Shown one piece after another: positions 1 through 64,000 of a stretch of DNA of 64,000 nt (position 1 is its first letter; each line of letters begins with the position of its first letter). The position numbers and the translations under genes were made by a program. Origin of the DNA: Niabella ginsenosidivorans (GTDB lineage: Bacteria > Bacteroidota > Bacteroidia > Chitinophagales > Chitinophagaceae); NCBI RefSeq assembly GCF_001654455.1, contig NZ_CP015772.1, positions 1,798,001-1,862,000 of the forward strand, given 5' to 3'. The notes under the pieces were generated by a model. The model searched no databases. It saw only the letters and a program-made list of their open reading frames with translations, and was not told where the DNA came from.

Positions 1-475
1 TATTACCGATGCCAAGGATCTGGAGGTCAATGCCGCCTTCCTTTTCGATCTCTTTTTCGTATTCCGCACAGGCGGCCTTAACGGCTTCTTTGCTCACCTC
101 TCCGCTGGGTATGTGAATGTTCTTCGGATGGATGTCTACATGCGCAAAAAGATGGGTGTGCATAAAGCGATAGTAGCTTTGGATTGCATCACGGCTGATG
201 GGATAATATTCATCCAGATTGAAAGTAACCACATTTTTAAAGCTGAGCTTTTCCTCTTTATGCATGCGCACCAGCTCTGCATATACGGTTTTAGGGCTGG
301 ACCCTGTTGCAAGCCCCAGCACGCATTTCTGTTTTGCTTTTTGTTTGGCACGGATCAGCTCTGCGATCTGTCTGGCAATGGCAATAGAACCATCATTGGA
401 ATTTTCGTAAATCTTTACATCTATCTTTTCTAATGAATCCAGGTAATTTTGCTGAGCAGTTTGAGATTTAGGCAT
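1..475 (-). CDS. nagB: Glucosamine-6-phosphate deaminase, N-terminal part (gene runs off the window)
   Basis: About 158 residues are readable from the ATG at 475 to the left edge, with no stop. The family converts glucosamine-6-phosphate to fructose-6-phosphate and ammonia in the cytoplasm. Visible hallmarks are the phosphate-binding loop LGLATGSSPKTVY, the NLDEYYPI segment with the catalytic Asp, and the YYRFMHTHLFAHVDI stretch. The gene starts 30 bases after the stop of the GH20 hexosaminidase on the same strand, so the pair is probably one operon that releases and then breaks down GlcNAc. Some Bacteroidota relatives carry an extra C-terminal LmbE-like domain; that part lies outside the window and cannot be judged. 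Confidence 0.93.
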   Translation of the reverse strand, partial: MPKSQTAQQNYLDSLEKIDVKIYENSNDGSIAIARQIAELIRAKQKAKQKCVLGLATGSSPKTVYAELVRMHKEEKLSFKNVVTFNLDEYYPISRDAIQSYYRFMHTHLFAHVDIHPKNIHIPSGEVSKEAVKAACAEYEKEIEKEGGIDLQILGIGN

Positions 476-505
476 TTTATTCTGTTTTATAATTATATGG
501 ATGCT

Positions 506-2122
506 TTATTTTTTGCCGTAATAATTAGCGTTCCAAAGGTCGTAACGTTTCTTCTGAGTTTCCAGGCGTTTATTGAAATCGTCAAAGTTCCGTTCCGGCT
601 TGGGCGTCCATAATGCTTCAGCCAGGGCCGACATCCGGGGGAAGATCATATATTCTACTTTTTTAGGATTGCCGATATACTCCGTCCATAAATTTGCCTG
701 TCCCCCCCAGATCAGTTTCTTTTCATCATCATTCAGGGAAGGAGGTATAATTTCCCAGTTATATACCTTTTCAACAGGCAGATGGCTCTTATTATGAGTA
801 ATTGTTACCGAGTCTTCATTTGGGGCCTGCTGGTAATCAAAGTAAACATAATTATTGGGGGTCATAATTACCTGGTGCTTTTGTTGTGCTGCTTCAATGC
901 CCCCCTTTTCACCCCGCCAGCTCATCACAGTGGCGTTAGGTGCAAGGCCACCTTCAAGGATCTCATCCCAGCCAATGATATTTTTCCCTTTTGAGTTAAT
1001 GAACTTTTCCATCCGGTGAACGAAATAGCTTTGCAGCTCATGTTCGTCTTTCAGGTTATTGTCCTTTATTCTTTTCTGGCAAACGGGGCATCTTTTCCAG
1101 TTCTCCTTAGGGCATTCATCGCCCCCGATGTGTACATATTTGGAAGGGAACAGGGGCAACACCTCGCTCAATACGTCTTCCAGGAACCGGAAAGTGCTTT
1201 CTTTTCCTGCGCAAAATACATCCGGGAAGACTCCCCAGGTTTGCTGTACCTGCTTGCCGGTTTGAGGTCCGCTCCAGGTAGTACCTTTGGGCGCTTTTGT
1301 TGACTCGTCCGGAAAACAGCTCAGATAAGGATACGCGGCAATAGCAGCAGAGGCGTGGCCGGGCATTTCAATTTCCGGAATAACCGTAATATATCTTTTG
1401 GCGGCATATGCAACAATTTCCTTTACCTGCTCCTGGGTGTAAAATCCGCCATATTTCAGATTGTCATTTCCGGAACCGGGAAAATTGCCAATGATGGTAC
1501 CGTTGCGCCAGGCCCCGACAGCAGTCAGTTTCGGGTATTTTTTTATTTCGATTCTCCAACCCTGGTCATCCGTAAGATGCCAGTGGAAATAGTTCATTTT
1601 ATGTAAGGCAATATAGTCAATATATTTCTTTACAAATTCCACAGGAAAGAAATGACGGCACACATCCAGCATCATTCCCCTGTAGGCCATCGCCGGCGCA
1701 TCTGTAATGGAAACAGCAGGAACAGCAAGAGCGGCGGAGCGTTCCACAGGTAATAATTGTATTAAAGACTGAATGCCGTAAAAAGTACCAGCTTCCGAAT
1801 TTCCGGTTATGCTTATAGCATTGGGAGCTGATTCAAGGCTGTAACCCTCTCCGGAAGCCGGTTGGGTAGCCAGGATAATCCCTTTGGTTCCTTTGGCAAC
1901 TACGGGTAAAGTAAAACCATAATAGGATTTAAGGTAGCTGTTCAGCAGCGCTGCTACGTTTTTATCGGATTTGGCAACAGCAACGATAGGAGTGGAGGGA
2001 CTGATAGTAAAATGACCGCTTTTAACGGTAACGGAGCGGGGTTGGGGTATGATATTTATTTCCTGGGCACCAGTATTCTTTAAGATACAACAAGCTACTA
2101 ATAATAAAATGGCAGTACGCAT
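506..2122 (-). CDS. Beta-N-acetylhexosaminidase, GH20
   Basis: The 538-residue protein begins with a signal peptide (about residues 1-19, ending NTGAQ), so it acts outside the cytoplasm. An N-terminal GH20b-type domain (about 20-140) is followed by the (beta/alpha)8 catalytic domain (about 145-500). The family's catalytic pair is seen at D335-E336 in HIGGDECPK, and WHLTDDQGWR and IPEIEMPGH are also typical. The enzyme removes terminal GlcNAc or GalNAc from glycans by substrate-assisted catalysis. It is followed by nagB, which fits use of the released amino sugar. Length is normal for bacterial GH20 enzymes and there is no sign of damage. The exact natural substrate (chitin oligomers or N-glycans) cannot be read from the sequence. 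Confidence 0.95.
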   Translation of the reverse strand: MRTAILLLVACCILKNTGAQEINIIPQPRSVTVKSGHFTISPSTPIVAVAKSDKNVAALLNSYLKSYYGFTLPVVAKGTKGIILATQPASGEGYSLESAPNAISITGNSEAGTFYGIQSLIQLLPVERSAALAVPAVSITDAPAMAYRGMMLDVCRHFFPVEFVKKYIDYIALHKMNYFHWHLTDDQGWRIEIKKYPKLTAVGAWRNGTIIGNFPGSGNDNLKYGGFYTQEQVKEIVAYAAKRYITVIPEIEMPGHASAAIAAYPYLSCFPDESTKAPKGTTWSGPQTGKQVQQTWGVFPDVFCAGKESTFRFLEDVLSEVLPLFPSKYVHIGGDECPKENWKRCPVCQKRIKDNNLKDEHELQSYFVHRMEKFINSKGKNIIGWDEILEGGLAPNATVMSWRGEKGGIEAAQQKHQVIMTPNNYVYFDYQQAPNEDSVTITHNKSHLPVEKVYNWEIIPPSLNDDEKKLIWGGQANLWTEYIGNPKKVEYMIFPRMSALAEALWTPKPERNFDDFNKRLETQKKRYDLWNANYYGKK

Positions 2123-2257
2123 AATAGAAATTTCAATTTAGTGAGCCAAGTTAAGGATTTTTCATGTGAGAATTTAATAGAAATCAATGCAAACGATTGT
2201 CTTATATTAGCGGCAAAGAAAAACTTTACAGATTTTTACACTGCATAGTATAACTGA

Positions 2258-2779
2258 ATGACCAATATAGAAATTATAGACCGGTTCTTTACTGCGTTTG
2301 GTAACCTGAATGATCGCGACCTGAATGCTTTGTATAGTGATGATGTTATTTACAGCGACCCGCTGTTTGGCCTGCTGCAGGGCCAACAGGTAAAGGAGAA
2401 ATGGGAACTGGTATGTAAGAGCGTAAAGGAGTTGCAACTGACGGTTATCAAAAAGGAAGAGATCGATCATGAATATGCCACCTGCCAGTGGAAAGCCGAA
2501 TACGTATCAGCCAGCACGGGAAAGCCTGTAATCTTCTATTCAAAGTCTTTTATGCGGTTTGCTGACGGAAGGATCACAGAGCACAGCGAAGGGTTCCGTC
2601 TTACGCAGTGGATTGCCCAGGTTTACGGGATCAAAGGCCGGCTTTTCGGATGGCTGAATTTTATGAAGAGAAAAGTGCAGGCCGAATACCAGGAACGGCT
2701 AAATAAATATTCAAAATCAAAAGTTTTTTTTGAAACCGGAAAAAAGCGCCGCCATATTTCTGATTCTTTTGATCAGTAA
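2258..2779 (+). CDS. SnoaL/NTF2-like protein
   Basis: This 173-residue protein opens with a helix-rich stretch (IEIIDRFFTAFGNLNDRDLNALYSD is its first element) followed by DPLFGLLQGQQVKEKWE. That pattern is typical of small SnoaL/NTF2 cone-barrel proteins. Family members bind small hydrophobic ligands or act as simple hydrolases or isomerases, and the fold does not reveal the reaction. There is no signal peptide, so it is probably cytoplasmic. The lysine-rich C-terminal tail (from about residue 140) extends beyond the usual domain. The gene is divergent from the GH20 gene across a 135-base gap. A second member of the same broad fold lies at 61747-62100. Confidence 0.75.
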   Translation: MTNIEIIDRFFTAFGNLNDRDLNALYSDDVIYSDPLFGLLQGQQVKEKWELVCKSVKELQLTVIKKEEIDHEYATCQWKAEYVSASTGKPVIFYSKSFMRFADGRITEHSEGFRLTQWIAQVYGIKGRLFGWLNFMKRKVQAEYQERLNKYSKSKVFFETGKKRRHISDSFDQ

Positions 2780-2925
2780 ATAACCGGGTTTCCGCAGCGT
2801 CCGCTGAATGCGCAGATCATAATAGTTCTCTGCGTGCATCTGCGGGAAAATTGCCCGGGGCCTTCAATTATTTTAATACCGGCAAATGTGTGCAGGAATT
2901 CCTATTTTCGGAAAAATTTTAGGGT

Positions 2926-3948
2926 ATGATCAACAGGAAACGTTTTCTGCAATTGGGATTGCTTACCGGAGCTTCTTCCTTACTGGTAAAAAGCGCAAAA
3001 AGCCGGCAGGCCACGGGTCAGGCAGGCCCCATTGTTATTGCCACCTGGGATGCGGGCCTCGCTGCCAATAAAGGCGCCTGGGAGGTCTTATCACAGGGCG
3101 GCACCGCTTTGGACGCAGTTGAAAATGGCGTAAAAATAACAGAAGCTTCGCAGAACTGTTGTGTGGGCCTGGGTGCCAACCCTGACAGGGATGGCTATGT
3201 AACACTGGATGCCAGCATTATGGATCACCGGTTTAATTGCGGCGCCGTTGGTTTCCTGGAGCGGATCAAACACCCGATTGCTGTTGCAAGGCGGGTTATG
3301 GAAAAAACACCGCATGTAATGCTGGTAGGAAGCGGGGCCCAGCAGTTTGCAGTTGCAGAAGGTTTTCCGCTGGAACCCGAAACACTTTCGGAGGATGCAC
3401 GTAAAGCCTATCAGCAATGGCTGAAGGATTCCCGGTATGCGCCGGCCATTAACAGGGAGAATAAAGGGCATGGCCCTGCTGCTCCTGCAAGATTTGATAA
3501 CGGAGAGTGGAATCATGATACGATAGGAATGCTGGCCATGGATGTAAAAGGCAACCTGAGCGGCAGTTGCACTACCAGCGGTATGGGATTTAAAATGCGT
3601 GGGCGGCTGGGAGATTCACCCATTATTGGCGCCGGTCTTTTTGTGGATAACGAGGTGGGGGCCTGTGTAGCCACCGGGCAGGGAGAAGATATAATAAGGG
3701 TTGCAGGGTCGCACAGCGTGGTGGAAATGATGCGCCAGGGACTGACTCCGGAAATAGCGTGCAAAAAAGTGATTGAGCGCATTGCAGCGATCAAAAAAGA
3801 AGCGGCAAAGCAAATACAGGTGGCGTTTATTGCGCTGGACCGGAATGGTGTTGCAGGGGCATATGCCCTGCATCCGGGGTTCAACTATGCCATTAAAACA
3901 AATGCGCAGGAAAAGCTGATCAATTCAAACAGCCATTTTTCATCTTAA
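2926..3948 (+). CDS. N4-(beta-N-acetylglucosaminyl)-L-asparaginase (glycosylasparaginase)
   Basis: The 340-residue precursor belongs to the Ntn-hydrolase (asparaginase 2) family, which cuts the GlcNAc-Asn bond left after N-glycoprotein breakdown. It begins with a signal-like segment, NRKRFLQLGLLTGASSLL, possibly Tat-type. The autoprocessing site is visible as NHDTIGML: cleavage is expected between D198 and T199, and T199 becomes the N-terminal nucleophile. SGCTTSGMGFKMRGRLGDSP-like and GAGLFVDNEVGACVATGQGE stretches match the substrate-binding region of glycosylasparaginases more than plant-type asparaginases. Its proximity to GH20 and NagB suggests a small N-glycan salvage neighbourhood, though it is on the opposite strand. 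The start chosen is the ATG giving the signal segment; a longer shifted frame upstream is not coding. Confidence 0.9.
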   Translation: MINRKRFLQLGLLTGASSLLVKSAKSRQATGQAGPIVIATWDAGLAANKGAWEVLSQGGTALDAVENGVKITEASQNCCVGLGANPDRDGYVTLDASIMDHRFNCGAVGFLERIKHPIAVARRVMEKTPHVMLVGSGAQQFAVAEGFPLEPETLSEDARKAYQQWLKDSRYAPAINRENKGHGPAAPARFDNGEWNHDTIGMLAMDVKGNLSGSCTTSGMGFKMRGRLGDSPIIGAGLFVDNEVGACVATGQGEDIIRVAGSHSVVEMMRQGLTPEIACKKVIERIAAIKKEAAKQIQVAFIALDRNGVAGAYALHPGFNYAIKTNAQEKLINSNSHFSS

Positions 3949-3995
3949 ATAACAGGTGTTATACACGGGCAGTTTAGCGGGCTAAAACAGGAAAA

Positions 3996-4739
3996 ATGAA
4001 AGGAGGATATAACGATTTTACAATTGAGATTGCGACTACTGATTTTGAATCAACCAAAAATGCGGTGGCCGGAGGGGCCGACCGTATTGAATTGTGCGCC
4101 AATCTGGGCGAAGGGGGTACTACACAATCCTATGGCGTCATAAGAAGGGTGCGGGAGCAGTTTGACATCCCGGTGTACCCGATCATACGTGTAAGGGGCG
4201 GTGATTTTTTGTATACTGAAGAGGAGTATGAATGCATGATGGCTGATGCCCTGAATTGTAAAGCGCTGGACTGTGATGGGGTGGTTGCTGGATTTTTAAA
4301 AGCAAACGGAGAAATAGATGTGGCGCGCACTGCAAAAATAGTGGAGGCAGTATATCCGCTGGGAGTTACTTTTCATCGTGCGTTTGACCGTTGTAAGGAT
4401 CCCTTGCAGGCGCTGGAGCAAATCATTGATACCGGCTGTAAGCGGATCTTAACAAGCGGGCAGGAAACCACAGCTATTAAAGGAAGCAGGCTGATAAAAC
4501 AGCTAATGGAGCAGGCTGCAGGCAGGATCATTATTATGCCGGGAAGCGGCGTGCGGGCAGATAATGTAAAAGCACTGGCTGACAGCACGGGTTGTGTTGA
4601 GTTTCACAGTTCGCTAAGAGAACTGATCCCTTCTAAAATGAAATATATTGCACCCGCTTTTGCAAAAGACGAAGAAAGCCTCCGGCATCCGGGAATAAAC
4701 CCTGCTGCGGTAGCCGCTTTTAAAAAAGCTTTGCAATAA
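3996..4739 (+). CDS. cutC: CutC family protein
   Basis: The 247-residue protein is a TIM-barrel member of the CutC family. Typical stretches are IEIATTDFESTKNAVAGGAD, RIELCANLGEGGTTQSYG and the HRAFDRCKDPLQALEQ segment, and near the end a TSGQET motif leads to the phosphate-loop-like IIIMPGSGVRADN. CutC was named for copper tolerance in E. coli, but a direct role in copper handling is disputed, so the biochemical function should be treated as uncertain. No signal peptide is seen, so it is cytoplasmic. It follows the glycosylasparaginase gene by 47 bases and precedes the DMT-family gene by 16 bases; the three are probably co-transcribed. Confidence 0.93.
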   Translation: MKGGYNDFTIEIATTDFESTKNAVAGGADRIELCANLGEGGTTQSYGVIRRVREQFDIPVYPIIRVRGGDFLYTEEEYECMMADALNCKALDCDGVVAGFLKANGEIDVARTAKIVEAVYPLGVTFHRAFDRCKDPLQALEQIIDTGCKRILTSGQETTAIKGSRLIKQLMEQAAGRIIIMPGSGVRADNVKALADSTGCVEFHSSLRELIPSKMKYIAPAFAKDEESLRHPGINPAAVAAFKKALQ

Positions 4740-4755
4740 ACCAGGTATTCATCGT

Positions 4756-5097
4756 ATGTTTTACAGAACCATTCTTTTATTGATCTGTTCCAATGTTTTT
4801 ATGACACTGGCCTGGTATCATCATCTAAAAAATGAAGGCTGGCCGCTGTGGAAGGCAATTGTGCTGAGCTGGCTGATCGCCTTTTTTGAGTATTGCCTGG
4901 CGGTGCCTGCCAACAGGATCGGTCAAAGGGAGGGAATGAATCTGTTCCAGCTAAAGATTACACAGGAAGTAATTACATTGAGCGTGTTTACCATCTATGC
5001 GGTGGTCTTTGCCAATACAGCTTTTCACTGGAAATACCTTGTAAGCTTTATTTTGCTGATAGGTGCCGTTTATTTTGTTTTTGCAGATATTAAATAG
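4756..5097 (+). CDS. DMT family small membrane protein (DUF486 type)
   Basis: This is a 113-residue protein with four hydrophobic segments (about residues 3-20, 32-50, 70-90 and 92-110). The order, with LAWYHHLK after helix 1, FFEYCLAVPANRIG after helix 2 and LKITQEVITL before helix 3, is characteristic of the DUF486/DMT_6 family. The proteins resemble half of a drug/metabolite transporter, and their substrate is unknown. The gene starts 16 bases after cutC and is probably the last gene of that plus-strand unit. No obvious terminator follows before the convergent SH3b gene apart from the bidirectional hairpin at 5251-5270. Confidence 0.85.
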   Translation: MFYRTILLLICSNVFMTLAWYHHLKNEGWPLWKAIVLSWLIAFFEYCLAVPANRIGQREGMNLFQLKITQEVITLSVFTIYAVVFANTAFHWKYLVSFILLIGAVYFVFADIK

Positions 5098-5250
5098 GAA
5101 CTGCCCGTAAAAACATTGATGTTGAGCATCAATAATGCTTTAAAATGTACGTTTTGATAAAAAGCGCGTTTTATGACCAACAAGCCCTTGTGAAGAGCAA
5201 CGTAATACCTGCCTGCATTTTGTATTTCCGGAAGATCTTAAAATAAAAAA

Positions 5251-5270
5251 AGCTCCGTACAGCCGGAGCT
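5251..5270 (-). terminator. Rho-independent terminator between convergent genes
   Basis: A perfect 7-bp stem (AGCTCCG / CGGAGCT) with a 6-base loop is flanked by an A-run on the left and four Ts on the right. Read on the minus strand the A-run becomes a T-tract directly after the stem, which fits termination of the SH3b gene ending at 5297. It can also serve the plus-strand DMT gene ending at 5097. Confidence 0.8.
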
Positions 5271-5296
5271 TTTTGAATGGGGTTCTTTGGTGGTAA

Positions 5297-5716
5297 TTAT
5301 GCAACCGGTTCCAGGTACTGGGAATAGGCATAACCTTCTGTTCCGTCATCAGTGCGTACAGAGGCCCACTGGTCATTGGCCTGGCTGATCAGGGTAATGA
5401 TCTCGTCCTTCTGCGCTTTACCCACAATAGGCTGATCGGTACCAGGGCCCTTACGGATATTCAATGCTGTTTCCTGGGTGGCAACCCTTACTTTAGAACC
5501 CGGGTCCGCTTTTGCATTTACGTTCAGTACCAGATCACCACTGGCATAGTTAGGGTCGATCTGGTTGTAGATGTCCCACAACTGGTCTTTCACAGCCCCG
5601 CTTGGAGCATCTCCGTCAATATATAAAACACTATCCTGCTCTCTTACGGCAAGGTTGGTAACGCCTGCTGCATTGGCGGCGTCTATCAATGCTTTGTATT
5701 TATCTTGTAATGCCAT
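5297..5716 (-). CDS. SH3b-domain protein with an N-terminal BON-like segment
   Basis: The 139-residue protein has a C-terminal bacterial SH3 domain (about residues 76-137): ALNIRKGPGTDQPIVGKAQK, then DQWASVRTDDGTEGYAYSQYL. The first 70 residues (YKALIDAANAAGVTNLAV, then VLYIDGDAPSGAVKDQLWD) resemble a BON-like or LysM-associated fold. No signal peptide is recognisable, which is odd for an SH3b protein that would usually bind cell-wall material. It lies directly downstream of the BON lipoprotein gene. If the frameshift in that gene is repaired, the two are separated by only 12 bases, so they are probably one operon. Confidence 0.8.
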   Translation of the reverse strand: MALQDKYKALIDAANAAGVTNLAVREQDSVLYIDGDAPSGAVKDQLWDIYNQIDPNYASGDLVLNVNAKADPGSKVRVATQETALNIRKGPGTDQPIVGKAQKDEIITLISQANDQWASVRTDDGTEGYAYSQYLEPVA

Positions 5717-5728
5717 GTTTTTAATTTT

Positions 5729-6213
5729 TTATTTTACAGTTAAACCGGTACTTACTACTTTTTTAGGATGTGTGCCCTGTACTTTCTGCATCAGCTTTTG
5801 CAGGTCTGCTTTTTTTATTTCACCAGTCAGGGTCACTGTACCGTCGGCCGCCACATCTGCTTTTACGGTAGGATTGTCTTTAATGGCGTCATTTACTTTG
5901 CTTGTCAGGCTGTCGGCTGCTGTAATAACCGGGGGGGAGGAGGGGGTGGCACCGTAGCCTCGTTTATAACAGATTTAACTCCTTTTACTTCTTTTACAGC
6001 CGGATCAACAGCTGTTTTTGTAGCATCATCCTTCACTGTGCCGGTAATAGTAACCGCGCCGTCCTTAACATCAGAAGTCAGACCGGAGAAATCAGGATTT
6101 GTTGCTAATTTGGTATCAACGTCTTTTTTAATGTCGGCATCGCTTTTTCCCTTGCAGGCGGGCAGGGCAAAAACAAATGCAGCGAAGGCAATCATAGCCA
6201 GTATTCTTTTCAT
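5729..6213 (-). pseudogene. Two-BON-domain lipoprotein, frameshifted at a G7/C7 run
   Basis: The readable frame starts at 6213 with a lipoprotein signal (MKRILAMIAFAAFVFALPAC, lipid Cys at 20) and one BON domain (about residues 25-85). It then runs through a proline tract and stops at 5905 after 102 residues. The next bases, in another frame, encode a second BON domain (DSLTSKVNDAIKDNPTVKAD, then ADGTVTLTGEIKKADLQKLM) ending with a stop at 5729. Adding one base to the seven-base homopolymer (plus strand G at 5931-5937) joins the halves into a 161-residue protein. BON domains are thought to bind phospholipid at the envelope. The 102-residue product could still be made. Cause unknown: slippery tract, true mutation or sequencing error. 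Confidence 0.85.
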
Positions 6214-6413
6214 TGATTTGGGATTTTAGTGAAAAAAAAATTTACCTAACGAATATAAGTTAAAATGAAAATAAAAGGATGAATGCACTGTTTTTTATTT
6301 CTTAATTTTTAGGATAACAGGAGGCCGGCTCATTATCTGTAGTCCATAGTTCATGGTCCATAGATAATGGGTCATAGTTCCTCTCAATTCCGACGGCTCA
6401 ATTCTGAAATCCA

Positions 6414-8381
6414 TTACAGTGCTTTTTCTTCAAGCTCCATCAGCTTTGTAAAAAGTTCCTCATATTTTTTTTCCAGCTGGTGATTTTCAGTAACAGCGTT
6501 CTTATATTCCTGTTCGGTCTTCAGGAAACGGTCTTTATTGGAATACAGTTCCGGGTCTGCCAGATCCTTCTCCAGGGTTAGCATCCGCTCCTTGTTTTTA
6601 TTCAAAGCCTCTTCTGCCTGCTGAAACAATTTTTGATGGCGTTGAATCTCTTTTTTCAGTTCTTTATTAACTGGCCCGTTTACAGCAGGCGGAGGTGCCG
6701 GTATTGTTATTGCTTTTTCCTGCGGTTGCCGCTGCTGTACCTCGGGTCTGGTTGCTTCTTCTTTTTTGCCGGCATTGTTCTTTTTCATGCGCTCATTCCA
6801 GGCTACCCATTCATCATAGGGCCCTTTGAATTCCTTTATTTGCCCGTCAACAATCTCCCATATTTTATTGGCTGTTTTGGCAATGAAATGCCTGTCGTGG
6901 CTTACCAGAATCAGTGTGCCTTCATACCGGTTCAGTGCGCTGATCAGCAGGTCTACACTGTGCATGTCCAGGTGGTTGGTTGGTTCGTCCAGCATCAGGA
7001 AATTGGCCCTGCTTATGATGGTTTTGGCAAGGGCCACCCGTGCCTTTTCACCTCCGCTCAGGATCTTTATTTTTTTATCGGCATCATCCCCGCTAAACAG
7101 GAAGCAGCCCAGTAAAGCACGCAGCTCAAGGTCTGTCATCTGGCTGCCGCATTCCCGCATTTCATCCAGTATGGTATTGTTTAAATTCAGCGCTTCCAAC
7201 TGGTGTTGCGCATAAAAGCTTTCTTCAACATTGTGGCCCCATTTCCGGTTGCCGGTAAAGGATTCGGCATCTGCTATGATCCGTAACAGGGTCGATTTCC
7301 CTTTTCCGTTGGCGCCGATCAATGCAATTTTATCGCCACGCTCAATTCCGGCAGCCGCGTTTTTCAGAATCGCGTTATCTCCAAAGGCTTTTGATAAATG
7401 ATCCAGCTCTACGATCATGCGCCCGGGCACTTTATCTACCCTGAAATTGATCCTCAGGTCGGGCCGCTCTATTGCTACATCTTCAATGCGCTCTAACTTA
7501 TCCAGCTTTTTTATAATGCTTTGCGCCATCGCAGCTTTGCTGGCTTTGGCGCGGAAACGCTCCACCAGCCGCTCGTTCTGTTTAATATAATCCTGCTGGT
7601 TCTCATAAGCCTTCTGCTGCATTTCTATGCGTACCGCTTTTTCTTTTTCATAGAACTCATAGTTGCCGTTATAAAAATGCAGCTGGCGCTGGTAAAGTTC
7701 CACGATCTTTGTAACCATCCGGTTCAGGAAATACTTGTCATGGCTTACAATGACCACGGCTCCCTGGTAGTGCTGAAGATATTTCTCCAGCCATTCAATA
7801 GAAGGCAGGTCCAGGTGGTTCGTCGGCTCATCCAGCAGCAGCAGGTCAGGCTGTGCCAGGATCATTTTTGCAAGCAGCACACGCATGCGCCAGCCTCCGC
7901 TGAATTCCTTATAAGGGCGGTTCAGGTCTGCATTGGCAAAGCCAAGTCCCTGTAATACTTCCTCGGTTTTATGCTGGATGTTATAACCGCCCAGCAGTTC
8001 CAGTTCATGCAGCTTATCCGTATATTCCAGCAAGGTCTTTTCGTCGCCGGTTTGCTCCAGCTCTTTTCCCAGTACTTCGATCTCTTTTTCCAGTTGCAAT
8101 ACTTTTTCAAAAGCGCTCATGGCTACCTGTAAAATAGATTCATTGGTGTCAAAGCTCAGCAGATCCTGGTGCAGATACCCGATGGTGGTTTCACGGCCGC
8201 GCTCCACAGTACCGGCAGAAGGCGTATATTGTCCTACCAGTACTTTCAGCAGGGTCGATTTCCCGGTTCCGTTATAGCCGATCAACCCGATACGTTCATT
8301 GGGCTGGATGTGCCAGGTAGCGTCCTGCACAATGATCCGGGCACCAAATTCAAACGTAACATTCTGTAAGCCAACTAGCAT
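6414..8381 (-). CDS. ABC-F family ATP-binding protein
   Basis: The 655-residue soluble protein has two ABC modules and no membrane segments, as expected of ABC-F proteins that act on ribosomes (translation factors or antibiotic protection). Module 1 shows Walker A GYNGTGKSTLL, signature FSGGWRMRV and Walker B LLLLDEPTNHLD. Module 2 shows GANGKGKSTLL, LSGGEKARVAL and FLMLDEPTNHLD. Between them is the charged linker (about residues 235-320: KEKAVRIEMQQKAYENQQDY) that contacts the ribosome in known members. The C-terminal 90 residues form a coiled coil, as in Uup-like proteins. A resistance role cannot be inferred from sequence. It is a single gene with about 35 bases to the left and is divergent from the DUF3347 gene. 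Confidence 0.92.
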   Translation of the reverse strand: MLVGLQNVTFEFGARIIVQDATWHIQPNERIGLIGYNGTGKSTLLKVLVGQYTPSAGTVERGRETTIGYLHQDLLSFDTNESILQVAMSAFEKVLQLEKEIEVLGKELEQTGDEKTLLEYTDKLHELELLGGYNIQHKTEEVLQGLGFANADLNRPYKEFSGGWRMRVLLAKMILAQPDLLLLDEPTNHLDLPSIEWLEKYLQHYQGAVVIVSHDKYFLNRMVTKIVELYQRQLHFYNGNYEFYEKEKAVRIEMQQKAYENQQDYIKQNERLVERFRAKASKAAMAQSIIKKLDKLERIEDVAIERPDLRINFRVDKVPGRMIVELDHLSKAFGDNAILKNAAAGIERGDKIALIGANGKGKSTLLRIIADAESFTGNRKWGHNVEESFYAQHQLEALNLNNTILDEMRECGSQMTDLELRALLGCFLFSGDDADKKIKILSGGEKARVALAKTIISRANFLMLDEPTNHLDMHSVDLLISALNRYEGTLILVSHDRHFIAKTANKIWEIVDGQIKEFKGPYDEWVAWNERMKKNNAGKKEEATRPEVQQRQPQEKAITIPAPPPAVNGPVNKELKKEIQRHQKLFQQAEEALNKNKERMLTLEKDLADPELYSNKDRFLKTEQEYKNAVTENHQLEKKYEELFTKLMELEEKAL

Positions 8382-8491
8382 ATCTTACTTTTTATTTGTA
8401 CTAATGATCAACCGATTGTTGATTTATTATTATTTTTGCTTTTTAAAACCTGCAAATTTAGCTAATAGATGCGAGTAAATGATATACAGGT

Positions 8492-9118
8492 ATGAAGAAG
8501 CTGTTGATTTTAGTGCTGATGCTGGCAGCTGCTTTTTTGATTTACCGGTTTGCTTTTAAAAAGAAGCGGGCGCCCAGGGAAAAACCGGTTCCTGTTGCTG
8601 TAAGCGAACAGAGCGCCGGCTTCAATCAGTCTATGAACTCGATATTGAGCAGCTATTACAGGATGACGGAAGGTTTTGTGAACTGGGACACTGCAGCTGT
8701 GGGCAGTGCTGCAACCGGTTTGGAAACGGCTTTAAAACAATTGAACGTGGAGGAACTGAAAAAGGACACTACTATTTATCAGACCGCATTATACCCACTG
8801 GAACTTGCCAAAACCAATACGGCAACCATCGCTGCAGGCAGGGATTGGACGGAGCGCCGGCATGCGTTAAATGATTTGTCGGATAATATCCGTACCCTGT
8901 TATTAACTATAAAATATGATCAGGCTCCTGTATACTGGCAGGAATGTCCTATGGCTTTCGGAGAAGGGGAAAGCGGAGACTGGTTAAGCAGTAAAGCGGA
9001 AATAATAAATCCTTATTTAGGAAATAAAGATCCGAAATATGGAAAAAGCATGCTAAATTGCGGCGAAAATAAAATGACCATCGATTTTACAAAGCGTGAT
9101 TCAGCGCGGCTAAAATAA
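8492..9118 (+). CDS. DUF3347-type exported protein
   Basis: The 208-residue protein has an N-terminal membrane anchor or signal (residues 3-22) followed by a basic patch (FKKKRAPREK), so its bulk is probably periplasmic. The C-terminal part carries CPMAFGEGESGDWLSSKAEI, then INPYLGN and MLNCGE. These match the DUF3347 pattern found alone or at the end of CusB-like heavy-metal efflux adaptors, where the Cys/Met positions may bind metal. The middle is helical (NSILSSYYRMTEGFVNWDT). It is transcribed away from the ABC-F gene and is followed by tRNA-Lys. The metal-binding function is an inference from family context. Confidence 0.75.
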   Translation: MKKLLILVLMLAAAFLIYRFAFKKKRAPREKPVPVAVSEQSAGFNQSMNSILSSYYRMTEGFVNWDTAAVGSAATGLETALKQLNVEELKKDTTIYQTALYPLELAKTNTATIAAGRDWTERRHALNDLSDNIRTLLLTIKYDQAPVYWQECPMAFGEGESGDWLSSKAEIINPYLGNKDPKYGKSMLNCGENKMTIDFTKRDSARLK

Positions 9119-9169
9119 ATGGGTAATAACTGCTCTGGTTGGTTATGCCGGAAGTTGCAGCAAGAAGCT

Positions 9170-9242
9170 GACTCCTTAGCTCAGTTGGTAGAGCTACTGA
9201 CTCTTAATCAGTAGGCCCAGGGTTCGAGTCCCTGAGGGGTCA
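9170..9242 (+). tRNA. tRNA-Lys (anticodon CTT)
   Basis: A full cloverleaf can be drawn. The acceptor is GACTCCT/AGGGGTC with one G-T pair, and the D arm is GCTC-AGTTGGTA-GAGC. The anticodon arm is ACTGA-CTCTTAA-TCAGT with anticodon CTT at the third to fifth loop bases, and the T arm is CAGGG-TTCGAGT-CCCTG. The discriminator is A and no 3' CCA is encoded. It reads AAG codons. A terminator hairpin starts four bases later. Confidence 0.97.
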
Positions 9243-9245
9243 CAG

Positions 9246-9267
9246 AAGGCGCAGGAAATTGCGCCTT
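9246..9267 (+). terminator. Terminator after tRNA-Lys
   Basis: An 8-bp stem (AAGGCGCA / TGCGCCTT) with a 6-base loop is followed by TTCTGTTTTT. It begins just after the tRNA 3' end and fits intrinsic termination of the tRNA transcript. Confidence 0.85.
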
Positions 9268-9442
9268 TTCTGTTTTTAAGTGAGTCGAACAAGATGGGTG
9301 CAAAAGATATTGCTGTTGCTTTATGTGCATGGCTATAGCATGCAAACGGCCCCTGCGGGAGCCGCCTTAATTAAAAATGAGAGGATCTGTCTTGATTTTG
9401 ATACGATTTAGCCGGATTCCTGATATGCGCTCTTTTTGTACT

Positions 9443-10339
9443 TCAGGAAACAGATTTTCTGAATTCCGAAGGCGCCATTCCGGTATGTTTTTTAAAATAT
9501 TTTACAAAATAGGAAGGATCTTCAAAACCTAAATGATAACCAATTTGATTAATATTCTGACTGGAATGTAATAACAGGCGCTGCGCTTCGAGGATAATGC
9601 GCTCCTGTACCATTTGTGAGGGTGTCTTATTTAATAATTGCCTGGTAATATCCGATAAGGTCCTTGGTGAAATGCACAGCAGCTTTGCGTACTCAGATAC
9701 AGCAAGTGCCTTATTATAATGTTCCTCCACAAGATTTACCAACCGGATCAGCTGCGCTCTTTTATTATCCCGGGCAAAGGGATCCCTGCTCTCAATTTTT
9801 TCCAACTCGTTTTTCTTCCGCTGTACCTGGATCAGAAGCGACTTTAAGCAGGCTCTTAGCAATTCTTCTTTACCAAAGGTTTCTTCCTGTTGCAGCTCTC
9901 TTGTCATTTGCCGGATGTATTCATCTAAAACAGACCCAATATGGCTGTCAATACAGCAGGACGGCTGCTGATATGGATTATTAAAAATGCTGCATTTCAG
10001 AAAAAAATCTGTTTTATTGTCCTTTTGTACCAAAAAGGTTTCGTTGAAATGGATCAGCACGCCGTTGTAACAGGCATTCTGGTCAAAATAATGTACCTGG
10101 TTTTTTTCGATAAAAAACAGAGCATTTTTGTAAACCTCATACTTTTTAAAGTCAACGAAATGACTGCCGTTGCCGCTTTTGAACCAGATGATCTGATAAA
10201 AGCTGTGGATATGCGGCCGTGTGGCATCGCCCATGTTCCTTTTCAGGTAGCTGTTTAAATCATGAATAGCAAATTGCGGTTTATCAGGTTGATTCCTGTT
10301 AAGATGGTATTCATGAATGGTCCTTTTTTCTTTTACCAT
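9443..10339 (-). CDS. AraC-family transcriptional regulator
   Basis: The 298-residue protein has an N-terminal cupin-like sensor domain (about 30-140; IHSFYQIIWFKSGNGSHFVD) and a C-terminal pair of helix-turn-helix motifs (about 200-295). The second motif, NINQIGYHLGFEDPSYFVKYF followed by KKHTGMAPSEFRK, is the AraC signature; the first is ALAVSEYAKLLCISPRTLS. It is divergent from the FAD amine oxidase at 10612 across 271 bases and may control it and chrA, but no clear operator was found. The inducer is unknown. Confidence 0.92.
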   Translation of the reverse strand: MVKEKRTIHEYHLNRNQPDKPQFAIHDLNSYLKRNMGDATRPHIHSFYQIIWFKSGNGSHFVDFKKYEVYKNALFFIEKNQVHYFDQNACYNGVLIHFNETFLVQKDNKTDFFLKCSIFNNPYQQPSCCIDSHIGSVLDEYIRQMTRELQQEETFGKEELLRACLKSLLIQVQRKKNELEKIESRDPFARDNKRAQLIRLVNLVEEHYNKALAVSEYAKLLCISPRTLSDITRQLLNKTPSQMVQERIILEAQRLLLHSSQNINQIGYHLGFEDPSYFVKYFKKHTGMAPSEFRKSVS

Positions 10340-10611
10340 AACTTTTCAAAATCTTAGCAACGGCCTGTGATTGCTGTTCCTTGTAAGTATGTTAGATACA
10401 TTCCCCCAACAACTAATTTACAAAAATGGGTGATAACAGAGGTTTCACTGTGCTGCTTTTGACCGGTTGCTTATATCTACCATAAGAATGCTCATTTTTA
10501 CACTAAATAACCTGTTTCAAAAAGAGATTTTCGCAAAGTAAAAGCAGTTATAATTATCGGTGCGCCGGTTCCTTTATACAGTTCCGCCGGTAAAACAATA
10601 AAAGCAGACAG

Positions 10612-11664
10612 ATGCAATTGCAGAATGATGTAATGATCATCGGAGGCGGCTTAAGTGGTTTGACACTGGCCTGCTTCCTTCAAAAGAAGGGGATAGAAGC
10701 AGTTATTTTAGAGGCTTCTGAAAGACCGGGGGGCCGCATACATACGGTGACTGGTTCTTTAGATACACCTTTAGAACTGGGCGCTACCTGGTTTTCAGAT
10801 ATACATGTTCATTTGCTGGAGCTGATTGAGGAACTGGGCCTGACAAGGTATCCGCAATATTCGGAAGGAATCAGTCTTTTTCAGACCAAATCCTTTGAAC
10901 CGCCGCAGCAATTCTTTATTCCGGCTGCAGATATTCCTTCTTACAGGATAGCAGGAGGTACGGGAATGCTCATCCATGCTTTGGCGCAAAAGCTAAACCA
11001 CAGCTGTATTCAGCTGAATAAAAAAGTTATAGCAGTTAAACAGGCAGCGCATAATTTGATTGTTGAAACGGCTGATGGTACCATATTTAACGCAGAACGG
11101 GTGGTTGTCTGCATTCCCCCGCAACTGGCCGCTGCTACAATCCGGTTTTTGCCTGAATTGCCGGAATCCATAAGACAAGTACTTCCTGCTGTTCAGACCT
11201 GGATGTCCGGGGCAGTAAAATTTACCCTTGAATATGATGAGCCCTTCTGGAGAACAGCAGGCTATTCGGGAATGTTATACAGTCATGCCGGAATCGTAAC
11301 AGAAATGTATGATCATACCAGTTTTGAAGAAGACAAATATGGATTTACAGGGTTTTTAAACAGCAGTGCTGCTGCTTATAGCCCTGAGGTGCGTAAAGAA
11401 CTTGTGCTGAACCAGCTTCGGGAGCTTTTGGGAGCGAAAGTCATGGAGCCGGCGACTTATTTTGATAAGGTATGGAACGACGAATTTATTGCAGCGGGAA
11501 GCCCTGTTATTATACGCCCTCATCAGCATAATGGTCATCCTGCCTTTTTCTCAGCCTATATGGGCAACAGATTACATTTCTGCGGCACAGAAACCGCGGC
11601 TGCTTTTCCCGGCTATATGGAAGGTGCTGTTATTGCAGCCCGGTTGGTTGGCAGCAGGCTGTAA
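10612..11664 (+). CDS. FAD-dependent amine oxidase family protein
   Basis: The 350-residue protein starts with a Rossmann dinucleotide-binding motif (MIIGGGLSGLTLACFL) and ERPGGRIHTV, the second FAD contact typical of the flavin amine oxidase group. The C-terminus has HFCGTETAAAFPGYMEGAV, the family's flavin-closing segment. At 350 residues it is shorter than classical monoamine oxidases (about 450), so the substrate domain is compact. No signal peptide is seen. The likely reaction is oxidation of an amine or a related CH-NH group, with substrate unknown. ChrA follows after 62 bases on the same strand, and an AraC regulator is divergent upstream. Confidence 0.88.
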   Translation: MQLQNDVMIIGGGLSGLTLACFLQKKGIEAVILEASERPGGRIHTVTGSLDTPLELGATWFSDIHVHLLELIEELGLTRYPQYSEGISLFQTKSFEPPQQFFIPAADIPSYRIAGGTGMLIHALAQKLNHSCIQLNKKVIAVKQAAHNLIVETADGTIFNAERVVVCIPPQLAAATIRFLPELPESIRQVLPAVQTWMSGAVKFTLEYDEPFWRTAGYSGMLYSHAGIVTEMYDHTSFEEDKYGFTGFLNSSAAAYSPEVRKELVLNQLRELLGAKVMEPATYFDKVWNDEFIAAGSPVIIRPHQHNGHPAFFSAYMGNRLHFCGTETAAAFPGYMEGAVIAARLVGSRL

Positions 11665-11726
11665 AGCCGCCCAAAGTTTATTTTGTATTTTGCAGACCAA
11701 TCTTTAATCCATAACATACCGGGGAA

Positions 11727-12881
11727 ATGTCATTACAGGTTACAAAACATAGTACAGAAAGCAAGGCAAAAAAATTAAAGGAAATTGCAGTCTCCTGTTT
11801 AAAACTGGGAACAATCGGATTTGGAGGTATTGCAGGTATGGTAGCCACCATAGAAAATGAAATGGTGGTCAGAAGAAAATGGATCGATCATCAGCACTTC
11901 ATGGACGTTCTGGGCACCTCTTATATTATTCCGGGTCCAAACGCTGTAGAAGTGGTCATGCATTGCGGAAAGGAGCGTGGCGGACGCCTGGGATTGGTGG
12001 TTGCAGGTATCTGCTATATAATGCCTGCTATGCTGATCTGCCTGGTTTTTGGCTACTTTTATCAGCAATACAGTTCACTGCCGGATGTGCAGGATTTTAT
12101 TTTTGGGCTCCGGCCTGCTACAACGGCCCTGGTTATCAGTACAGTTTTCCGGCTGGCGGATAAAACCCTTAAGAACAATAAGGTTCTTATCCTATTATGT
12201 CTTCTGGTTTTTGCAGGCTCTCTTTATGGTATAAGCGAAGTGCTGCTTATTATTGCAGCAGGGGCTATTAATTATTTTGTGTATAGTGCAAAAAATAAAT
12301 TACCGGCGATCACCGGTTTATTGCTCTCTCCGGTATTATTACAAATGAATATCCGTTTTTCTGAGAGTAAGCTCTTTTTGATCTTTCTCAAGATCGGTGC
12401 TGTTTTGTATGGCAGTGGCTATGTGCTTTTTGCTTATATGGATGAATCGCTGGTGCGCCATAACTACTGGTTGAGCCGCCAGCAACTGATGGATGCTATT
12501 GCCGTGGGACAAATTACCCCGGGGCCTATATTGTCAAGCGCCACCTTTGCAGGATATCTTATTGGCGGAACAATGGGAGGAGTGATCGCTACCGCAGGTA
12601 TATTCCTGCCATCCTTTTTTATTTCCTTTTTTCTTCACAGATTGCTTTCCTCTGCCAGGAGAAGCCGGAAGCTAAGGATTTTCTTAGATGGGCTCAGTGC
12701 CGCTTCTATTTCAATAATAGCTGTTGTGGGCTTTCATTTATTAAATGAGTCCATCCAAAAATGGCAGGGGGTGGTGATCCTGGCGGTTTGTCTTATGTTA
12801 ACACTTTTAATTAAAAGGCTAAGTACCGTTATTATTATTCTTACAGGCAGTATTGGCGGTTTTTTATTGCTTAAGGTTTAG
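11727..12881 (+). CDS. chrA: Chromate transporter, two-domain ChrA type
   Basis: The 384-residue inner-membrane protein has two homologous CHR halves. The N-terminal half shows LGTIGFGGIAGMVATIENEM and the pore-like IIPGPNAVEVVMHCG. The C-terminal half shows IGAVLYGSGYVLFAYMDE and AVGQITPGPILSSATFAGYL. About ten hydrophobic segments are visible. The family exports chromate, or acts as an anion transporter with sulfate relation; substrate here is inferred only from family. It lies 62 bases after the amine oxidase and may be read with it. Its end converges on the efflux operon; the hairpin at 12977-13001 separates them. Confidence 0.9.
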   Translation: MSLQVTKHSTESKAKKLKEIAVSCLKLGTIGFGGIAGMVATIENEMVVRRKWIDHQHFMDVLGTSYIIPGPNAVEVVMHCGKERGGRLGLVVAGICYIMPAMLICLVFGYFYQQYSSLPDVQDFIFGLRPATTALVISTVFRLADKTLKNNKVLILLCLLVFAGSLYGISEVLLIIAAGAINYFVYSAKNKLPAITGLLLSPVLLQMNIRFSESKLFLIFLKIGAVLYGSGYVLFAYMDESLVRHNYWLSRQQLMDAIAVGQITPGPILSSATFAGYLIGGTMGGVIATAGIFLPSFFISFFLHRLLSSARRSRKLRIFLDGLSAASISIIAVVGFHLLNESIQKWQGVVILAVCLMLTLLIKRLSTVIIILTGSIGGFLLLKV

Positions 12882-12976
12882 ATATGCGGCCAGGTACCCA
12901 GGCACAAGAGAACCAGCGGTATTCATTTAATAACCAGAGAAGGACAGACAAGCTGGAATATAAATGCACCAAAACA

Positions 12977-13001
12977 AACCAGCGGAAACGAACCGCTGGT
13001 T
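12977..13001 (-). terminator. Terminator at the end of the efflux operon
   Basis: A perfect 9-bp stem (AACCAGCGG / CCGCTGGTT) with a 7-base loop is preceded on the plus strand by AAAACAAA. On the minus strand this gives TTTGTTTT right after the stem. It sits about 45 bases beyond the stop of the Bcr/CflA gene at 13044. Confidence 0.8.
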
Positions 13002-13043
13002 GTACAGATGCAGACAACCTGCATCCTCAATTTATCCATACTG

Positions 13044-14318
13044 CTATACCATAATGCACGCTTCTTCTTCTGCCTGCTCTGAAATCGTTTCAGTAATGCT
13101 TTCCATTGCCGGTAATTGCTTTACCCGCCGCTGGCCAACCAGCAGGGCGCCCAGGGCCAGCAATCCGCTGGCGGCAATAATGATGGCTAGAGGCACAGGC
13201 GTGTTGTTGGCAAAAACACCGGTAAGGGCGGCGGCCAGTGCGCCCAACCCCATTTGCAGGGCACCCAGCAATGCAGAAGCACTTCCTGCTTCCTTACTAA
13301 AAGGCAGGATGCTGAGCGCCGCCGTATTGGGGGAACTGATGCCCAATGTGCAGAAAAGGAGAAAGATAACTGCAATAGTACTATACAGTCCTAAGATACC
13401 GGTGGTAATACCGATCAGCAGCACAAAGCCAATAAAGGTTTGCAACAGGATGGATGCGGTGACCAGCTGCTCGCTGGAATATTTTTTTAACAGGAAGGCA
13501 TTTAACTGGCTGCTGCCAATGAGCCCCGCTGCAATAATCGCAAAGATGGCTCCGTACCCGGTTTTGGATACACCAAAGTATTCCATAAACAAAAAGGGCG
13601 ATCCTGACAGGTAGGCAAAAAGCCCTGCAAAAGAAACCCCACCGGCAAATGCATAGGTAGCAAACTGCGGGTTTTTGAGCACACCGCCAAATGCATTGAG
13701 TATGGGCCGGGGCTTTAATGATACGGAAGCATCCGGCGCCTTGCTTTCACGAAACAGGAACACCACAGCAGCCAGGGTAGCAGCGGCAATGAGGGCCAGG
13801 ATGATGAATACGTCCTGCCATTGATATACGTCCACTATATAGCTGCCAAAAGTGGGTGCCAGAATGGGAGATACTCCTAATAAAAGAATAAGCAATGACA
13901 ATACTTTGGCATTGTCTTCCAAAGGGAACACATCCCTGGTAATGGCACGGGGTGCCACCATAGATACACAGCAGCCCAATGCCTGTATAAAACGCAGCGC
14001 TATGAGCCCCTCCGGCGTACGCACCAGTACACAGCCAATGGATGCGGCAATATATACTGCCAGCCCGATGATCAGCGGGCGTTTTCTTCCATAACGGTCC
14101 AGCAGCGGACCGCTGATCAGCTGCCCCACACAGAGCCCGATAAAGAAGCTGGATAGTGAGTAGGCAATGGTATTGATGGAGGTATGCAGGTCATTGGCCA
14201 TGGCCGGAAAACCGGGCAGGTACATATCTATGGAAAAAGGACCAATAGCGGTGAGTAAGCCAAGGATGGCTATGAGTACTACTCTTGTTCTTTTATTTGT
14301 TATGTCTGTTGTTTGCAT
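13044..14318 (-). CDS. Bcr/CflA-type MFS drug efflux transporter
   Basis: The 424-residue protein has about twelve membrane segments. The N-terminal FSIDMYLPGFPAMANDL and the loop between helices 2 and 3, GPLLDRYGRKRPLIIG, are hallmarks of the Bcr/CflA (DHA1) branch, whose members pump out drugs or small molecules using the proton gradient. LGCCVSMVAPRAITRDVF fits motif C-like helix 4/5 features. It starts 18 bases after the outer-membrane factor gene on the same strand and is the last gene of the efflux operon. A tripartite RND pump plus a Bcr/CflA pump behind one TetR gene is a common Bacteroidota arrangement. The acidic tail EEEACIMV is unusual but plausible. Confidence 0.92.
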   Translation of the reverse strand: MQTTDITNKRTRVVLIAILGLLTAIGPFSIDMYLPGFPAMANDLHTSINTIAYSLSSFFIGLCVGQLISGPLLDRYGRKRPLIIGLAVYIAASIGCVLVRTPEGLIALRFIQALGCCVSMVAPRAITRDVFPLEDNAKVLSLLILLLGVSPILAPTFGSYIVDVYQWQDVFIILALIAAATLAAVVFLFRESKAPDASVSLKPRPILNAFGGVLKNPQFATYAFAGGVSFAGLFAYLSGSPFLFMEYFGVSKTGYGAIFAIIAAGLIGSSQLNAFLLKKYSSEQLVTASILLQTFIGFVLLIGITTGILGLYSTIAVIFLLFCTLGISSPNTAALSILPFSKEAGSASALLGALQMGLGALAAALTGVFANNTPVPLAIIIAASGLLALGALLVGQRRVKQLPAMESITETISEQAEEEACIMV

Positions 14319-14336
14319 AAAACAGGGTTTATTGTT

Positions 14337-15773
14337 TTATTTCCATCCGCCTCCAAGGGAGCGGTAGAGGTCTACTGCAGCACTCAGCTGCAAACGGTGA
14401 ATATTGGCGAGGTTCAGCTCGGCCTGCAATACATTGGCCTGTGCTGATAATACTTCTATATAATTGGCCATACCGCTTTTGAACAGCAGTCGTGCGTTTT
14501 TAATGGCCAGTTGTAACGTATCTGCCTGATCCATGGCAATGGTCTTTTGCTCCTTTAATTTTTCTGTGGCTACCAGGGCATCAGACACCTCGCCGATGGC
14601 GGTCAATACCGATTGCCGGAACTCCAGCACGGATTGCTCCCGCTGGATCTTTGCGGCCTCCAGTTGTGTTTTTAACCGGCGTTGCTGAAACACAGGTTGT
14701 GTAACGCTGCCCAGCAGGGTACCAAACAGGGATGCCGGTATGTTGAACCAGTTATTCGCCAGATAAGAATTTAACCCGCCCTGCGCTGTTATGGACAGGC
14801 TTGGGTACATATTGGCCTGGGCAATACCTGCCTTTGCATTGGCAGCGATGAGCTCCATTTCCTTAGCGCGTACATCCGGCCGCCGGCTGAGTATTGCAGA
14901 AGGAATGCCCGGCGTCAGCCACTGTGGTATCTCCGACCGGAAGAGCCCTTTGCCCCGCTCCACCGGTCCGGGCAGACTACCGGTTAAAATGCTTAGGGCA
15001 TTTTCCTGTACGGCAATGTTCTGCTCTAACTGGGGAATGAGCAGGGCAGTGGATTGCTTCTGTGCTTCCACCTGCTGTACGGCCAGTGTGGTTACTTCGC
15101 CTGCATTGCGTTGCAGTCGGGTAAAATAAAGCGTACTATCTACCAGCAACAGGTTCTTTTTTGCGATGTTCAGCTGTTCATCAAGCATCAGCAGGTTGTA
15201 ATAGCCCTGTGCAATATTGGCTACAATTTGTGTCTGCACCGCCTTTGAAGCCTCGTAGGTTTGTAAATAGCCGGCCATGGTGGCTTCCTGCTGGCGGCGG
15301 ATCCTGCCCCAGATGTCTGCTTCCCAGGAAAGATTAAAAGCTGCATTGAAATCTTCCACGTGTTGCCTGCCAATATAGCTGCCGATGTTTAACCCGTTTA
15401 AACTGTTGTTGGACGGGTTGGTGGTTTGCGCCGCAACGCTGAAGCTAAGCTGGGGTAGTTGCAACAGCCTGGCCTGCCTTAATGTTTGTACAGAAGCAGC
15501 TACACGTTTCAGCGCTATCTGTAGATCATAATTATAGCTGATGCCTTTGCTGATGAGGGCCTGTAAAGCCGTATCCGTGAAGAACTGATTCCATTTCACA
15601 TCGGCAATACTGCTGGTATCAGCCGTACTTACGGTGCGGAATTCCTTTGGAAGCGGCACTTCCGGTTGTTTATAAGCCTGCCCCACTTTACAGGATGCTG
15701 CCATAACAATGATAATAACCAATGGCAGCAGGTAATGCAGGGAACTTCTTGTTTTCATACTTAAATAATTCAT
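14337..15773 (-). CDS. RND efflux outer-membrane lipoprotein (OprM/NodT family)
   Basis: The 478-residue protein begins with a lipoprotein signal ending VMAASC. It then shows the usual TolC-fold repeats: two copies of a long helical region with FNLSWEADIWGRIRRQQEAT, where the LSWEADIWGR motif is typical of OprM-like factors. GIPSAILSRRPDVRAKEMEL, a second conserved segment, follows. It forms the outer-membrane duct for the RND pump. The gene is downstream of the RND permease, but the gap (15774-16346) is filled with dispersed repeats. It is followed directly by the MFS gene. Length is normal and the frame is intact. Confidence 0.93.
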   Translation of the reverse strand: MNYLSMKTRSSLHYLLPLVIIIVMAASCKVGQAYKQPEVPLPKEFRTVSTADTSSIADVKWNQFFTDTALQALISKGISYNYDLQIALKRVAASVQTLRQARLLQLPQLSFSVAAQTTNPSNNSLNGLNIGSYIGRQHVEDFNAAFNLSWEADIWGRIRRQQEATMAGYLQTYEASKAVQTQIVANIAQGYYNLLMLDEQLNIAKKNLLLVDSTLYFTRLQRNAGEVTTLAVQQVEAQKQSTALLIPQLEQNIAVQENALSILTGSLPGPVERGKGLFRSEIPQWLTPGIPSAILSRRPDVRAKEMELIAANAKAGIAQANMYPSLSITAQGGLNSYLANNWFNIPASLFGTLLGSVTQPVFQQRRLKTQLEAAKIQREQSVLEFRQSVLTAIGEVSDALVATEKLKEQKTIAMDQADTLQLAIKNARLLFKSGMANYIEVLSAQANVLQAELNLANIHRLQLSAAVDLYRSLGGGWK

Positions 15774-15819
15774 AGTTGATTTGATCCTTTTGAAACGTTT
15801 CTAATAATGCCTTTCATTC

Positions 15820-16335
15820 TCTGTCGTCATGCTGAGCGGAGCGCAGCGAAGTCGAAGCAGCTCTGTGTTATTAAACCGTTCGATATTCGTGAGACCCTTC
15901 GGCTTCTTCCTCTTTTGAAGGAATCCGCCCAGGGTGACGGACGATCATCACACTGTCGTTATGCTGAGCAGAGTGTTCCCGAACCTTCGTGTCGAAATAG
16001 CTCTTCGGATTAAAAGATCCTTCGGTTGCTCTGCCGATTGGCGAATGCGCTCAGAATAACAATTTTTGTTGTCACGGTGAGGCAACCATAAAAACATTGC
16101 ATTTAAGTTCATTCGGATGACAAATTTTTTTTAATCGTCATCCCGAGCGCAGCCGAGGGATCTCTGTATTCTCAGAGAGATTCCTCCGCTCATTCCGCTC
16201 TGCTCCATTCGGTCGGAATGACGTTCCTTATGTAGATTCATTTCCAATAACTTACAACACTTGTCATTAACAGCCTGACGAACCGTGGTATTTATAGTCA
16301 AATCATGCTTCGTCAGGCTCAGCATGACAATCACC
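15820..16335. repeat. Cluster of dispersed intergenic repeats inside the efflux operon
   Basis: The 570-base gap between the RND permease and outer-membrane factor genes contains no coding sequence that I can support. It holds several related segments of the type GTCATGCTGAGCGGAGCGCA and CGAAGTCGAAG, and two direct or inverted copies of CTGAGC-type units (near 15830, 15960, 16310). A segment at about 16132-16295 recurs in diverged form at 63725-63890; shared parts include GACGTTCCTTATGTAGA and TTGTCATTAACAGCCTGACG. Within it ATCTCTG-TATTCT-CAGAGAGAT can form a hairpin. Confidence 0.8.
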
Positions 16336-16346
16336 GTGACAACAGC

Positions 16347-19300
16347 TTATTCCATTTCCCAGTCATCCTCCTCATGAGCTCTTTTTGCCACAACCTTTTC
16401 CTGCAGGTACTGGAAAATGATGTACAACACAGGAATGATAAAGATGCCGAGCAACACACCCGTAAGCATGCCGCCAACCGTACTGTAGCCAATAGAGTGG
16501 TTACCGATGGCCGAGGCGCCTTTTGCAAACACCAGCGGCAGCATTCCTACAATGAACGCAAAGGAGGTCATTAAGATGGGGCGCAGCCGTAAACGTGAGG
16601 CTTCCAGCGCGGAGGCCACCAGGCTCATGCCTTTGCGCCGCCGCTGTACTGCATATTCCACAATCAGGATGGCGTTCTTCGCCAGCAGCCCGATGAGCAT
16701 GATCAGCCCGATCTGTACATAAATATTATTTTCCAGCCCTGCAAACCCGATGAAAAGGAACACACCCAATATACCTGCGGGCACCGTAAGGATCACCGCA
16801 AAGGGCAGTATATAACTTTCATACTGTGCGGAAAGCAGAAAGTAAACAAAGATGATGCTGAGCAGGAAGATGTACACCTGCTGACTGCCGGCACTTCTTT
16901 CCTCGCGGGTAATACCTGTCCACTCGTACGAGTAGCCTCTTGGTAATGCCGTCTTTGCTGTTTCTTCAATAGCATGGATCGCATCCCCCGTACTGTAACC
17001 TGGCTTGGGCATCCCGTTGATCGTAACCGCATTGAAGAGGTTGTTACGGGTTACGGTTTCCGGTCCAAATACCCGCTTTAGCTTTACCAGTGTTTTCACG
17101 GGTACCATTTCACCCAGGTTGTTTTTTACAAAGATCTCATCCAGGGACGCGGGGTCCTTACGGTATGGAATATCTGCCTGCGCCATTACCCGGTAATATT
17201 TTCCGAAGCGGTTGAAATCGGATACAAAGCTGCTCCCGAAATAGATCTGCAGGGTTTGCATCAGGTCGTTAACGGATACACCCAGCTGTTTTGCTTTTAT
17301 ATAATCTGTTTCTATTGAAAACTGCGGGTTGCCTGCTGCAAAAGTGGTAAAGGCATAAGCTATTTCCTTTCTTTTCATTAATGCGCCGATAAAGGCACCT
17401 GCGGTATTGCCCAGTTTATCCAGCGGGCCGTTGGTACGGTCCTGCAACATGAATTCAAAACCGCTTACGTTGCCAAAACCCTGAACGGTAGGAAAGTTGA
17501 AGAAAAAAGTATTGGCATCTTTTACTGAAGTTACTTTTCCCGTAAGCGCTGCTGCGATCTCATCCGGGTTTTTCAATGCCCCGCGTTTGTCCACATCCTT
17601 CAGCCGGATGAAACCTGCTGCGTAAGGAGAAGCACTGGCATTGCTGATAAAGTTCAACCCGTCTGCCACCCAAAGATTATTTACCGCTTCTTCTTTTTTA
17701 ATGATCTTGTCGATCGCTTCTGTGGCTTTATGGGTACGGTGCAGGGAGCTTCCGGGTGGTGTATTAACGGCATACAATACAAAACCCTGGTCTTCCGTTG
17801 GAATAAAACCGGTAGGCGTCCGTTTAATAAGCAGGTAACTGGCTACTGCTATAAGGGCCAGCGCACCAACAGCGATCCATTTTTTACGGATCAGGAAACG
17901 CAGGCTTCCTACATACCGGTTGGTTAAAGACCGGAAACCTGCATTAAAAGCAGCAAAGAAGCGACCTGCAAACCCGGCGGGTTTTTGATGGTGGCCTTTT
18001 TCACCGGCATTGTGCGGGCTTTTTAAAAAAAGCGCGCACAATGCGGGACTCAGTGTTAATGCATTAACCGCCGATATTAAAATGGCGATGGCCAGTGTAA
18101 AGGCAAACTGCCTGTAGAACACGCCAGCCGGGCCCTGCATAAAACCGACCGGTACAAACACTGCCGCCATTACCAGGGTGATGGAAATGATGGCGCCGGA
18201 GATCTCGTTCATAGACTGCACGGTGGCTTTGCGCACCGGCATATCCTTGTGCTCCATTTTTGCGTGCACGGCCTCCACTACCACAATGGCATCATCCACC
18301 ACAATACCAATGGCCAGCACCAGCGCAAACAGCGTTAACAGGTTAATGGTAAAACCGAATAGCTGCAGGAAGAAGAAGGTACCTACAATAGCCACCGGCA
18401 CTGCAATAGCCGGTATGAGCGTGGAACGGAAATCCTGCAGGAAAATAAATACCACAATAAATACCAGTATGAATGCAATGATGAGCGTTTCCCGTACCTG
18501 GTGTATGGACGCGTCCAGGAATTCCTTGGAGTTATACATGGTAACCGGTTTGATGCCTTTGGGCATGGTCGTGTACAGCTCTTTTAACTGTTTGTCCACC
18601 TCGGTAAGAATGTCGTTAGCGTTGGATCCGGCGGTCTGCAAAATAGCAAACCCGGAAACCGGTTTCCCGTTCAGGCGGTTGTTGGCGTTGTAGGTAAAAG
18701 CGCCAAACTCCACACGGGCCAGGTCTTTCAGCCGCAGCACGGAACCATTGGCATTGGCTTTTATGACGATATTTTCATAATCCTCATTCTGGTTCAGCTT
18801 GCCTTTATACTTCATCACATATTCAAATACCTCATCGCTGTTCTGGCCCAGCCGGCCGGGAGCTGCTTCCAGGCTCTGGTCCTTGATGGCTGCCAGTACA
18901 TCCTGGGGAGAGAGGCTGTTGGCTGCCAGGCGGTCCGGTTTCAGCCAGATGCGCATAGAATAATCTTTGGCGCCAAACACCTGTGCCTGTGCCACACCGG
19001 GGATCCGCTGTATCTGGGGGATCACGTTGATCTTTAAAAAGTTTTCCAGGAACAACTCATCATATTGCGTGCTGTCTTCACTATAAAGACCGGTGAACAT
19101 GATAAAGCTGTTCTGTACCTTTTGCGTGGAGATGCCTGATTGCACTACTTCCTGAGGGATCTGGTTGACGGCTTTTGATACACGGTTCTGAACGTTCACT
19201 GAAGCAATATCGGGGTCAGTCCCCTGTTTGAAAAATACGGTCAGGGTCATGGTGCCATCATTACTGGAATTGGAGGTCATGTAGGTCATGTTCTCCACGC

Positions 19301-19511
19301 CGTTAATGGCTTCTTCCAATGGTGTTGCCACAGAACGGGCCACTACTTCTCCGTTAGCGCCCGGGTAGGTAGCTGTTACCTGCACACTGGGTGGTGCAAT
19401 ATCCGGGAATAATGTAACCGGCAGCGAGAAAAGGGATAAGATACCCAGCAAAAGCAGAATCACTGAAATTACAGTGGATAATACGGGTCGTTGTATGAAT
19501 TTTTTAAGCAT
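16347..19511 (-). CDS. RND efflux permease (HAE1/AcrB type)
   Basis: The protein is about 1054 residues from the ATG at 19511; a longer start 15 codons upstream is possible but lacks support. It opens with FIQRPVLSTVISVILLLLGI, the first AcrB membrane helix, followed by periplasmic porter loops. The second half repeats the pattern (VGALALIAVASYLLIKRTPT). The helix-4 motif VLAIGIVVDDAIVVVEAV carries the paired Asp residues used for proton relay in this family. The large loops and twelve membrane helices fit a hydrophobe/amphiphile exporter. It pairs with the adaptor at 19998 and the outer-membrane factor at 14337. Substrates cannot be assigned. Confidence 0.94.
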   Translation of the reverse strand: MLKKFIQRPVLSTVISVILLLLGILSLFSLPVTLFPDIAPPSVQVTATYPGANGEVVARSVATPLEEAINGVENMTYMTSNSSNDGTMTLTVFFKQGTDPDIASVNVQNRVSKAVNQIPQEVVQSGISTQKVQNSFIMFTGLYSEDSTQYDELFLENFLKINVIPQIQRIPGVAQAQVFGAKDYSMRIWLKPDRLAANSLSPQDVLAAIKDQSLEAAPGRLGQNSDEVFEYVMKYKGKLNQNEDYENIVIKANANGSVLRLKDLARVEFGAFTYNANNRLNGKPVSGFAILQTAGSNANDILTEVDKQLKELYTTMPKGIKPVTMYNSKEFLDASIHQVRETLIIAFILVFIVVFIFLQDFRSTLIPAIAVPVAIVGTFFFLQLFGFTINLLTLFALVLAIGIVVDDAIVVVEAVHAKMEHKDMPVRKATVQSMNEISGAIISITLVMAAVFVPVGFMQGPAGVFYRQFAFTLAIAILISAVNALTLSPALCALFLKSPHNAGEKGHHQKPAGFAGRFFAAFNAGFRSLTNRYVGSLRFLIRKKWIAVGALALIAVASYLLIKRTPTGFIPTEDQGFVLYAVNTPPGSSLHRTHKATEAIDKIIKKEEAVNNLWVADGLNFISNASASPYAAGFIRLKDVDKRGALKNPDEIAAALTGKVTSVKDANTFFFNFPTVQGFGNVSGFEFMLQDRTNGPLDKLGNTAGAFIGALMKRKEIAYAFTTFAAGNPQFSIETDYIKAKQLGVSVNDLMQTLQIYFGSSFVSDFNRFGKYYRVMAQADIPYRKDPASLDEIFVKNNLGEMVPVKTLVKLKRVFGPETVTRNNLFNAVTINGMPKPGYSTGDAIHAIEETAKTALPRGYSYEWTGITREERSAGSQQVYIFLLSIIFVYFLLSAQYESYILPFAVILTVPAGILGVFLFIGFAGLENNIYVQIGLIMLIGLLAKNAILIVEYAVQRRRKGMSLVASALEASRLRLRPILMTSFAFIVGMLPLVFAKGASAIGNHSIGYSTVGGMLTGVLLGIFIIPVLYIIFQYLQEKVVAKRAHEEDDWEME

Positions 19512-19562
19512 GATAAATGAGTTGTAAGAATGCTGTGCGTAAATAATGCCAGTCAAATATTA

Positions 19563-19985
19563 AAAGTGGTTCAATAAGTAATGTTATGCTGAGCTTGACG
19601 CCTGCCCGCCATAGCGGAACCATGATTTTTTGAAAAATGTCCCCGCCCGAACGACGTTCAGTCGGGCTGGCTTTGTCAGGCCCGGTCCGGTCGGACGGGC
19701 TCAGGATGACACTGTCTTTTAGAAGTCCAAACGATATAATCGGGATAAAAGATCCCTGAAGCAACAGGGTTGCTGTTTTTTCAGGGTATGTTATCCGAAA
19801 AAATAAGTGTGATCAAATGGGCTGACCAATAGTCGCTACACGTCATCCGATAGTCTTTATGTAAAAGGATTCGACTGGAGCGAAGCAGAGAAATCTCCTT
19901 ATCTGATATTTATGTATTCGAGATTTCTCAACTTATTTCTCAACTTCACTACGTTACGCTCGAAATGACGGCTATTGGGTCCATC
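19563..19985. repeat. Dispersed repeat cluster between adaptor and permease genes
   Basis: The gap of about 485 bases between the RND permease start and the adaptor stop holds no supported gene. It contains TTATGCTGAGCTTGACG, CGTCATCCGATAGTC, CGACTGGAGCGAAGCAGAG and the CTCAGGATGACA unit. The left end GGTTCAATAAGTAATG also recurs near 34000 (GTTCAATAAGCAAT). All are of the family seen at 15820, 23030 and 63700. One GAACGACGTTCAGTCGGGC segment and GGTCGGACGGGC suggest nested imperfect copies. Confidence 0.75.
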
Positions 19986-19997
19986 CAATCAATCCCG

Positions 19998-21173
19998 CTA
20001 AATCGGGTTTGCCTTTAATACACTGTCGGCGGAAACCAGTTGGGGTTGTATCTGTGCGCCATCTTTCAGGTTACCGGTACCGGAGAGTACGATCTTTTCA
20101 CCCGCGGAAAGTCCTTTGTTCACAAAATAGAAGTAGGCATTTTTACCGGAAACCCCGATGGGTTTACTGCTTACTTTGTTACCGGCATCTACGGTAAATA
20201 CAAAAACCTTATCCTGGATCTCAAAAGTGGCTTCCTGTGGCACTACCAATACTTTGTTAAAGAGCTGCGGCAGGCGTATTTTCCCGGTGTTGCCGCTCCT
20301 CAATATCTTATTGGGATTAGGAAAGGCTGCGCGGAAATTAATAGCGCCGATGGTCTTGTCAAACTGTCCCTGTACCAGCTCTATCTTTCCTTTCTGCGGG
20401 TACACCGTATTGTCGGCTAATAACAGCTCAACAGCAGGAACGTTCTTTAATTTCTGCTCAATGGTTTCGCCCGGGTATTTATTTTTAAAGGCAATAAAAT
20501 CGGGCTCGCTCATGGAAAAGTAGGCGTACATGGTATTGACATCGCTGAGCATGGTGAGCGGTTGCGCTTCTCCGCGTCCGACAAGACTTCCTGTTTTAAA
20601 AGGAATGCTGCCGATGTACCCGTTCACCGGTGCTTTGATCAGCGTGTAGCTTACATTGATCTCAGCATTGCGTACCATCGCTTTTGCCTGTGCCAGTGCA
20701 GCGGCGGCGGCGTTATAATTGGCTTTTGCAGTTTTCAGCTGTACATCAGATACAACGCTGTTATCCACCAGTGGTTTCAGCCGGTCTACATCTACCTGCG
20801 CTTTCTGCATGCTGGCCTGTGCTGCCAGCAGGCTGGCCTTTGCATTGTTCAAAGCTTCATTGTATAACTGGGCGTTAATCTTAAACAATGGCTGGCCGGC
20901 GGTTACGTAGGCGCCTTCATCTACATAGATCTTTTCCAGGTAACCGTCTACCTGCGGGCGTATTTCCACATTTTCTTTTCCTTCCAGGGATGAAGAAAAT
21001 TCCTGGTACACCGTAACAGGTGATTCGGGAGCTCCCATTACAGGCAATGCCGGTGCCTGGTTTTGGGGAGCCGGATTGGCAGATCTGCTGACGCAGTTTT
21101 GCAGTGAAAGGGAAAGCGCAATAAGCGCCGGTACAAAAATGAGTGTGTGAATGGTATGGTTGTTTGTTTTCAT
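19998..21173 (-). CDS. RND efflux periplasmic adaptor (AcrA/MexA type)
   Basis: The protein is about 391 residues from the ATG at 21173, chosen because it gives a hydrophobic signal ending in SLSLQNC. Upstream codons before it look untranslated. Domains in order are beta-barrel and lipoyl parts split by an alpha-helical hairpin: VEIRPQVDGYLEKIYVDEG then YVTAGQPLFKIN (lipoyl first half), helices about 110-180, SYTLIKAPVNGYIGSIPFKT (second half), and later membrane-proximal strands. It links the permease and the outer-membrane factor. It follows tetR on the same strand and precedes a repeat cluster. The lipid-attachment Cys is likely but the lipobox is weak. Confidence 0.92.
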   Translation of the reverse strand: MKTNNHTIHTLIFVPALIALSLSLQNCVSRSANPAPQNQAPALPVMGAPESPVTVYQEFSSSLEGKENVEIRPQVDGYLEKIYVDEGAYVTAGQPLFKINAQLYNEALNNAKASLLAAQASMQKAQVDVDRLKPLVDNSVVSDVQLKTAKANYNAAAAALAQAKAMVRNAEINVSYTLIKAPVNGYIGSIPFKTGSLVGRGEAQPLTMLSDVNTMYAYFSMSEPDFIAFKNKYPGETIEQKLKNVPAVELLLADNTVYPQKGKIELVQGQFDKTIGAINFRAAFPNPNKILRSGNTGKIRLPQLFNKVLVVPQEATFEIQDKVFVFTVDAGNKVSSKPIGVSGKNAYFYFVNKGLSAGEKIVLSGTGNLKDGAQIQPQLVSADSVLKANPI

Positions 21174-21380
21174 CTGTAAAGTAGTTTTTGAGTCAAAGAA
21201 ATAGATGTCCGGCCGGGCCATTAGCCCCCGGTGCTTGTGCCGGAAACTGATGCCCGGGCATAATGATCCTGTTTGTAAGCGTGGATCCCGCTTTCTCTCA
21301 GCAACGCGAACCCGTTGTCGCCTGCTGCTCCATTTCAGGAGTACATTAAAGAATTACCACTGGATGTTGTTTTTTTTGGC

Positions 21381-21977
21381 TTAAAGATTTTGAATAATAT
21401 TCACCACCATCTGATCCAACACCGATACGTTCATTGTTTGCGGAACATCGGCACTTCTTGCGATCATGATCGATGTAAAACCATGTATTGCTGACCAGAA
21501 TGCATGTGTTTTATAACACGCGGATTCAACATTGGTTTTCTTTTCAATGATTATTTTTTTTATGATTTCGTAAATGATATCCTGTAAAGCTCCGAATTCT
21601 GTTTTCATTTTTCCTTCACCGCAACAGGGCATGCCCACACCAAACATCAGTTTAAAATAACTTTTGTTCTTAAGCGCAAACTTCCAGTAACATTCTACAA
21701 GCGCTTTCAGTTCTTCCTGGGGCGACTCTTTTTTTGAAATGGCTTTATGAATGTTTGACAACAACAGCTTGAACCCGTCCTGCGAAATTTCAAAAAGAAT
21801 GGCCTCCTTGTTGGCAAAATGATCATAGATAACGGGAGCACTGTATTCGATCGCATCCGCTATTTTCCGTATGGACAGGGATTCCCATCCTTCATGCTTT
21901 ACCAGCTGCAAGGCTGCCTCAATGATCTTTTTGCGGATCATTTCCTTTTCCCTCAATTTACGCTCTGCTACACTCAT
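21381..21977 (-). CDS. TetR/AcrR family repressor
   Basis: The 198-residue protein has the N-terminal TetR helix-turn-helix (about residues 15-60): KIIEAALQLVKHEGWESLSI, RKIADAIEYSAPVIYDHFAN, then KEAILFEI. The C-terminal ligand domain (60-198) is alpha-helical with a MLFGVGMPCCGEGK-like cluster whose Cys pair could matter in sensing, though this is only a suggestion. It is the first gene of the efflux operon and is likely to repress it. A palindrome at 21993-22005, about 16 bases upstream of the start, fits an autoregulatory operator. Confidence 0.93.
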   Translation of the reverse strand: MSVAERKLREKEMIRKKIIEAALQLVKHEGWESLSIRKIADAIEYSAPVIYDHFANKEAILFEISQDGFKLLLSNIHKAISKKESPQEELKALVECYWKFALKNKSYFKLMFGVGMPCCGEGKMKTEFGALQDIIYEIIKKIIIEKKTNVESACYKTHAFWSAIHGFTSIMIARSADVPQTMNVSVLDQMVVNIIQNL

Positions 21978-21992
21978 AAAAGTAAAATTTAC

Positions 21993-22005
21993 CTAACAGT
22001 GTTAG
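21993..22005. promoter_or_regulatory. Candidate TetR operator upstream of the efflux operon
   Basis: CTAACAGTGTTAG is a 13-base palindrome with 6-base arms and one central base. It lies about 16-28 bases before the tetR start. AGTTAACGG follows at 22009-22017. Position and symmetry suggest a TetR-family binding site; binding is inferred. The rest of the 410-base gap up to the gene at 22390 shows no gene that I recognise. Confidence 0.6.
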
Positions 22006-22389
22006 CAAAGTTAACGGTGTTTCGAAATTACTTCCAAATTTTTTTTGAAAAAAACAGGAGAAGCCGTAAAACAACCTGCGCGTTCCGGTGGGCGGTTATT
22101 GCTTTTTACAGGGTGTAAATAATTGTTTTTTAATACTTGTGTCTTGGAAAGTGCTTTTGAAAAAATAGTTGTCTTCATGCTGTTTTTGTTTTTTGAAGCT
22201 CAAAGCTAAAAACAGGGGATGACAGCAGTGTGTCAGGATGTTTTGTTTTTGAAATGTTTTTGAGCACCATGGAGGCTTGCGGAACAGATGGTGTATCTGA
22301 ATATTTTATTCGATACAATGCAGCAGTTTGCTTTTCATTGTTTTGTTAAATAGGCTATATTAGTGATATAAATAAAATCGGAACTACTC

Positions 22390-22995
22390 ATGAGAGCAAA
22401 AACACACTTACTGGCTATTGTGCTTCTGACAATTGTTGCATGTAATAATAACCATGTACAGCATCAACCTGTAGCTGATGTTCCAAAGGCCTTGGAAGAT
22501 AACAATAATTCATACAAACTGATTTCAAAAAGAAGTACCGGGGATCTGGTAGAAAACCTTTACAGTGAATTGATAAGTAAAAACAAGAATCTAGAGCAAC
22601 TGGAAGCAGGATTGGACACTCTCAGTCAAAGCAGGGTTGACTCTACTGACCCGTTCAATCAGTTCAATCAAAAAGTCCTGTCGTATTACAATGCAGCCGA
22701 TCAGCATATAAATCATATTGCGGACTCTTTGTTAAGGGACAAAATCAGGAATCTGGTGGAAAGCTATCTGGCAAAGTATGTCGCCACAACGGCGAAGCAT
22801 AATGAACTTTTGAAGACGATCAATGCCAAAAACGTGAAATTAAGTGATCTTCATACCGTATTAAAAATTGTAAAGACACTTCCTCAGATTGAAAGATATC
22901 AGAAAGAAAACCTGCCAGGCACCTTATCACTTGAAGGGTATATTAAAAAGCAGGATGAGGCAATTAAAAAGGAAGATCAGATGATGGATCAATAA
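22390..22995 (+). CDS. Hypothetical lipoprotein
   Basis: The 201-residue product starts with a lipoprotein-type signal (LLAIVLLTIVAC, Cys at 18) and continues as a mostly helical, charged protein. Stretches such as LVENLYSELISKNKNLEQLE, LRDKIRNLVESYLAKYVA and VKLSDLHTVLKIVKTLPQIE suggest coiled-coil helices. I do not recognise the family. It is divergent from tetR and ends before a 425-base repeat region; no neighbour indicates a function. The start is the ATG just after the weakly AT-rich leader (TAAATAGGCTATATTAGTG). Codon use looks like the surrounding genes. Confidence 0.7.
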   Translation: MRAKTHLLAIVLLTIVACNNNHVQHQPVADVPKALEDNNNSYKLISKRSTGDLVENLYSELISKNKNLEQLEAGLDTLSQSRVDSTDPFNQFNQKVLSYYNAADQHINHIADSLLRDKIRNLVESYLAKYVATTAKHNELLKTINAKNVKLSDLHTVLKIVKTLPQIERYQKENLPGTLSLEGYIKKQDEAIKKEDQMMDQ

Positions 22996-23029
22996 ACAAT
23001 AAAAGACAATGACAAGTAGATTACTAAAG

Positions 23030-23400
23030 CGAATGTCATGGTGTGCTTGACGAACCATGCCCTTCGTCAGGCTGCTAATGACAGATTACATTATACGTTG
23101 AAAACCAATCCTACTTTAGTCATGCTGAATTCCCGCCCGGACGGGTATTTCAGCATCTATGTATATGATCACTCAACAGACCCTGAAACAGGAATAGATC
23201 CCGGGACAAGCCCGGGATGACATCTTCAGGATGACCCGTAGGAATGATTGTCATTGCCTCATCCGAACTTTCGGATGATTTTGTTTTTACAAATGGAAAA
23301 CTCAGGGTGACATACTACTATTATTAGTCTTTACAGCATTTTTTAGTAACAGTCCGCGTATGATCCGGGCGGACGGGCCTGACGAACCATGAGAAGCAAC
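23030..23400. repeat. Dispersed repeats between the lipoprotein and GH51 genes
   Basis: The gap between 22996 and 23421 has no supported gene. It contains GTGCTTGACGAACCATGC then CTTCGTCAGGCTGCTAATGA, AGTCATGCTGAATTCCCGCC, ATCCCGGGACAAGCCCGGGATGA (an inverted pair CCCGGG / CCCGGG) and TCAGGATGACC units. These match the family at 15820, 19563, 34000 and 63700. A 60-residue open frame here is only a by-product of the repeats. Confidence 0.75.
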
Positions 23401-23421
23401 ATTATTTAAATCGGATTGAAG

Positions 23422-25032
23422 TTACATCCGAACCAGTTTTACGATCATCACCGCGCAGGGCAGCAGCTTTGTGCTGTAGCTTCCTTTCCTGTTATTCACA
23501 GTTCGGATCTTCGGGATCAATACATCCCTGTCTGTAACACTATTGAAAGCATTAATATTCTGATCAGCTATTTCCCAGGTCTGCGTTACTTTATAACCTT
23601 TTGGAACAGTGACTGCAACTTCCCGGCCGGTATTCCAGGAACGGTTGACCAGTGAAATATAAATGCCTTTTTCTGAAGATCGTACCGCTGCCGCATCAAT
23701 ATAAGTGAGCTGCTCATTGCCCGTTTTTATTTCTTTACAATCGCCGTCAATAGTAGCTGCAGCGGCTGCCCCTGTGATACCGGGGCCCTTTACGGTTACT
23801 TCCAGCTTTGAGCCCGTCATCCATTGCCGGTATTGTTTAAAGAGATAGAAGAGCGGTGTCTTTAACGCATCATTAGTGCCTATAGTGCGGATGAGGCCAT
23901 GCCCGTTTACCGGGAAGATATAATTGGCCATGCCCACTACAGGGCTTTGGCGAATGAATACATTCAACATGCCCGCGGCCACCGCTACATCAAACTGCCG
24001 CCTGGGTGACTGACGCGTAAATTTGTATTCTCCGTTTTCAAGTACGGAATGCCGGTTGTTCCATTCATCGATGCATAACCGTACAGGATCCCCTGCTTTG
24101 CTTTTGTTATAACGGCCAAGAAGGTTGCTAAGCAGCCGGAGATGCGCTTCCATTTTTGCCGGTGCAAAAAGCGTATTATCCGGGTTCTGCAACTGCCCGT
24201 CCTTTAGCTTGCTGACCACATAATAATGCTGTGTAAGATAATCGATAGCCTGCCCGCTTTTTTCCAGTACTGTACTGTCCCATGCTGCTGTATGTCCAAC
24301 GCCTAAAAGATGCAGCTCCGGGTATTTGCTATGGATGGTTCCGGCCCATACCGCCAGCCGGTCGCCATACCCGGCGGCTGTTTCCTCCTTATGCCGGCCC
24401 CAGGGGCCATAATTTTCATTGCCGATGCCCCAGTACTGTACTTTGTAAGGTTCTTTGTGACCATATGCCGCACGTAAGCGGCCACCATTGGTCGTATCCG
24501 GGTTGCCATTCACATATTCGATCCAGTCCAGCGCTTCCCATAAAGTACCGCCATATAACGGGTGGTTGGCCATATTAAAATTAATATAGGGCTGGGTGTT
24601 GATCTCTTTACACCATTGCAGAAATTCATCCGTTCCAAACTGGTAATTTTCTTTTCCTTTCCAGGCATAGGTGGGCACTACCGGGCGCAGCTTACGCGGC
24701 CCAATCCCATCGCGCCAACGGTACTCGTGTATGACCGTGCCGCCGGGCCAGCGCATTACAGGAATATCTAATTCTTTCAGTAACCGGGTTATGTGTGGCA
24801 GCACATTTCCGTTACCGTCAGTAACGCCACCATAGATCACGCTGTCGTTGACGTTTTCCAGCATCTGCCCGTAGATCATCGGGTCAACCGGTTCGGGGTC
24901 TTGTTGTATGCTGATGGTGACTATAGTTTTTTGTTGTGCATAGCCGTTTGGGTGCATCCCTATAAAAAGCAAGAGGAATGCCCCCGGTAATCGAAAAAAC
25001 AGGTGTGCCGCTGTTGTATGAATTCGTTGCAT
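23422..25032 (-). CDS. Alpha-L-arabinofuranosidase, GH51 family
   Basis: The 536-residue protein has a signal peptide ending near GYAQQ, so it is exported. The GH51 catalytic (beta/alpha)8 domain covers about 40-400 and a C-terminal beta domain follows. The acid/base residue is E206 in WGIGNENYGPWG and the nucleophile E323 in CIDEWNNRH, in the spacing expected for GH51. VDPMIYGQMLENVNDSVIY near the start and PVMRWPGGTVIHEYRW are also typical. It would release arabinofuranose from arabinan or arabinoxylan, or from arabinosylated small molecules. It is the last gene of the SusC/SusD operon, 54 bases after SusD. Confidence 0.93.
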   Translation of the reverse strand: MQRIHTTAAHLFFRLPGAFLLLFIGMHPNGYAQQKTIVTISIQQDPEPVDPMIYGQMLENVNDSVIYGGVTDGNGNVLPHITRLLKELDIPVMRWPGGTVIHEYRWRDGIGPRKLRPVVPTYAWKGKENYQFGTDEFLQWCKEINTQPYINFNMANHPLYGGTLWEALDWIEYVNGNPDTTNGGRLRAAYGHKEPYKVQYWGIGNENYGPWGRHKEETAAGYGDRLAVWAGTIHSKYPELHLLGVGHTAAWDSTVLEKSGQAIDYLTQHYYVVSKLKDGQLQNPDNTLFAPAKMEAHLRLLSNLLGRYNKSKAGDPVRLCIDEWNNRHSVLENGEYKFTRQSPRRQFDVAVAAGMLNVFIRQSPVVGMANYIFPVNGHGLIRTIGTNDALKTPLFYLFKQYRQWMTGSKLEVTVKGPGITGAAAAATIDGDCKEIKTGNEQLTYIDAAAVRSSEKGIYISLVNRSWNTGREVAVTVPKGYKVTQTWEIADQNINAFNSVTDRDVLIPKIRTVNNRKGSYSTKLLPCAVMIVKLVRM

Positions 25033-25086
25033 GACAGGAAATTGGCGGGTGAAAATAAGTATAATAAGCTATTACAGGGAACAATT

Positions 25087-26721
25087 TTAATACCCCGGGT
25101 TCTGTGTCAGATTTTTATTGGTCTGTATCTCAATATCCGGTATCGGCCATACATAGTTGGCCGGATTGATAAAGGTACGTACCTGTATAACCCGCATCTT
25201 ATCCTTATCCGGTACCTTGCTATAATCCGGCGTACCGTTGGCATCAATGGCAGGAGCTACGGAAAGAAATCCCCTTGGGTTACGGCCATAGCAGGGCCCG
25301 TTCAGCACTTTATCTGCGATCTTCCAGCGGATAATATCAAAATAACGCAACCCTTCTCCGGCCAGCTCTACTTTGCGTTCTTTGCGTACAACGGAACGCA
25401 GCTCGGCGCTTGTTTTTCCACTGGCGATATCAGGCATACCGGCTCTTTCCCGGATCTTATTGATGGCTGTATAAACTGATGCATCAATTTGTCCTGCTTC
25501 AATTTTTGCTTCTGCATAATTCAGCAATACCTCCGCATAGCGGATGATGATGGTATTGATCTCTGATCTTGTAGGATCTTTTTCCGAAGAATCTGCATAC
25601 TTTCTCCAACAGTAGCCGGAAAAACTTGCATAGGTATGTGTTGCATCCAGGTTATTGACACGGACAGCGGGAGACACATTGTAGTTCCAGCACATCAGGC
25701 TGTCCTTGTTGGTTTCAAACTGGTACCCGTAATACACAGAGCCGGGCAGCGCAATGGTCATGGCCAGCCTGGGATCCCTGTTTTTAAAGGGATGCGCGGG
25801 ATCATACAGAGGCGACTGATCTATGGATAACCCATCCGTGCAGTCATATGCGTCTACCAGGGCCTGCACCGGTATCCGGTTGCTGTACCCCCCGGCCATC
25901 CGGGAGCGGTAGGAAAGCGTCGTCTGATGATAGATATCGTTATAATTGAACTGGATAGCCCAGATGATCTCCTTAGAGGTTTCGCCGGACAGCATAGTAA
26001 GCGCCGCGTAATCGGGGTTCAGCACATACTCTGTTCCTTCCTGCTGCATTACCTTTTGAGCGGCTTCAATGGCATCTTCCCATTGCTCATTATAGAGGGC
26101 TACTCTTGATGCCAGCGCCCATGCGGCACCGGAAGAAACATTCATGGTGTTGGGCTGGTTGGCAGCAGGAAGCAATGCAGCTGCTGCTTTTAGCTCCGAG
26201 AGCACGAAATCAGTTACTTCCTTTTTAGGATTGCGGCCCACATAGGCTTCCTGTAAGGTCTGGCTTTTGATGATCAGCGGTACATCGCCATATAATTGTG
26301 AAAGTATGGAGTAGCTGTAGGCTCTTAAAAACCGTGCAGTGGCCTGTACATTCTGTTTGGCCTCCTCACTGGCATCGGCCACCCTGTCCATATGATCCAG
26401 CAAAAAATTGCATCGGGAAATAACGGTGTACATTGTATTCCAGATGGTGTTTACATCGCCGGCTGTGGGTGTGCCCCAGGAAGCATTGGGCGTAACATCC
26501 CTGTTGGCGGCAATGTCAGAGTACATCTCAAACCAGATGGCGTAAGGATTTTCTCCAAATCTTAAATTAAGCGGACTAAAACATCCTACCAATGCCGCCT
26601 GCATTTCAGATGCGGTGGCCGGGAAGGTTTCTGTTGAAGGCGCATCCAGGGGCAGCTTGTTGAGCTCCTTTGTGCAGGAGCATACCAGGATGATCATATA
26701 TAAATAGAATAGCTTTTTCAT
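25087..26721 (-). CDS. RagB/SusD family nutrient-binding lipoprotein
   Basis: The protein is about 544 residues from the ATG at 26721, which gives a compact lipoprotein signal (MKKLFYLYMIILVCSCTKEL). The SusD pattern is present: an N-terminal helical TPR-like part (RCNFLLDHMDRVADASEEAK, ATARFLRAYSYSILSQLYGD) and the C-terminal segment IRYAEVLLNYAEAKIEAGQ, KIRERAGMPDI, then VRKERKVELAGEGLRYFDII. It sits on the cell surface and holds the ligand over the SusC barrel. It is coupled to SusC, whose stop lies 39 bases upstream of it. The glycan is not revealed by the sequence, but GH51 downstream suggests arabinose-containing ligands. Confidence 0.93.
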   Translation of the reverse strand: MKKLFYLYMIILVCSCTKELNKLPLDAPSTETFPATASEMQAALVGCFSPLNLRFGENPYAIWFEMYSDIAANRDVTPNASWGTPTAGDVNTIWNTMYTVISRCNFLLDHMDRVADASEEAKQNVQATARFLRAYSYSILSQLYGDVPLIIKSQTLQEAYVGRNPKKEVTDFVLSELKAAAALLPAANQPNTMNVSSGAAWALASRVALYNEQWEDAIEAAQKVMQQEGTEYVLNPDYAALTMLSGETSKEIIWAIQFNYNDIYHQTTLSYRSRMAGGYSNRIPVQALVDAYDCTDGLSIDQSPLYDPAHPFKNRDPRLAMTIALPGSVYYGYQFETNKDSLMCWNYNVSPAVRVNNLDATHTYASFSGYCWRKYADSSEKDPTRSEINTIIIRYAEVLLNYAEAKIEAGQIDASVYTAINKIRERAGMPDIASGKTSAELRSVVRKERKVELAGEGLRYFDIIRWKIADKVLNGPCYGRNPRGFLSVAPAIDANGTPDYSKVPDKDKMRVIQVRTFINPANYVWPIPDIEIQTNKNLTQNPGY

Positions 26722-26760
26722 GCGTGTAAATTTTATAAAAACATGCAATTTTCTTTCGTA

Positions 26761-29700
26761 TCAGAACCTGAGGTTAATACCCAGGTTATAGGTTTTTACC
26801 TGCGGATAATAGGAACCGTTGCTGGCAGCATCGATCTCCGGATCCCAGCCCGGCCAGAAATGATCCATGGTAAACAGGTTTTCGCCGGATACATAGATCC
26901 GCAGCTGGCTGATACCGGCTTTTTGTAATAGCTGTTTGGGAATTGTATAGCCGAGCTGTATATTTTTAACCCGTAAATAGGCAGCGCTTTTCATCCAGAA
27001 ATCTGAGAGCTGGGTATTGTTGGTCTCCCCAAAAGCAAGACGTGGAAAAACGGCATTCGGATCAGGGTTATCAATGGTCCACCTGTTTTTCTGATATTCA
27101 TACGCAGTGCCGCCGGTAAGGAACGGCTGTATGGCATTGCCGGTTAAGTAACCATCTCTTTTGCCAACGCCCTGGAAGAAAACAGAAAAATCAAATCCTT
27201 TACAGGCCGCATTCAGGTTCAGGCTGTAGGTAAACCGCGGAATGGTGCTGCCCAGCACTTCCCGGTCGGATCCGTTGATGATGCCATCTTCCACCAGGTC
27301 TGCATACCGGATGTCTCCCGGAGCCAGCTTTCCGAATTGCTGGGCATGCAGGTAGCTGCCATCGGCACCAAAATCCGCTGCGGATAAAAGCCCCATAGAC
27401 TTGTAGAGATATAAGGAGTTAATCGGATAACCTTCCCTGTTTACAATCGTGCCTGTTTGCTGGATGCCTTTAAGATCCAGTACCTTATTTTTAACATCAG
27501 ACAATGTAAATGTGGCCCCATATTTAAATGCTTTTGCGGCATCAGAAGTATAATCCAGCTGCAGATCCCAGCCCTTGTTTTCCACTATCCCGGCATTTTG
27601 AAACGGCGCTGCAACACCCATTGTTTTGGGAATGCTCAGCTGCAATAAAATATCCCGGGTCTTTTTATAATAATAATCAAAAGAAACAGAAAGGTTATGC
27701 CACAACCGGGCATCCAGCCCGATATTGCTCATTTCGGTGGTTTCCCATGAAATATCCGTATTGGCCAGGCTCACAATGGCCGCGCCGTTCTGAACTTCTC
27801 CGTTGGAAACATACCTGGGATCCAGCGATACGGTGGGTGCAAAAGGATAGTTGGTACCTATTTCCTGGTTGCCCAGCTGCCCCCAGGAGGCCCGCAGTTT
27901 TAATTCATTCAATACATCCTGCGCCGCTTTCATAAATGGTTCTTCTGAAATGCGCCAGCCGGCAGAAAAGGAAGGGAAGGCGCCCCATTTGTTACCGGCA
28001 GCAAAGCGGGAAGAACCATCATAGCGCAGGTTTGCTTCCAGCAGGTATTTATTATCAAAGGCATAATTGATCCTGCCAAAATAGGAAATGAGTGTCCACT
28101 CCGTTGCATACCCGTTATTTTTCATATTGGCTGATGAACCACCGGAAAGCACAGGATAATCCGGGAACAGAAAATTATCCCGGAAGGCGCTGAAACCACT
28201 GTTAGACCCGGTGTAATACTGATAACCGGCCAGTGCACCAAGCGAATGCTTGCCAACATTTTTTGAAAAAGTAAGCGTGGCTTCCAGTTGGTTGGTCTTG
28301 TTCTGGTCCGTACTCTGATCCATGGTATTTACAGCCGGTACTGTAAAGCGCAATGCCCCGTCCGGATCATAGGTCTTAACCATATTTACAAAAGAGCGCA
28401 CATTGGGCTGGGAATAAGTAGGGGCAAAGCTGATCTTACCTGTTAAAAAATCAAAGGGCTTATAGCTTAATGAAAAGTTACCGGCCAGGGGATAGCTGGT
28501 CTCTCTCCAGAATCCTCCATTGTTGATTATGGCCACCGGGTTGACGCCGTTCTGTCCCTCTGCCCACAGACCATTGGAATATTTTACAGCCTGTACGGCA
28601 GGCAGCTTATTCATCAGTCCGAAAATAAGCGCCGTGCCGGTAGTGCTGCCCAGCGCAGCGCCTGAACCGCCCGGGAACTGTGCTACCGACTGCCGGTCAG
28701 TATTTACCAGGAATACATCGAAAGATCCGCTTAATTTCGACGACAGTTGTACATTGGCGTTCAGCCGGGCGTAGTAGCGTTTGAAGTTCACATTATCAAT
28801 CAGCCCTCCCTGGTTTAAATAGCCAAAGCTGCCGAAGAACTGAATCCTGTCTGTACCGCCGGAAGCGGTTATTACGTGATTGGTCTGGATGCCACTGCCG
28901 GTCAGTACCGCCTTCTGCCAATCCACATCCGGGTAGTGATCCGGATCTGTTGCTTTATTATTTTTATAGTTATTAATATACTCGTCGGAGTACAGCGGGC
29001 TTAAGCCCACATTGGTGTATGCTTCGTTAAGGAGCTGTATATGATCCAGCCCGTTGACCATTTTGGGCAGATTGGTGGCGCTTTGTTTGCCAACATACCC
29101 GTCATAGGAAAAGGAAAATTTTCCTTTCTTTCCCCTTTTGGTGGTAATAAGGATAACTCCGTTGGCCGCCCTGGATCCGTAAATGGCAGAGGAGGCGGCG
29201 TCCTTTAGAACGGAAATGGATTCAATGGAAGATACATCTACCGCATCCATCGACATTACAACGCCATCCACCAGCACCAGCGGGTTAGAATTATTGAGCG
29301 TGCCAATGCCGCGCACTCTTACGGTACCTCCGTCAACCCCCGGCTGGCCGGTGCTTTGTGTAATGGTAACGCCCGGTGCTACGCCCTGCAGGGCCATGGA
29401 GGTTTGTCCTACCTGGCGTTTGGCCATTTCTTCACCGGAAACGGCGGAAACGGCGCCGGTAAGGTTCACCTTTTTAGCAGTACCATAACCAATGACCACT
29501 ACTTCTTCCAATCCTCTGGTATCGGCCTCCATAGTAATGGACAATGCGGTTTTCCCTTCAACGGACAGCTCCTGTGTAAGATAGCCTACAGCAGAGCAAA
29601 CCAGTATGGCATCCGGCGCGGCTTCCAGCCGGAAGCTGCCCTGCTCATCGGACGTGGTGCCCAGTATCGGATTATTTTTTACGCTAACGGACACCCCCTG

Positions 29701-29841
29701 TAGCGGGCTGCCCTGCGCGGTGGTTATTTTTCCGCTGATCATTGTTTTCTGCTGTGCATTTAATGAAACGGAAATCAGCAGCAATGCCAGCAGGTGAATC
29801 CGGAAAGCGCTTCCGGCATAATGTAAAATCTTTTTTATCAT
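26761..29841 (-). CDS. SusC/RagA family TonB-linked outer-membrane protein
   Basis: The product is about 1026 residues from the ATG at 29841 (IKKILHYAGSAFRIHLLALL is the signal). Order: signal peptide; carboxypeptidase-like domain (about 35-110: ISGKITTAQGSPLQGVSVSV); TonB-box-like linker GLEEVVVIGYGTAKKVNLTGAV; plug domain to about residue 230; then a 22-strand barrel to the final LGINLRF, a proper outer-membrane C-terminal aromatic residue. It imports bound oligosaccharide with energy from TonB. It is followed by SusD, and a 16-bp hairpin separates it from the MFS gene upstream. Confidence 0.94.
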   Translation of the reverse strand: MIKKILHYAGSAFRIHLLALLLISVSLNAQQKTMISGKITTAQGSPLQGVSVSVKNNPILGTTSDEQGSFRLEAAPDAILVCSAVGYLTQELSVEGKTALSITMEADTRGLEEVVVIGYGTAKKVNLTGAVSAVSGEEMAKRQVGQTSMALQGVAPGVTITQSTGQPGVDGGTVRVRGIGTLNNSNPLVLVDGVVMSMDAVDVSSIESISVLKDAASSAIYGSRAANGVILITTKRGKKGKFSFSYDGYVGKQSATNLPKMVNGLDHIQLLNEAYTNVGLSPLYSDEYINNYKNNKATDPDHYPDVDWQKAVLTGSGIQTNHVITASGGTDRIQFFGSFGYLNQGGLIDNVNFKRYYARLNANVQLSSKLSGSFDVFLVNTDRQSVAQFPGGSGAALGSTTGTALIFGLMNKLPAVQAVKYSNGLWAEGQNGVNPVAIINNGGFWRETSYPLAGNFSLSYKPFDFLTGKISFAPTYSQPNVRSFVNMVKTYDPDGALRFTVPAVNTMDQSTDQNKTNQLEATLTFSKNVGKHSLGALAGYQYYTGSNSGFSAFRDNFLFPDYPVLSGGSSANMKNNGYATEWTLISYFGRINYAFDNKYLLEANLRYDGSSRFAAGNKWGAFPSFSAGWRISEEPFMKAAQDVLNELKLRASWGQLGNQEIGTNYPFAPTVSLDPRYVSNGEVQNGAAIVSLANTDISWETTEMSNIGLDARLWHNLSVSFDYYYKKTRDILLQLSIPKTMGVAAPFQNAGIVENKGWDLQLDYTSDAAKAFKYGATFTLSDVKNKVLDLKGIQQTGTIVNREGYPINSLYLYKSMGLLSAADFGADGSYLHAQQFGKLAPGDIRYADLVEDGIINGSDREVLGSTIPRFTYSLNLNAACKGFDFSVFFQGVGKRDGYLTGNAIQPFLTGGTAYEYQKNRWTIDNPDPNAVFPRLAFGETNNTQLSDFWMKSAAYLRVKNIQLGYTIPKQLLQKAGISQLRIYVSGENLFTMDHFWPGWDPEIDAASNGSYYPQVKTYNLGINLRF

Positions 29842-29891
29842 ATGGACATTATTTTGGTGATTAATACTCAATTCAGCAATCGTTTACGTAG

Positions 29892-29926
29892 CAGACCTAT
29901 AAGGTTTTTTAAACCTTATAGGTCTG
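29892..29926. terminator. Perfect 16-bp hairpin between the MFS and susC genes
   Basis: CAGACCTATAAGGTTT is followed by TTT and its exact reverse complement, AAACCTTATAGGTCTG. It begins at the base next to the MFS stop codon (29927). It may act as an attenuator or processing/stability hairpin that sets susCD levels apart from the upstream genes. A T-tract after the stem is absent in the minus direction, so a strict terminator is not proven. Similar ACCTATAAGGT palindromes occur as intergenic elements in Bacteroidota, from general knowledge. Confidence 0.65.
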
Positions 29927-31180
29927 TCATAGCCGGATGATCTGGCCCAGCTTACCGATCAGCAGTTGTACCCCGAAAAAAGTGAGCAGGTACATGAGTC
30001 CTACGGCAATAAAAACAGGCGTATAGGAAACGTTCTGAACCGTCCAGCCAATGGCAAACTGGGTAAGGATGGACGCACACCCGCCCAGCGTGCCACCCAG
30101 CCCGGTTAACGTGCCCTGTACCGATTTGGGAAATACTTCCGCCGGTAGGGTAATATTGCCCCACAGCCCGTGCCCGAACATGACGCCCGTAATGGCCATC
30201 AGGGCAATGGATAAGCTATGCGATTGAAACAACGCCAGGCAACAAAGGGGAATGAGCAGGGAAGCCGTCAGCATTACGGTTTTGCGTGCACGGTTCAGCG
30301 ACCAGCCGTTGCTGATGAGCTTCCGTGGGATAATGCCCCCGGCAATGGTACCAATGGCCAGGGCCAGGTAGGGGATCCACGCAAAATAGCCAACAAGGTT
30401 TAATGACATGCTCTGTTCTTCCTGTAAATATTTAGGGATCCAGAAAATAAGGAAATAGGTGCAGGGATCAATAAAGATACGCGCCACAAAACAACCCCAG
30501 GACTGGCGCATGCCCAGCAGTTGCCGGATGCCTGCCTTTTTTTTCGAAACCTCGGGTTCTGTATCGCTTTCTATATATTGCAGCTCTTTCTTTGTAATGC
30601 GGGGGTGGGTTTGCGGGGTATAATAATATTTCCACCAGCAATACACCCATACAAAACCGATAATACCGGTAGCTACAAAAGCAGACTGCCAGCCCCAGGC
30701 AAGGGTAATAAAGCTGACCAGCGGGGCTGCTACGGCTGCCCCTGCGGAAGAGCCTGCATTCAGCAGTCCTATGGCCAGCGCGCGTTCCTTTAACGGGAAC
30801 CATTCGGCGGCAGCTTTTACCCCTGCAGGGAAATTGCCGCTTTCTGCTGCACCCAGCAGGAACCGGGCACCACAAAACTGTGCTACGGTTTTGGCAAAAC
30901 CATGCAGCACATTGGCCACGGACCAGCCGCCGGCAAACCAGAGCAGGCTCCTGCGGGTGCCCCATTTATCTACCAGCCGCCCGCTGATGGCATACAGGAT
31001 CGTATAGCTGAGCAAAAAGGAAGAAGTGATCCAGGAATAATCCATATCTGACAACCGAAGCTCTTTCTGGATAGAGGGTGCCAGTACAGACAATACCTGC
31101 CGGTCCAGATAATTGAGCGCCGACACAAAGAACAAAAGCGCACCAATGCCCCAGCGTATATTACCGGTACCCTTATCCAT
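29927..31180 (-). CDS. MFS transporter, ACS family type
   Basis: The 417-residue protein has about twelve membrane segments. [20 protein letters not shown] after helix 1 and [20 protein letters not shown] (motif A between helices 2 and 3) mark the ACS-like (sugar acid/hexuronate) group. The [27 protein letters not shown] segment (helix 4-5; 9-residue start AESGNFPAG) is highly typical of that group. It is likely to import a released sugar or sugar acid. Its start overlaps the stop of the FAD oxidoreductase gene by eight bases, so the two are translationally coupled. SusC, SusD and GH51 follow. Confidence 0.9.
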
Positions 31181-32666
31181 GCTCCATATCTTTAAAAGGA
31201 TTAAAATGGCTGGCCGCCGCCCCGGAACCGTCTCCCTTGGTCAGGGCCAGTTTGGCGTTGGCTTCCATCGGGTCTTCCATACCAATAAGGTATTGCCCCT
31301 GTTCAATCAATGCGGCCCTCAATGCTTTTGTATCTACCTCTCTGGTGGTCAGTTGCTGCTTTACCATGGCGGCGGCCGCAACACCGGCACCCTGGCCAAT
31401 ACCCATGCAGGTGGCCATTACACGTGCGGAGCCAAAGGCGGTATGTGTGGCGGAAATGCTTCTGCCGGCTACCAGTACATTGTCCAGCCCGGCCGGCAGC
31501 AGGCTGCGGTAAGGAATTTCGTAAACGGCCTTGCCGGATCCCGTAAAGATCTGCTGTTCCCCTTCCGGCGGGTGAATGTCGATGGCAAAAGTGCCGCAGG
31601 CAATGCCATCCTCAAAAGCGCGGTTGGAAAGTACATCCTGTTCGGTCAGTTTATAGTCGCCTTTTATATGCCTTGTTTCCCGCACGCCCACCTGCACGCC
31701 CGTGTCCAGGATATATGAGTTTTCAAAACCACCCACATGTTTTTTCAGAAAGTTATGGATCGCCCAGGCCTGTGAGCGGGTCTCCACTTCCGCGCGTGTA
31801 AGATCAGCGGCATTGGTGCCGTCGATGCCCTGGAGCCGGGTGGCATTCACTGCTATTTGTCCCTCCTGTGGTAACTGGTAAAATAAAATCCTGGGTGCTG
31901 CGTCTTTGGGAAACTCACCCGTTTCCATGCCTTTTTTTACCAGCTCCTTTAGCCCCAGAAATGCGATGGCTTCGCTGGAATCAATTTCTTCATCGGTAGG
32001 AGCGTCCTTCAGCAGGTCGCGGTTTTGTTTCATCCAGTTTCTGAGCGTTGTTATATCAATACCGCCGATGCGGTAAAACAGGGTCACCGGCTGCATGGCG
32101 CCGTCTTCTTCGCGGCCTTTTACAAACGGTGCCCCGGCCATCGCCGCAATATCAGCATCAGCAGAGCAGTCAATGATCACCTGCGGGCAAATGGCCTGGC
32201 GGCCTGATTTATTTTCGATAATAACAGCAGTAACTTTCCCGTTCTCTTTCTGTACCCCCACTGCCCATGTATGTAATAACAGTTCCACACCTGCTTCCTG
32301 TGCCATCTGAAATAAAAGGTATTTCATACCTTCCGGGTCAAAGGGCGTCATGGAAGCATTGTCAAACGTAAGATCGGTAATATGGCCCTGTGAAGATTTT
32401 AATGCAACGAGCCGGTTTACCAGTTCACCGGCAATACCGCGGATCACCTGTTTGCCTTGCACATCATGAAAGGTGAACATGGGGTTTACCATTGCAATGG
32501 TTAAGTTTCCTCCCAGGAAGCCATAACGTTCCAGCAGCAGCACTTTTGCCCCGTTCCTTGCAGCGGCAATGGCTGCGCCAATACCCGCAGGGCCTGCACC
32601 CACTACCAGCACTTCCGGGCGGGCATATACCGGCAGCGCTCGTTTTTCTTCTTCAATAAAATTCAT
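31173..32666 (-). CDS. FAD-dependent oxidoreductase (PF12831 type)
   Basis: The 497-residue protein has an N-terminal dinucleotide-binding motif [20 protein letters not shown] and the second FAD strand [14 protein letters not shown], with a GG after the E/D, as in the FAD_oxidored family. C-terminal [20 protein letters not shown] and [14 protein letters not shown]-like ends ([20 protein letters not shown]) close the FAD site. No signal peptide is seen, so it is cytoplasmic. Family members occur in sugar-use loci but their substrates are mostly unknown. It is the first gene of the sugar-use operon, divergent from lacI, and overlaps the MFS gene by eight bases. Confidence 0.88.
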
Positions 32667-32735
32667 ATGACAACTAATTTTCTGCTAATCTATTGCCCAA
32701 TAACCGATAAAACAATGAATCGGATCATAAATTAT

Positions 32736-32763
32736 GCGGGAACATTCCCGCAACCGTTCCCGC
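32736..32763. promoter_or_regulatory. Palindromic operator-like sites in the lacI/FAD-oxidoreductase divergent gap
   Basis: GCGGGAACATTCCCGC (32736-32751) is a 16-base inverted repeat with 7-base arms. Its right half recurs as GTTCCCGC at 32756-32763. TATCTTTC at 32771-32778 resembles the Bacteroidota -7 element TAnnTTTG with one change and lies about 25 bases before the lacI start. I infer a LacI-family operator controlling one or both divergent units. Confidence 0.6.
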
Positions 32764-32801
32764 AATTTCGTATCTTTCCAAATAAGGAACGATTTTGTTT
32801 T

Positions 32802-33830
32802 ATGAAGAATCATCAGATAACGATCATTGATATTGCGCGGGAACTGGGCATCTCCAAGTCTACCGTTTCCCGTGCTTTGACCAACAGCACCAACATCAGC
32901 CCGGAAACGAGGGAGGCGGTACTTAAAAAAGCAAAGGAACTGGATTACCAGCCCAATATGCTGGCGCTGGGCCTTATCCGTAATGAATCGCGCACCCTTG
33001 GTGTGGTGATACCGGATATACAGAAACCATTTTTTGCTGCTATTGTAAGCGGCATTCAGCATACGGTAAGCCGTATTGGCTATCGTATTGTGATTGCGCA
33101 GTCGGACGAATCGCCCGAAGTGGAAAAAGAAAATATAAAGGCCCTCATGCTGAGCCGCGTGGATGGTTTTATTGTATGCCATACCCGCGATACAAAAGAC
33201 TTTGAGCACATTAAGCTGCTGCATGGTAAAGGCTACCCGCTGGTGTCTTTTGCCCGTATTTGCCCGGAGCTGCCCATACCCAAAGTGGTGGAAGATGATT
33301 TTAACGGGCTTTATACCACTACCCAGCATCTGATAGAACAGGGTAAAAAAAGGATCGCGCTCCTGGCGGGGCCACGGCAACTGCTGGCCAGCAAATTACG
33401 GGTGAACGGGTATAAGGTGGCATTGCAGCAGCATGGTATTCCGTTTGATAAAGAACTGGTGGCGCATACAAAATTCCTGCACGACCAGGTGGCGGCTGCA
33501 CTGGAACGCTGGCTAAGTCTGAAAAACCCGCCGGATGGAATCTGCACGGTGTATGATGCCGGCGCAGTAAAGCTGGTTGAACTGCTGAAACAAAAAGGCA
33601 TAAAGGTCCCGGATGAGATCGCTGTTGCGGGTTTTGGAGATGATCCTGCCGCATCCATCATAGAGCCGGGGCTGACCTCCTATGCGCAAAAGCCTTATGA
33701 AATAGGAGTGGTTGCCGGCAGGTACATGCTGGACCTGCTGAACAAAAAATACCCCGTGCATCATTCGGACATGACCATTTGCAAGGGAACGCTGGTAGTA
33801 CGCAAATCAACCTGCAGCCGGCTCAGATAG
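32802..33830 (+). CDS. LacI-family transcriptional regulator
   Basis: The protein is 342 residues from the ATG at 32802. This start is chosen because the helix-turn-helix follows at once (ITIIDIARELGISKSTVSRA, then LTNSTNISPETREAVLKKAK). A longer frame upstream would add an unlikely non-homologous extension and would run over the operator-like palindromes. The periplasmic-binding-like effector domain fills about residues 60-340 (TLGVVIPDIQKPFFAAIVSG, DEIAVAGFGDDPAASIIEPG). It is divergent from the FAD-oxidoreductase/SusCD/GH51 operon and probably controls it in response to a sugar. Effector unknown. Confidence 0.93.
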   Translation: MKNHQITIIDIARELGISKSTVSRALTNSTNISPETREAVLKKAKELDYQPNMLALGLIRNESRTLGVVIPDIQKPFFAAIVSGIQHTVSRIGYRIVIAQSDESPEVEKENIKALMLSRVDGFIVCHTRDTKDFEHIKLLHGKGYPLVSFARICPELPIPKVVEDDFNGLYTTTQHLIEQGKKRIALLAGPRQLLASKLRVNGYKVALQQHGIPFDKELVAHTKFLHDQVAAALERWLSLKNPPDGICTVYDAGAVKLVELLKQKGIKVPDEIAVAGFGDDPAASIIEPGLTSYAQKPYEIGVVAGRYMLDLLNKKYPVHHSDMTICKGTLVVRKSTCSRLR

Positions 33831-33999
33831 GGGGAGTGCCCGGTGCCATTTACGAAGCAGCGCATTGTATGCTTTAAACATGGTGACCTGTAACAGAAAC
33901 CGATTTCCTGAACCGGTAATAGTGTATGGTCAGGAGAATAAAATAAGGAAGAAAAATGGCGGCGATATCGCCCATTAATACCTTTTAGATTAAAATCCG

Positions 34000-34075
34000 T
34001 TCAATAAGCAATCTCGTGGGAGCTTGTCGAACCATAATTCATTTGACAAACTTCCTTCGTCAGGATGACAATACT
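34000..34075. repeat. Short copy of the dispersed repeat
   Basis: CGTTCAATAAGCAATCTCG, GAGCTTGTCGAACCAT and CTTCGTCAGGATGACAAT match units in the repeat clusters at 19563 and 23030. It lies in the 520-base gap between lacI and the alpha-2-macroglobulin gene. Apart from the candidate small membrane ORF nearby, I see nothing else in this gap. Confidence 0.7.
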
Positions 34076-34266
34076 TTTTTTAAAGCATCTAATTGGTATA
34101 AAACCAGCAGTACAATAACAATAAGCAAAGGCAGCAGGAAAAAGCTGCGCAATGAGTGCCAGCGATGGACACGGATGCTTTTATTAAGATTCAGATAGAT
34201 GGTGGCGGAGCCGATCGCCATCATTAGAATGATGCCAACACTGCTGATACATGCACTGCCGCACAA
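34060..34266 (-). CDS. Possible small membrane protein (uncertain start or frameshift)
   Basis: The open frame starts at a TTG and gives 68 residues with two hydrophobic stretches (ISSVGIILMMAIGSATIYL and FFLLPLLIVIVLLVLYQLD). In-frame codons before the TTG look coding too (GPGCSAAIIACC, then VTPLCG), but no in-frame ATG precedes them. If one base is removed from the eight-base A run at 34314-34321 (a T run on this strand), an ATG at 34324 would start an 87-residue protein with three membrane helices. I do not recognise a family. Its 3' end overlaps a dispersed-repeat unit, which weakens the case. Confidence 0.35.
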   Translation of the reverse strand: MCGSACISSVGIILMMAIGSATIYLNLNKSIRVHRWHSLRSFFLLPLLIVIVLLVLYQLDALKKVLSS

Positions 34267-34352
34267 GGGAGTGACACAACAGGCGATGATAGCAGCACTG
34301 CAGCCGGGTCCATAAAAAAAACATTATGTTGCTTTGTAACAATAGGGTTGCT

Positions 34353-37300
34353 TTATGGATCAATAGTAACTCTTATTCCTTCGCTGTGCGCGGTAAATTC
34401 CGGCGCATACATGCACTGGATGCTGGTAATGCCATTGCTGAAGTTTCCGGCAACGGTTGCAAACAGATTGTATTCAAATACATAGGCTCCCTTTGGCAGG
34501 TAGCCGAAAAAGAAATTGGTACTGGCGTCCCTGGTGGTTTCATAATAACCCAGGCCACCCTGCCATTTGTAGGAGCTGAGCACATTTACCGGCTCAAAAC
34601 CACTAGCACGCATGTCTTTTAGATGTACGTATTCCATATCCCGGTCAGCCCGCAGCTCTATGCGCACTTTTATCTTATCGCCTACTTTTACGGAACCACC
34701 TTCTGCCACCGGTGTTAATACAGGGCCCCGGTCGCTATTGGTTTCCACAAATAATTTTTTGCTGAGCTGTAACGGCGTTTCCGCAAAGCTGATCTTGTCC
34801 AGGTCTTCAAAGTATTGCCAGTACAGGCTTCCCCAGGTGGGCAGGCTGCTGCTTTGATTGCCAGATGCAGGGGCCTTTACAAACACTTCAACGTTGCCCA
34901 TTGCCGGTTTTACCTTTTCCCCCGGAATGGTCTTTTTCAGATAGCCTGTTCCTGCTTCTGCTCCTTCCCCGGATGAGGTGATCTCCATAGCTCCCAGTTG
35001 TATTTTTACGTCGGGCGTTATCGTAAGCCATTGCGTTCCCTGTAATAATAAGGCGTAGCAGGCTTCAGCCGTAGCTTTGGTGCTTTCCCAGTTATTGGTC
35101 TGCTTGTTTTTCAGCAGCCAGGTACGCAGATCATCTGCTGTCTTTTTATCTTTTGCAATTTCTTCAAAAGCTTCTATGATGAGTGCCTGGCGCTCAATGG
35201 GCGCCTCATACCACCACCAGCTGCGGGCGGCATCTTTATAATACATGCCCAGCTCTTCATTGTTTACAGCCGTCTCCTGTAGAGACTTTAAGATCGCTTT
35301 TGGCGTAGCTGCATCGCCCTTGCGGTGCAGCGCCAGGGCAATCATGCCCTGCATGTATTCGTTGGCCTTTGTCCATGTCCTGGCTGCGCGATCCGTAAAG
35401 TAAGTAACGGCTTTTTGGGCATCCGCAGGAATTTTCTGATCATCAAAAAAGCTGCGCATGTATAAATACTGGATCATATAATAAGAAGGAGTGTATTCAT
35501 TTAGCCTGACTTTATTGCGGATCAGTTCTTCGTATTCCTCTTTTATACGTGCATCCAGGTAGGGAATGGCTTTGCGGATGATGCTGTTTAATTTTTGTGC
35601 CTGCGATGGTTCAATCGCGTTTATCTTTTTCAGATGTCCGATGCCGGTCAGAATGTACTGCGTCATGTAACGATCGTCCCTGCCGCCTTTGAACCATACA
35701 AAACCGCCGTTGGGACTTTGCAGCTGGCTGAGCTTATCATAAGCGCTGTTCAGCTCCCGGCTCATGCGCACCAGGTCAAACAACAGGGTAATGTTCTTTT
35801 TTTGCTGTGTTTCATTCCGGGCCTGCAGCACCCAGGGAGTTTCTTCCAGCAACACCGCTTTCAGCTCCTGGTTCTTTTGCAGGTTGCTGAGCAGGGCAGC
35901 AGTATCGGCCCCGGAAGGGGAGGCTTTCGACCATTGTTCGAATACCTGTTTTATTTTGGGCGAACTATTGGCAATGAGCGTAGCCAGTGAGTTGGCGTAA
36001 TAGCGGTTCCAGGTCTGCTCTGCGCATTCATAAGGGTATTCCATCATATACGGCAGTGCCTGTACCGCATACCATGCGGGGTTGGATGTATATTCCACTG
36101 TTAATGCCTGCGTGGTAAGCGTTTCACTGCCGCCGCTTTTGAGCAGTTTATCAAACCCGAATTTTTTAGTGCCAAAGCCGCGCAGCTGCAAAGGCAATGA
36201 TTCGGTAACCAGCATACGGTTGGTGAGTACCGGCAGCATGCTCTCTTCACCATCGCTTAGCGCTGTTAGGCTGTCACTGGTAACTTTTGCCACAATGCGC
36301 CAGGTTATGGCCTTGCTAAACTGGTAGGGCACTTCTACGGGAAATTTTACGGCCTGGCTTTGCCCCGCCGCTATGGTAAAATATTGCTGCGGTATGGCGT
36401 TCTTAAACCAGCCATCAATGGGCTCATTGGTGGCTGCATCAAACAATTGCAGGGTGGCAATACCGGTTACTTCTTTTGCCGACAGGTTCACCACCTTGGT
36501 ACTGAGCTCCAGTTTGTCGCCTTCCCTCAAAAAGCGCGGTATGTTGGGCTGTATCATCAGCTCTTTTTGGGTAATAATCTCTTTGGAGGAATAGCCCAAT
36601 GCAAGATCCCTGGTATGCGCCATTGCCTGGAACTTCCACCGGGTAAGTGCTTCGGGCATGGTAAAGGAAAAGCGGATATTGCCCCGGGCGTCTGTTTTCA
36701 GATCAGGAAAAAAGAAAGCGGTTTCATTAAAGTTGCGACGCGGTGTAACAGCTGCATTATTTTCCTCAGGCAACTGGAAACCATTTTTCGTTTTTATGAC
36801 GATAACGCCGTTGGCTCCTTTTGCCCCGTAAATAGCAGTAGCTTCTGCGTTCTTTAATATTTCTATGCTGGTTATCTGGTCGGCAGGGATCAGTTCTGTG
36901 GGGTTACCGGTGCCGGTGTATATTTTACCGTCAATAATATATAAAGGGGGCGTGCCGGATGCTGCCGTGCTATTGCCGCGTATGAGTATGCCCGATTGCT
37001 CCTGCGCTATGGCTGCATCGGCAGCAGGCGCGCTTATCCCCCTTACGGCACCCGTGAGCGCTTTTCTCATCACCCTGCCGTACCCCACAGTTACTACTTC
37101 TTCTAAATAGCCGCCGCTGTAGTAGCCGGGAAAAGCAAACTGATCATAGTTTTTTTCATAGCTTTCATAGCTGGAGGCTATTGTATTGTTATCTTGTGAA
37201 CGGATGCCCGTAAAATTACTGTTGGCGTTCCATGCAGCAGTATTATAACGGCTGGACCATAATGCGGGTATGTTCCATTGATGCGGGTAAAACTGGTCTA

Positions 37301-40300
37301 AGGAGGCATCGTACATACCGGCCAGCATTTCAGCCGCCACCCGGCTGCCTTTATACCCGCTGATCTTTATGCTCCACTTTTCTTCTGCACCGGGCAGGGC
37401 CTTATCCCTGAAGGTTTCATATTCTATTTTCAGGTCTTTATTGGTCCAGGGCACATGGATCGTCTGATTGCTGGTATAGACCCGGTTATTTTTTACAAAC
37501 AAAAAACCTACGCTATAGCCACCCCTGTCTTTTTCGGTGGCACCCAGCTCCAGCTTCTTTATGCTGTTGTTGAGCGAAGAGAAGGTATAGCTGGTCTGAT
37601 CCTTACTGATGCTTTGTACCAGGAACACCTCCGGTGCGGCACTGCCTATTTCAATACTGGTTGTTTCTCCGGGCTCAATGGCAGCAGGTGCTTTTGTCCA
37701 TAAATATTGCGGAAAAGCAAGCCGGCCCTGCTTTTCATTATAGACTTCCGTATAATGAATGTCTTTTACTTCTTTCCCGTTTTTGTCCTTTGCTGTAACT
37801 TCAACTACATAATAACCGGGCTCTACAGCACTTTTGTTTAACACAAAGGTTCCTGTTGAATCAGTTACGCCCGACTGAAGAACCACCTGCTGCTCTTTTG
37901 GCCAGTTGGCCGGCTCGTTCTCATTCTTATAAATGTCGTTGGGGAAGTTCTTTATATATTCTTCTTTTGACAGTACAAACTGGTCGGGCTGCTCCCAGTA
38001 GCGGCTTCTGAGCAAACGTTGCTCGGGCTTCAGCCTTGTAATGGTTACGTTAACAGTTGCTTTTTCAAAACTGCCTGCCATATTTTCTGTTCGGATATTC
38101 AGTTGCTGCAGCTGCTCTGGCAGAACACGTGCAGGAATATCAGCTTTTATCAATAAGGATTTATAGCCTACCGCAACCCCGTTTTCCCCGCTTCTTACCT
38201 CCCCGTTGATATCGGTAACATCTGCATAAACCCGGTAGTCAAACACAGGCTCCATTTCCGGATCAATACTCCGGTCGGGTATCGCATTAAAGCGGATAAC
38301 AAATTTGCCATCTGCATCGGTTGTGGTGGTTCCCTGTGTAATTTCCATCTGCTGCTGGTTTACCGGCCACCAGTAACGGGCCCGGATCCAGGGATAGGGG
38401 AAGCGCGCCTGGCGTACCACACGATAACTTACCGCGGCATTGTCCACATTATTACCGGCGTAGGCTTTTGCAAAACCAGTAATGGTGATGTCTTCGTTCA
38501 GTTGATAGGTGCCTTTCATTTTTTCAAAATCCACGTAAAACTTCGGGCGCTTGTATTCTTCCATTTTAAAAGAGCAGCTTCCATCAGGGCTGGAAATGCT
38601 GAAGTTGCCATTGAGGCCATTTTCCGGCAGTTGAAAAGTGCCGTTAAAGGAGCCAAACTCATTGGTAGTAACAGCTATGTCTGAGACCTTCTGATGGTTG
38701 GCATCATACAGGGTTACGGTTGTTTTAAATCCTGTAAGGATCCCGGATCTCTTATCCCGGGGATCATAGCTGACGGCTATACCTTTAAAATAAACAGTCT
38801 GCCCGGGGCGGTACAGACTGCGATCTGTAAAAAAGAATACCCGGTTCGATTTTTTGGTATCAGTGCGGGTATAATCGTTGTAATAATAGCCGCTGCTTTG
38901 ATCGTCCATAAACAGGCGTTCATCATTGTAAGTAATATCCAATAAATAGTTATAACCGGCGATTCGTTTTGCTGTTGCAGTGTTTTGTTGGTGCTTAAAG
39001 GTAAAATGCCCGTTTGGGTCGGTGATCAAGTCCGCTATTTTTGTGTTGGTGTACCTGCGTGCCGTGTAGTTATAAGCCTTATTCCATACCGTCACCTTTG
39101 CATGGGGCAGGGGCTGCCCGCTGTTCCGGTCCAGAACAAAAAAGTCGTTTTTATTATTCACATAACTGATGCCGGAGATATAGGTGAGCTGGGCTGCAAG
39201 AATATTTCCGGACTGCCGGAAGTCTTCATGGAGGGATGTTAACACATAATATTCTCCTGCCGGTAAGCCTTCCGCTTTTATTTCCACACGATGCTGCCGG
39301 TAATCATCTGAAGCGGGTAATGCCTGCTGCCAGCTGTTTACGGGCTGCGCTGCTGTAAGCTGGCTCCAGTACCCCGGGTTGCTACCGGGATCCGTAACAG
39401 CGTTTTTTAGTTCCCTGGTAGCCTTAATAACGCGCAGGTAAACAACGGGCGCATTTTTATAAGTAATGAACAGGCGAAAGGGCGCTAAAGGTATATTTAC
39501 TTTCTCCAGCTGGAAGCCCAGCTCCGGCTGACGTAGTTGCTGCAGCAGGTTCCGGGCATTTACGCTTCCCTCGCTTTTTTCTTTTGCGGCGGCAATTTTT
39601 TCAAGGATCGCTTTTGCGTTTGCTATGTGCCGGTCATCAGGGTGCTTTTTGTTGTCAGGCAGATTGCCCTGGTTGTACTGCCATTGCGCCATCAGGAACC
39701 AGGCCTGTGCTGCGGCAGGAAGGTCAGCGTATTTTTGGGCAATTTTTTCAAGCGCAGCATAATAGAGCGTATCCTTATCGGGGTTTACAGCATGGTCATA
39801 TACAAACTGCAGGCGGCTGATATCTGCATCAATCAGGGCATCGGGTTTATTATCCTTTAAGTGAAATTGTAATAATTGCTGATAAATGCGCAATGCATTC
39901 AATAATAGCGATGCGGAATCTTTTGTCTGAAAAACAGTGTGGGAAAAGGTCTCAGCGGTTGCAAAGGCTTCCGGCTGACTGATCTCAAACCGGTATGCAG
40001 GTTGTGTTACGGACCGCTCGGGGTTGGTAAAATAGTCAAGCGCGCGGTAAGCCAGCAGGTCATAAAGAGTAGAGCGCAGGTAACGCATGTTTCCTTTGAT
40101 GATCAGCGCATCGTAGGCTTCTAATTTTGTATGCTGCAGCAATGGCGCATCCTGTAAGGACGCCAGGTATAAGCGGCTGATCTGCCGGTTAAAATCATCA
40201 ATCGTCCAGGTGGCAGGATCAGTTTTTTCAAATTGTGTTGTGTTGGTACGGTTGTACAGCTGGTACCGGTGCCGGTTAAAATATTGCTGGTACACACCGG

Positions 40301-40640
40301 CCAGGTAGCTTTTCAGCAGGGAAGCAGCAGGTTCTCTTGTGGCAGCTGTTTCTTTTTCCAGCTCACTAATGCTGCGGAGCCCGTTATCTTCCCGGTTCTC
40401 CTGCTGCAACTGGTTCATATATATGAGCGCTTTTACTATTTGTGCATCCTGTTGATCGGTCTTTGCTTTTGTGTATATTTTTTTTACGATTTCAAGAGCA
40501 GATTTAGGCAGCCCTTTATTTACATTATCTGTTACTGTTTCCCAATCGGACTCATAATTCTTTACGGATTGAGCAGAGCTTTTCATAAATAAAAAAAGAA
40601 GCGTTATTAAAAACAGGACATTGGTTTTCAGGATCTTCAT
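34353..40640 (-). CDS. Giant alpha-2-macroglobulin-like protein with an embedded SusC-type TonB plug
   Basis: From the ATG at 40640 (chosen for the signal MKILKTNVLFLITLLFLFMK) the product is about 2095 residues. Order: signal; helical N-terminal part (to about 350); macroglobulin-type domains (MG2 near 608, DRSLYRPGQTVYFKG); at about 1174-1290 a SusC-like module, LEEVVTVGYGRVMRKALTGA, then ILIRGN and TSIEILKNAEATAIYGAKGA, ending VIVIKTKNG; the A2M domain near 1307 (FFFPDLKTDARGNIRFSFTM); thioester motif YPYECAEQ near 1538 in an alpha-toroid; and C-terminal receptor-like domains. The signal lacks a lipid Cys, unlike many bacterial A2Ms. The plug sits where the protease bait region is expected. 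Function of the fusion is unknown; a surface or periplasmic trap is one guess. No PBP1C gene is adjacent. Confidence 0.9.
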   Translation of the reverse strand: MKILKTNVLFLITLLFLFMKSSAQSVKNYESDWETVTDNVNKGLPKSALEIVKKIYTKAKTDQQDAQIVKALIYMNQLQQENREDNGLRSISELEKETAATREPAASLLKSYLAGVYQQYFNRHRYQLYNRTNTTQFEKTDPATWTIDDFNRQISRLYLASLQDAPLLQHTKLEAYDALIIKGNMRYLRSTLYDLLAYRALDYFTNPERSVTQPAYRFEISQPEAFATAETFSHTVFQTKDSASLLLNALRIYQQLLQFHLKDNKPDALIDADISRLQFVYDHAVNPDKDTLYYAALEKIAQKYADLPAAAQAWFLMAQWQYNQGNLPDNKKHPDDRHIANAKAILEKIAAAKEKSEGSVNARNLLQQLRQPELGFQLEKVNIPLAPFRLFITYKNAPVVYLRVIKATRELKNAVTDPGSNPGYWSQLTAAQPVNSWQQALPASDDYRQHRVEIKAEGLPAGEYYVLTSLHEDFRQSGNILAAQLTYISGISYVNNKNDFFVLDRNSGQPLPHAKVTVWNKAYNYTARRYTNTKIADLITDPNGHFTFKHQQNTATAKRIAGYNYLLDITYNDERLFMDDQSSGYYYNDYTRTDTKKSNRVFFFTDRSLYRPGQTVYFKGIAVSYDPRDKRSGILTGFKTTVTLYDANHQKVSDIAVTTNEFGSFNGTFQLPENGLNGNFSISSPDGSCSFKMEEYKRPKFYVDFEKMKGTYQLNEDITITGFAKAYAGNNVDNAAVSYRVVRQARFPYPWIRARYWWPVNQQQMEITQGTTTTDADGKFVIRFNAIPDRSIDPEMEPVFDYRVYADVTDINGEVRSGENGVAVGYKSLLIKADIPARVLPEQLQQLNIRTENMAGSFEKATVNVTITRLKPEQRLLRSRYWEQPDQFVLSKEEYIKNFPNDIYKNENEPANWPKEQQVVLQSGVTDSTGTFVLNKSAVEPGYYVVEVTAKDKNGKEVKDIHYTEVYNEKQGRLAFPQYLWTKAPAAIEPGETTSIEIGSAAPEVFLVQSISKDQTSYTFSSLNNSIKKLELGATEKDRGGYSVGFLFVKNNRVYTSNQTIHVPWTNKDLKIEYETFRDKALPGAEEKWSIKISGYKGSRVAAEMLAGMYDASLDQFYPHQWNIPALWSSRYNTAAWNANSNFTGIRSQDNNTIASSYESYEKNYDQFAFPGYYSGGYLEEVVTVGYGRVMRKALTGAVRGISAPAADAAIAQEQSGILIRGNSTAASGTPPLYIIDGKIYTGTGNPTELIPADQITSIEILKNAEATAIYGAKGANGVIVIKTKNGFQLPEENNAAVTPRRNFNETAFFFPDLKTDARGNIRFSFTMPEALTRWKFQAMAHTRDLALGYSSKEIITQKELMIQPNIPRFLREGDKLELSTKVVNLSAKEVTGIATLQLFDAATNEPIDGWFKNAIPQQYFTIAAGQSQAVKFPVEVPYQFSKAITWRIVAKVTSDSLTALSDGEESMLPVLTNRMLVTESLPLQLRGFGTKKFGFDKLLKSGGSETLTTQALTVEYTSNPAWYAVQALPYMMEYPYECAEQTWNRYYANSLATLIANSSPKIKQVFEQWSKASPSGADTAALLSNLQKNQELKAVLLEETPWVLQARNETQQKKNITLLFDLVRMSRELNSAYDKLSQLQSPNGGFVWFKGGRDDRYMTQYILTGIGHLKKINAIEPSQAQKLNSIIRKAIPYLDARIKEEYEELIRNKVRLNEYTPSYYMIQYLYMRSFFDDQKIPADAQKAVTYFTDRAARTWTKANEYMQGMIALALHRKGDAATPKAILKSLQETAVNNEELGMYYKDAARSWWWYEAPIERQALIIEAFEEIAKDKKTADDLRTWLLKNKQTNNWESTKATAEACYALLLQGTQWLTITPDVKIQLGAMEITSSGEGAEAGTGYLKKTIPGEKVKPAMGNVEVFVKAPASGNQSSSLPTWGSLYWQYFEDLDKISFAETPLQLSKKLFVETNSDRGPVLTPVAEGGSVKVGDKIKVRIELRADRDMEYVHLKDMRASGFEPVNVLSSYKWQGGLGYYETTRDASTNFFFGYLPKGAYVFEYNLFATVAGNFSNGITSIQCMYAPEFTAHSEGIRVTIDP

Positions 40641-40756
40641 AAATGCTGGTTTATTGATAGATGCAGATACAGGTAAAATTACATAAAACGGCAACTAAAT
40701 GCGGGTTTGGCCGGATAGTTTGTAGTGGAGGTAGCTAGTAGTAAGTAGCGAGCAGG

Positions 40757-40865
40757 GAGTGGGGAGTAGTAAGTGGGGCGCTGATAACTGATAGCTGAGA
40801 AACCGGAGGTGGTTCATGGTTTATCCTGGCAAGTGGTGAGTGGGGAGTAGTAAGCGGGGCGCTGA
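40757..40865. repeat. 28-bp direct repeat in the A2M/pcm gap
   Basis: Two copies of GAGTGGGGAGTAGTAAG plus a GGGGCGCTGA tail occur at 40757-40784 and 40838-40865 with one mismatch (T or C after TAAG). Around them are GATAACTGATAGCTGAG and AACTAAAAACTGATAAC runs. The 400-base gap to the pcm start holds no gene that I can support. Similar ACTGATAACTGA text recurs at about 45810. Confidence 0.6.
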
Positions 40866-41041
40866 AACTAAGAACTAAAAACTGATAACAAAGCTAAAAG
40901 TGAAATAAAGAATGGTGAACGGACAAGAATAATGACAGAGAACATTGAAGGCTGACAATTACATCTTTCATCTCACGTCTCAAATCTCAATTCTCAATTC
41001 CTCATGCCGTGAAAAACAGAAATCAGTTACATTTGCCACTT

Positions 41042-41698
41042 ATGAGGAGGACGTTAGAAGATACATACCGGCACAAAGGCTTGAGAAAAAAACTGGTTGA
41101 GGTTATAAAAGAAAAAGGGATAACGGATGAAGCAGTGCTTGAAACGATGAATGCTATTCCCCGTCATTTCTTTCTGGATTCTGCATTTGACGATGTGGCT
41201 TATGAAGACCGGGCCTTTCCCATAGGTGAGGGGCAAACTATTTCCCAGCCTTATACGGTAGCTTATCAAACACAATTGCTGGAGGTCCGGCCCGGGCAGA
41301 AAGTGCTGGAAATAGGCACAGGAAGCGCTTACCAGGCTGTGGTGCTGGCAAAGATGGGCGTTAAAGTGTTTACGATTGAGCGCCAGAAAAACCTGTTTGA
41401 GGAAAATAAAAAATTTGCTTACCTGAAACAGTTCCCGTTCATCAAATTTTTTTATGGCGATGGGTACCAGGGGCTGCCTACTTATGCCCCGTTTGACAGG
41501 GTGCTGATCACGGCCGCAGCCCCGGAAGTGCCTCAAAAGCTGCTTGATCAGCTGAAACCCGGAGGAATGATGGTCATTCCTGTGGGAACGGGGAGTATAC
41601 AGCAAATGAAGCGGATCTGGAAACAGGCAGACGGAACCATAAAAGAAGAAGTATTTGATCATTTTTCTTTTGTTCCGATGCTGACAGGAAAAAATTAA
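41042..41698 (+). CDS. pcm: Protein-L-isoaspartate O-methyltransferase
   Basis: The protein is 218 residues from the ATG at 41042. A GTG 11 codons upstream (41009) is possible, but a near-consensus -7 element TACATTTG at 41028-41035 lies between them, which favours the ATG and perhaps a very short leader. The Pcm fold is clear: PRHFFLDSAFDDVAYEDRAF, IGEGQTISQPYTVAYQTQLL, then the SAM loop VLEIGTGSAYQAVVLAKMG. It repairs damaged Asp residues in proteins, in the cytoplasm. LysE follows after 10 bases on the same strand. Confidence 0.93.
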   Translation: MRRTLEDTYRHKGLRKKLVEVIKEKGITDEAVLETMNAIPRHFFLDSAFDDVAYEDRAFPIGEGQTISQPYTVAYQTQLLEVRPGQKVLEIGTGSAYQAVVLAKMGVKVFTIERQKNLFEENKKFAYLKQFPFIKFFYGDGYQGLPTYAPFDRVLITAAAPEVPQKLLDQLKPGGMMVIPVGTGSIQQMKRIWKQADGTIKEEVFDHFSFVPMLTGKN

Positions 41699-41708
41699 AT
41701 CATACAAC

Positions 41709-42389
41709 GTGCGTGAACACCTTGCCGGAGGTTTAATAAAGATTTTTTTTACGGGAATGCTGGTCAGCTTTCTCGGATCATTACCATTGGGAACGTTGAA
41801 TGTGGCTGCCATGCAGATCGCCATCAGCCAGTCTGTAAAAAATGCCCTGCTGTTTTCCCTGGGGTCCTTAACCGCGGAAATGATCTATGTGCGCCTGTCG
41901 CTGGTGGCCATGGACTGGGTGCGCAAACAGGAAAAGATCTTTCGTTTGCTGGAATGGCTGACCTTGCTGATCATTGTGGCGCTTGCGGTTTCCAGCCTGT
42001 ACGCAGCTATGCATCCTTCGGAGGGCAAAAACGTGATCCTGAATAATAATCTGCCTTCTTATTTGCTGGGGCTGACCATGAGCGCCGTAAATCCTGTGCA
42101 GATCCCGTTCTGGTTTGGATGGAGCACGGTATTATTTACCAGAAATGTACTGAAGCCCAAACCTTCCTATTATAATTTTTATATTGTAGGCATCGGGCTG
42201 GGCACTTTGCTGGGGAACTGCGTGTTTATTTTTGGTGGCCGGCTGATCGCCAGCAAGATCCAGAACAACCAGTCGCTGATGAATTATATCATTGGCGGGG
42301 TCTTTGTTATAACCGCCTTTATACAGGCCTGGCGGATGTTTGTAAAAAAGAAAGACATCAGCTCTAAATTGCACGAAACGGAGCGGTGA
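41709..42389 (+). CDS. LysE family translocator
   Basis: The 226-residue protein begins with GTG at 41709; an in-frame ATG at 41757 would give the more usual short N-terminus FLGSLPLGTLNVAAMQIAIS. About six membrane helices are visible. SLGSLTAEMIYVRLSLVAMD and the second-half pattern GLTMSAVNPVQIPFWFGWST match the LysE/RhtB group of amino-acid or small-molecule exporters. It lies 10 bases after pcm and is probably co-transcribed. The substrate is not predictable. The charged tail KKKDISSKLHETER ends the protein. Confidence 0.85.
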   Translation: MREHLAGGLIKIFFTGMLVSFLGSLPLGTLNVAAMQIAISQSVKNALLFSLGSLTAEMIYVRLSLVAMDWVRKQEKIFRLLEWLTLLIIVALAVSSLYAAMHPSEGKNVILNNNLPSYLLGLTMSAVNPVQIPFWFGWSTVLFTRNVLKPKPSYYNFYIVGIGLGTLLGNCVFIFGGRLIASKIQNNQSLMNYIIGGVFVITAFIQAWRMFVKKKDISSKLHETER

Positions 42390-42462
42390 GGCAGTAAATA
42401 GTATTTTTGCTGATCCTGATTACCTCCCAAATGGATATCCCTCAAATGATCCTGTAATAAGT

Positions 42463-43062
42463 TCATTGGCGTTTGTATGCTTCCAGTTCTTTTTGCATTC
42501 GTTCTTTCCAGCCTTTGCCATTCCTTTTGTTAAGATAGGCTTTGGTTAATTGTTTATAATATGCGTTGTATTTTTCAGAAGAATTGTCGATCGTGCAATA
42601 GAAGGCGGTATGGATCCCATATCTTTCCATAATACTGTCTCTTTTAAGATCAATAGAATCGTATAAAGGAAGTCCATCTGAAATAAAGGTAACGGCATCT
42701 CTTTTTATATCATTTTCAGCCCGCTTTTCTGTTGCCCGGATCAGCTCTCCGTACTGCTGGTTTATTTTATACAGGACAATTAATCCATAAATAATGAAAA
42801 ATAAAATAGCGGCCGATTGCAGTATGCAGACTGCTTTTAGGAAGGTTTTAGTAAAAACGCCTTTCCGGGATATGGCAAAGGCCAGGGTGAGTGCCAATAA
42901 CAATAATGCCAGGTATAGAAGGAGCAGGGGCTTCCATTCTGCCTGTTTGATTAGTGCTGTTATTTTAAAGGTTTGGGGATAGTTAAAGGCATAATAACTG
43001 GAAATGATAATCGCCCACATTAGCAGCATTGTTAATAAACTCAGCCGTCCCCATCTTTTCAT
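42463..43062 (-). CDS. Hypothetical membrane protein
   Basis: The 199-residue protein has three hydrophobic segments near the start (about 8-26, 44-64 and 76-100: LLLLYLALLLLALTLAFAIS, AVCILQSAAILFFIIYGLIV). A charged soluble C-terminal half follows (NDIKRDAVTFISDGLPLYDS, KYNAYYKQLTKAYLNKRNGK). I recognise no family. It is convergent with LysE and is followed upstream by a toxin/antitoxin pair on the same strand. The tail is Lys/Arg-rich and looks cytoplasmic. Confidence 0.7.
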   Translation of the reverse strand: MKRWGRLSLLTMLLMWAIIISSYYAFNYPQTFKITALIKQAEWKPLLLLYLALLLLALTLAFAISRKGVFTKTFLKAVCILQSAAILFFIIYGLIVLYKINQQYGELIRATEKRAENDIKRDAVTFISDGLPLYDSIDLKRDSIMERYGIHTAFYCTIDNSSEKYNAYYKQLTKAYLNKRNGKGWKERMQKELEAYKRQ

Positions 43063-43140
43063 ATAGGTATAGACGGGGAGAGAACGATTTTACATAGAAA
43101 AAAGAATAACTTATTTTTAGAACCGAATTTAATATAGGGA

Positions 43141-43434
43141 CTATTTTATACGCTTTTTATCCGGATTTTGCCGATACATAAATACGCTGTAAATAACTAT
43201 TGTTGTATCAAAGATTTCATATGCTACAGTATAAGGAAAACGATTCACTTTGCCTTGACGAACGGGTTTATCATAATAAGAATAGGTCTGAGGATTGCGA
43301 TATAATGTATCATAAAATTGATCCAGCTCCGCTAAAAATTCAGCACCTAAGCCGCTCTTCTGCTCTTGATACCAGTCATAGGCTTCTATAATTTCCATTG
43401 CAGCCAGCGGTCGGATCTCAATTTTATACTGCAT
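43141..43434 (-). CDS. RelE/ParE-family toxin
   Basis: The 97-residue protein matches the ParE/RelE fold: YKIEIRPLAAMEIIEAYDWY at the start, then LGAEFLAELDQFYDTLYRNP and the strand run VNRFPYTVAYEIFDTTIVIY, and VFMYRQNPDKK at the end. Family toxins either cut mRNA (RelE) or poison gyrase (ParE); the target here cannot be said. Its start overlaps the end of the antitoxin gene by 11 bases, the usual type II module arrangement. Confidence 0.85.
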   Translation of the reverse strand: MQYKIEIRPLAAMEIIEAYDWYQEQKSGLGAEFLAELDQFYDTLYRNPQTYSYYDKPVRQGKVNRFPYTVAYEIFDTTIVIYSVFMYRQNPDKKRIK

Positions 43435-43654
43435 GTCGCTGTGACTTATTTAGCGCCATTGCCTTTACCTCTTCAGGAGTAAAAGATACACCTTCCCCTT
43501 GTAAATATTTGGTTCGTTCTGCCTGTATTAACGCTTTTCGTTGGGCATCAGTATCAATCTCCTGTTCTAACAGCGTGTAAATCGCTTCCGCCTTTTTATC
43601 TTCTATTGTATCAATAAACTGATGTAGTTTTTGACGTATTATTGCTGTCTGCAT
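43424..43654 (-). CDS. Antitoxin partner of the ParE-type toxin
   Basis: The 76-residue protein is helical and charged (IRQKLHQFIDTIEDKKAEAI, then YTLLEQEIDTDAQRKALIQA) with a C-terminal VSFTPEEVKAMALNKSQ. It resembles small addiction-module antitoxins of the ParD-like or addiction-module-component kind. It precedes and overlaps the toxin gene by 11 bases. It would neutralise the toxin by direct binding and repress its own promoter, known for such families. Family placement is fairly weak because of its size. Confidence 0.75.
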   Translation of the reverse strand: MQTAIIRQKLHQFIDTIEDKKAEAIYTLLEQEIDTDAQRKALIQAERTKYLQGEGVSFTPEEVKAMALNKSQRHAV

Positions 43655-43893
43655 AAATAATCTTATTTTCTACAAATTTAATTCTTAAAATTGAGAGTAC
43701 TCTAAGTTTAACAAACCGCTATTTGCGCTCATTACAAGCTGTTTTCGGTACTCCTTTATTCTTATTCTGATAATCGCTGATTTTACCCCTTGCCGGTTCC
43801 ATGTTACTGTAAATGATCATATACTGATAAGCAGGGTCTTTTAGTGGGCCTGAGTATTACAGACCAGACACTAAAGCGATCAACCGGAAGGCC

Positions 43894-45216
43894 TTACATC
43901 GTTTCCGTCCATGCATCCCGGTCGTCCGGACTGAATTTCCAAGGGGCAAAGTTATTTTCCACATTGCTGAACAGCGTGTTCCATTCCTGCGGGGCATTGC
44001 TTTCTTCCATTACCAGGTAGCGGCGCAATTGCAGGATAATGTCCAGCGGGTTAATACTTACGGGGCATTCCTGCACACAGGCATTGCAGGTGGTGCAGGC
44101 ACGTAATTCTTCAACGGAAATATAATCATGCAGCAGGCTTTTGCCATCGTCTTTCCATTCTTTATGAGCATCAATATTTTTACCAACTTCGGCAATACGG
44201 TCGCGGGTATCCATCATGATCTTACGGGGCGATAGCCGTTTGCCGGTAATATTGGCAGGGCAGGCAGCACTGCAACGCCCGCATTCGGTGCAGCTGTAAG
44301 CATCCAGTAAATTTTTCCAGCTCAGGTCCATCACGTCCTTTGCTCCAAATTTTGCAGGTGGCGCTGCTTCTGCGGGTGCCAGTTCCGGCTGCATGGCATA
44401 CAGCACTTCATTCTGCACAGACGGCATGTTCTCCATTTCCCCCATGGGAATCAGTCTTGCGTACCAGGCATTGGGAAAAGCAAGCAGGATGTGCAGGTGC
44501 TTGGAGTAAGGAAGGTAATTTAGAAATGCCAGGATGCCGATGATGTGCAGCCACCAGCAGGCCCGCTCGGTCATTTCAAGCGACGCGTCGGAAAGCCCGT
44601 TCAGGAGTGGCTGTAAGTGTCCGGATATGATAAAACCACCGGTCGGGTGCGCCGCATAATGTGCTGCACCTCTTGCCTGTAACAGGGTATCGCAGGTATT
44701 CATCGTAAGGAAAAGCGCCATTAGGGCGATTTCCGTCATCAGGATATAATTGGCATCGCTCCGGGGCCAGCCGTCGAGATCCTTGCTGATAAACCGCCGG
44801 ATCTTTAAAAGATTCCGCCGGATCAGGAAAATGGCGCAGAATAGCAGTACCAGAAGGGCCAGCACTTCAAAGGCGTTGATCAGGAAGGTATAAAAACCAC
44901 CAAGAGCTCCTGCAAATAAGCGGTGCGTTCCCAAAATGCCGTCCAGTATGATCTCCAGAACTTCAATATTAATGATGATGAACCCGGCATAAACAAAAAA
45001 GTGCAGAACACCGACCAACGGGTTCCGGAACATTTTTTTTTGACCAAATGCCAGCAATAGCACATTCTTCCATCTTTGAGCGGTATGGTCATTAATAACC
45101 TCCTCGCGACCCAGGTTAATATTACGGCGGATCTGCCTTATTCTTTTTGAAAATAATACAACGGCTATAATCAATAGCGCTACAAATAAAATTTGTTGAG
45201 CAATTTGCATGAGCAT
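43894..45216 (-). CDS. Membrane Fe-S oxidoreductase, HdrD/GlcF-like
   Basis: The 440-residue protein has an N-terminal membrane part with about six helices (FVALLIIAVVLFSKRIRQIR; His residues such as the one in HFFVYAG could bind haem as in NarI-like subunits). The C-terminal ferredoxin-type region follows. Two 4Fe-4S motifs are seen: CTECGRCSAACPANITG (about residues 304-320) and CTTCNACVQECPVSINP (about 374-390). It could pass electrons from the quinone pool or a flavoprotein. In many Bacteroidota such a gene is followed by a CCG-domain (HdrB-like) gene; here a toxin/antitoxin pair follows instead, and I see no such partner in the window. Confidence 0.85.
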   Translation of the reverse strand: MLMQIAQQILFVALLIIAVVLFSKRIRQIRRNINLGREEVINDHTAQRWKNVLLLAFGQKKMFRNPLVGVLHFFVYAGFIIINIEVLEIILDGILGTHRLFAGALGGFYTFLINAFEVLALLVLLFCAIFLIRRNLLKIRRFISKDLDGWPRSDANYILMTEIALMALFLTMNTCDTLLQARGAAHYAAHPTGGFIISGHLQPLLNGLSDASLEMTERACWWLHIIGILAFLNYLPYSKHLHILLAFPNAWYARLIPMGEMENMPSVQNEVLYAMQPELAPAEAAPPAKFGAKDVMDLSWKNLLDAYSCTECGRCSAACPANITGKRLSPRKIMMDTRDRIAEVGKNIDAHKEWKDDGKSLLHDYISVEELRACTTCNACVQECPVSINPLDIILQLRRYLVMEESNAPQEWNTLFSNVENNFAPWKFSPDDRDAWTETM

Positions 45217-45288
45217 TCAGTTACAAAGTGCTAATTTACGGCTTCCTTTATAAGTAAATTCATTTAAGAGCATATAAATAGAGTACAA

Positions 45289-45780
45289 GTGAAAAAATAC
45301 ATATTAAACGCGGAAACGGTTGAGAAAAAAATGCAGCGGCTGGCACTGGAGCTGATCGAAAATAACCTGGACGAGCAAGAGCTCATCCTGGTAGGTATCG
45401 AAGAAAACGGCCTGGTGCTGGCGAAAAACATCCGGCAGTTAATGAAGCAGAGTGCAGCTATTCAAACGGAGCTGATTACCTTAAAGCTGAATAAAAAAAA
45501 ACCGGAAGCCGTTACGCTTAGTAAAGAAATGGATTTTACGGATAAAGTCATTGTGCTGATCGATGATGTAACCAACAGCGGCAAAACATTACTGTATGCT
45601 TTAAAACCTTTCCTGAACGCGCATCCCCGGAAAATACAAACACTGGTATTGGTAGAACGGACACATACCTTATACCCGATCACGGCAGACTATAAAGGCA
45701 TTTCACTGGCTACCACGCTCCAGGATCATATTTATGTGGAAATAGATGGCGATAAAGTGACAGGGGCCTATCTGAAGTAG
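45289..45780 (+). CDS. Phosphoribosyltransferase, PyrR-like
   Basis: The 163-residue protein starts at GTG (45289). It has the PRPP-binding motif VIVLIDDVTNSGKTLLYAL and an N-terminal ILVGIEENGLVLAKNIRQLM pattern similar to PyrR and other type I phosphoribosyltransferases. It may be the PyrR-like uracil enzyme or a relative acting on another base; sequence alone does not settle it. It is divergent from the HdrD-like gene across 72 bases. No pyr-type attenuator was seen. Confidence 0.8.
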   Translation: MKKYILNAETVEKKMQRLALELIENNLDEQELILVGIEENGLVLAKNIRQLMKQSAAIQTELITLKLNKKKPEAVTLSKEMDFTDKVIVLIDDVTNSGKTLLYALKPFLNAHPRKIQTLVLVERTHTLYPITADYKGISLATTLQDHIYVEIDGDKVTGAYLK

Positions 45781-45929
45781 ATTAATAGTTCATAGCCGAT
45801 GCTCAATACTGATAACTGACGACTGAAAATAGATAATTCAATACTCGTCGCTGCGTGAGGCTGGGAAACAGCGAGTAGCAAGTAGCGAATGGGATAGTGA
45901 TTGCTGCCTGCGGATCCCAACTCTCATTT

Positions 45930-46811
45930 CTATGAGAACACCTTTGCCAGGAATTTTTTCATTTCTTCCCAGGAAGCTTTATCGGCCGCCTCATCATATC
46001 TGATGTCTATTTTATATTTTTCGCCAATAGCCGTCGCTGCAGGGTTGGTAAAGGCATGCTTTGCATTCGGATAACCGATAAACTGCATATTGGCATTAGC
46101 CGCTTCCATTTCCTTCTTAAAATCATTGACCACGCCAACAGGCACAAAGGAATCTGCATCGCCGTTTAATACCAAAATAGAAGGATGAATGCCGCCTTTA
46201 CGGGCAGTGATTCCATAATTTTCCAGCCCGCCATGAAAGCTTACCACACCCTTCAGGTCCTCTCCAAGCCGCGCCATATTCAGGGCCATAGTGCCTCCAA
46301 AACAATAACCGATTACTGCTATTTTAGAAGTATCAGCCTCCTGGTAAGACTTGGCAATAGCCAGGGCATTATCAAAACGCTCCTGTGCCAGCTGCGGATT
46401 TTTATAGTATTTCATGGCTTCAGCGCCCGCCTCTTTAGGGTTTTCAATTACTTTGCCATTCCCATACATATCCACTACCATTGCAAAATAACCCAATTCT
46501 GCAATCTGCTTTGCACGGCTCTTAATGTAATCGGTAACGCCCCACCATTCAGGTATGATCAGCACAACAGGTTTTTTACCGGGATTGGCGCTGTCAAAGG
46601 CCATTACGCTCTTGAATGTTTTAATGCCGTCTTCATATTCCACGGGTTCCGTTTTAACGTGGGGAAGCTCCCTTATTACAGCTGTGCCTGCTGTATCAGA
46701 AGAGTCCGTATTGGGAGTGGTTGCAGGTGTTTTATCCTTTCCCCCGTTACAGGCAAATAAAAGCAGGAGTGTAAAAAAGAAAAACAGGGATGCTGTTCGT
46801 TTTAATACCAT
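45930..46811 (-). CDS. Dienelactone hydrolase family lipoprotein
   Basis: The 293-residue protein has a lipoprotein signal (FFFTLLLLFAC, Cys 21) and a linker of about 40 residues. An alpha/beta hydrolase of the dienelactone hydrolase type follows. The nucleophile elbow is GYCFGG (Cys nucleophile), with VVLIIPEWWGVTDYIKSRAK before it, LNGDADSFVPV (Asp) and AKHAFTNPAA (His) completing the triad. It is attached to the envelope and hydrolyses an ester or lactone of unknown identity. It is convergent with the phosphoribosyltransferase gene and divergent from cmk. A 150-base gap downstream holds only ACTGATAACTGA-type text. Confidence 0.88.
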   Translation of the reverse strand: MVLKRTASLFFFFTLLLLFACNGGKDKTPATTPNTDSSDTAGTAVIRELPHVKTEPVEYEDGIKTFKSVMAFDSANPGKKPVVLIIPEWWGVTDYIKSRAKQIAELGYFAMVVDMYGNGKVIENPKEAGAEAMKYYKNPQLAQERFDNALAIAKSYQEADTSKIAVIGYCFGGTMALNMARLGEDLKGVVSFHGGLENYGITARKGGIHPSILVLNGDADSFVPVGVVNDFKKEMEAANANMQFIGYPNAKHAFTNPAATAIGEKYKIDIRYDEAADKASWEEMKKFLAKVFS

Positions 46812-46961
46812 AGTTGAAGGTTTATTTGAATATACGAAATAAATTTTAATAAAGGTAAGGGCTGCAAATTTATTGATAAAGCAACAATTTTCCTTTAATA
46901 AAATTGTATCTTGCTTTTAAATTCAGTGTTTGTAAAAAACAGTTGGGTGATAAGTTACAGT

Positions 46962-47639
46962 ATGAAGAAGATCATTGTTGCGATAGATGGCTGGTCCAGT
47001 TGCGGGAAAAGCACTTTGGCTAGACAAATGGCCAAAGCGCTGGGATATATTTACATAGATAGCGGAGCCATGTACCGTGCCATTACTTTGTACTTTTTAA
47101 GAAACCATATTAACTGGGAAAACAGTAAGGAAGTAGAAAAGGCGCTAAAGAATATTGAGCTGGATTTCAGGCCAAACGATCAGACCGCTCAAAATGAAAT
47201 TTACCTGAATGATGAAAACGTAGAATACCTGATCCGTGATCTGGTGGTGGCCGAAAAGGTGAGTGATGTAGCGGCTATACAGGAGGTGCGTGCGTTTGCA
47301 GTGGCGCAGCAGCAAAAGCTGGGTAAGAAGAAAGGCATTATCATGGATGGGCGGGATATTGGCACTGTTGTTTTTCCAAAGGCGGAACTGAAATTATTTA
47401 TGACTGCGGATAATGTGGTACGGATCGAACGCAGATTTAAGGAGTTGGTTGAGAAAAACCCGAATATTACGATCAAGGAAGTCGCCGAAAATATCCAGAT
47501 GCGCGATTACATTGACTCTAACCGTGCCATCAGCCCCCTGCGCCAGGCTAAAGACGCTATAGTGCTGGACAATACGAACCTGACGCCTGAAGAACAATTA
47601 AAGAAATCGCTGAAGCTGGTAAAAGAAAAAACGGGGTAG
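46962..47639 (+). CDS. cmk: (d)CMP kinase
   Basis: The protein is 225 residues from the ATG at 46962. This start is preferred because the P-loop follows at once: VAIDGWSSCGKSTLARQMAK, and 17 upstream codons (after a weak TATCTTGC element at 46909) look non-coding. IDSGAMYRAITLYF, IIMDGRDIGTVVFPKAELKL and MRDYIDSNRAISPLRQAKDA are Cmk-typical nucleotide- and phosphate-binding stretches. It phosphorylates CMP/dCMP in the cytoplasm. A Gfo/Idh/MocA gene follows after about 70 bases on the same strand. Confidence 0.96.
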   Translation: MKKIIVAIDGWSSCGKSTLARQMAKALGYIYIDSGAMYRAITLYFLRNHINWENSKEVEKALKNIELDFRPNDQTAQNEIYLNDENVEYLIRDLVVAEKVSDVAAIQEVRAFAVAQQQKLGKKKGIIMDGRDIGTVVFPKAELKLFMTADNVVRIERRFKELVEKNPNITIKEVAENIQMRDYIDSNRAISPLRQAKDAIVLDNTNLTPEEQLKKSLKLVKEKTG

Positions 47640-47709
47640 CAGTACAGTAGCAAGGTGCTGAACGCGGAGAAGACGACCGCACATCTGCTATGTTTTAAAA
47701 TCAGTTGCT

Positions 47710-48825
47710 ATGCATACACGTCGTAAATTTATCCGGGAAATGAGCTTATCGGCTTTAGGGCTTTATACGGTTAACAATTGGCCGGCAACTGCTTCACCTT
47801 TTTCAGTTGTGAATAATGAAGGGCCTGTTCTTAAAGTAGCGTTGATGGGGCTGGGAGGATATGCCACAAGGGTTGCTGAAGCAATGCAGCAATGCAAACG
47901 GGCAAAGATCACCGGTTTGGTAAGCGGTACCCCGGAAAAATTAAAGAGCTGGGGAGAAAAATACGCAGTTCCTGAAAAGAATCGCTATAACTATGAGAAT
48001 GCTGACGCCATAAAAAATAATCCGGATATTGATGCTGTATATGTAATAACACCGAACGCCCTGCATCACGACCTGGTGATCCGGATGGCCGGTGCCGGTA
48101 AACATGTCATTTGCGAAAAACCCATGGGCCTGAACGCCCGGGAAGGGAAGGAAATGGTTGCCGCCTGTAAAAAGGCAGGTAAAAAGCTGCTGGTTGGCTA
48201 CCGGATGCATTTTGAGCCGGCAACACTGGAAGTCATACGGATGCGGAATGCGGGGGAGTTCGGCACCCTGCGTTTTTTTCAGGGATTATGCGGTTTCAGG
48301 ATCGGTGATCCTACGCAATGGAGGCTCAACAAGGCACTGGCAGGAGGCGGGGCTTTGATGGATATTGGCATCTATGCGCTGAACGGCGCCCGGTATATGG
48401 TAGGCGAAGAACCGGTTTGGGTTACGGCCCAGGAAACAAAAACAGATCCCGTAAAATTTAAAGAGGGCGTTGATGAAACCATTACGTTCCAACTGGGTTT
48501 CCCCGGTGGCATCATGGCTTCCTGCCTGTCTACCTACAATATGAACAATCTTGACCGTTTTTTCCTGGATGGGGATAATGGTTTTGCAGAGCTGCAGCCG
48601 GCCGCAGGGTACGGCCCTGTTAAAGGACGTACCCATAAAGGGCCTTTGCAGGTGCAAGCAACGCTGCCCCAGCAAACCATTCAAATGGATGCAATGGCGG
48701 CTATCCTGCTCGATGGCACTGATCCGGTAGTTCCGGTGGATGGAGAAGAGGCCGTCAGGGACCTGGTCATTATTGATGCTATTTACCAGGCAGCAAAGAC
48801 CGGCGAAAAGATAAAGCTGGGTTGA
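47710..48825 (+). CDS. Gfo/Idh/MocA family oxidoreductase, probably exported by Tat
   Basis: The 371-residue protein starts with a twin-arginine-type segment (TRRKFIREMSLSALGLYTV), so folded export is likely. The NAD(P) Rossmann motif GLGGYATRVAE (about residues 47-57) and the EKPMG motif (HVICEKPMGLNAREGKEM) mark the Gfo/Idh/MocA family. The C-terminal sheet follows (VDETITFQLGFPGGIMASCL). It would oxidise or isomerise a sugar or related compound, substrate unknown. It lies 70 bases after cmk and may be independent of it. Tat-exported members of this family carry tightly bound cofactor, known for glucose-fructose oxidoreductase. Confidence 0.88.
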   Translation: MHTRRKFIREMSLSALGLYTVNNWPATASPFSVVNNEGPVLKVALMGLGGYATRVAEAMQQCKRAKITGLVSGTPEKLKSWGEKYAVPEKNRYNYENADAIKNNPDIDAVYVITPNALHHDLVIRMAGAGKHVICEKPMGLNAREGKEMVAACKKAGKKLLVGYRMHFEPATLEVIRMRNAGEFGTLRFFQGLCGFRIGDPTQWRLNKALAGGGALMDIGIYALNGARYMVGEEPVWVTAQETKTDPVKFKEGVDETITFQLGFPGGIMASCLSTYNMNNLDRFFLDGDNGFAELQPAAGYGPVKGRTHKGPLQVQATLPQQTIQMDAMAAILLDGTDPVVPVDGEEAVRDLVIIDAIYQAAKTGEKIKLG

Positions 48826-48989
48826 TGATTGTGTCTTGCAGCAGGTATGCAACAGGAGCACCTGCAGCTATTCTTTGCCTTGTTCCAGATCAAATATCCC
48901 CGCTCAATGTTCGGTTCTCAATTCTGAAAACTCAAAATTGCTGCTCTTATTTCCCTGCTCCATATTATTTTTATACAAAATTTTAACCG

Positions 48990-50588
48990 ATGCCTATACG
49001 AATGACAGATGATCCCAACAGCGGGAATGATGATTTTAATGATGACCAGGGTGGTGGAAGCGGGCCCGGCGGAGGCGGGGGCGGTGGTCTTTTAGGCCTT
49101 TTACCCTTGTTGCTTGGCCTTTTCAGGGGCAAGGGCATCATTGTATTGATCGTTATTGCCGCCGCTGCTTATTTTCTGGGAGGCCGTGGAGGCTGTGGAA
49201 ATATCGGCGGTGGCATTTCGGATGCCGCAAAGCAGTTGTTTTCACAAAGCGGGTACAGTTATAACCCTGCCGAGTTTGATAAGGCAAAGATCTATGAAGG
49301 GCTGGCTGATAATAACACCAAAAACCCTTTGCCGGAAGCAGTGTCGCTTTTGCGGTTTGCGCCCAGGGCGGGCGACCAGGGGCAGCAGGGCAGTTGTGTG
49401 GCATGGAGCAGTGCCTATGCGGCTCAAACCATTCTTACTGCTGCGGCAACCGGGCAGGATCCCAATGCCATAGCCTTTAGTCCTTCTTATTTGTATAACC
49501 AGATCCGGCTGGGCAATGATTGCCAGGGCTCTTATGTGCAAAGGGCTATGGAGGCTATGAAAGCCAATGGAGGAGTACCTTTACGTGATTATCCTTATAA
49601 CGACCAGGATTGCAGCCGGACACCCGGCAGTGCAGCCATCCAGGAAGGCCGGCAGCATGTGATCCACGGTTTTACCCGTTTAACGCAGGGCGATAACCTG
49701 AACCAGATCAGCATACGGGCCATTAAAGAGCATCTGGCAAAGGATGCGCCCGTGGTCATTGGCATGATGGTGGGGCAGAGCTTTATGCAGGATATGATGG
49801 GCCAGGAGCTTTGGCGGCCACAGGGAATGGACCAGGCACAAATGGGTATGGGCGGGCATGCCATGTGCGTGATCGGGTATGATGACCGTAAGTATGGGGG
49901 CGCCTTCCAGATCCTGAACAGCTGGACGCCTCAATGGGGAAAGAACGGCGTGGCCTGGGTGCGCTACAGCGACTTTCAGAATTATGTGCGCGAAGCGTAT
50001 GGGATAGACCCGCTGCCAAAGGCGGCAAACATCGCTGCCATGCCTTTGGAGTGCACCATAGGCCTGGTAGATAACACTACAAAACAATATATTAAATTAA
50101 AATCAGCCGGCAGCAATACCTTCCAGACAGTAACCCCCATAAAAGCGGGCACCCGTTTTAAAATGGAAGTCAGGAATACTACCGAATGCTATATTTATAT
50201 TTTCGGGCAGGAAACTGATGGCAGCAGCTATGTATTGTTTCCCTATTTAAAGCCGGGGCAAACCGTATCCAAGCATTCTCCCTATTGCGGTATTACCGGG
50301 TACCGGTTGTTTCCCAAAGACCAGTCTATGGAAGCCGATAACCAGGGCGCCAAAGACCAGATTGCTGTTATTGCCAGTAAAAAGGAGCTCAATTATAACG
50401 ATGTTAATAACGCTATTAATAATAGTGCACAAGCTACTTTTGCCGGTAAGGTCAATGATGCTGTCCGGTCCATACTGGCGCCGGGCGCAGCTTATAACAG
50501 TTCTCCTGATGGCCGTATGTATTTTAAGGCAACAGCCAATGCCGGCCAGGCGGTAGCAACAGTGGTGGCGTTTGATAAAGTACCTTAA
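48990..50588 (+). CDS. Membrane-tethered C1 (papain-like) peptidase with C-terminal DUF4384
   Basis: The 532-residue protein opens with an acidic, glycine-rich segment (residues 1-33: DDFNDDQGGGSG) and a membrane helix (about 48-64). The papain-like domain has C136 in QGSCVAWSSAYAAQ, H290 in GGHAMCVIGYDD and N310 in QILNSWTPQWGKNGVAWVRY, a complete triad for the C1 family. The C-terminal part (about 350-532: YIYIFGQETDGSSYVLFPYL, then PGQTVS) is a DUF4384-like beta domain. The peptidase domain may face the periplasm or the outside. The Gly-run is low-complexity and could be a flexible tether. The next gene is a broken response regulator. Confidence 0.88.
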   Translation: MPIRMTDDPNSGNDDFNDDQGGGSGPGGGGGGGLLGLLPLLLGLFRGKGIIVLIVIAAAAYFLGGRGGCGNIGGGISDAAKQLFSQSGYSYNPAEFDKAKIYEGLADNNTKNPLPEAVSLLRFAPRAGDQGQQGSCVAWSSAYAAQTILTAAATGQDPNAIAFSPSYLYNQIRLGNDCQGSYVQRAMEAMKANGGVPLRDYPYNDQDCSRTPGSAAIQEGRQHVIHGFTRLTQGDNLNQISIRAIKEHLAKDAPVVIGMMVGQSFMQDMMGQELWRPQGMDQAQMGMGGHAMCVIGYDDRKYGGAFQILNSWTPQWGKNGVAWVRYSDFQNYVREAYGIDPLPKAANIAAMPLECTIGLVDNTTKQYIKLKSAGSNTFQTVTPIKAGTRFKMEVRNTTECYIYIFGQETDGSSYVLFPYLKPGQTVSKHSPYCGITGYRLFPKDQSMEADNQGAKDQIAVIASKKELNYNDVNNAINNSAQATFAGKVNDAVRSILAPGAAYNSSPDGRMYFKATANAGQAVATVVAFDKVP

Positions 50589-50742
50589 CAGGAAAAACAC
50601 TCTGAGCTTATATTGTTACGGCTGCACTGCCTTTATTGTTACCGGAAACGGATGAACGGGCCTGTACTAAGGAAGGTACGTTTAAATCCAGATTCTTTCC
50701 AGAATTTAATAGCACTTTTACAGCTTATTTTAAATTCGGGGT

Positions 50743-51367
50743 ATGAAAGTGTTAATCATCGAAGATGAAACGGAACTGCAGGGGGTTATTCAGCATTCCC
50801 TGGCTGAAGAAGGCTATTTAATGGAAACGGCCGGTAATTTTGACCAGGCGCTTGATAAGATCATCTCCTATGAATATGATTGCATCCTGTTACATTATGC
50901 TGCCGGGAGGCAATGGTCTGGAATTGCTTTCTGAAATTAAAAAGAACAAAAAGAAAGAAGCAGTCATTATTATTTCGGCAAAAGATGCTGTAGATGATAA
51001 GGTCAATGGCCTGGAAAAGGGAGCAGATGATTACCTGGCAAAACCCTTCCACCTTGCTGAATTAAATGCCCGTGTAAAATCTGCCATCTGAAGAAAAAAC
51101 CAGAGTGGAGCCGACAAAATACAGTGGCGCAACATCATCCCCGATCCGGATAACAGAACTGTTCTGATCAATAAAGCAGCAATCAGCCTCAACAGAAAGG
51201 AATTTGACCTGTTGTATTATTTTGTCACCAACCCTCAAAGGCTTATTAATAAAACCGCAATAGCCGAATAGGTATGGGGCGACTATATGGAACAGGCATC
51301 CAGCCCTGATTTTGTATATTCCCAGAACAGGAACAATGCATTATCAATTATTAATGAGTTTTTTTAA
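50743..51367 (+). pseudogene. Degenerate OmpR-family response regulator
   Basis: The first frame gives a receiver start MKVLIIEDETELQGVIQHSL and breaks at about 50892. Two bases are missing where the phospho-acceptor Asp codon should be (CILL, then IMLPGGNGLELLSEI in another frame). The receiver continues to ADDYLAKPFHLAELNARVKS and hits a TGA near 51088. An in-frame remainder encodes the winged-helix part (KAAISLNRKEFDLLYYFVTN) with a further TAG before VWGDYMEQASSP. Three independent lesions mean it is no longer a working regulator. No intact histidine kinase is next to it, so the sensor was lost or lies elsewhere. Confidence 0.9.
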
Positions 51368-51763
51368 GGTTCGTGGAACAATGGGGGAGCAAATTTTTAA
51401 GTTTTACTCACTTTTGGACCATTATCTATCCCTTATAATAAAAGGATGCTTATTTTAAAGGTGAAACAGCGTCCTGTAAATGATGCTTATGAGGTTAGTT
51501 CGTTTATGGTAAGGGCAAAATAATCCTGCTCTGTAACCGCCCGGCTCTCAGTCGGCAATATGTCTTAATGAGGCATACCCCGAAATATTGGATTATTGAT
51601 GCTCCGTCTTCGTTTTGCAATAGTGATGAATTTTTAAACATTCAGGAACAGATAACGGCTGCTACGCAGACGAGGATGTGGCCACGGTTAGTTTTCATAT
51701 ATCAAGTTCTCAACCCACATTGGAATTTCTATATTATCAATATTAGTTATTGTCTTTTTTGTA
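51368..51763. other. Non-coding or decayed spacer
   Basis: About 400 bases with no open frame that I can support. The plus frames are broken by many stops. A 162-residue plus frame that starts inside (51568) overlaps the Cys-rich remnant on the other strand and shows no known motif. I see nothing else in it. Confidence 0.5.
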
Positions 51764-52340
51764 TTATCTATATATTGAATTGTTGTTTATTTTATAATAA
51801 TCTACAATATCAGCAGGCCACACATATTCAAATTCGTATGATCCTGTTTCGTCTGGCGCAACTGGCCCGCAGATTTTTGAAATCAGATAGCCCCGGAGGC
51901 CATTTTTACCAGCATAAGCGGGCATTTTCAGGCAATCGCCTGCTTTTTCGCCAGTTGTTGGATCATACAAAGGGCAACGATGTTTATACTTACAGTTCTT
52001 ACAGCTATTGGGGTCACTTTCTTTCAACTGCTGTGCTTTATAGGCAACCCTGTTAGTTAATCTTACTGTTTCATAAGCTAATTGCTGCGCTTCCTCCAAT
52101 TCCTTCAACGGACGGGCCGGGTTGCCTTACTGGCCTTGTAAAAACGGGCGCAAAACAGGCCCGCTGCTTCTGGCGTTCCTTTTAACCATTTTCCGTTGCC
52201 TTTTATTTCATTCAAAGAAGTAAGGCGCTGAAAATACCGTCACTGGCGTGATTGTTGAAGGGGTAGCTATTGATACGGTACGCATTGCGGATCGGATATT
52301 CAAAAGGATCAGCGTAGCTTTTTATAAGTTACATTGTTCT
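51764..52340 (-). pseudogene. Unrecognised Cys-rich protein, broken by frameshifts
   Basis: The longest piece (from 52108, 114 residues) runs KELEEAQQLAYETVRLTNRV then SCKNCKYKHRCPLYDPTTGE and KAGDC. Upstream on the same strand two more frames fit the same protein: YADPFEYPIRNAYRINSYPF, then NNHASDGIFSA, and LNEIKGNGKWLKGTPEAAGL, then FCARFYKASKATRP. Joining them needs two frame changes (near 52118 and 52225), and no start ATG is seen before 52340. The C-x2-C-x5-C spacing plus a later Cys suggests a zinc or Fe-S site. I do not recognise the family and assign no function. Confidence 0.6.
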
Positions 52341-52361
52341 TAGCTTAAAAACTGATGAACC

Positions 52362-53069
52362 ATGAACATTCTTAGTGTTGCAGCCCATCCGGATGATACA
52401 GAAATCCTTTGTGCAGGTACACTTATAAGATATGCCCGGGAAGGCCACCGGGTAACGATAGCTGCTTTTACAAACGGAAGTATGGGAGACCTGGTCATTA
52501 AGCCGGAGGAGATGGGCGCTATCCGGAAAAAAGAGGCACAGGCTGCGGCAGACCTGATCGGCGCAAAATTAATCTGGCCGGCGGTTGCCGATGAGCAGGT
52601 TTTTCCTGATCAGCAGCACCGGGCCATTATGGTGGATATACTCCGTGAAGCCGATCCGGATATTATATTCACCCATTCCCCCAATGATTATCACCCGGAT
52701 CATCGCTATGTAAGCCAGCTGGTATTTGATGCCTATTCCCAGAAAGGGCTGCCGTTTATACCCCATCAATCCTTACCGCCCTGCCGTTTGGACAATGCGC
52801 AGATCTATTATATGGACAATGTATGCGGCATCCGTTTCATGCCTTCAGAGTATGTGGATATATCGGATACTTTTGAGCTGAAGAAACAGATGCTGTGCTG
52901 TCATAAGAGCCAGCTCAAAGACATGAAGGATGAGGCAAATACGGATGTGCTGGAGCTGATTGAAACGCAGGCAAGGTTCAGGGGCCTGGCAGCGGGCTGT
53001 AAATATGCAGAAGGATTTAACCGGCTGGAGGCCTACCAGCGGGGTTTAACAAAGCGCGTTTTGCCTTAA
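52362..53069 (+). CDS. PIG-L family deacetylase
   Basis: The 235-residue protein shows the zinc motif AHPDDTE at residues 8-14, GTLIRYAREGHRVTIAAFTN next, and the second metal/catalytic motif HSPNDYHPDHR. This is the LmbE/PIG-L family, which removes acetyl groups from GlcNAc-containing or similar small molecules; the substrate is not known here. No signal peptide is visible. The start at 52362 is directly before the conserved IL-SVAAHPDD strand. It lies between two broken genes and looks intact with normal length. Confidence 0.93.
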   Translation: MNILSVAAHPDDTEILCAGTLIRYAREGHRVTIAAFTNGSMGDLVIKPEEMGAIRKKEAQAAADLIGAKLIWPAVADEQVFPDQQHRAIMVDILREADPDIIFTHSPNDYHPDHRYVSQLVFDAYSQKGLPFIPHQSLPPCRLDNAQIYYMDNVCGIRFMPSEYVDISDTFELKKQMLCCHKSQLKDMKDEANTDVLELIETQARFRGLAAGCKYAEGFNRLEAYQRGLTKRVLP

Positions 53070-53225
53070 AGAGCACGTAAAGCAGCTGTAACTGGGGCGG
53101 CCGGTAATAATATTGCCCGCACCCTGGTTGTTCCGGTCGCCCGAATCGCTTAAACTGTTTCTTTAACCCTTCCTGCTATTATTTCTGGATCTTTTTATAT
53201 ATTTAACCACCTAAAATTGACTATA

Positions 53226-53742
53226 ATGAAACAACCCCTGAAGATCCTTATGCAGGCAGGTAAGAAAATAATTTTCTGGACTTCACTCATTTTAATATTC
53301 ATTTTTATTATAGCGCCTTTTGTTATACGGTTTACACCATTGGAGTTTACCAGTAATAATTCCCTGGATTCATTTGAAGAATTTCGTTTTTCCGGACTCC
53401 CTGCAACAATCTTGCTGACACTTTTTGGCACATTAAAAAAAAGACCCGGTTGAAACGAAGGCAACCAAAATCATCTGGACAATCTGTATTTCCCTTTTTT
53501 CAGTTTTTATTCTTTTTATAACGGTGTTTACAGGCATGTGCCGCTGGGCAAATAACAAAATTCTTTTTGAAAATATAAAGGATAAAACAGCAAAAATAGT
53601 TTTGCGGGACTTTGGATGCGGGGCAACAGACAGTGGAAGCCCCGCGTATAAAATCTGCAAAATAAAAAATATTTCGTCATTGTTCATTTGGGTAACAAAT
53701 GTTGATACAACAAAAATTGACAGGCAGATCTGGCAGCGGTAG
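53226..53742 (+). pseudogene. Small membrane protein, frameshifted at an A8 run
   Basis: The first frame (ATG at 53226) encodes IIFWTSLILIFIFIIAPFVI and continues to a stop at 53453 just after the A8 run (near 53430). In another frame the rest follows: KIIWTICISLFSVFILFITV, then CRWANNKILFENIKDKTAKI and ending DRQIWQR at 53742. Removing one A joins them into a 171-residue protein with two membrane helices and a soluble C-terminus carrying several Cys. I know no family. Both halves have normal codon use for this DNA. Possible slippery tract or sequencing error. Confidence 0.75.
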
Positions 53743-53939
53743 AGCGCAAACACTGAAGAGCGGCATTAGGCCACTGCCAATGATGTGAACTTCTTTAAAA
53801 GCCGGAAATAATGAAGCGCAATTAACAGCACTTTATAAAAAAGCTTCTATAGTTATTCACATCTTTAAACTAAAATACAATCTGCATTACTAATACGCTG
53901 CTCATTTGTTTAAGCCTGATTAACATAAATAGTTGTTTT

Positions 53940-54695
53940 ATGATCAAAAACAGGATGCAGTATTTAACTGCAACAGGATTAATCCTTATAGCCTTAACTA
54001 TAAAAGCTCAAAATAAAATGCGGGCGATTGACGACCTGATAAATAAAACAGATCCCGGTTGGGCACTTGTAGACGGGTGGATCAAATCAGCTAAAAATAA
54101 AGTTGAAATTTTAGCAGCAGATAGCCTGCAAGTAAAAGAGGCTTTATACAAAATTCAGATAACCACCCGCTCACCAATGGGGGCCATTGTATACATGACT
54201 GGCGGGCTTTTAATTGATGATGGCTGGATCAGGGTCCTTGGTTCCGGAAACCCCAAACTTAACCGGACACTTCCGGACTGGAATAAAGGAAGAACATTCA
54301 AAGAGTTTGGAGATGCTTCGCCCTTCTTATTGATTGCTGACGATGCTATTGGCGGCTTTTATTTGCTAAATGGAGGAGGGCTTGGAAAAGACTTGGGGAA
54401 AGTATATTATTTTTCACCGGATAATCTAGAATACGAACCGCTTGGCCTGACCTATACTGAGTTTTTACATTTTTGCTTCAACAGCGACCTGGATAAATTC
54501 TATAAAGCTAAGCGGTGGAAAAACTGGCGGGAGGAAGTTTCCAAACTGGATGGTAATAAAGTTTTCAATTTTTACCCTTTTCTTTGGACAAAAGAAGGAA
54601 AAGACATAAACAAAATTTCAAGAAAAATTATTTCCATTGAAGAACAATATAATCTGAACCTGGCTTTCCGGAAACAACCGGGTCCTGATCATTGA
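53940..54695 (+). CDS. DUF2625 family protein
   Basis: The 251-residue protein has a signal-like N-terminus (MQYLTATGLILIALTIKAQ) and then the DUF2625 pattern: DDLINKTDPGWALVDGWIKS, LYKIQITTRSPMGAIVYMTG, GGLLIDDGWIRVLGSGNPKL. Near the middle there is FGDASPFLLIADDAIGGFYL and LGKDLGKVYYFSPDNLEYEP. The function of this family is unknown. The signal suggests export in this member. The gene stands alone between a broken gene and a DHFR-like gene. Confidence 0.8.
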   Translation: MIKNRMQYLTATGLILIALTIKAQNKMRAIDDLINKTDPGWALVDGWIKSAKNKVEILAADSLQVKEALYKIQITTRSPMGAIVYMTGGLLIDDGWIRVLGSGNPKLNRTLPDWNKGRTFKEFGDASPFLLIADDAIGGFYLLNGGGLGKDLGKVYYFSPDNLEYEPLGLTYTEFLHFCFNSDLDKFYKAKRWKNWREEVSKLDGNKVFNFYPFLWTKEGKDINKISRKIISIEEQYNLNLAFRKQPGPDH

Positions 54696-54956
54696 AACCA
54701 CTGGTAACAGGTGCCTCGTGTAAAGCGCCCTGGCCGGCCTCTTAACTATATTATAACCTGGTTGCAATAACCGTTTCCTGTTCTTTAAAATCAATAAAAA
54801 ATAATTAAATTGCCCGGTAATTTCTTATGAACTGCTATAGTGGAAATGACAGGCCGGAACGCTTATAGTAGTTGAAGAGGAGAATTTTTAAAGATAAAAT
54901 CAGATCCCGGTTTTGCCGGCAAAAGCACTTGCAAATACCAGGATTAAAAGGAACAT

Positions 54957-55490
54957 ATGAGGAAAATTATATTGTCATTAGCGGTAAGTTTAGACGGTTA
55001 TATTGCTAAGCCGGACGGGGATGTGGCATGGCTGAAAAAAGTACCCAACCCCGATAAATTAGACTATGGATTTAGTGAGTTTTACAGGACGATCGACACA
55101 ACGATCATGGGAAACAATACCTATAAGGAAATTTTAGGGTTTAATATCCCGTTCCCGTTTCAGGACAGGCAGAACTTCGTGATAAGCCGGGCAGCCCTCC
55201 CTGATGCAGCATTTGTGCATTTCACGTCTGATGTTGATCATCTTGTGAAAGATCTAAAATCAAAAAAAGGAAAAGATATCTGGCTGATTGGCGGCGGGCA
55301 GATAAATACCCTGTTTTTAAATAAAGGGTTTATCGACGAGCTGCTGATACGGATCGTGCCCGTTGTAATCGGAGCAGGGCTGCCGTTATTTGCAAACAAG
55401 CCCGGTGAAACGCTTTTTGAGCTGATAAGAACGGAAACATTCAGCACTGGGGTAACCCAGCTCACTTACCGGCCATTAATAAATACATGA
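54957..55490 (+). CDS. Dihydrofolate reductase family protein (RibD C-terminal fold)
   Basis: The 177-residue protein shows the pattern of the RibD-C/DHFR-like group: IILSLAVSLDGYIAKPDGDV, YRTIDTTIMGNNTYKEILGF, then FVISRAALPDAAF and KGKDIWLIGGGQINTLFLNK, with PVVIGAGLPLFANKP near the end. The group binds NADPH and is often called yyaP/yjjF-type; it is rarely a true folate enzyme. No neighbour gives its substrate. Length and order are normal. The start ATG is at the end of a 250-base gap with no obvious feature. Confidence 0.88.
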   Translation: MRKIILSLAVSLDGYIAKPDGDVAWLKKVPNPDKLDYGFSEFYRTIDTTIMGNNTYKEILGFNIPFPFQDRQNFVISRAALPDAAFVHFTSDVDHLVKDLKSKKGKDIWLIGGGQINTLFLNKGFIDELLIRIVPVVIGAGLPLFANKPGETLFELIRTETFSTGVTQLTYRPLINT

Positions 55491-55956
55491 ATGCACCGCC
55501 AACTGCTGTGCGCAAAATACGGCAGGGGCGGTGTTTGTTAAACCTAACCCGGGGAGGAGATCGTTGACTGGTGAAAAAAACGAATGGGTTGAACCAACTC
55601 CGAGCAACAACTATTCTTCCATTATAGCACCTGCCAGCTGAAGGGAATGCTCTGATCATTAAGTTTAAAAATAACAAGAGGTTCCGGCTGCCCCGGCACA
55701 CAGTTTATTACAGGGAATATCAAAAACCAAATGATATTACAGGTATCCACAAGGGAACAATAAAGATTAGGCAAAAAAAAACTTTTGCAAACAGGATTTG
55801 TAAGACCGGATAGCTTTGGGGAATTAAGCCTGGTACCCTGCTTGCGGATAAAAAACAGCAATATTATTTTCGTTGTTAAAGTTTTTAGGCGCTCAGGTCA
55901 TCGCACTCAATTCTGCATACCGGATTTTCAAACCCGGATATGCACGCGGCGCAGGC
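55491..55956. other. Spacer without a recognised gene
   Basis: The 466-base gap contains short open frames on both strands (for example minus 55622-55861, 79 residues), but none has a known motif or a convincing start. I see no hairpin terminator. It may be decayed coding sequence. Confidence 0.5.
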
Positions 55957-57153
55957 TTATTCTATACTGCCTGAATATTGCGCTTTATCTTCTGCCGCCA
56001 AAGATGCTGTTTGCTTTTTATGCTGAAACAGCCCTTTATATTTATTACTGCGTCCGAGTATCAGGTCACAAATAATTTTAGAGCCCAAAGCAGCCAGTAT
56101 CATCCCGTCCGGGTTATAACCGGCAGATATATAAAGATTTTCGTATTCGCTTTTAATTTGCTCGATCACCGGTGAACCGTATTGTGATTTATAATATACA
56201 TAAGACCACTTGGCAAGGACCACGTCAATAGTATAGTTTTCTTTTAATAGTTTTGTCAGTTTCTGAAAATAGTCTTCCCGTACCTTACCTTTTACCACCC
56301 GGTGATCTTCGCCACGTATCACCATAAAATCCGCTCCTCTATGCCTGTTAGATATAAACCGGTGACAGGGCTCCTGCAAATCATATGATATGGCTAATTC
56401 ATTTGCATTGGTTACCAGTTTGGAGGATACGGAGTAATGGATATAAGGAATAAATTTATAAGGAGACAAATTCAGTAAACGGGAGGTCTGTGGTGTATAC
56501 AGTATTTTTTCACCAGAGATTTTGCCTCTGGAAGTAAGCAGCTGGTTTATTTTACCAAATTCAATTTTCAGAACCCGGCATCTTTCAATAACAAGCCCCC
56601 CCGCTTTCCTGAACTGCTCAAGCAGCCCCAGGATGTATTTTACGGCATTGATGGTATGCTGGTTACTGATCGCTGCAATTTTCGTGGTCTGGAATTTAAA
56701 GGGAGAGGCAGCTGTCAGTTTTGCCGGCAGGTTTACGCGGTTACAGGACTCGATGATTTTTTCCAATAGTTTGTCCTCATCTCCGTTTGTTGAATAAATA
56801 TAACTTTTTGCTTCTTCTAATTCACATTCCAGTCCGAATCTGTTGATATTATCTTTTATCTGCGTCAGCGCTTCCAATCCTCCTTTTGAATACAGGTCCA
56901 GATCCCGGGCAGAAAATGTTTGTATAATGTCATTGTTCAATGCATCAAAATAGGTATTCAGGTGCGTTGTATAACATCCCGATGTCAGAAACCCGATCTC
57001 GCTATATTCCAGTAATGCCACGTTCAGCCCGTTCTGCTGCAGCGTGAGCGCAGTTGTTACTCCCGTTATACAACCTCCAATGATAATTACATCATAAACC
57101 GCCTTGGTTTTCCTGGTTTTTAATTTCCCGTTTACACCTTCTTTTTTTTCCAT
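55957..57153 (-). CDS. FAD-dependent oxidoreductase, DAO-like
   Basis: The 398-residue protein has the N-terminal FAD motif DVIIIGGCITGVTTALTLQQ (a Cys replaces the usual middle Gly) and NVALLEYSEIGFLTSGCYTT, then HLNTYFD. This fits the DAO family and is similar to the N-terminal half of oxidases that carry a C-terminal Rieske domain; here no Rieske motif is present. YISAGYNPDGMILAALGSKI closes the FAD fold. It is cytoplasmic by absence of a signal. It is divergent from the small gene at 57399. Substrate unknown. Confidence 0.85.
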   Translation of the reverse strand: MEKKEGVNGKLKTRKTKAVYDVIIIGGCITGVTTALTLQQNGLNVALLEYSEIGFLTSGCYTTHLNTYFDALNNDIIQTFSARDLDLYSKGGLEALTQIKDNINRFGLECELEEAKSYIYSTNGDEDKLLEKIIESCNRVNLPAKLTAASPFKFQTTKIAAISNQHTINAVKYILGLLEQFRKAGGLVIERCRVLKIEFGKINQLLTSRGKISGEKILYTPQTSRLLNLSPYKFIPYIHYSVSSKLVTNANELAISYDLQEPCHRFISNRHRGADFMVIRGEDHRVVKGKVREDYFQKLTKLLKENYTIDVVLAKWSYVYYKSQYGSPVIEQIKSEYENLYISAGYNPDGMILAALGSKIICDLILGRSNKYKGLFQHKKQTASLAAEDKAQYSGSIE

Positions 57154-57398
57154 AAATCACAAAATTATGGGTTGTAACAGAATTGAATCGTTTTATTACT
57201 ACCCATTTAATAGGGCACACTTATGGTCAAAATGATTTATATGACCTGATATTTTATTGAAAATCAATAGATAAAAAGTGCTTGATTTCTTAATGCCCGT
57301 TTTCTGGCTTCAGAATTGCCTTTTGATGGTATCCTTTGTTTGTAAGTTTTGATAAACATGCGGATCACTTATAATCATTTTTTAAATGCTGTTGATAT

Positions 57399-57623
57399 AT
57401 GAAAAATGGGTTTAATAACAAATCTTTATTAAAAGTGCTGTTTCAGAATGTTGAGCTGACCGGGGCTCCCAATATCAGTTTTACAGGGGATGCCATAGCT
57501 CATTGCGGGCCTTATTTAAAGGACGCCACTCATCTGAATCTTGACGAATGGGAATGGTATAAAGAGATGCGTGGAGGCGAAGAATTTTACATCATAACCA
57601 ATTTAAAGCGGGCAATGCATTAA
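57399..57623 (+). CDS. Small hypothetical protein before catalase
   Basis: The 74-residue frame reads NNKSLLKVLFQNVELTGAPN, ISFTGDAIAHCGPYLKDATH and LNLDEWEWYKEMRGGEEFYI. It ends 183 bases before the catalase start. I recognise no family. The composition is that of a soluble protein with no signal peptide, and the ATG is well placed after an AT-rich leader. Its location suggests a link to the stress genes that follow, but this is only positional. Confidence 0.55.
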   Translation: MKNGFNNKSLLKVLFQNVELTGAPNISFTGDAIAHCGPYLKDATHLNLDEWEWYKEMRGGEEFYIITNLKRAMH

Positions 57624-57806
57624 TCCGATCAGGAACAGGTGCTGTTGCAGTTAAATCCTTTCATTAGGGTGGGCACGGGACGGCTTTCTTATGTTATTGA
57701 TTATGGAATGCTTCAGAATACATGCAATTCCCGGCCCGGCATTTTAAAAATCCGGTGTAACTTTATTAAGACAGATTATGCAATTCCTAATTTAAAAACA
57801 ACCAAC

Positions 57807-59927
57807 ATGGCTAAACGTTCTTCAAAAAAAGATCTGAAAACGGCAGATCTGCAGTCGTATACCACTGATGCTGCCAACCAGTTCATGACCACAGACCAGG
57901 GGCTAAAAATGAATGACGACCACAATTCCCTTAAGGCAGGAGACCGGGGAGGTACCCTCCTGGAAGACATCATCCTGCGGGAGAAGATTACGCATTTTGA
58001 TCATGAGCGCATCCCTGAACGTATTGTTCATGCACGGGGCAGTGGCGCGCACGGTGTGTTCAGGTTAACCAAATCATTAAAACAGTATACAAAGGCTGCG
58101 TTTTTAACTGATACCACACAGGAAACCCCCGTGTTTGTCCGTTTTTCAACAGTAGCAGGCTCCCGCGGGTCTACAGATCTGGCCCGTGATGTACGGGGTT
58201 TTGCAGTCAAATTCTATACTACGGAAGGGAATTATGACCTGGTAGGAAATAATATTCCGGTGTTCTTTATTCAGGATGCTATGAAATTCCCGGACCTGGT
58301 GCATGCCGTAAAACCGGAACCCGATAATGAGATCCCCCAGGCGGCTTCTGCTCATGATACTTTCTGGGATTTTATTTCCCTTATGCCGGAAAGCACGCAT
58401 ATGATCCTGTGGGTCATGAGCGACCGGGCCATTCCGCGCAGCCTCCGGATGATGGAAGGATTCGGGGTGCACACTTTCCGGCTGATCAATGAAAAAGGAG
58501 CGGCGTGTTTTGTAAAGTTTCACTGGAAGCCGGTATTGGGCGTACATTCAGTAGCCTGGGACGAAGCGCAGAAAATCTCCGGCAAAGACTCCGATTTTCA
58601 CCGGCGCGATCTTTGGGAAGCTATTGAAGAAGGCCGCTTTCCGGAATGGGACCTGGGCGTACAGATCATCCCGGAAAAAGAGGAGCACAGATTTGAATTT
58701 GACCTGCTGGACCCTACCAAGCTGGTGCCCGAAGAACTGGTACCGGTACAGATCATTGGCAGGATGACGCTGAACCGGAACCCGGACAACTTTTTTGCAG
58801 AGACAGAGCAGGTCATGTTCAGCCCTGCGCACCTGGTGCCGGGTATTGATTTTAGTAATGACCCGCTGCTGCAGGGGCGACTGTTTTCCTATACCGATAC
58901 ACAACTCTCGCGCCTGGGTGGGCCTAATTTTCACCAGATCCCCGTCAACCGGTCGGTGAACACGATTTATAATAATCAACGTGACGGGCACATGCAGATG
59001 CAGATTAACAAAGGGAAAGCGGCTTATTCGCCAAACAGTATTGGTGGCGGCTGCCCCTTCCTCTCCAGGGAAGCTGAAGGAGGGTTTACCAGTTATGCAG
59101 AGCGGATCGATGCCCGCAAAATAAGAGGCCGCAGCAAAAGCTTTCTGGATCATTTCAGCCAGGCGATCCTGTTTTATAACAGCCAGAGCGCCCCGGAGCA
59201 GCAGCACATAAAGGATGCCTTTAGTTTTGAATTATCCAGGGTAACCATTCCGGAAATACGGCAGCGGATGGTAAACACGCTCACCAATGTAAATAGGGAG
59301 CTGGCGCAATATGTAGCATCCAGATTAGGTTTGCCGGTTCCTAAAAAAGTAATGCCCGTTACAAATGGTGCGATACCGGCAGATGGGCTTCCGAAAGATT
59401 ATAACCCTGTAAAGAAAAATCCGCCTGTTAAAAAATCAGCGGCTTTAAGTATGGCACAGGTAAAAAGCGGCACCATTGCTACCCGTTGTATTGCGGTACT
59501 GGCTGCCGATGGCACAGATGCGGCTATGGTGATGGAATTAAAAAAGAAAGCGGGAGCGAAAGGAGCTAAAATTAAAGTGATCGCGCCCCGTCTCGGCGCA
59601 TTAAAAGCGTCTGATCATTCCATAATAAATGCAGATGAAACACTGTTTAACACGGCATCGGTTTTGTTTGATGCCGTTTATATACCCGGGGGAGCAAAAG
59701 CCATCGAAGCGCTCCTGGCTGAACCGGATGCCATTCATTTTGTCAATGAGCAATTCCGTCATTGCAAGGCAATCGGCGCCGCACCGGATGCGGCCCCGTT
59801 TATACAAAATACATTTGTAAAAGAGGGGGCCGGTATATCACTGAACGGAAATGTTGACCGGTTTTTAAAAGATCTTGGGCTGCACCGGTTCTGGGAGCGG
59901 GAAATGGAACGGAAAGTGCCGGCTTAA
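57807..59927 (+). CDS. katE: Large-subunit catalase (HPII type) with DJ-1/PfpI-like C-terminal domain
   Basis: The protein is 706 residues from the ATG at 57807; the 56 codons before it in the same frame look untranslated. The catalase core has H75 in ERIVHARGSGAHGVF, N148 in LVGNNIPVFFIQDAMKFPD, and the haem Tyr in RLFSYTDTQLSRLGGPNFHQ. The first 40 residues are a lysine-rich extension. After about residue 560 a flavodoxin-like DJ-1/PfpI domain follows (AVLAADGTDAAMVMELKKKA, then AVYIPGGAKA-type stretch DAVYIPGGAKAIEALL), characteristic of clade 2 catalases. It removes hydrogen peroxide in the cytoplasm. A YciE/YciF-type protein gene follows. Confidence 0.95.
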   Translation: MAKRSSKKDLKTADLQSYTTDAANQFMTTDQGLKMNDDHNSLKAGDRGGTLLEDIILREKITHFDHERIPERIVHARGSGAHGVFRLTKSLKQYTKAAFLTDTTQETPVFVRFSTVAGSRGSTDLARDVRGFAVKFYTTEGNYDLVGNNIPVFFIQDAMKFPDLVHAVKPEPDNEIPQAASAHDTFWDFISLMPESTHMILWVMSDRAIPRSLRMMEGFGVHTFRLINEKGAACFVKFHWKPVLGVHSVAWDEAQKISGKDSDFHRRDLWEAIEEGRFPEWDLGVQIIPEKEEHRFEFDLLDPTKLVPEELVPVQIIGRMTLNRNPDNFFAETEQVMFSPAHLVPGIDFSNDPLLQGRLFSYTDTQLSRLGGPNFHQIPVNRSVNTIYNNQRDGHMQMQINKGKAAYSPNSIGGGCPFLSREAEGGFTSYAERIDARKIRGRSKSFLDHFSQAILFYNSQSAPEQQHIKDAFSFELSRVTIPEIRQRMVNTLTNVNRELAQYVASRLGLPVPKKVMPVTNGAIPADGLPKDYNPVKKNPPVKKSAALSMAQVKSGTIATRCIAVLAADGTDAAMVMELKKKAGAKGAKIKVIAPRLGALKASDHSIINADETLFNTASVLFDAVYIPGGAKAIEALLAEPDAIHFVNEQFRHCKAIGAAPDAAPFIQNTFVKEGAGISLNGNVDRFLKDLGLHRFWEREMERKVPA

Positions 59928-59936
59928 AACCGGCAC
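59916..59936 (+). terminator. Hairpin over the katE stop codon
   Basis: GTGCCGG and CCGGCAC form a 7-bp stem; the seven-base loop holds the katE stop codon. The T-tract after it is weak (ATAATACAACAACTATTTT). It might be an attenuator before the YciE/YciF-type gene or only an incidental palindrome. Confidence 0.4.
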
Positions 59937-59980
59937 ATAATACAACAACTATTTTATGAACCAGATATAAATTCATCATT

Positions 59981-60514
59981 ATGGCTAAAAAAACAAGCAC
60001 TGCCGGAAAAGTGCCCGCAAAAAAAGAGGCAGCAGAAGCATTACAGGATTTTTTTGCAGATGGGCTTAAAGACATTTACTGGGCAGAAAAAGCACTGGTA
60101 AAAGCACTTCCTGAAATGCAGAAAAATGCATCTTCCGGAAAATTAAAAACAGCAATCGGGGATCATCTGGAAGAAACAAAGGGACAGGTGGCCCGGCTGG
60201 AAGAAGTGTTCCGGCTGATCGGGAAAAAGGCACAGGCCGCAAAATGCGACGCTATGGACGGCTTATTAAAGGAAGGCGATAGTATATTAAAAGAAACAAA
60301 ACCAGGTGCCGTAAGGGATGCGGGTATCATTGCCGCCAGCCAGAAAGTGGAGCATTATGAAATAGCCACTTATGGAACACTGGCCACTTTTGCTGTTCAG
60401 CTGGGCCATAAGGAAGCGGCCAGATTGCTGCAGGATACCTTAAAGCAGGAAAAGAACTGCGACATCCTGCTTTCAAAGCTGGCAAAATCAGAAATAAACT
60501 TAAAAGCAAAATGA
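59981..60514 (+). CDS. Ferritin-like YciE/YciF (DUF892) protein
   Basis: The 177-residue protein starts with a Lys/Ala-rich tail (KKTSTAGKVPAKKEAAEALQ) and the conserved opening DFFADGLKDIYWAEKALVKA of the DUF892 ferritin-like group. A four-helix bundle is expected, with E/H residues in DHLEETKGQVARLEEVF and SQKVEHYEIATYGTLATFAV as candidate metal ligands. The family is linked to stress survival, for example in stationary phase or oxidative stress. It follows katE after 54 bases, so the two may be a peroxide/stress unit. Length is usual. Confidence 0.88.
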   Translation: MAKKTSTAGKVPAKKEAAEALQDFFADGLKDIYWAEKALVKALPEMQKNASSGKLKTAIGDHLEETKGQVARLEEVFRLIGKKAQAAKCDAMDGLLKEGDSILKETKPGAVRDAGIIAASQKVEHYEIATYGTLATFAVQLGHKEAARLLQDTLKQEKNCDILLSKLAKSEINLKAK

Positions 60515-60598
60515 TTCAATCCCCATGCCTTTGAAACAGAAAGCAACTGATCCGGCCGTATAGGCATTTTAAACCTTTGCCCGGTTGATAATTCAGGA

Positions 60599-60817
60599 AT
60601 GTATGGGGTTGTGATAAAAGAGGCAGCCTATCTGTTAGGGTTGAGTACGCATACCGTTAAAAGTTATTATAAAAACATAATAAAAAAATTTAACGTAAAC
60701 AGAACAGCCGACCTTATTGTATTTGCTATAAAAATGGATTCTATAGCTTCTCAAAATAACAGGGAGCCTTTCAACCACAACTTCATATGCTCTGCTGGCT
60801 GCCGCACCTGCCGGTAA
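60599..60817 (+). pseudogene. LuxR-type DNA-binding remnant
   Basis: The 72-residue frame holds most of a GerE/LuxR helix-turn-helix: IKEAAYLLGLSTHTVKSYYK, then NIIKKFNVNRTADLIVFAIK. The usual preceding helix and any receiver domain are missing, and upstream bases on the same strand are full of stops. It ends in a Cys-containing tail without homology that I know. It is probably a truncated response regulator or LuxR gene. The region from 60818 to 61109 shows no supported gene. Confidence 0.7.
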
Positions 60818-61109
60818 CTGGAATGAAAAAAGTAATCACCAGCAATTTAGCCCCGTACCGGATGTATTGCTGGTGAATCCGGCGTATATGATCTTACCGG
60901 TAAAAAAACTGGCTGGATCCGGTATCTGATTTCCCCCTCAGACTGTCGCAATCTGCCACCCTGCAAATCTGCCATGCCGCATACCTTTGAAAGTATAAAT
61001 GTGTACAGAAGGCAAAGGAGTCCTGCTCAAAAGGGGAAAAAATAGCGGCAAAGATTACCGCACTATACCTGAAAATTTCTGCGAAGGAAAAAAACTTAAA
61101 AATAAAGCC

Positions 61110-61530
61110 ATGGCACTTCAATCCACACATCAACTTCAACGGAAATGCCGAAGAAGCGTTCAATTTTTACAAATCAGTATTTGGCGGAGTGTTCACAAAG
61201 ATTATCCGCTTCAAGGATTTATCAAATACGGAACATCCATTGGCAGAAAATGAAGCAAATAAGATAATGCACATTGCTTTACCAATTGGTAACAGCAGTT
61301 TAATGGGCAACGATGTTCCGGAATTTATGGGCCGGGTAAATGAAAATGAAAACAGGTCTAAAATATTTGTTAGTACAGAAAGTCGTGAAGAAGCAGATAA
61401 ATTATTTAATGGGCTTTCAGCAGGCGGAACTGTTGAAATGCCAATTGGTGACAGCCCGTGGGGCTCCTATTTTGCTATGTTCAGAGACAAATTCGGTATT
61501 GAATGGATGGTAGAGTTTGCCCAAATATAG
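61110..61530 (+). pseudogene. VOC/PhnB-like protein with a 5' frameshift
   Basis: From about 61120 the frame reads NPHINFNGNAEEAFNFYKSV, FGGVFTKIIRFKDL, then GGTVEMPIGDSPWGSYFAMF and KFGIEWMVEFAQI, a clear PhnB-type vicinal oxygen chelate protein. No in-frame ATG precedes it. The natural ATG (61110, ATGGCACTT) is one base out of frame, so a single extra base at about 61116-61119 has separated the start from the domain. A GTG at 61189 is in frame but would cut off the first strand and helices. If repaired, the product is 139 residues, the usual length. Function of the subfamily is uncertain. Confidence 0.8.
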
Positions 61531-61680
61531 GAAACAACCGGCCTGTTTCAGGGAGGGTATTCTTATCTGTTTGCCGGAGCACATAAAATACTGTTGCCGC
61601 GGCAATGAATTGTTTGCGGGTACCCGGGCTTCCGGGCGGCATGCGCCTGATCAGTTTCCATAATAAAAAATGATAAGAAC

Positions 61681-61707
61681 TGCCGGCTTCTGGTCATATA
61701 GCCGGCA
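61681..61707 (-). terminator. Hairpin between VOC and SnoaL genes
   Basis: TGCCGGCT and AGCCGGCA form an 8-bp stem with an 11-base loop. It lies between the convergent VOC and SnoaL-like genes. On the minus strand a T-rich stretch follows after a few bases, so it may end the SnoaL transcript. Confidence 0.45.
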
Positions 61708-61746
61708 TTCAAAACCTGCAAAACAACTAAATCGGGCCAGGTATGA

Positions 61747-62100
61747 TTAATAAAAGAATTGCTCGGAAATGATTTTTCCGTCCTTTACCTCGTATAATGC
61801 AATTTCATTCATCTGCATGCGGCCTTGTCCTTTTAAGGTAGCATCAAGCCCCATGGCGCAGGCAAAAAAGTTCCGCGCAACAATGGGAGGGGTGGTGTGC
61901 CCGCCATGCATCTCCTCAATCGCTTCATTGAAATTCTTTCCTTTTTCGCGTATGGCGTCCACGCCCTGAACAGAATTCCACGGGCTGTGCGCCGGCTCAA
62001 TGCTTTTGGCATCAGCGGCGTATAACTCCGAATAAATAGTTTGGGAATCATGCTTTGAATCCAGTTCGTAAAAGCGATCGGCAATTTGTTGTGTTGTCAT
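61747..62100 (-). CDS. SnoaL-like NTF2-fold protein
   Basis: The 117-residue protein shows the small SnoaL/NTF2 pattern: TTQQIADRFYELDSKHDSQT, ELYAADAKSIEPAHSPWNSV, then QGVDAIREKGKNFNEAIEEM and a C-terminal ALYEVKDGKIISEQFFY typical of this fold. No signal peptide. Function is not assignable. Its 660-base upstream region has no supported gene but holds three hairpins. Confidence 0.82.
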   Translation of the reverse strand: MTTQQIADRFYELDSKHDSQTIYSELYAADAKSIEPAHSPWNSVQGVDAIREKGKNFNEAIEEMHGGHTTPPIVARNFFACAMGLDATLKGQGRMQMNEIALYEVKDGKIISEQFFY

Positions 62101-62616
62101 TGTAATATGTTTTAAACTGTTTTATAGTTCAAAATTAGCAGTGCATGGTGACAACGGTGTGTCAGGAGCCATAAGCAGGTTCGTTTGTAAAAAACAAGCA
62201 GCTTTCAATCCGGAAACCGTTTGTGCCTCAGCCGGGAACTATAAGTATTCTTGAAAAATAATTGTTTATAGAGGTCGTGCGCCCAATAAGTGTATTTTTA
62301 AAGGCAGTCCCATTCCCCGTGCTTTTTTACAGGGAATACAAATCTGAATGGATTTTCCGGGCTTTTGATGGCATATAAATGGTGGATAGTGCTTTGGACT
62401 GAATAATAATATGCAAGTGAAATTTATTATAGACCTATACAAAGCGTTACGGCTAAGTTGCCGGGCATTAAAAATTCCTAAAAGCGGATTGGATCTATTT
62501 TAGGATATAGCATTCCTGATACCCCCGGATTTCCAGGCAGCACCAAAAAGAAAGGGCCCGTGCCATTCAATGCTTCCGCAGAATTCGCAGAACAGCGCAG
62601 GCACCGTCCATCTGTG

Positions 62617-62695
62617 CTTCCGCCAATGGCGGAAGTCTGCGTTCCGAAGGTTCGGAACAGCGGGACGTAACACGACCAACAAAAAATCGTTGGTC
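62617..62695. other. Three consecutive hairpins in a gene-free region
   Basis: The gap 62101-62763 has no gene that I support. Within it are CTTCCGCC-AAT-GGCGGAAG (62617-62635), GTTCCGAA-GG-TTCGGAAC (62641-62658) and GACCAAC-(8 bases)-GTTGGTC (62674-62695). Together they look like a structured repeat element; neither CRISPR repeats nor the dispersed family seen elsewhere fit. Confidence 0.6.
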
Positions 62696-62763
62696 TTCGG
62701 GAAACTTTTCGGTCTGATTAAAATGTCATTTCCGTATAAGATGGCGCTTTATTAAAAAATGGG

Positions 62764-63588
62764 TCAAAACAACGTCAGCTGTCCCAGCGTGAGCGGAACG
62801 CTGGAATGAGGCGCCTTATTACCTGAAACCCTGTACACCGGTGTTTCTTCGTACCGCGAGGCAATTACAATATGGGTAGTTGTTGCCTGCTTATGAAAAA
62901 GGTCATGAACCAGATCCGGGTGGTTATTGTCCGCAGAAAGATGGGAGAGGAACAGGTGGCTCATATGCGCCGGTCTGCAGGAAAGAAAAAGATCCAGTGC
63001 TTCTTTATTGGATAAATGCCCCAGGCCGCCGCGGATTCTTTTTTTAAGGTAATAGGGATACCGGCCCTTCTCAAGCATCTCCTCATCATAGTTGGCTTCC
63101 AGGAAAGCCGCATGACATCTTTTGAAATGAGCACTGATCTTTTCGCAAACTTTCCCGATATCTGTAAAAATGCCGATACAGGTATGATGATCCTCTACCG
63201 TAAAGCTGTGCGGGTCTGCGGCATCATGATATTTCAGGAAGGCACTGACCACGAGCGCGCCGATGTGGACGGGTGTTCCTGCGCACAGTGGCCGTACCAG
63301 GTCCGGGTCCAGCTGCAAGCCTGCCTGACGCAGCGTTCCCGGAGAAATGTATACGGGGAGCTGGTGCTTACGGGATAGCACTTCCAGGCCCCTGATATGG
63401 TCGCTGTGCTCGTGCGATATGAATATCGCTTTTACTTTTTTCATCGCCAGCCCCAGCCGGTACATTCTTTTCTCTGTTTCCCGGCAGGATAAGCCGGCAT
63501 CAATCAATACCGCCTCCTCATCGTTACCAATATAATAACAGTTGCCATTGCTGCCGGAATTAAGCGCCGTAATATAAAGGCTGGTCAT
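62764..63588 (-). CDS. MBL-fold hydrolase, WalJ/YycJ-like
   Basis: The 274-residue protein starts with a short strand ITALNSGSNGNCYYIGNDEE, AVLIDAGLSCRETEKRMYRL and the metal motif FISHEHSDHIRGLEVL (HxHxDH), as in the metallo-beta-lactamase fold group that includes WalJ/YycJ. Later His/Asp ligands are expected in YHDAADPHSFTVED, FTDIGKVCEKI and LGHLSNKEA; SHLFLSHLSADNNH is also typical. Family members act as nucleases or small hydrolases; the exact target is unknown. Cytoplasmic. The 410 bases beyond its start hold repeats. Confidence 0.87.
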   Translation of the reverse strand: MTSLYITALNSGSNGNCYYIGNDEEAVLIDAGLSCRETEKRMYRLGLAMKKVKAIFISHEHSDHIRGLEVLSRKHQLPVYISPGTLRQAGLQLDPDLVRPLCAGTPVHIGALVVSAFLKYHDAADPHSFTVEDHHTCIGIFTDIGKVCEKISAHFKRCHAAFLEANYDEEMLEKGRYPYYLKKRIRGGLGHLSNKEALDLFLSCRPAHMSHLFLSHLSADNNHPDLVHDLFHKQATTTHIVIASRYEETPVYRVSGNKAPHSSVPLTLGQLTLF

Positions 63589-63699
63589 GCTGCAAAATAC
63601 GCTGTTTTAGTTAAACAGCTGCAACCTTGCCTGACCCAATAATACCATTCAGACTTTTAAATGGCGCCAGGTGAAGGCATGTCAGGCTGAGATACTCAA

Positions 63700-63960
63700 A
63701 AGAGCGTTGGGGCGACAATTTTTTCAATCGTCATCCCGGGCGTAGCCCGCGATAACGGGAGAAGCCGGTGGAATCTCTGTATTACCAGAGAGATTCCACC
63801 GTTCCATCCGGCCGGAATAACGTTCCTTATGTAGAGTCATTTCCAACAACTTCCAATACTTGTCATTAACAGCCTGACGAAGCCTGATCACCCTTCGTCA
63901 ATCCCGATAGATCCGGGACCGGGTAACCGTGTTCTTTTAATGTCGAAATAGTATAACATT
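63700..63960. repeat. Dispersed repeat copy at the right edge
   Basis: AATCGTCATCCCGGGCG, GGAATCTCTGTATTACCAGAG, then AACGTTCCTTATGTAGAGTC and ACTTGTCATTAACAGCCTGA match the 16132-16295 segment with scattered differences. CTTCGTCAATCCCGATAG follows. The remaining part of the end region up to 64000 is AT-rich, with nothing recognised. Confidence 0.75.
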
Positions 63961-64000
63961 TCAATTAAACAAAAAAAAGATGGCGATACCTCTTTTTAAT

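Follow-up and report, generated by a model that had tools for sequence, protein, structure and literature searches.

Known members of the alpha-2-macroglobulin (A2M) family snap shut on attacking proteases. The bait of human A2M comprises residues 690-728; other sequences can reportedly take its place entirely, and which protease cuts it depends on its sequence (PMC8267569). Behind it, R732 and F735 belong to the alpha'NT, which is described as threading a channel and retracting after cleavage; bait discontinuity is reported as essential to this trigger, and the native fold of the human protein is influenced by how long the bait is (PMC9352918). Among bacterial members, MagD of Pseudomonas aeruginosa, a Type II A2M, is described as periplasmic and without the CxEQ motif (PMC5764988). 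The window analysed here (the whole stretch of 64,000 nucleotides from Niabella ginsenosidivorans) encodes an A2M which, by the sequence features tested, is a Type I member. As aligned, its bait site holds a Ton box and a SusC-type plug. The features concerned are the following.

26761..29841, minus strand: true SusC of the window, serving as comparison gene (full-length by TIGR04056, 951 bits)
34353..40640, minus strand: A2M gene, 2095 aa, with ATG at 40640
40569..40640, minus strand: probable type I signal peptide MKILKTNVLFLITLLFLFMKSSAQ, residues 1-24, judged by eye; lipobox Cys absent
38589..38843, minus strand: MG2 domain, residues 600-684 (Pfam PF01835, 64.7 bits)
37296..37316, minus strand: MYDASLD, residues 1109-1115, conserved end of the pre-bait MG half (near-invariant columns, alignment A3)
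36741..37202, minus strand: bait segment, residues 1147-1300, hypervariable in relatives (bait comparisons and identity)
37077..37106, minus strand: Ton box LEEVVTVGYG, residues 1179-1188 (plug-profile match; equivalent to DEVVVTG of BT1763, PMC7782687)
36777..37064, minus strand: shortened SusC/RagA-type plug, residues 1193-1288 (Pfam, NCBIfam, PDB sequences, plug profile)
36786..36875, minus strand: SusC/RagA signature, residues 1256-1285 (TIGR04057 SusC_RagA_signa)
36729..36740, minus strand: post-bait trigger R1301-R-N-F1304 (alpha'NT), aligned with human R732/F735
36462..36722, minus strand: A2M domain, residues 1307-1393 (Pfam PF00207)
36015..36038, minus strand: thioester motif YPYECAEQ, residues 1535-1542, with Cys1539 (C, E and Q near-invariant, alignment A1)
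34398..34772, minus strand: bMG10, C-terminal macroglobulin domain, residues 1957-2081 (Pfam PF17973, 124.2 bits)

The MG2, A2M (PF00207) and bMG10 domains of the window protein all exceed the curated Pfam cut-offs. These domains, the CxEQ motif and a bait followed by the alpha'NT trigger in the alignment are the sequence features of a Type I (thioester) A2M; a Type II protein has no CxEQ, which is present here, the thioester motif being retained as the preliminary description of this DNA had noted. The frame of the gene stays open to a TTG 18 codons upstream of the ATG, and the N-terminus, read by eye, may point to export to the periplasm. PF00207 matches once in the genome, which consists of one 5.63-Mb contig, so the window protein is the sole A2M there. 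Since the genome is a single contig, the frame is free of stops and the combination recurs in other genomes, the A2M-plug architecture is not an assembly artefact.

Within the bait segment, the Pfam Plug family (PF07715) matches residues 1192-1279 with 33.7 bits (cut-off 23.9), and TIGR04057 of NCBIfam reaches 48.8 bits (cut-off 46.2). Residues 1193-1288 also match RagA/SusC among PDB sequences, with a best E of ~1e-7. Chance origin of the plug is excluded because two curated cut-offs are passed and, in a set of 117 baits, reversed sequences and same-length flanks give no match at E<=0.1. The NCBIfam match to TIGR04056 is limited to model positions 114-206 of 981, so the plug stands without a barrel: the plug and signature of SusC/RagA are present, and the transmembrane beta-barrel is not. 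All motifs previously quoted for the A2M protein were recovered from its translation in the quoted order, and the gene at 26761-29841, earlier taken as the true SusC, is indeed full-length. The proposed module span of 36775-37120 was close; Ton box and plug together occupy exactly 36777-37106, and relative to a SusC plug ~25 residues are lacking, the alignment gap lying between LTGAV and the IRIRG strand. Pfam reports no CarboxypepD_reg domain (PF13715) directly before the Ton box of the window protein.

The sequence RKNFNETAFFFPDL, which immediately follows the plug, aligns with RKYFPETWIWDL of human A2M and with the matching stretch of A2ML1 in a region profile built from 54 sequences, of which 52 are A2M relatives and the other two are the A2M and the SusC plug of the window. 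The profile matches are weak (E 0.03-0.04); all seven chains found belong to the A2M family, three E. coli chains among them aligning further downstream only. The human RKYFPETWIWDL follows the human bait, and in the sequence alignment R1301 and F1304 occupy the places of human R732 and F735. This correspondence between post-plug and post-bait sequence puts the insert inside the bait site, the position the preliminary description had given it. Of 243 A2M regions, 234 have the pattern R-x-x-[F/L/M/V/Y] inside the 12-residue stretch around the domain start, as do 83/83 regions holding plug sequence; R-x-x-F is present in 25/25 of a further set.

An AlphaFold2 model of residues 985-1515 contains confident MG domains, and most of its bait/plug segment has pLDDT <50, leaving the plug unresolved. 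Its best Foldseek matches are complement C3, ECAM (5a42), A2ML1 and other A2M-family members (E ~1e-12), with TM-scores of ~0.3 over the whole construct. For residues 1165-1300, modelled with seven sequences, mean pLDDT is 59; the C-terminal half reaches 60-79 in 10-residue means, and most of the N-terminal half is below 50. The eleven best PDB matches of this model come without exception from SusC or SusCD-complex entries, and two of the eleven have an rmsd of 2.0-2.3 over 54 columns; the Foldseek E-values are weak (best 0.016, at rmsd 6.3), and sequence similarity contributes to them. The earlier expectation of a plug fold thus finds partial support in the C-terminal half, with its intermediate pLDDT and weak SusC match, and none in most of the N-terminal half. 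The ~25 missing residues and the half-confident model suggest that the window plug may be trimmed or partly disordered. To our knowledge, a folded insert of such size in an A2M bait is without precedent.

Relatives of the window protein also carry plug sequence in their baits. PF00207 was found in 49/59 relatives, 143/195 family genomes and 106/247 phylum genomes; the A2M samples are ranked or evenly drawn, overlapping hits, and percentages from them are not population frequencies. The first set of 135 A2M loci, with the window's own locus replaced by the window sequence, gave 117 non-identical baits after removal of five loci without a recognisable domain start, five with too little upstream sequence and eight identical baits. 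A plug profile made from 25 SusC plugs that the window genome itself encodes matched 24, 33, 48 and 60 of these baits at E<=0.001, 0.01, 0.1 and 1, respectively, and 50 shuffles of the baits gave mean counts of 0, 0.06, 0.32 and 3.14 at the same thresholds. At E<=0.1 there was no match in reversed baits, in flanks of the same length on either side or when the bait DNA was read in its five other frames; at E<=1 these controls gave eight matches, one and one, and one in total, respectively. When the 117 baits were scanned with NCBIfam without bias, 21 matched TIGR04056 and families unrelated to TonB each matched at most one bait; Pfam found Plug in three and no other family more than once. DGDGxxD stretches resembling TSP3/OmpA, seen in some baits by eye, lacked family support and were dropped.

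Typical bait pieces read EVVVVGYGTQKK..TGAVS, LQGRVAGI, IRIRG, LYVVDGV and ALYG..NGVIIITTKKG. By simple patterns, at least one plug motif is present in 53/117 baits. The five motifs, listed in plug order, occur in 30, 32, 23, 4 and 2 baits, at chance levels of 0.06-1.6 baits per motif (0.8 for the last, observed in 2). At least two motifs are found in 27 baits, and their order departs from that of the plug in 17 of these; with the order so scrambled, a folded plug is not what those baits keep. A QGRVAGI-like motif is the sole one in eight of the 117 baits and an IRIRG-like motif in another eight (chance 0.1 and 1.6). These baits, whose single motif is not the Ton box, favour a cleavable-peptide role in the window-like type.

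In further regions, plug sequence was detected at E<=0.1 in 1/27 phylum best hits, 12/40 family regions of the window-like type, 11/20 regions mostly from other copies in the family, and 19/40 regions from the class and phylum, with no plug match in the downstream controls. The 11 positives of the 20-region set, among them 6/6 second A2M copies fetched from the window's genus, have collinear plugs with a Ton box (104-142 bits); the other nine fall in a branch of A2Ms where no plug sequence occurs. A FastTree tree was built from 243 A2M regions with the bait excluded, after 14 of 257 were dropped as short or identical; the regions are sampled, not random, and nearly all come from Bacteroidota, two records being titled Cloacimonadota. 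With a plug core defined as a profile match of at least 30 bits that reaches the last motif, 23 regions have a C-terminal plug core, 60 have plug pieces and 160 have none. In most A2Ms surveyed, a SusC plug is not recognisable at the bait site. To the earlier question of whether the fusion is common to all A2Ms, the survey answers that it is neither unique nor universal (plug sequence in 83/243). CxEQ is kept in 21/23 plug-core regions and in 55/60 regions with plug pieces.

Among the 23 plug-core regions, 13 make up one paralogous clade in full (13/13, support 100), hereafter the sister clade, and the other ten are scattered. The Ton box is matched in 17/23 (unmatched in L098, L106, L213, L272, L276 and L280) and in 13/13 of the sister clade. 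The presence of any plug sequence requires at least 46 changes on the tree, 31 of them forced by well-supported branches; the plug core requires 10, at least seven of them forced. The window protein lies in one clade with six others of its genus (support 97); five of these six have pieces and one has none, which leaves regain or unique retention as the origin of the window plug. In the weakly resolved plug tree, the window plug groups with the A2M plugs L272, L273, L274, L276 and L280 (96/83), next to L106. A single ancestral plug decaying everywhere was considered and is not favoured, given the 17/27 baits with motifs out of order and the scattered core; old capture with gene conversion is possible. 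A thioester-less (Type II) sister clade was likewise rejected, as YEYLCNEQ is present and its C, E and Q are invariant in the clade's 10 aligned rows.

CarboxypepD_reg (PF13715) precedes the Ton box in 4/4 cassette proteins scanned whole, namely L298, L302 and L303 of the sister clade and L305 on the window-like side. Three of these proteins also have a Plug match accepted by Pfam, whereas the plug of L303 is seen only with the own-genome profile. A profile of the sister clade searched across 295 class genomes found 25 loci in 23 genomes, with a SusC-type plug core in four (two already in the set) and pieces in two (E<=0.1); at E<=1, CarboxypepD_reg matched 20/25 and Plug 7/25. By eye, several of the 25 loci have apparent plug bits from other TonB-receptor families (YYIDG, AEYGDSLGG).

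Mean pairwise identity among seven window-type sequences of the same genus is 0.35 in the bait versus 0.91 downstream, and among six second copies it is 0.58 versus 0.80. Relative to its own protein, the intact plug is therefore held tighter than the degenerate baits. In eight same-genus sequences, picked for having the Ton-box piece and so biased towards conservation, pN is 0.25 in that piece compared with 0.40 before and 0.44 after it; pS is near saturation (0.70-0.76). A recent copy of the window plug from a SusC of the same genome is rejected, the best other match having 58.9 bits and 41% identity and the best DNA match 76% over 62 bp. The pieces of two relatives are not recent copies either, with matches of at least 30 bp reaching at most 86% and a few of 16-20 bp at 94-100%. 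With no close donor DNA for the window plug and these pieces in their own three genomes, the motifs have endured while the DNA drifted.

Ten ORFs beside the intact-plug A2M genes were scanned at five loci (L298, L299, L300, L301 and L303). A receptor barrel (OMP_b-brl_3) with its own plug lies beside L298 on the opposite strand; the other nine ORFs match no barrel family, one of them matching no family at all, and the remaining neighbours belong to metabolic, transport or other housekeeping families. No partner gene common to the five loci is seen among the ten ORFs. The seven ORFs neighbouring the window A2M comprise SusD, MFS, FAD oxidoreductase, LacI, PCMT, LysE and one family-less ORF; PBP1c is absent among them. 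The idea that the plug docks to a barrel or links the trap to the outer membrane is thus hypothetical.

Because thioester and trigger are mostly kept, a working trap with a receptor-mimicking bait is the likeliest explanation. We put at about an even chance that the window protein is a thioester A2M protease trap whose bait, derived from the starting part of a TonB receptor that faces the periplasm (Ton box and SusC-type plug), serves as a self-mimicking decoy. A protease entering the periplasm would cut the plug/Ton-box bait, the R1301-F1304 stretch would slide out of its channel, and the thioester would then be exposed and the protease bound. The bait would copy segments of the cell's own receptors, so that the trap would be fired by proteases that would damage those receptors; these segments would be mimicked because they are abundant and presumably exposed (91 plug matches in the window genome, the window A2M included). 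We infer the trap cleavage and the reason for the decoy from sequence, and the choice of bait could be neutral. The 160/243 regions without plug sequence indicate that the trap does not need the plug. In the sister clade, retention of the Ton box (13/13) and of the plug in order suggests a folded or TonB-related role over a loose decoy. An unlikely but serious alternative is non-adaptive capture, in which copied 5' parts of SusC genes would settle in the bait, have no function and decay. On this view, recombination would often copy from the numerous SusC genes, and the bait would be the one A2M place that tolerates inserts. The hypervariability of the bait (0.35 versus 0.91 identity), the patchy occurrence of the pieces on the tree (46 any/none changes, at least 31 forced), the decayed look of many of them and the other inserts in loci found with the sister-clade profile (CarboxypepD_reg 20/25, Plug 7/25, E<=1) are all consistent with such settling. 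It accounts less well for matches in the sense frame only (48 versus 0 in the five other frames at E<=0.1, where stop codons would remove part), for motifs that outlive their DNA with no close donor in three genomes, for the lower pN of the Ton-box piece (0.25 versus 0.40 and 0.44, from a biased choice of sequences) and for 13/13 intact plugs in one clade.

The Ton box itself raises a reading that we judge rather improbable, in which it would bind the C-terminal domain of TonB, so that the trap would either be held under the outer membrane or be fired by the pull of TonB without cleavage. The Ton box is present in the window protein and in 13/13 of the sister clade, it is among the commonest bait motifs (30/117), and a plugged receptor barrel adjoins the clade member L298. 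Ton-box mutants of BT1763 are reported to show levan growth defects that resemble the effect of deleting SusD, and the Ton box is described as flexible (PMC7782687). Binding to TonB leaves unexplained the baits with a sole QGRVAGI-like or IRIRG-like motif (eight and eight) and the 160/243 regions without recognisable plug sequence; where the Ton box is intact, as in 13/13 of the sister clade, such binding may occur. That TonB, powered by the inner-membrane proton gradient, grips the bait Ton box and so draws the trigger stretch from its channel is very unlikely in our estimate; if true, the energy state of the envelope, besides proteolysis, could fire or reset the trap. We give the lowest probability of all to entry of the plug into a plug-free or opened beta-barrel, which would carry the trap to damaged receptors. 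The plug sequence is SusC-like, its predicted folded half resembles SusC plugs, and a receptor barrel gene adjoins one of the five scanned intact-plug loci (L298). However, that barrel already has a plug, the nine other ORFs match no barrel family, and the window plug is ~25 residues short; the short and permuted pieces of many relatives cannot form a plug that would fit and dock to a barrel.

A Type I A2M with a TonB-receptor plug as its bait is apparently undescribed, in that full-text literature searches, which mostly miss subscription journals, found no description of an A2M with a plug or TonB bait. Plug may already appear in the automatic annotation of A2M proteins. The available text of a recent A2M review does not mention TonB (PMC12939704). 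Full-text search likewise found no report of a plug domain combined with an M56 peptidase. If baits repeatedly come from the cell's own TonB receptors, this would name the target protected by bacterial A2Ms. Bait choice would also become testable, by asking whether SusC-cutting proteases fire the traps and whether TonB binds them. In addition, the receptor plug emerges as a movable module used outside transport, in an A2M bait and in an M56 peptidase.

Among known systems, the Type I proteins ECAM/YfhM of E. coli and SaA2M of Salmonella share MG2, A2M, bMG10 and CxEQ with the window protein, and in Type I A2Ms, as here, the bait lies between two halves of one MG domain and is followed by the post-bait trigger. 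The window protein differs from both in that its bait contains the Ton box and plug of a TonB receptor, its N-terminus reads by eye as that of a soluble exported protein and not a lipoprotein, and no PBP1c is found among the seven neighbouring ORFs scanned. MagD is likewise a macroglobulin with a bait, but lacks the CxEQ that the window protein has (PMC5764988). SusC/RagA transporters have the Ton box, plug motifs and motif order of the window A2M, and their N-terminal extension, CarboxypepD_reg, is also present in three sister-clade A2Ms; in the window A2M the barrel is absent, and the plug is shortened and embedded in an A2M. A further barrel-less SusC-type plug in a non-transporter occurs in the same genome, in the M56 (BlaR1-like) peptidase L307, which has two plug matches by the own-genome profile and one by Pfam; L307 is a peptidase and not a protease trap, and the plug of the window protein sits at the bait site of a thioester A2M.

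By eye, the bait sites of seven fetched loci (L325, L326, L328, L333, L334, L337, and L344) appear to hold plug pieces from TonB receptors that are not of the SusC type, displaying the patterns RGARxxGTxYYVDG and GGxxAxYGDSxGG. In most of these sites, a CarboxypepD_reg-like stretch precedes the plug-like piece. The presence of such pieces suggests, on sequence grounds, that bait segments may have been recruited from several receptor families.

Two plug-bearing A2Ms (L273 and L274) have serine in place of the thioester cysteine (YEHESAEQ and FEHESAEQ); their close relatives keep the cysteine. A second A2M paralogue with an intact plug cassette is found in six congeners (L233 and L235-L239) and is absent from the genome of the window.

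One locus of the intact-plug clade (L298) carries a receptor gene beside the A2M gene, and the SusC/SusD region of the window is likely a sugar-uptake locus.

L298, 4451-6886, strand opposite to the adjoining intact-plug A2M gene: OMP_b-brl_3 receptor with its own plug
Window, 25087-33830: SusC/SusD pair, with genes for an MFS transporter, a FAD oxidoreductase, and a LacI regulator alongside

Plug-like segments also occur in other proteins of the window's genome.

L313, 1584-4019: MG2-domain protein
L313, 4152-6581: MG2-domain protein
L315, 848-3316: MG2-domain protein
L307, 2134-4164 (on contig 1, at about 3.617 Mb): M56 (BlaR1-like) peptidase

The three MG2-domain proteins comprise about 810-825 residues, with MG2 scoring under the Pfam cut-off. 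As read from the sequence, their C-terminal parts resemble degenerate plugs (LQGRIPGI, LYLDEMPAD, and NGAIAIYTRKG). Among them, only the L315 protein reached the profile built from 25 SusC plugs of this genome (19.6 bits), and Pfam called no Plug in the two that were scanned. The M56 peptidase contains two SusC-type plug matches by the same profile, where Pfam gives one, and its C-terminal part includes a segment resembling a Ton box (LQEVIVRGYG). The peptidase represents a further plug-bearing non-transport protein, again linked to proteolysis.
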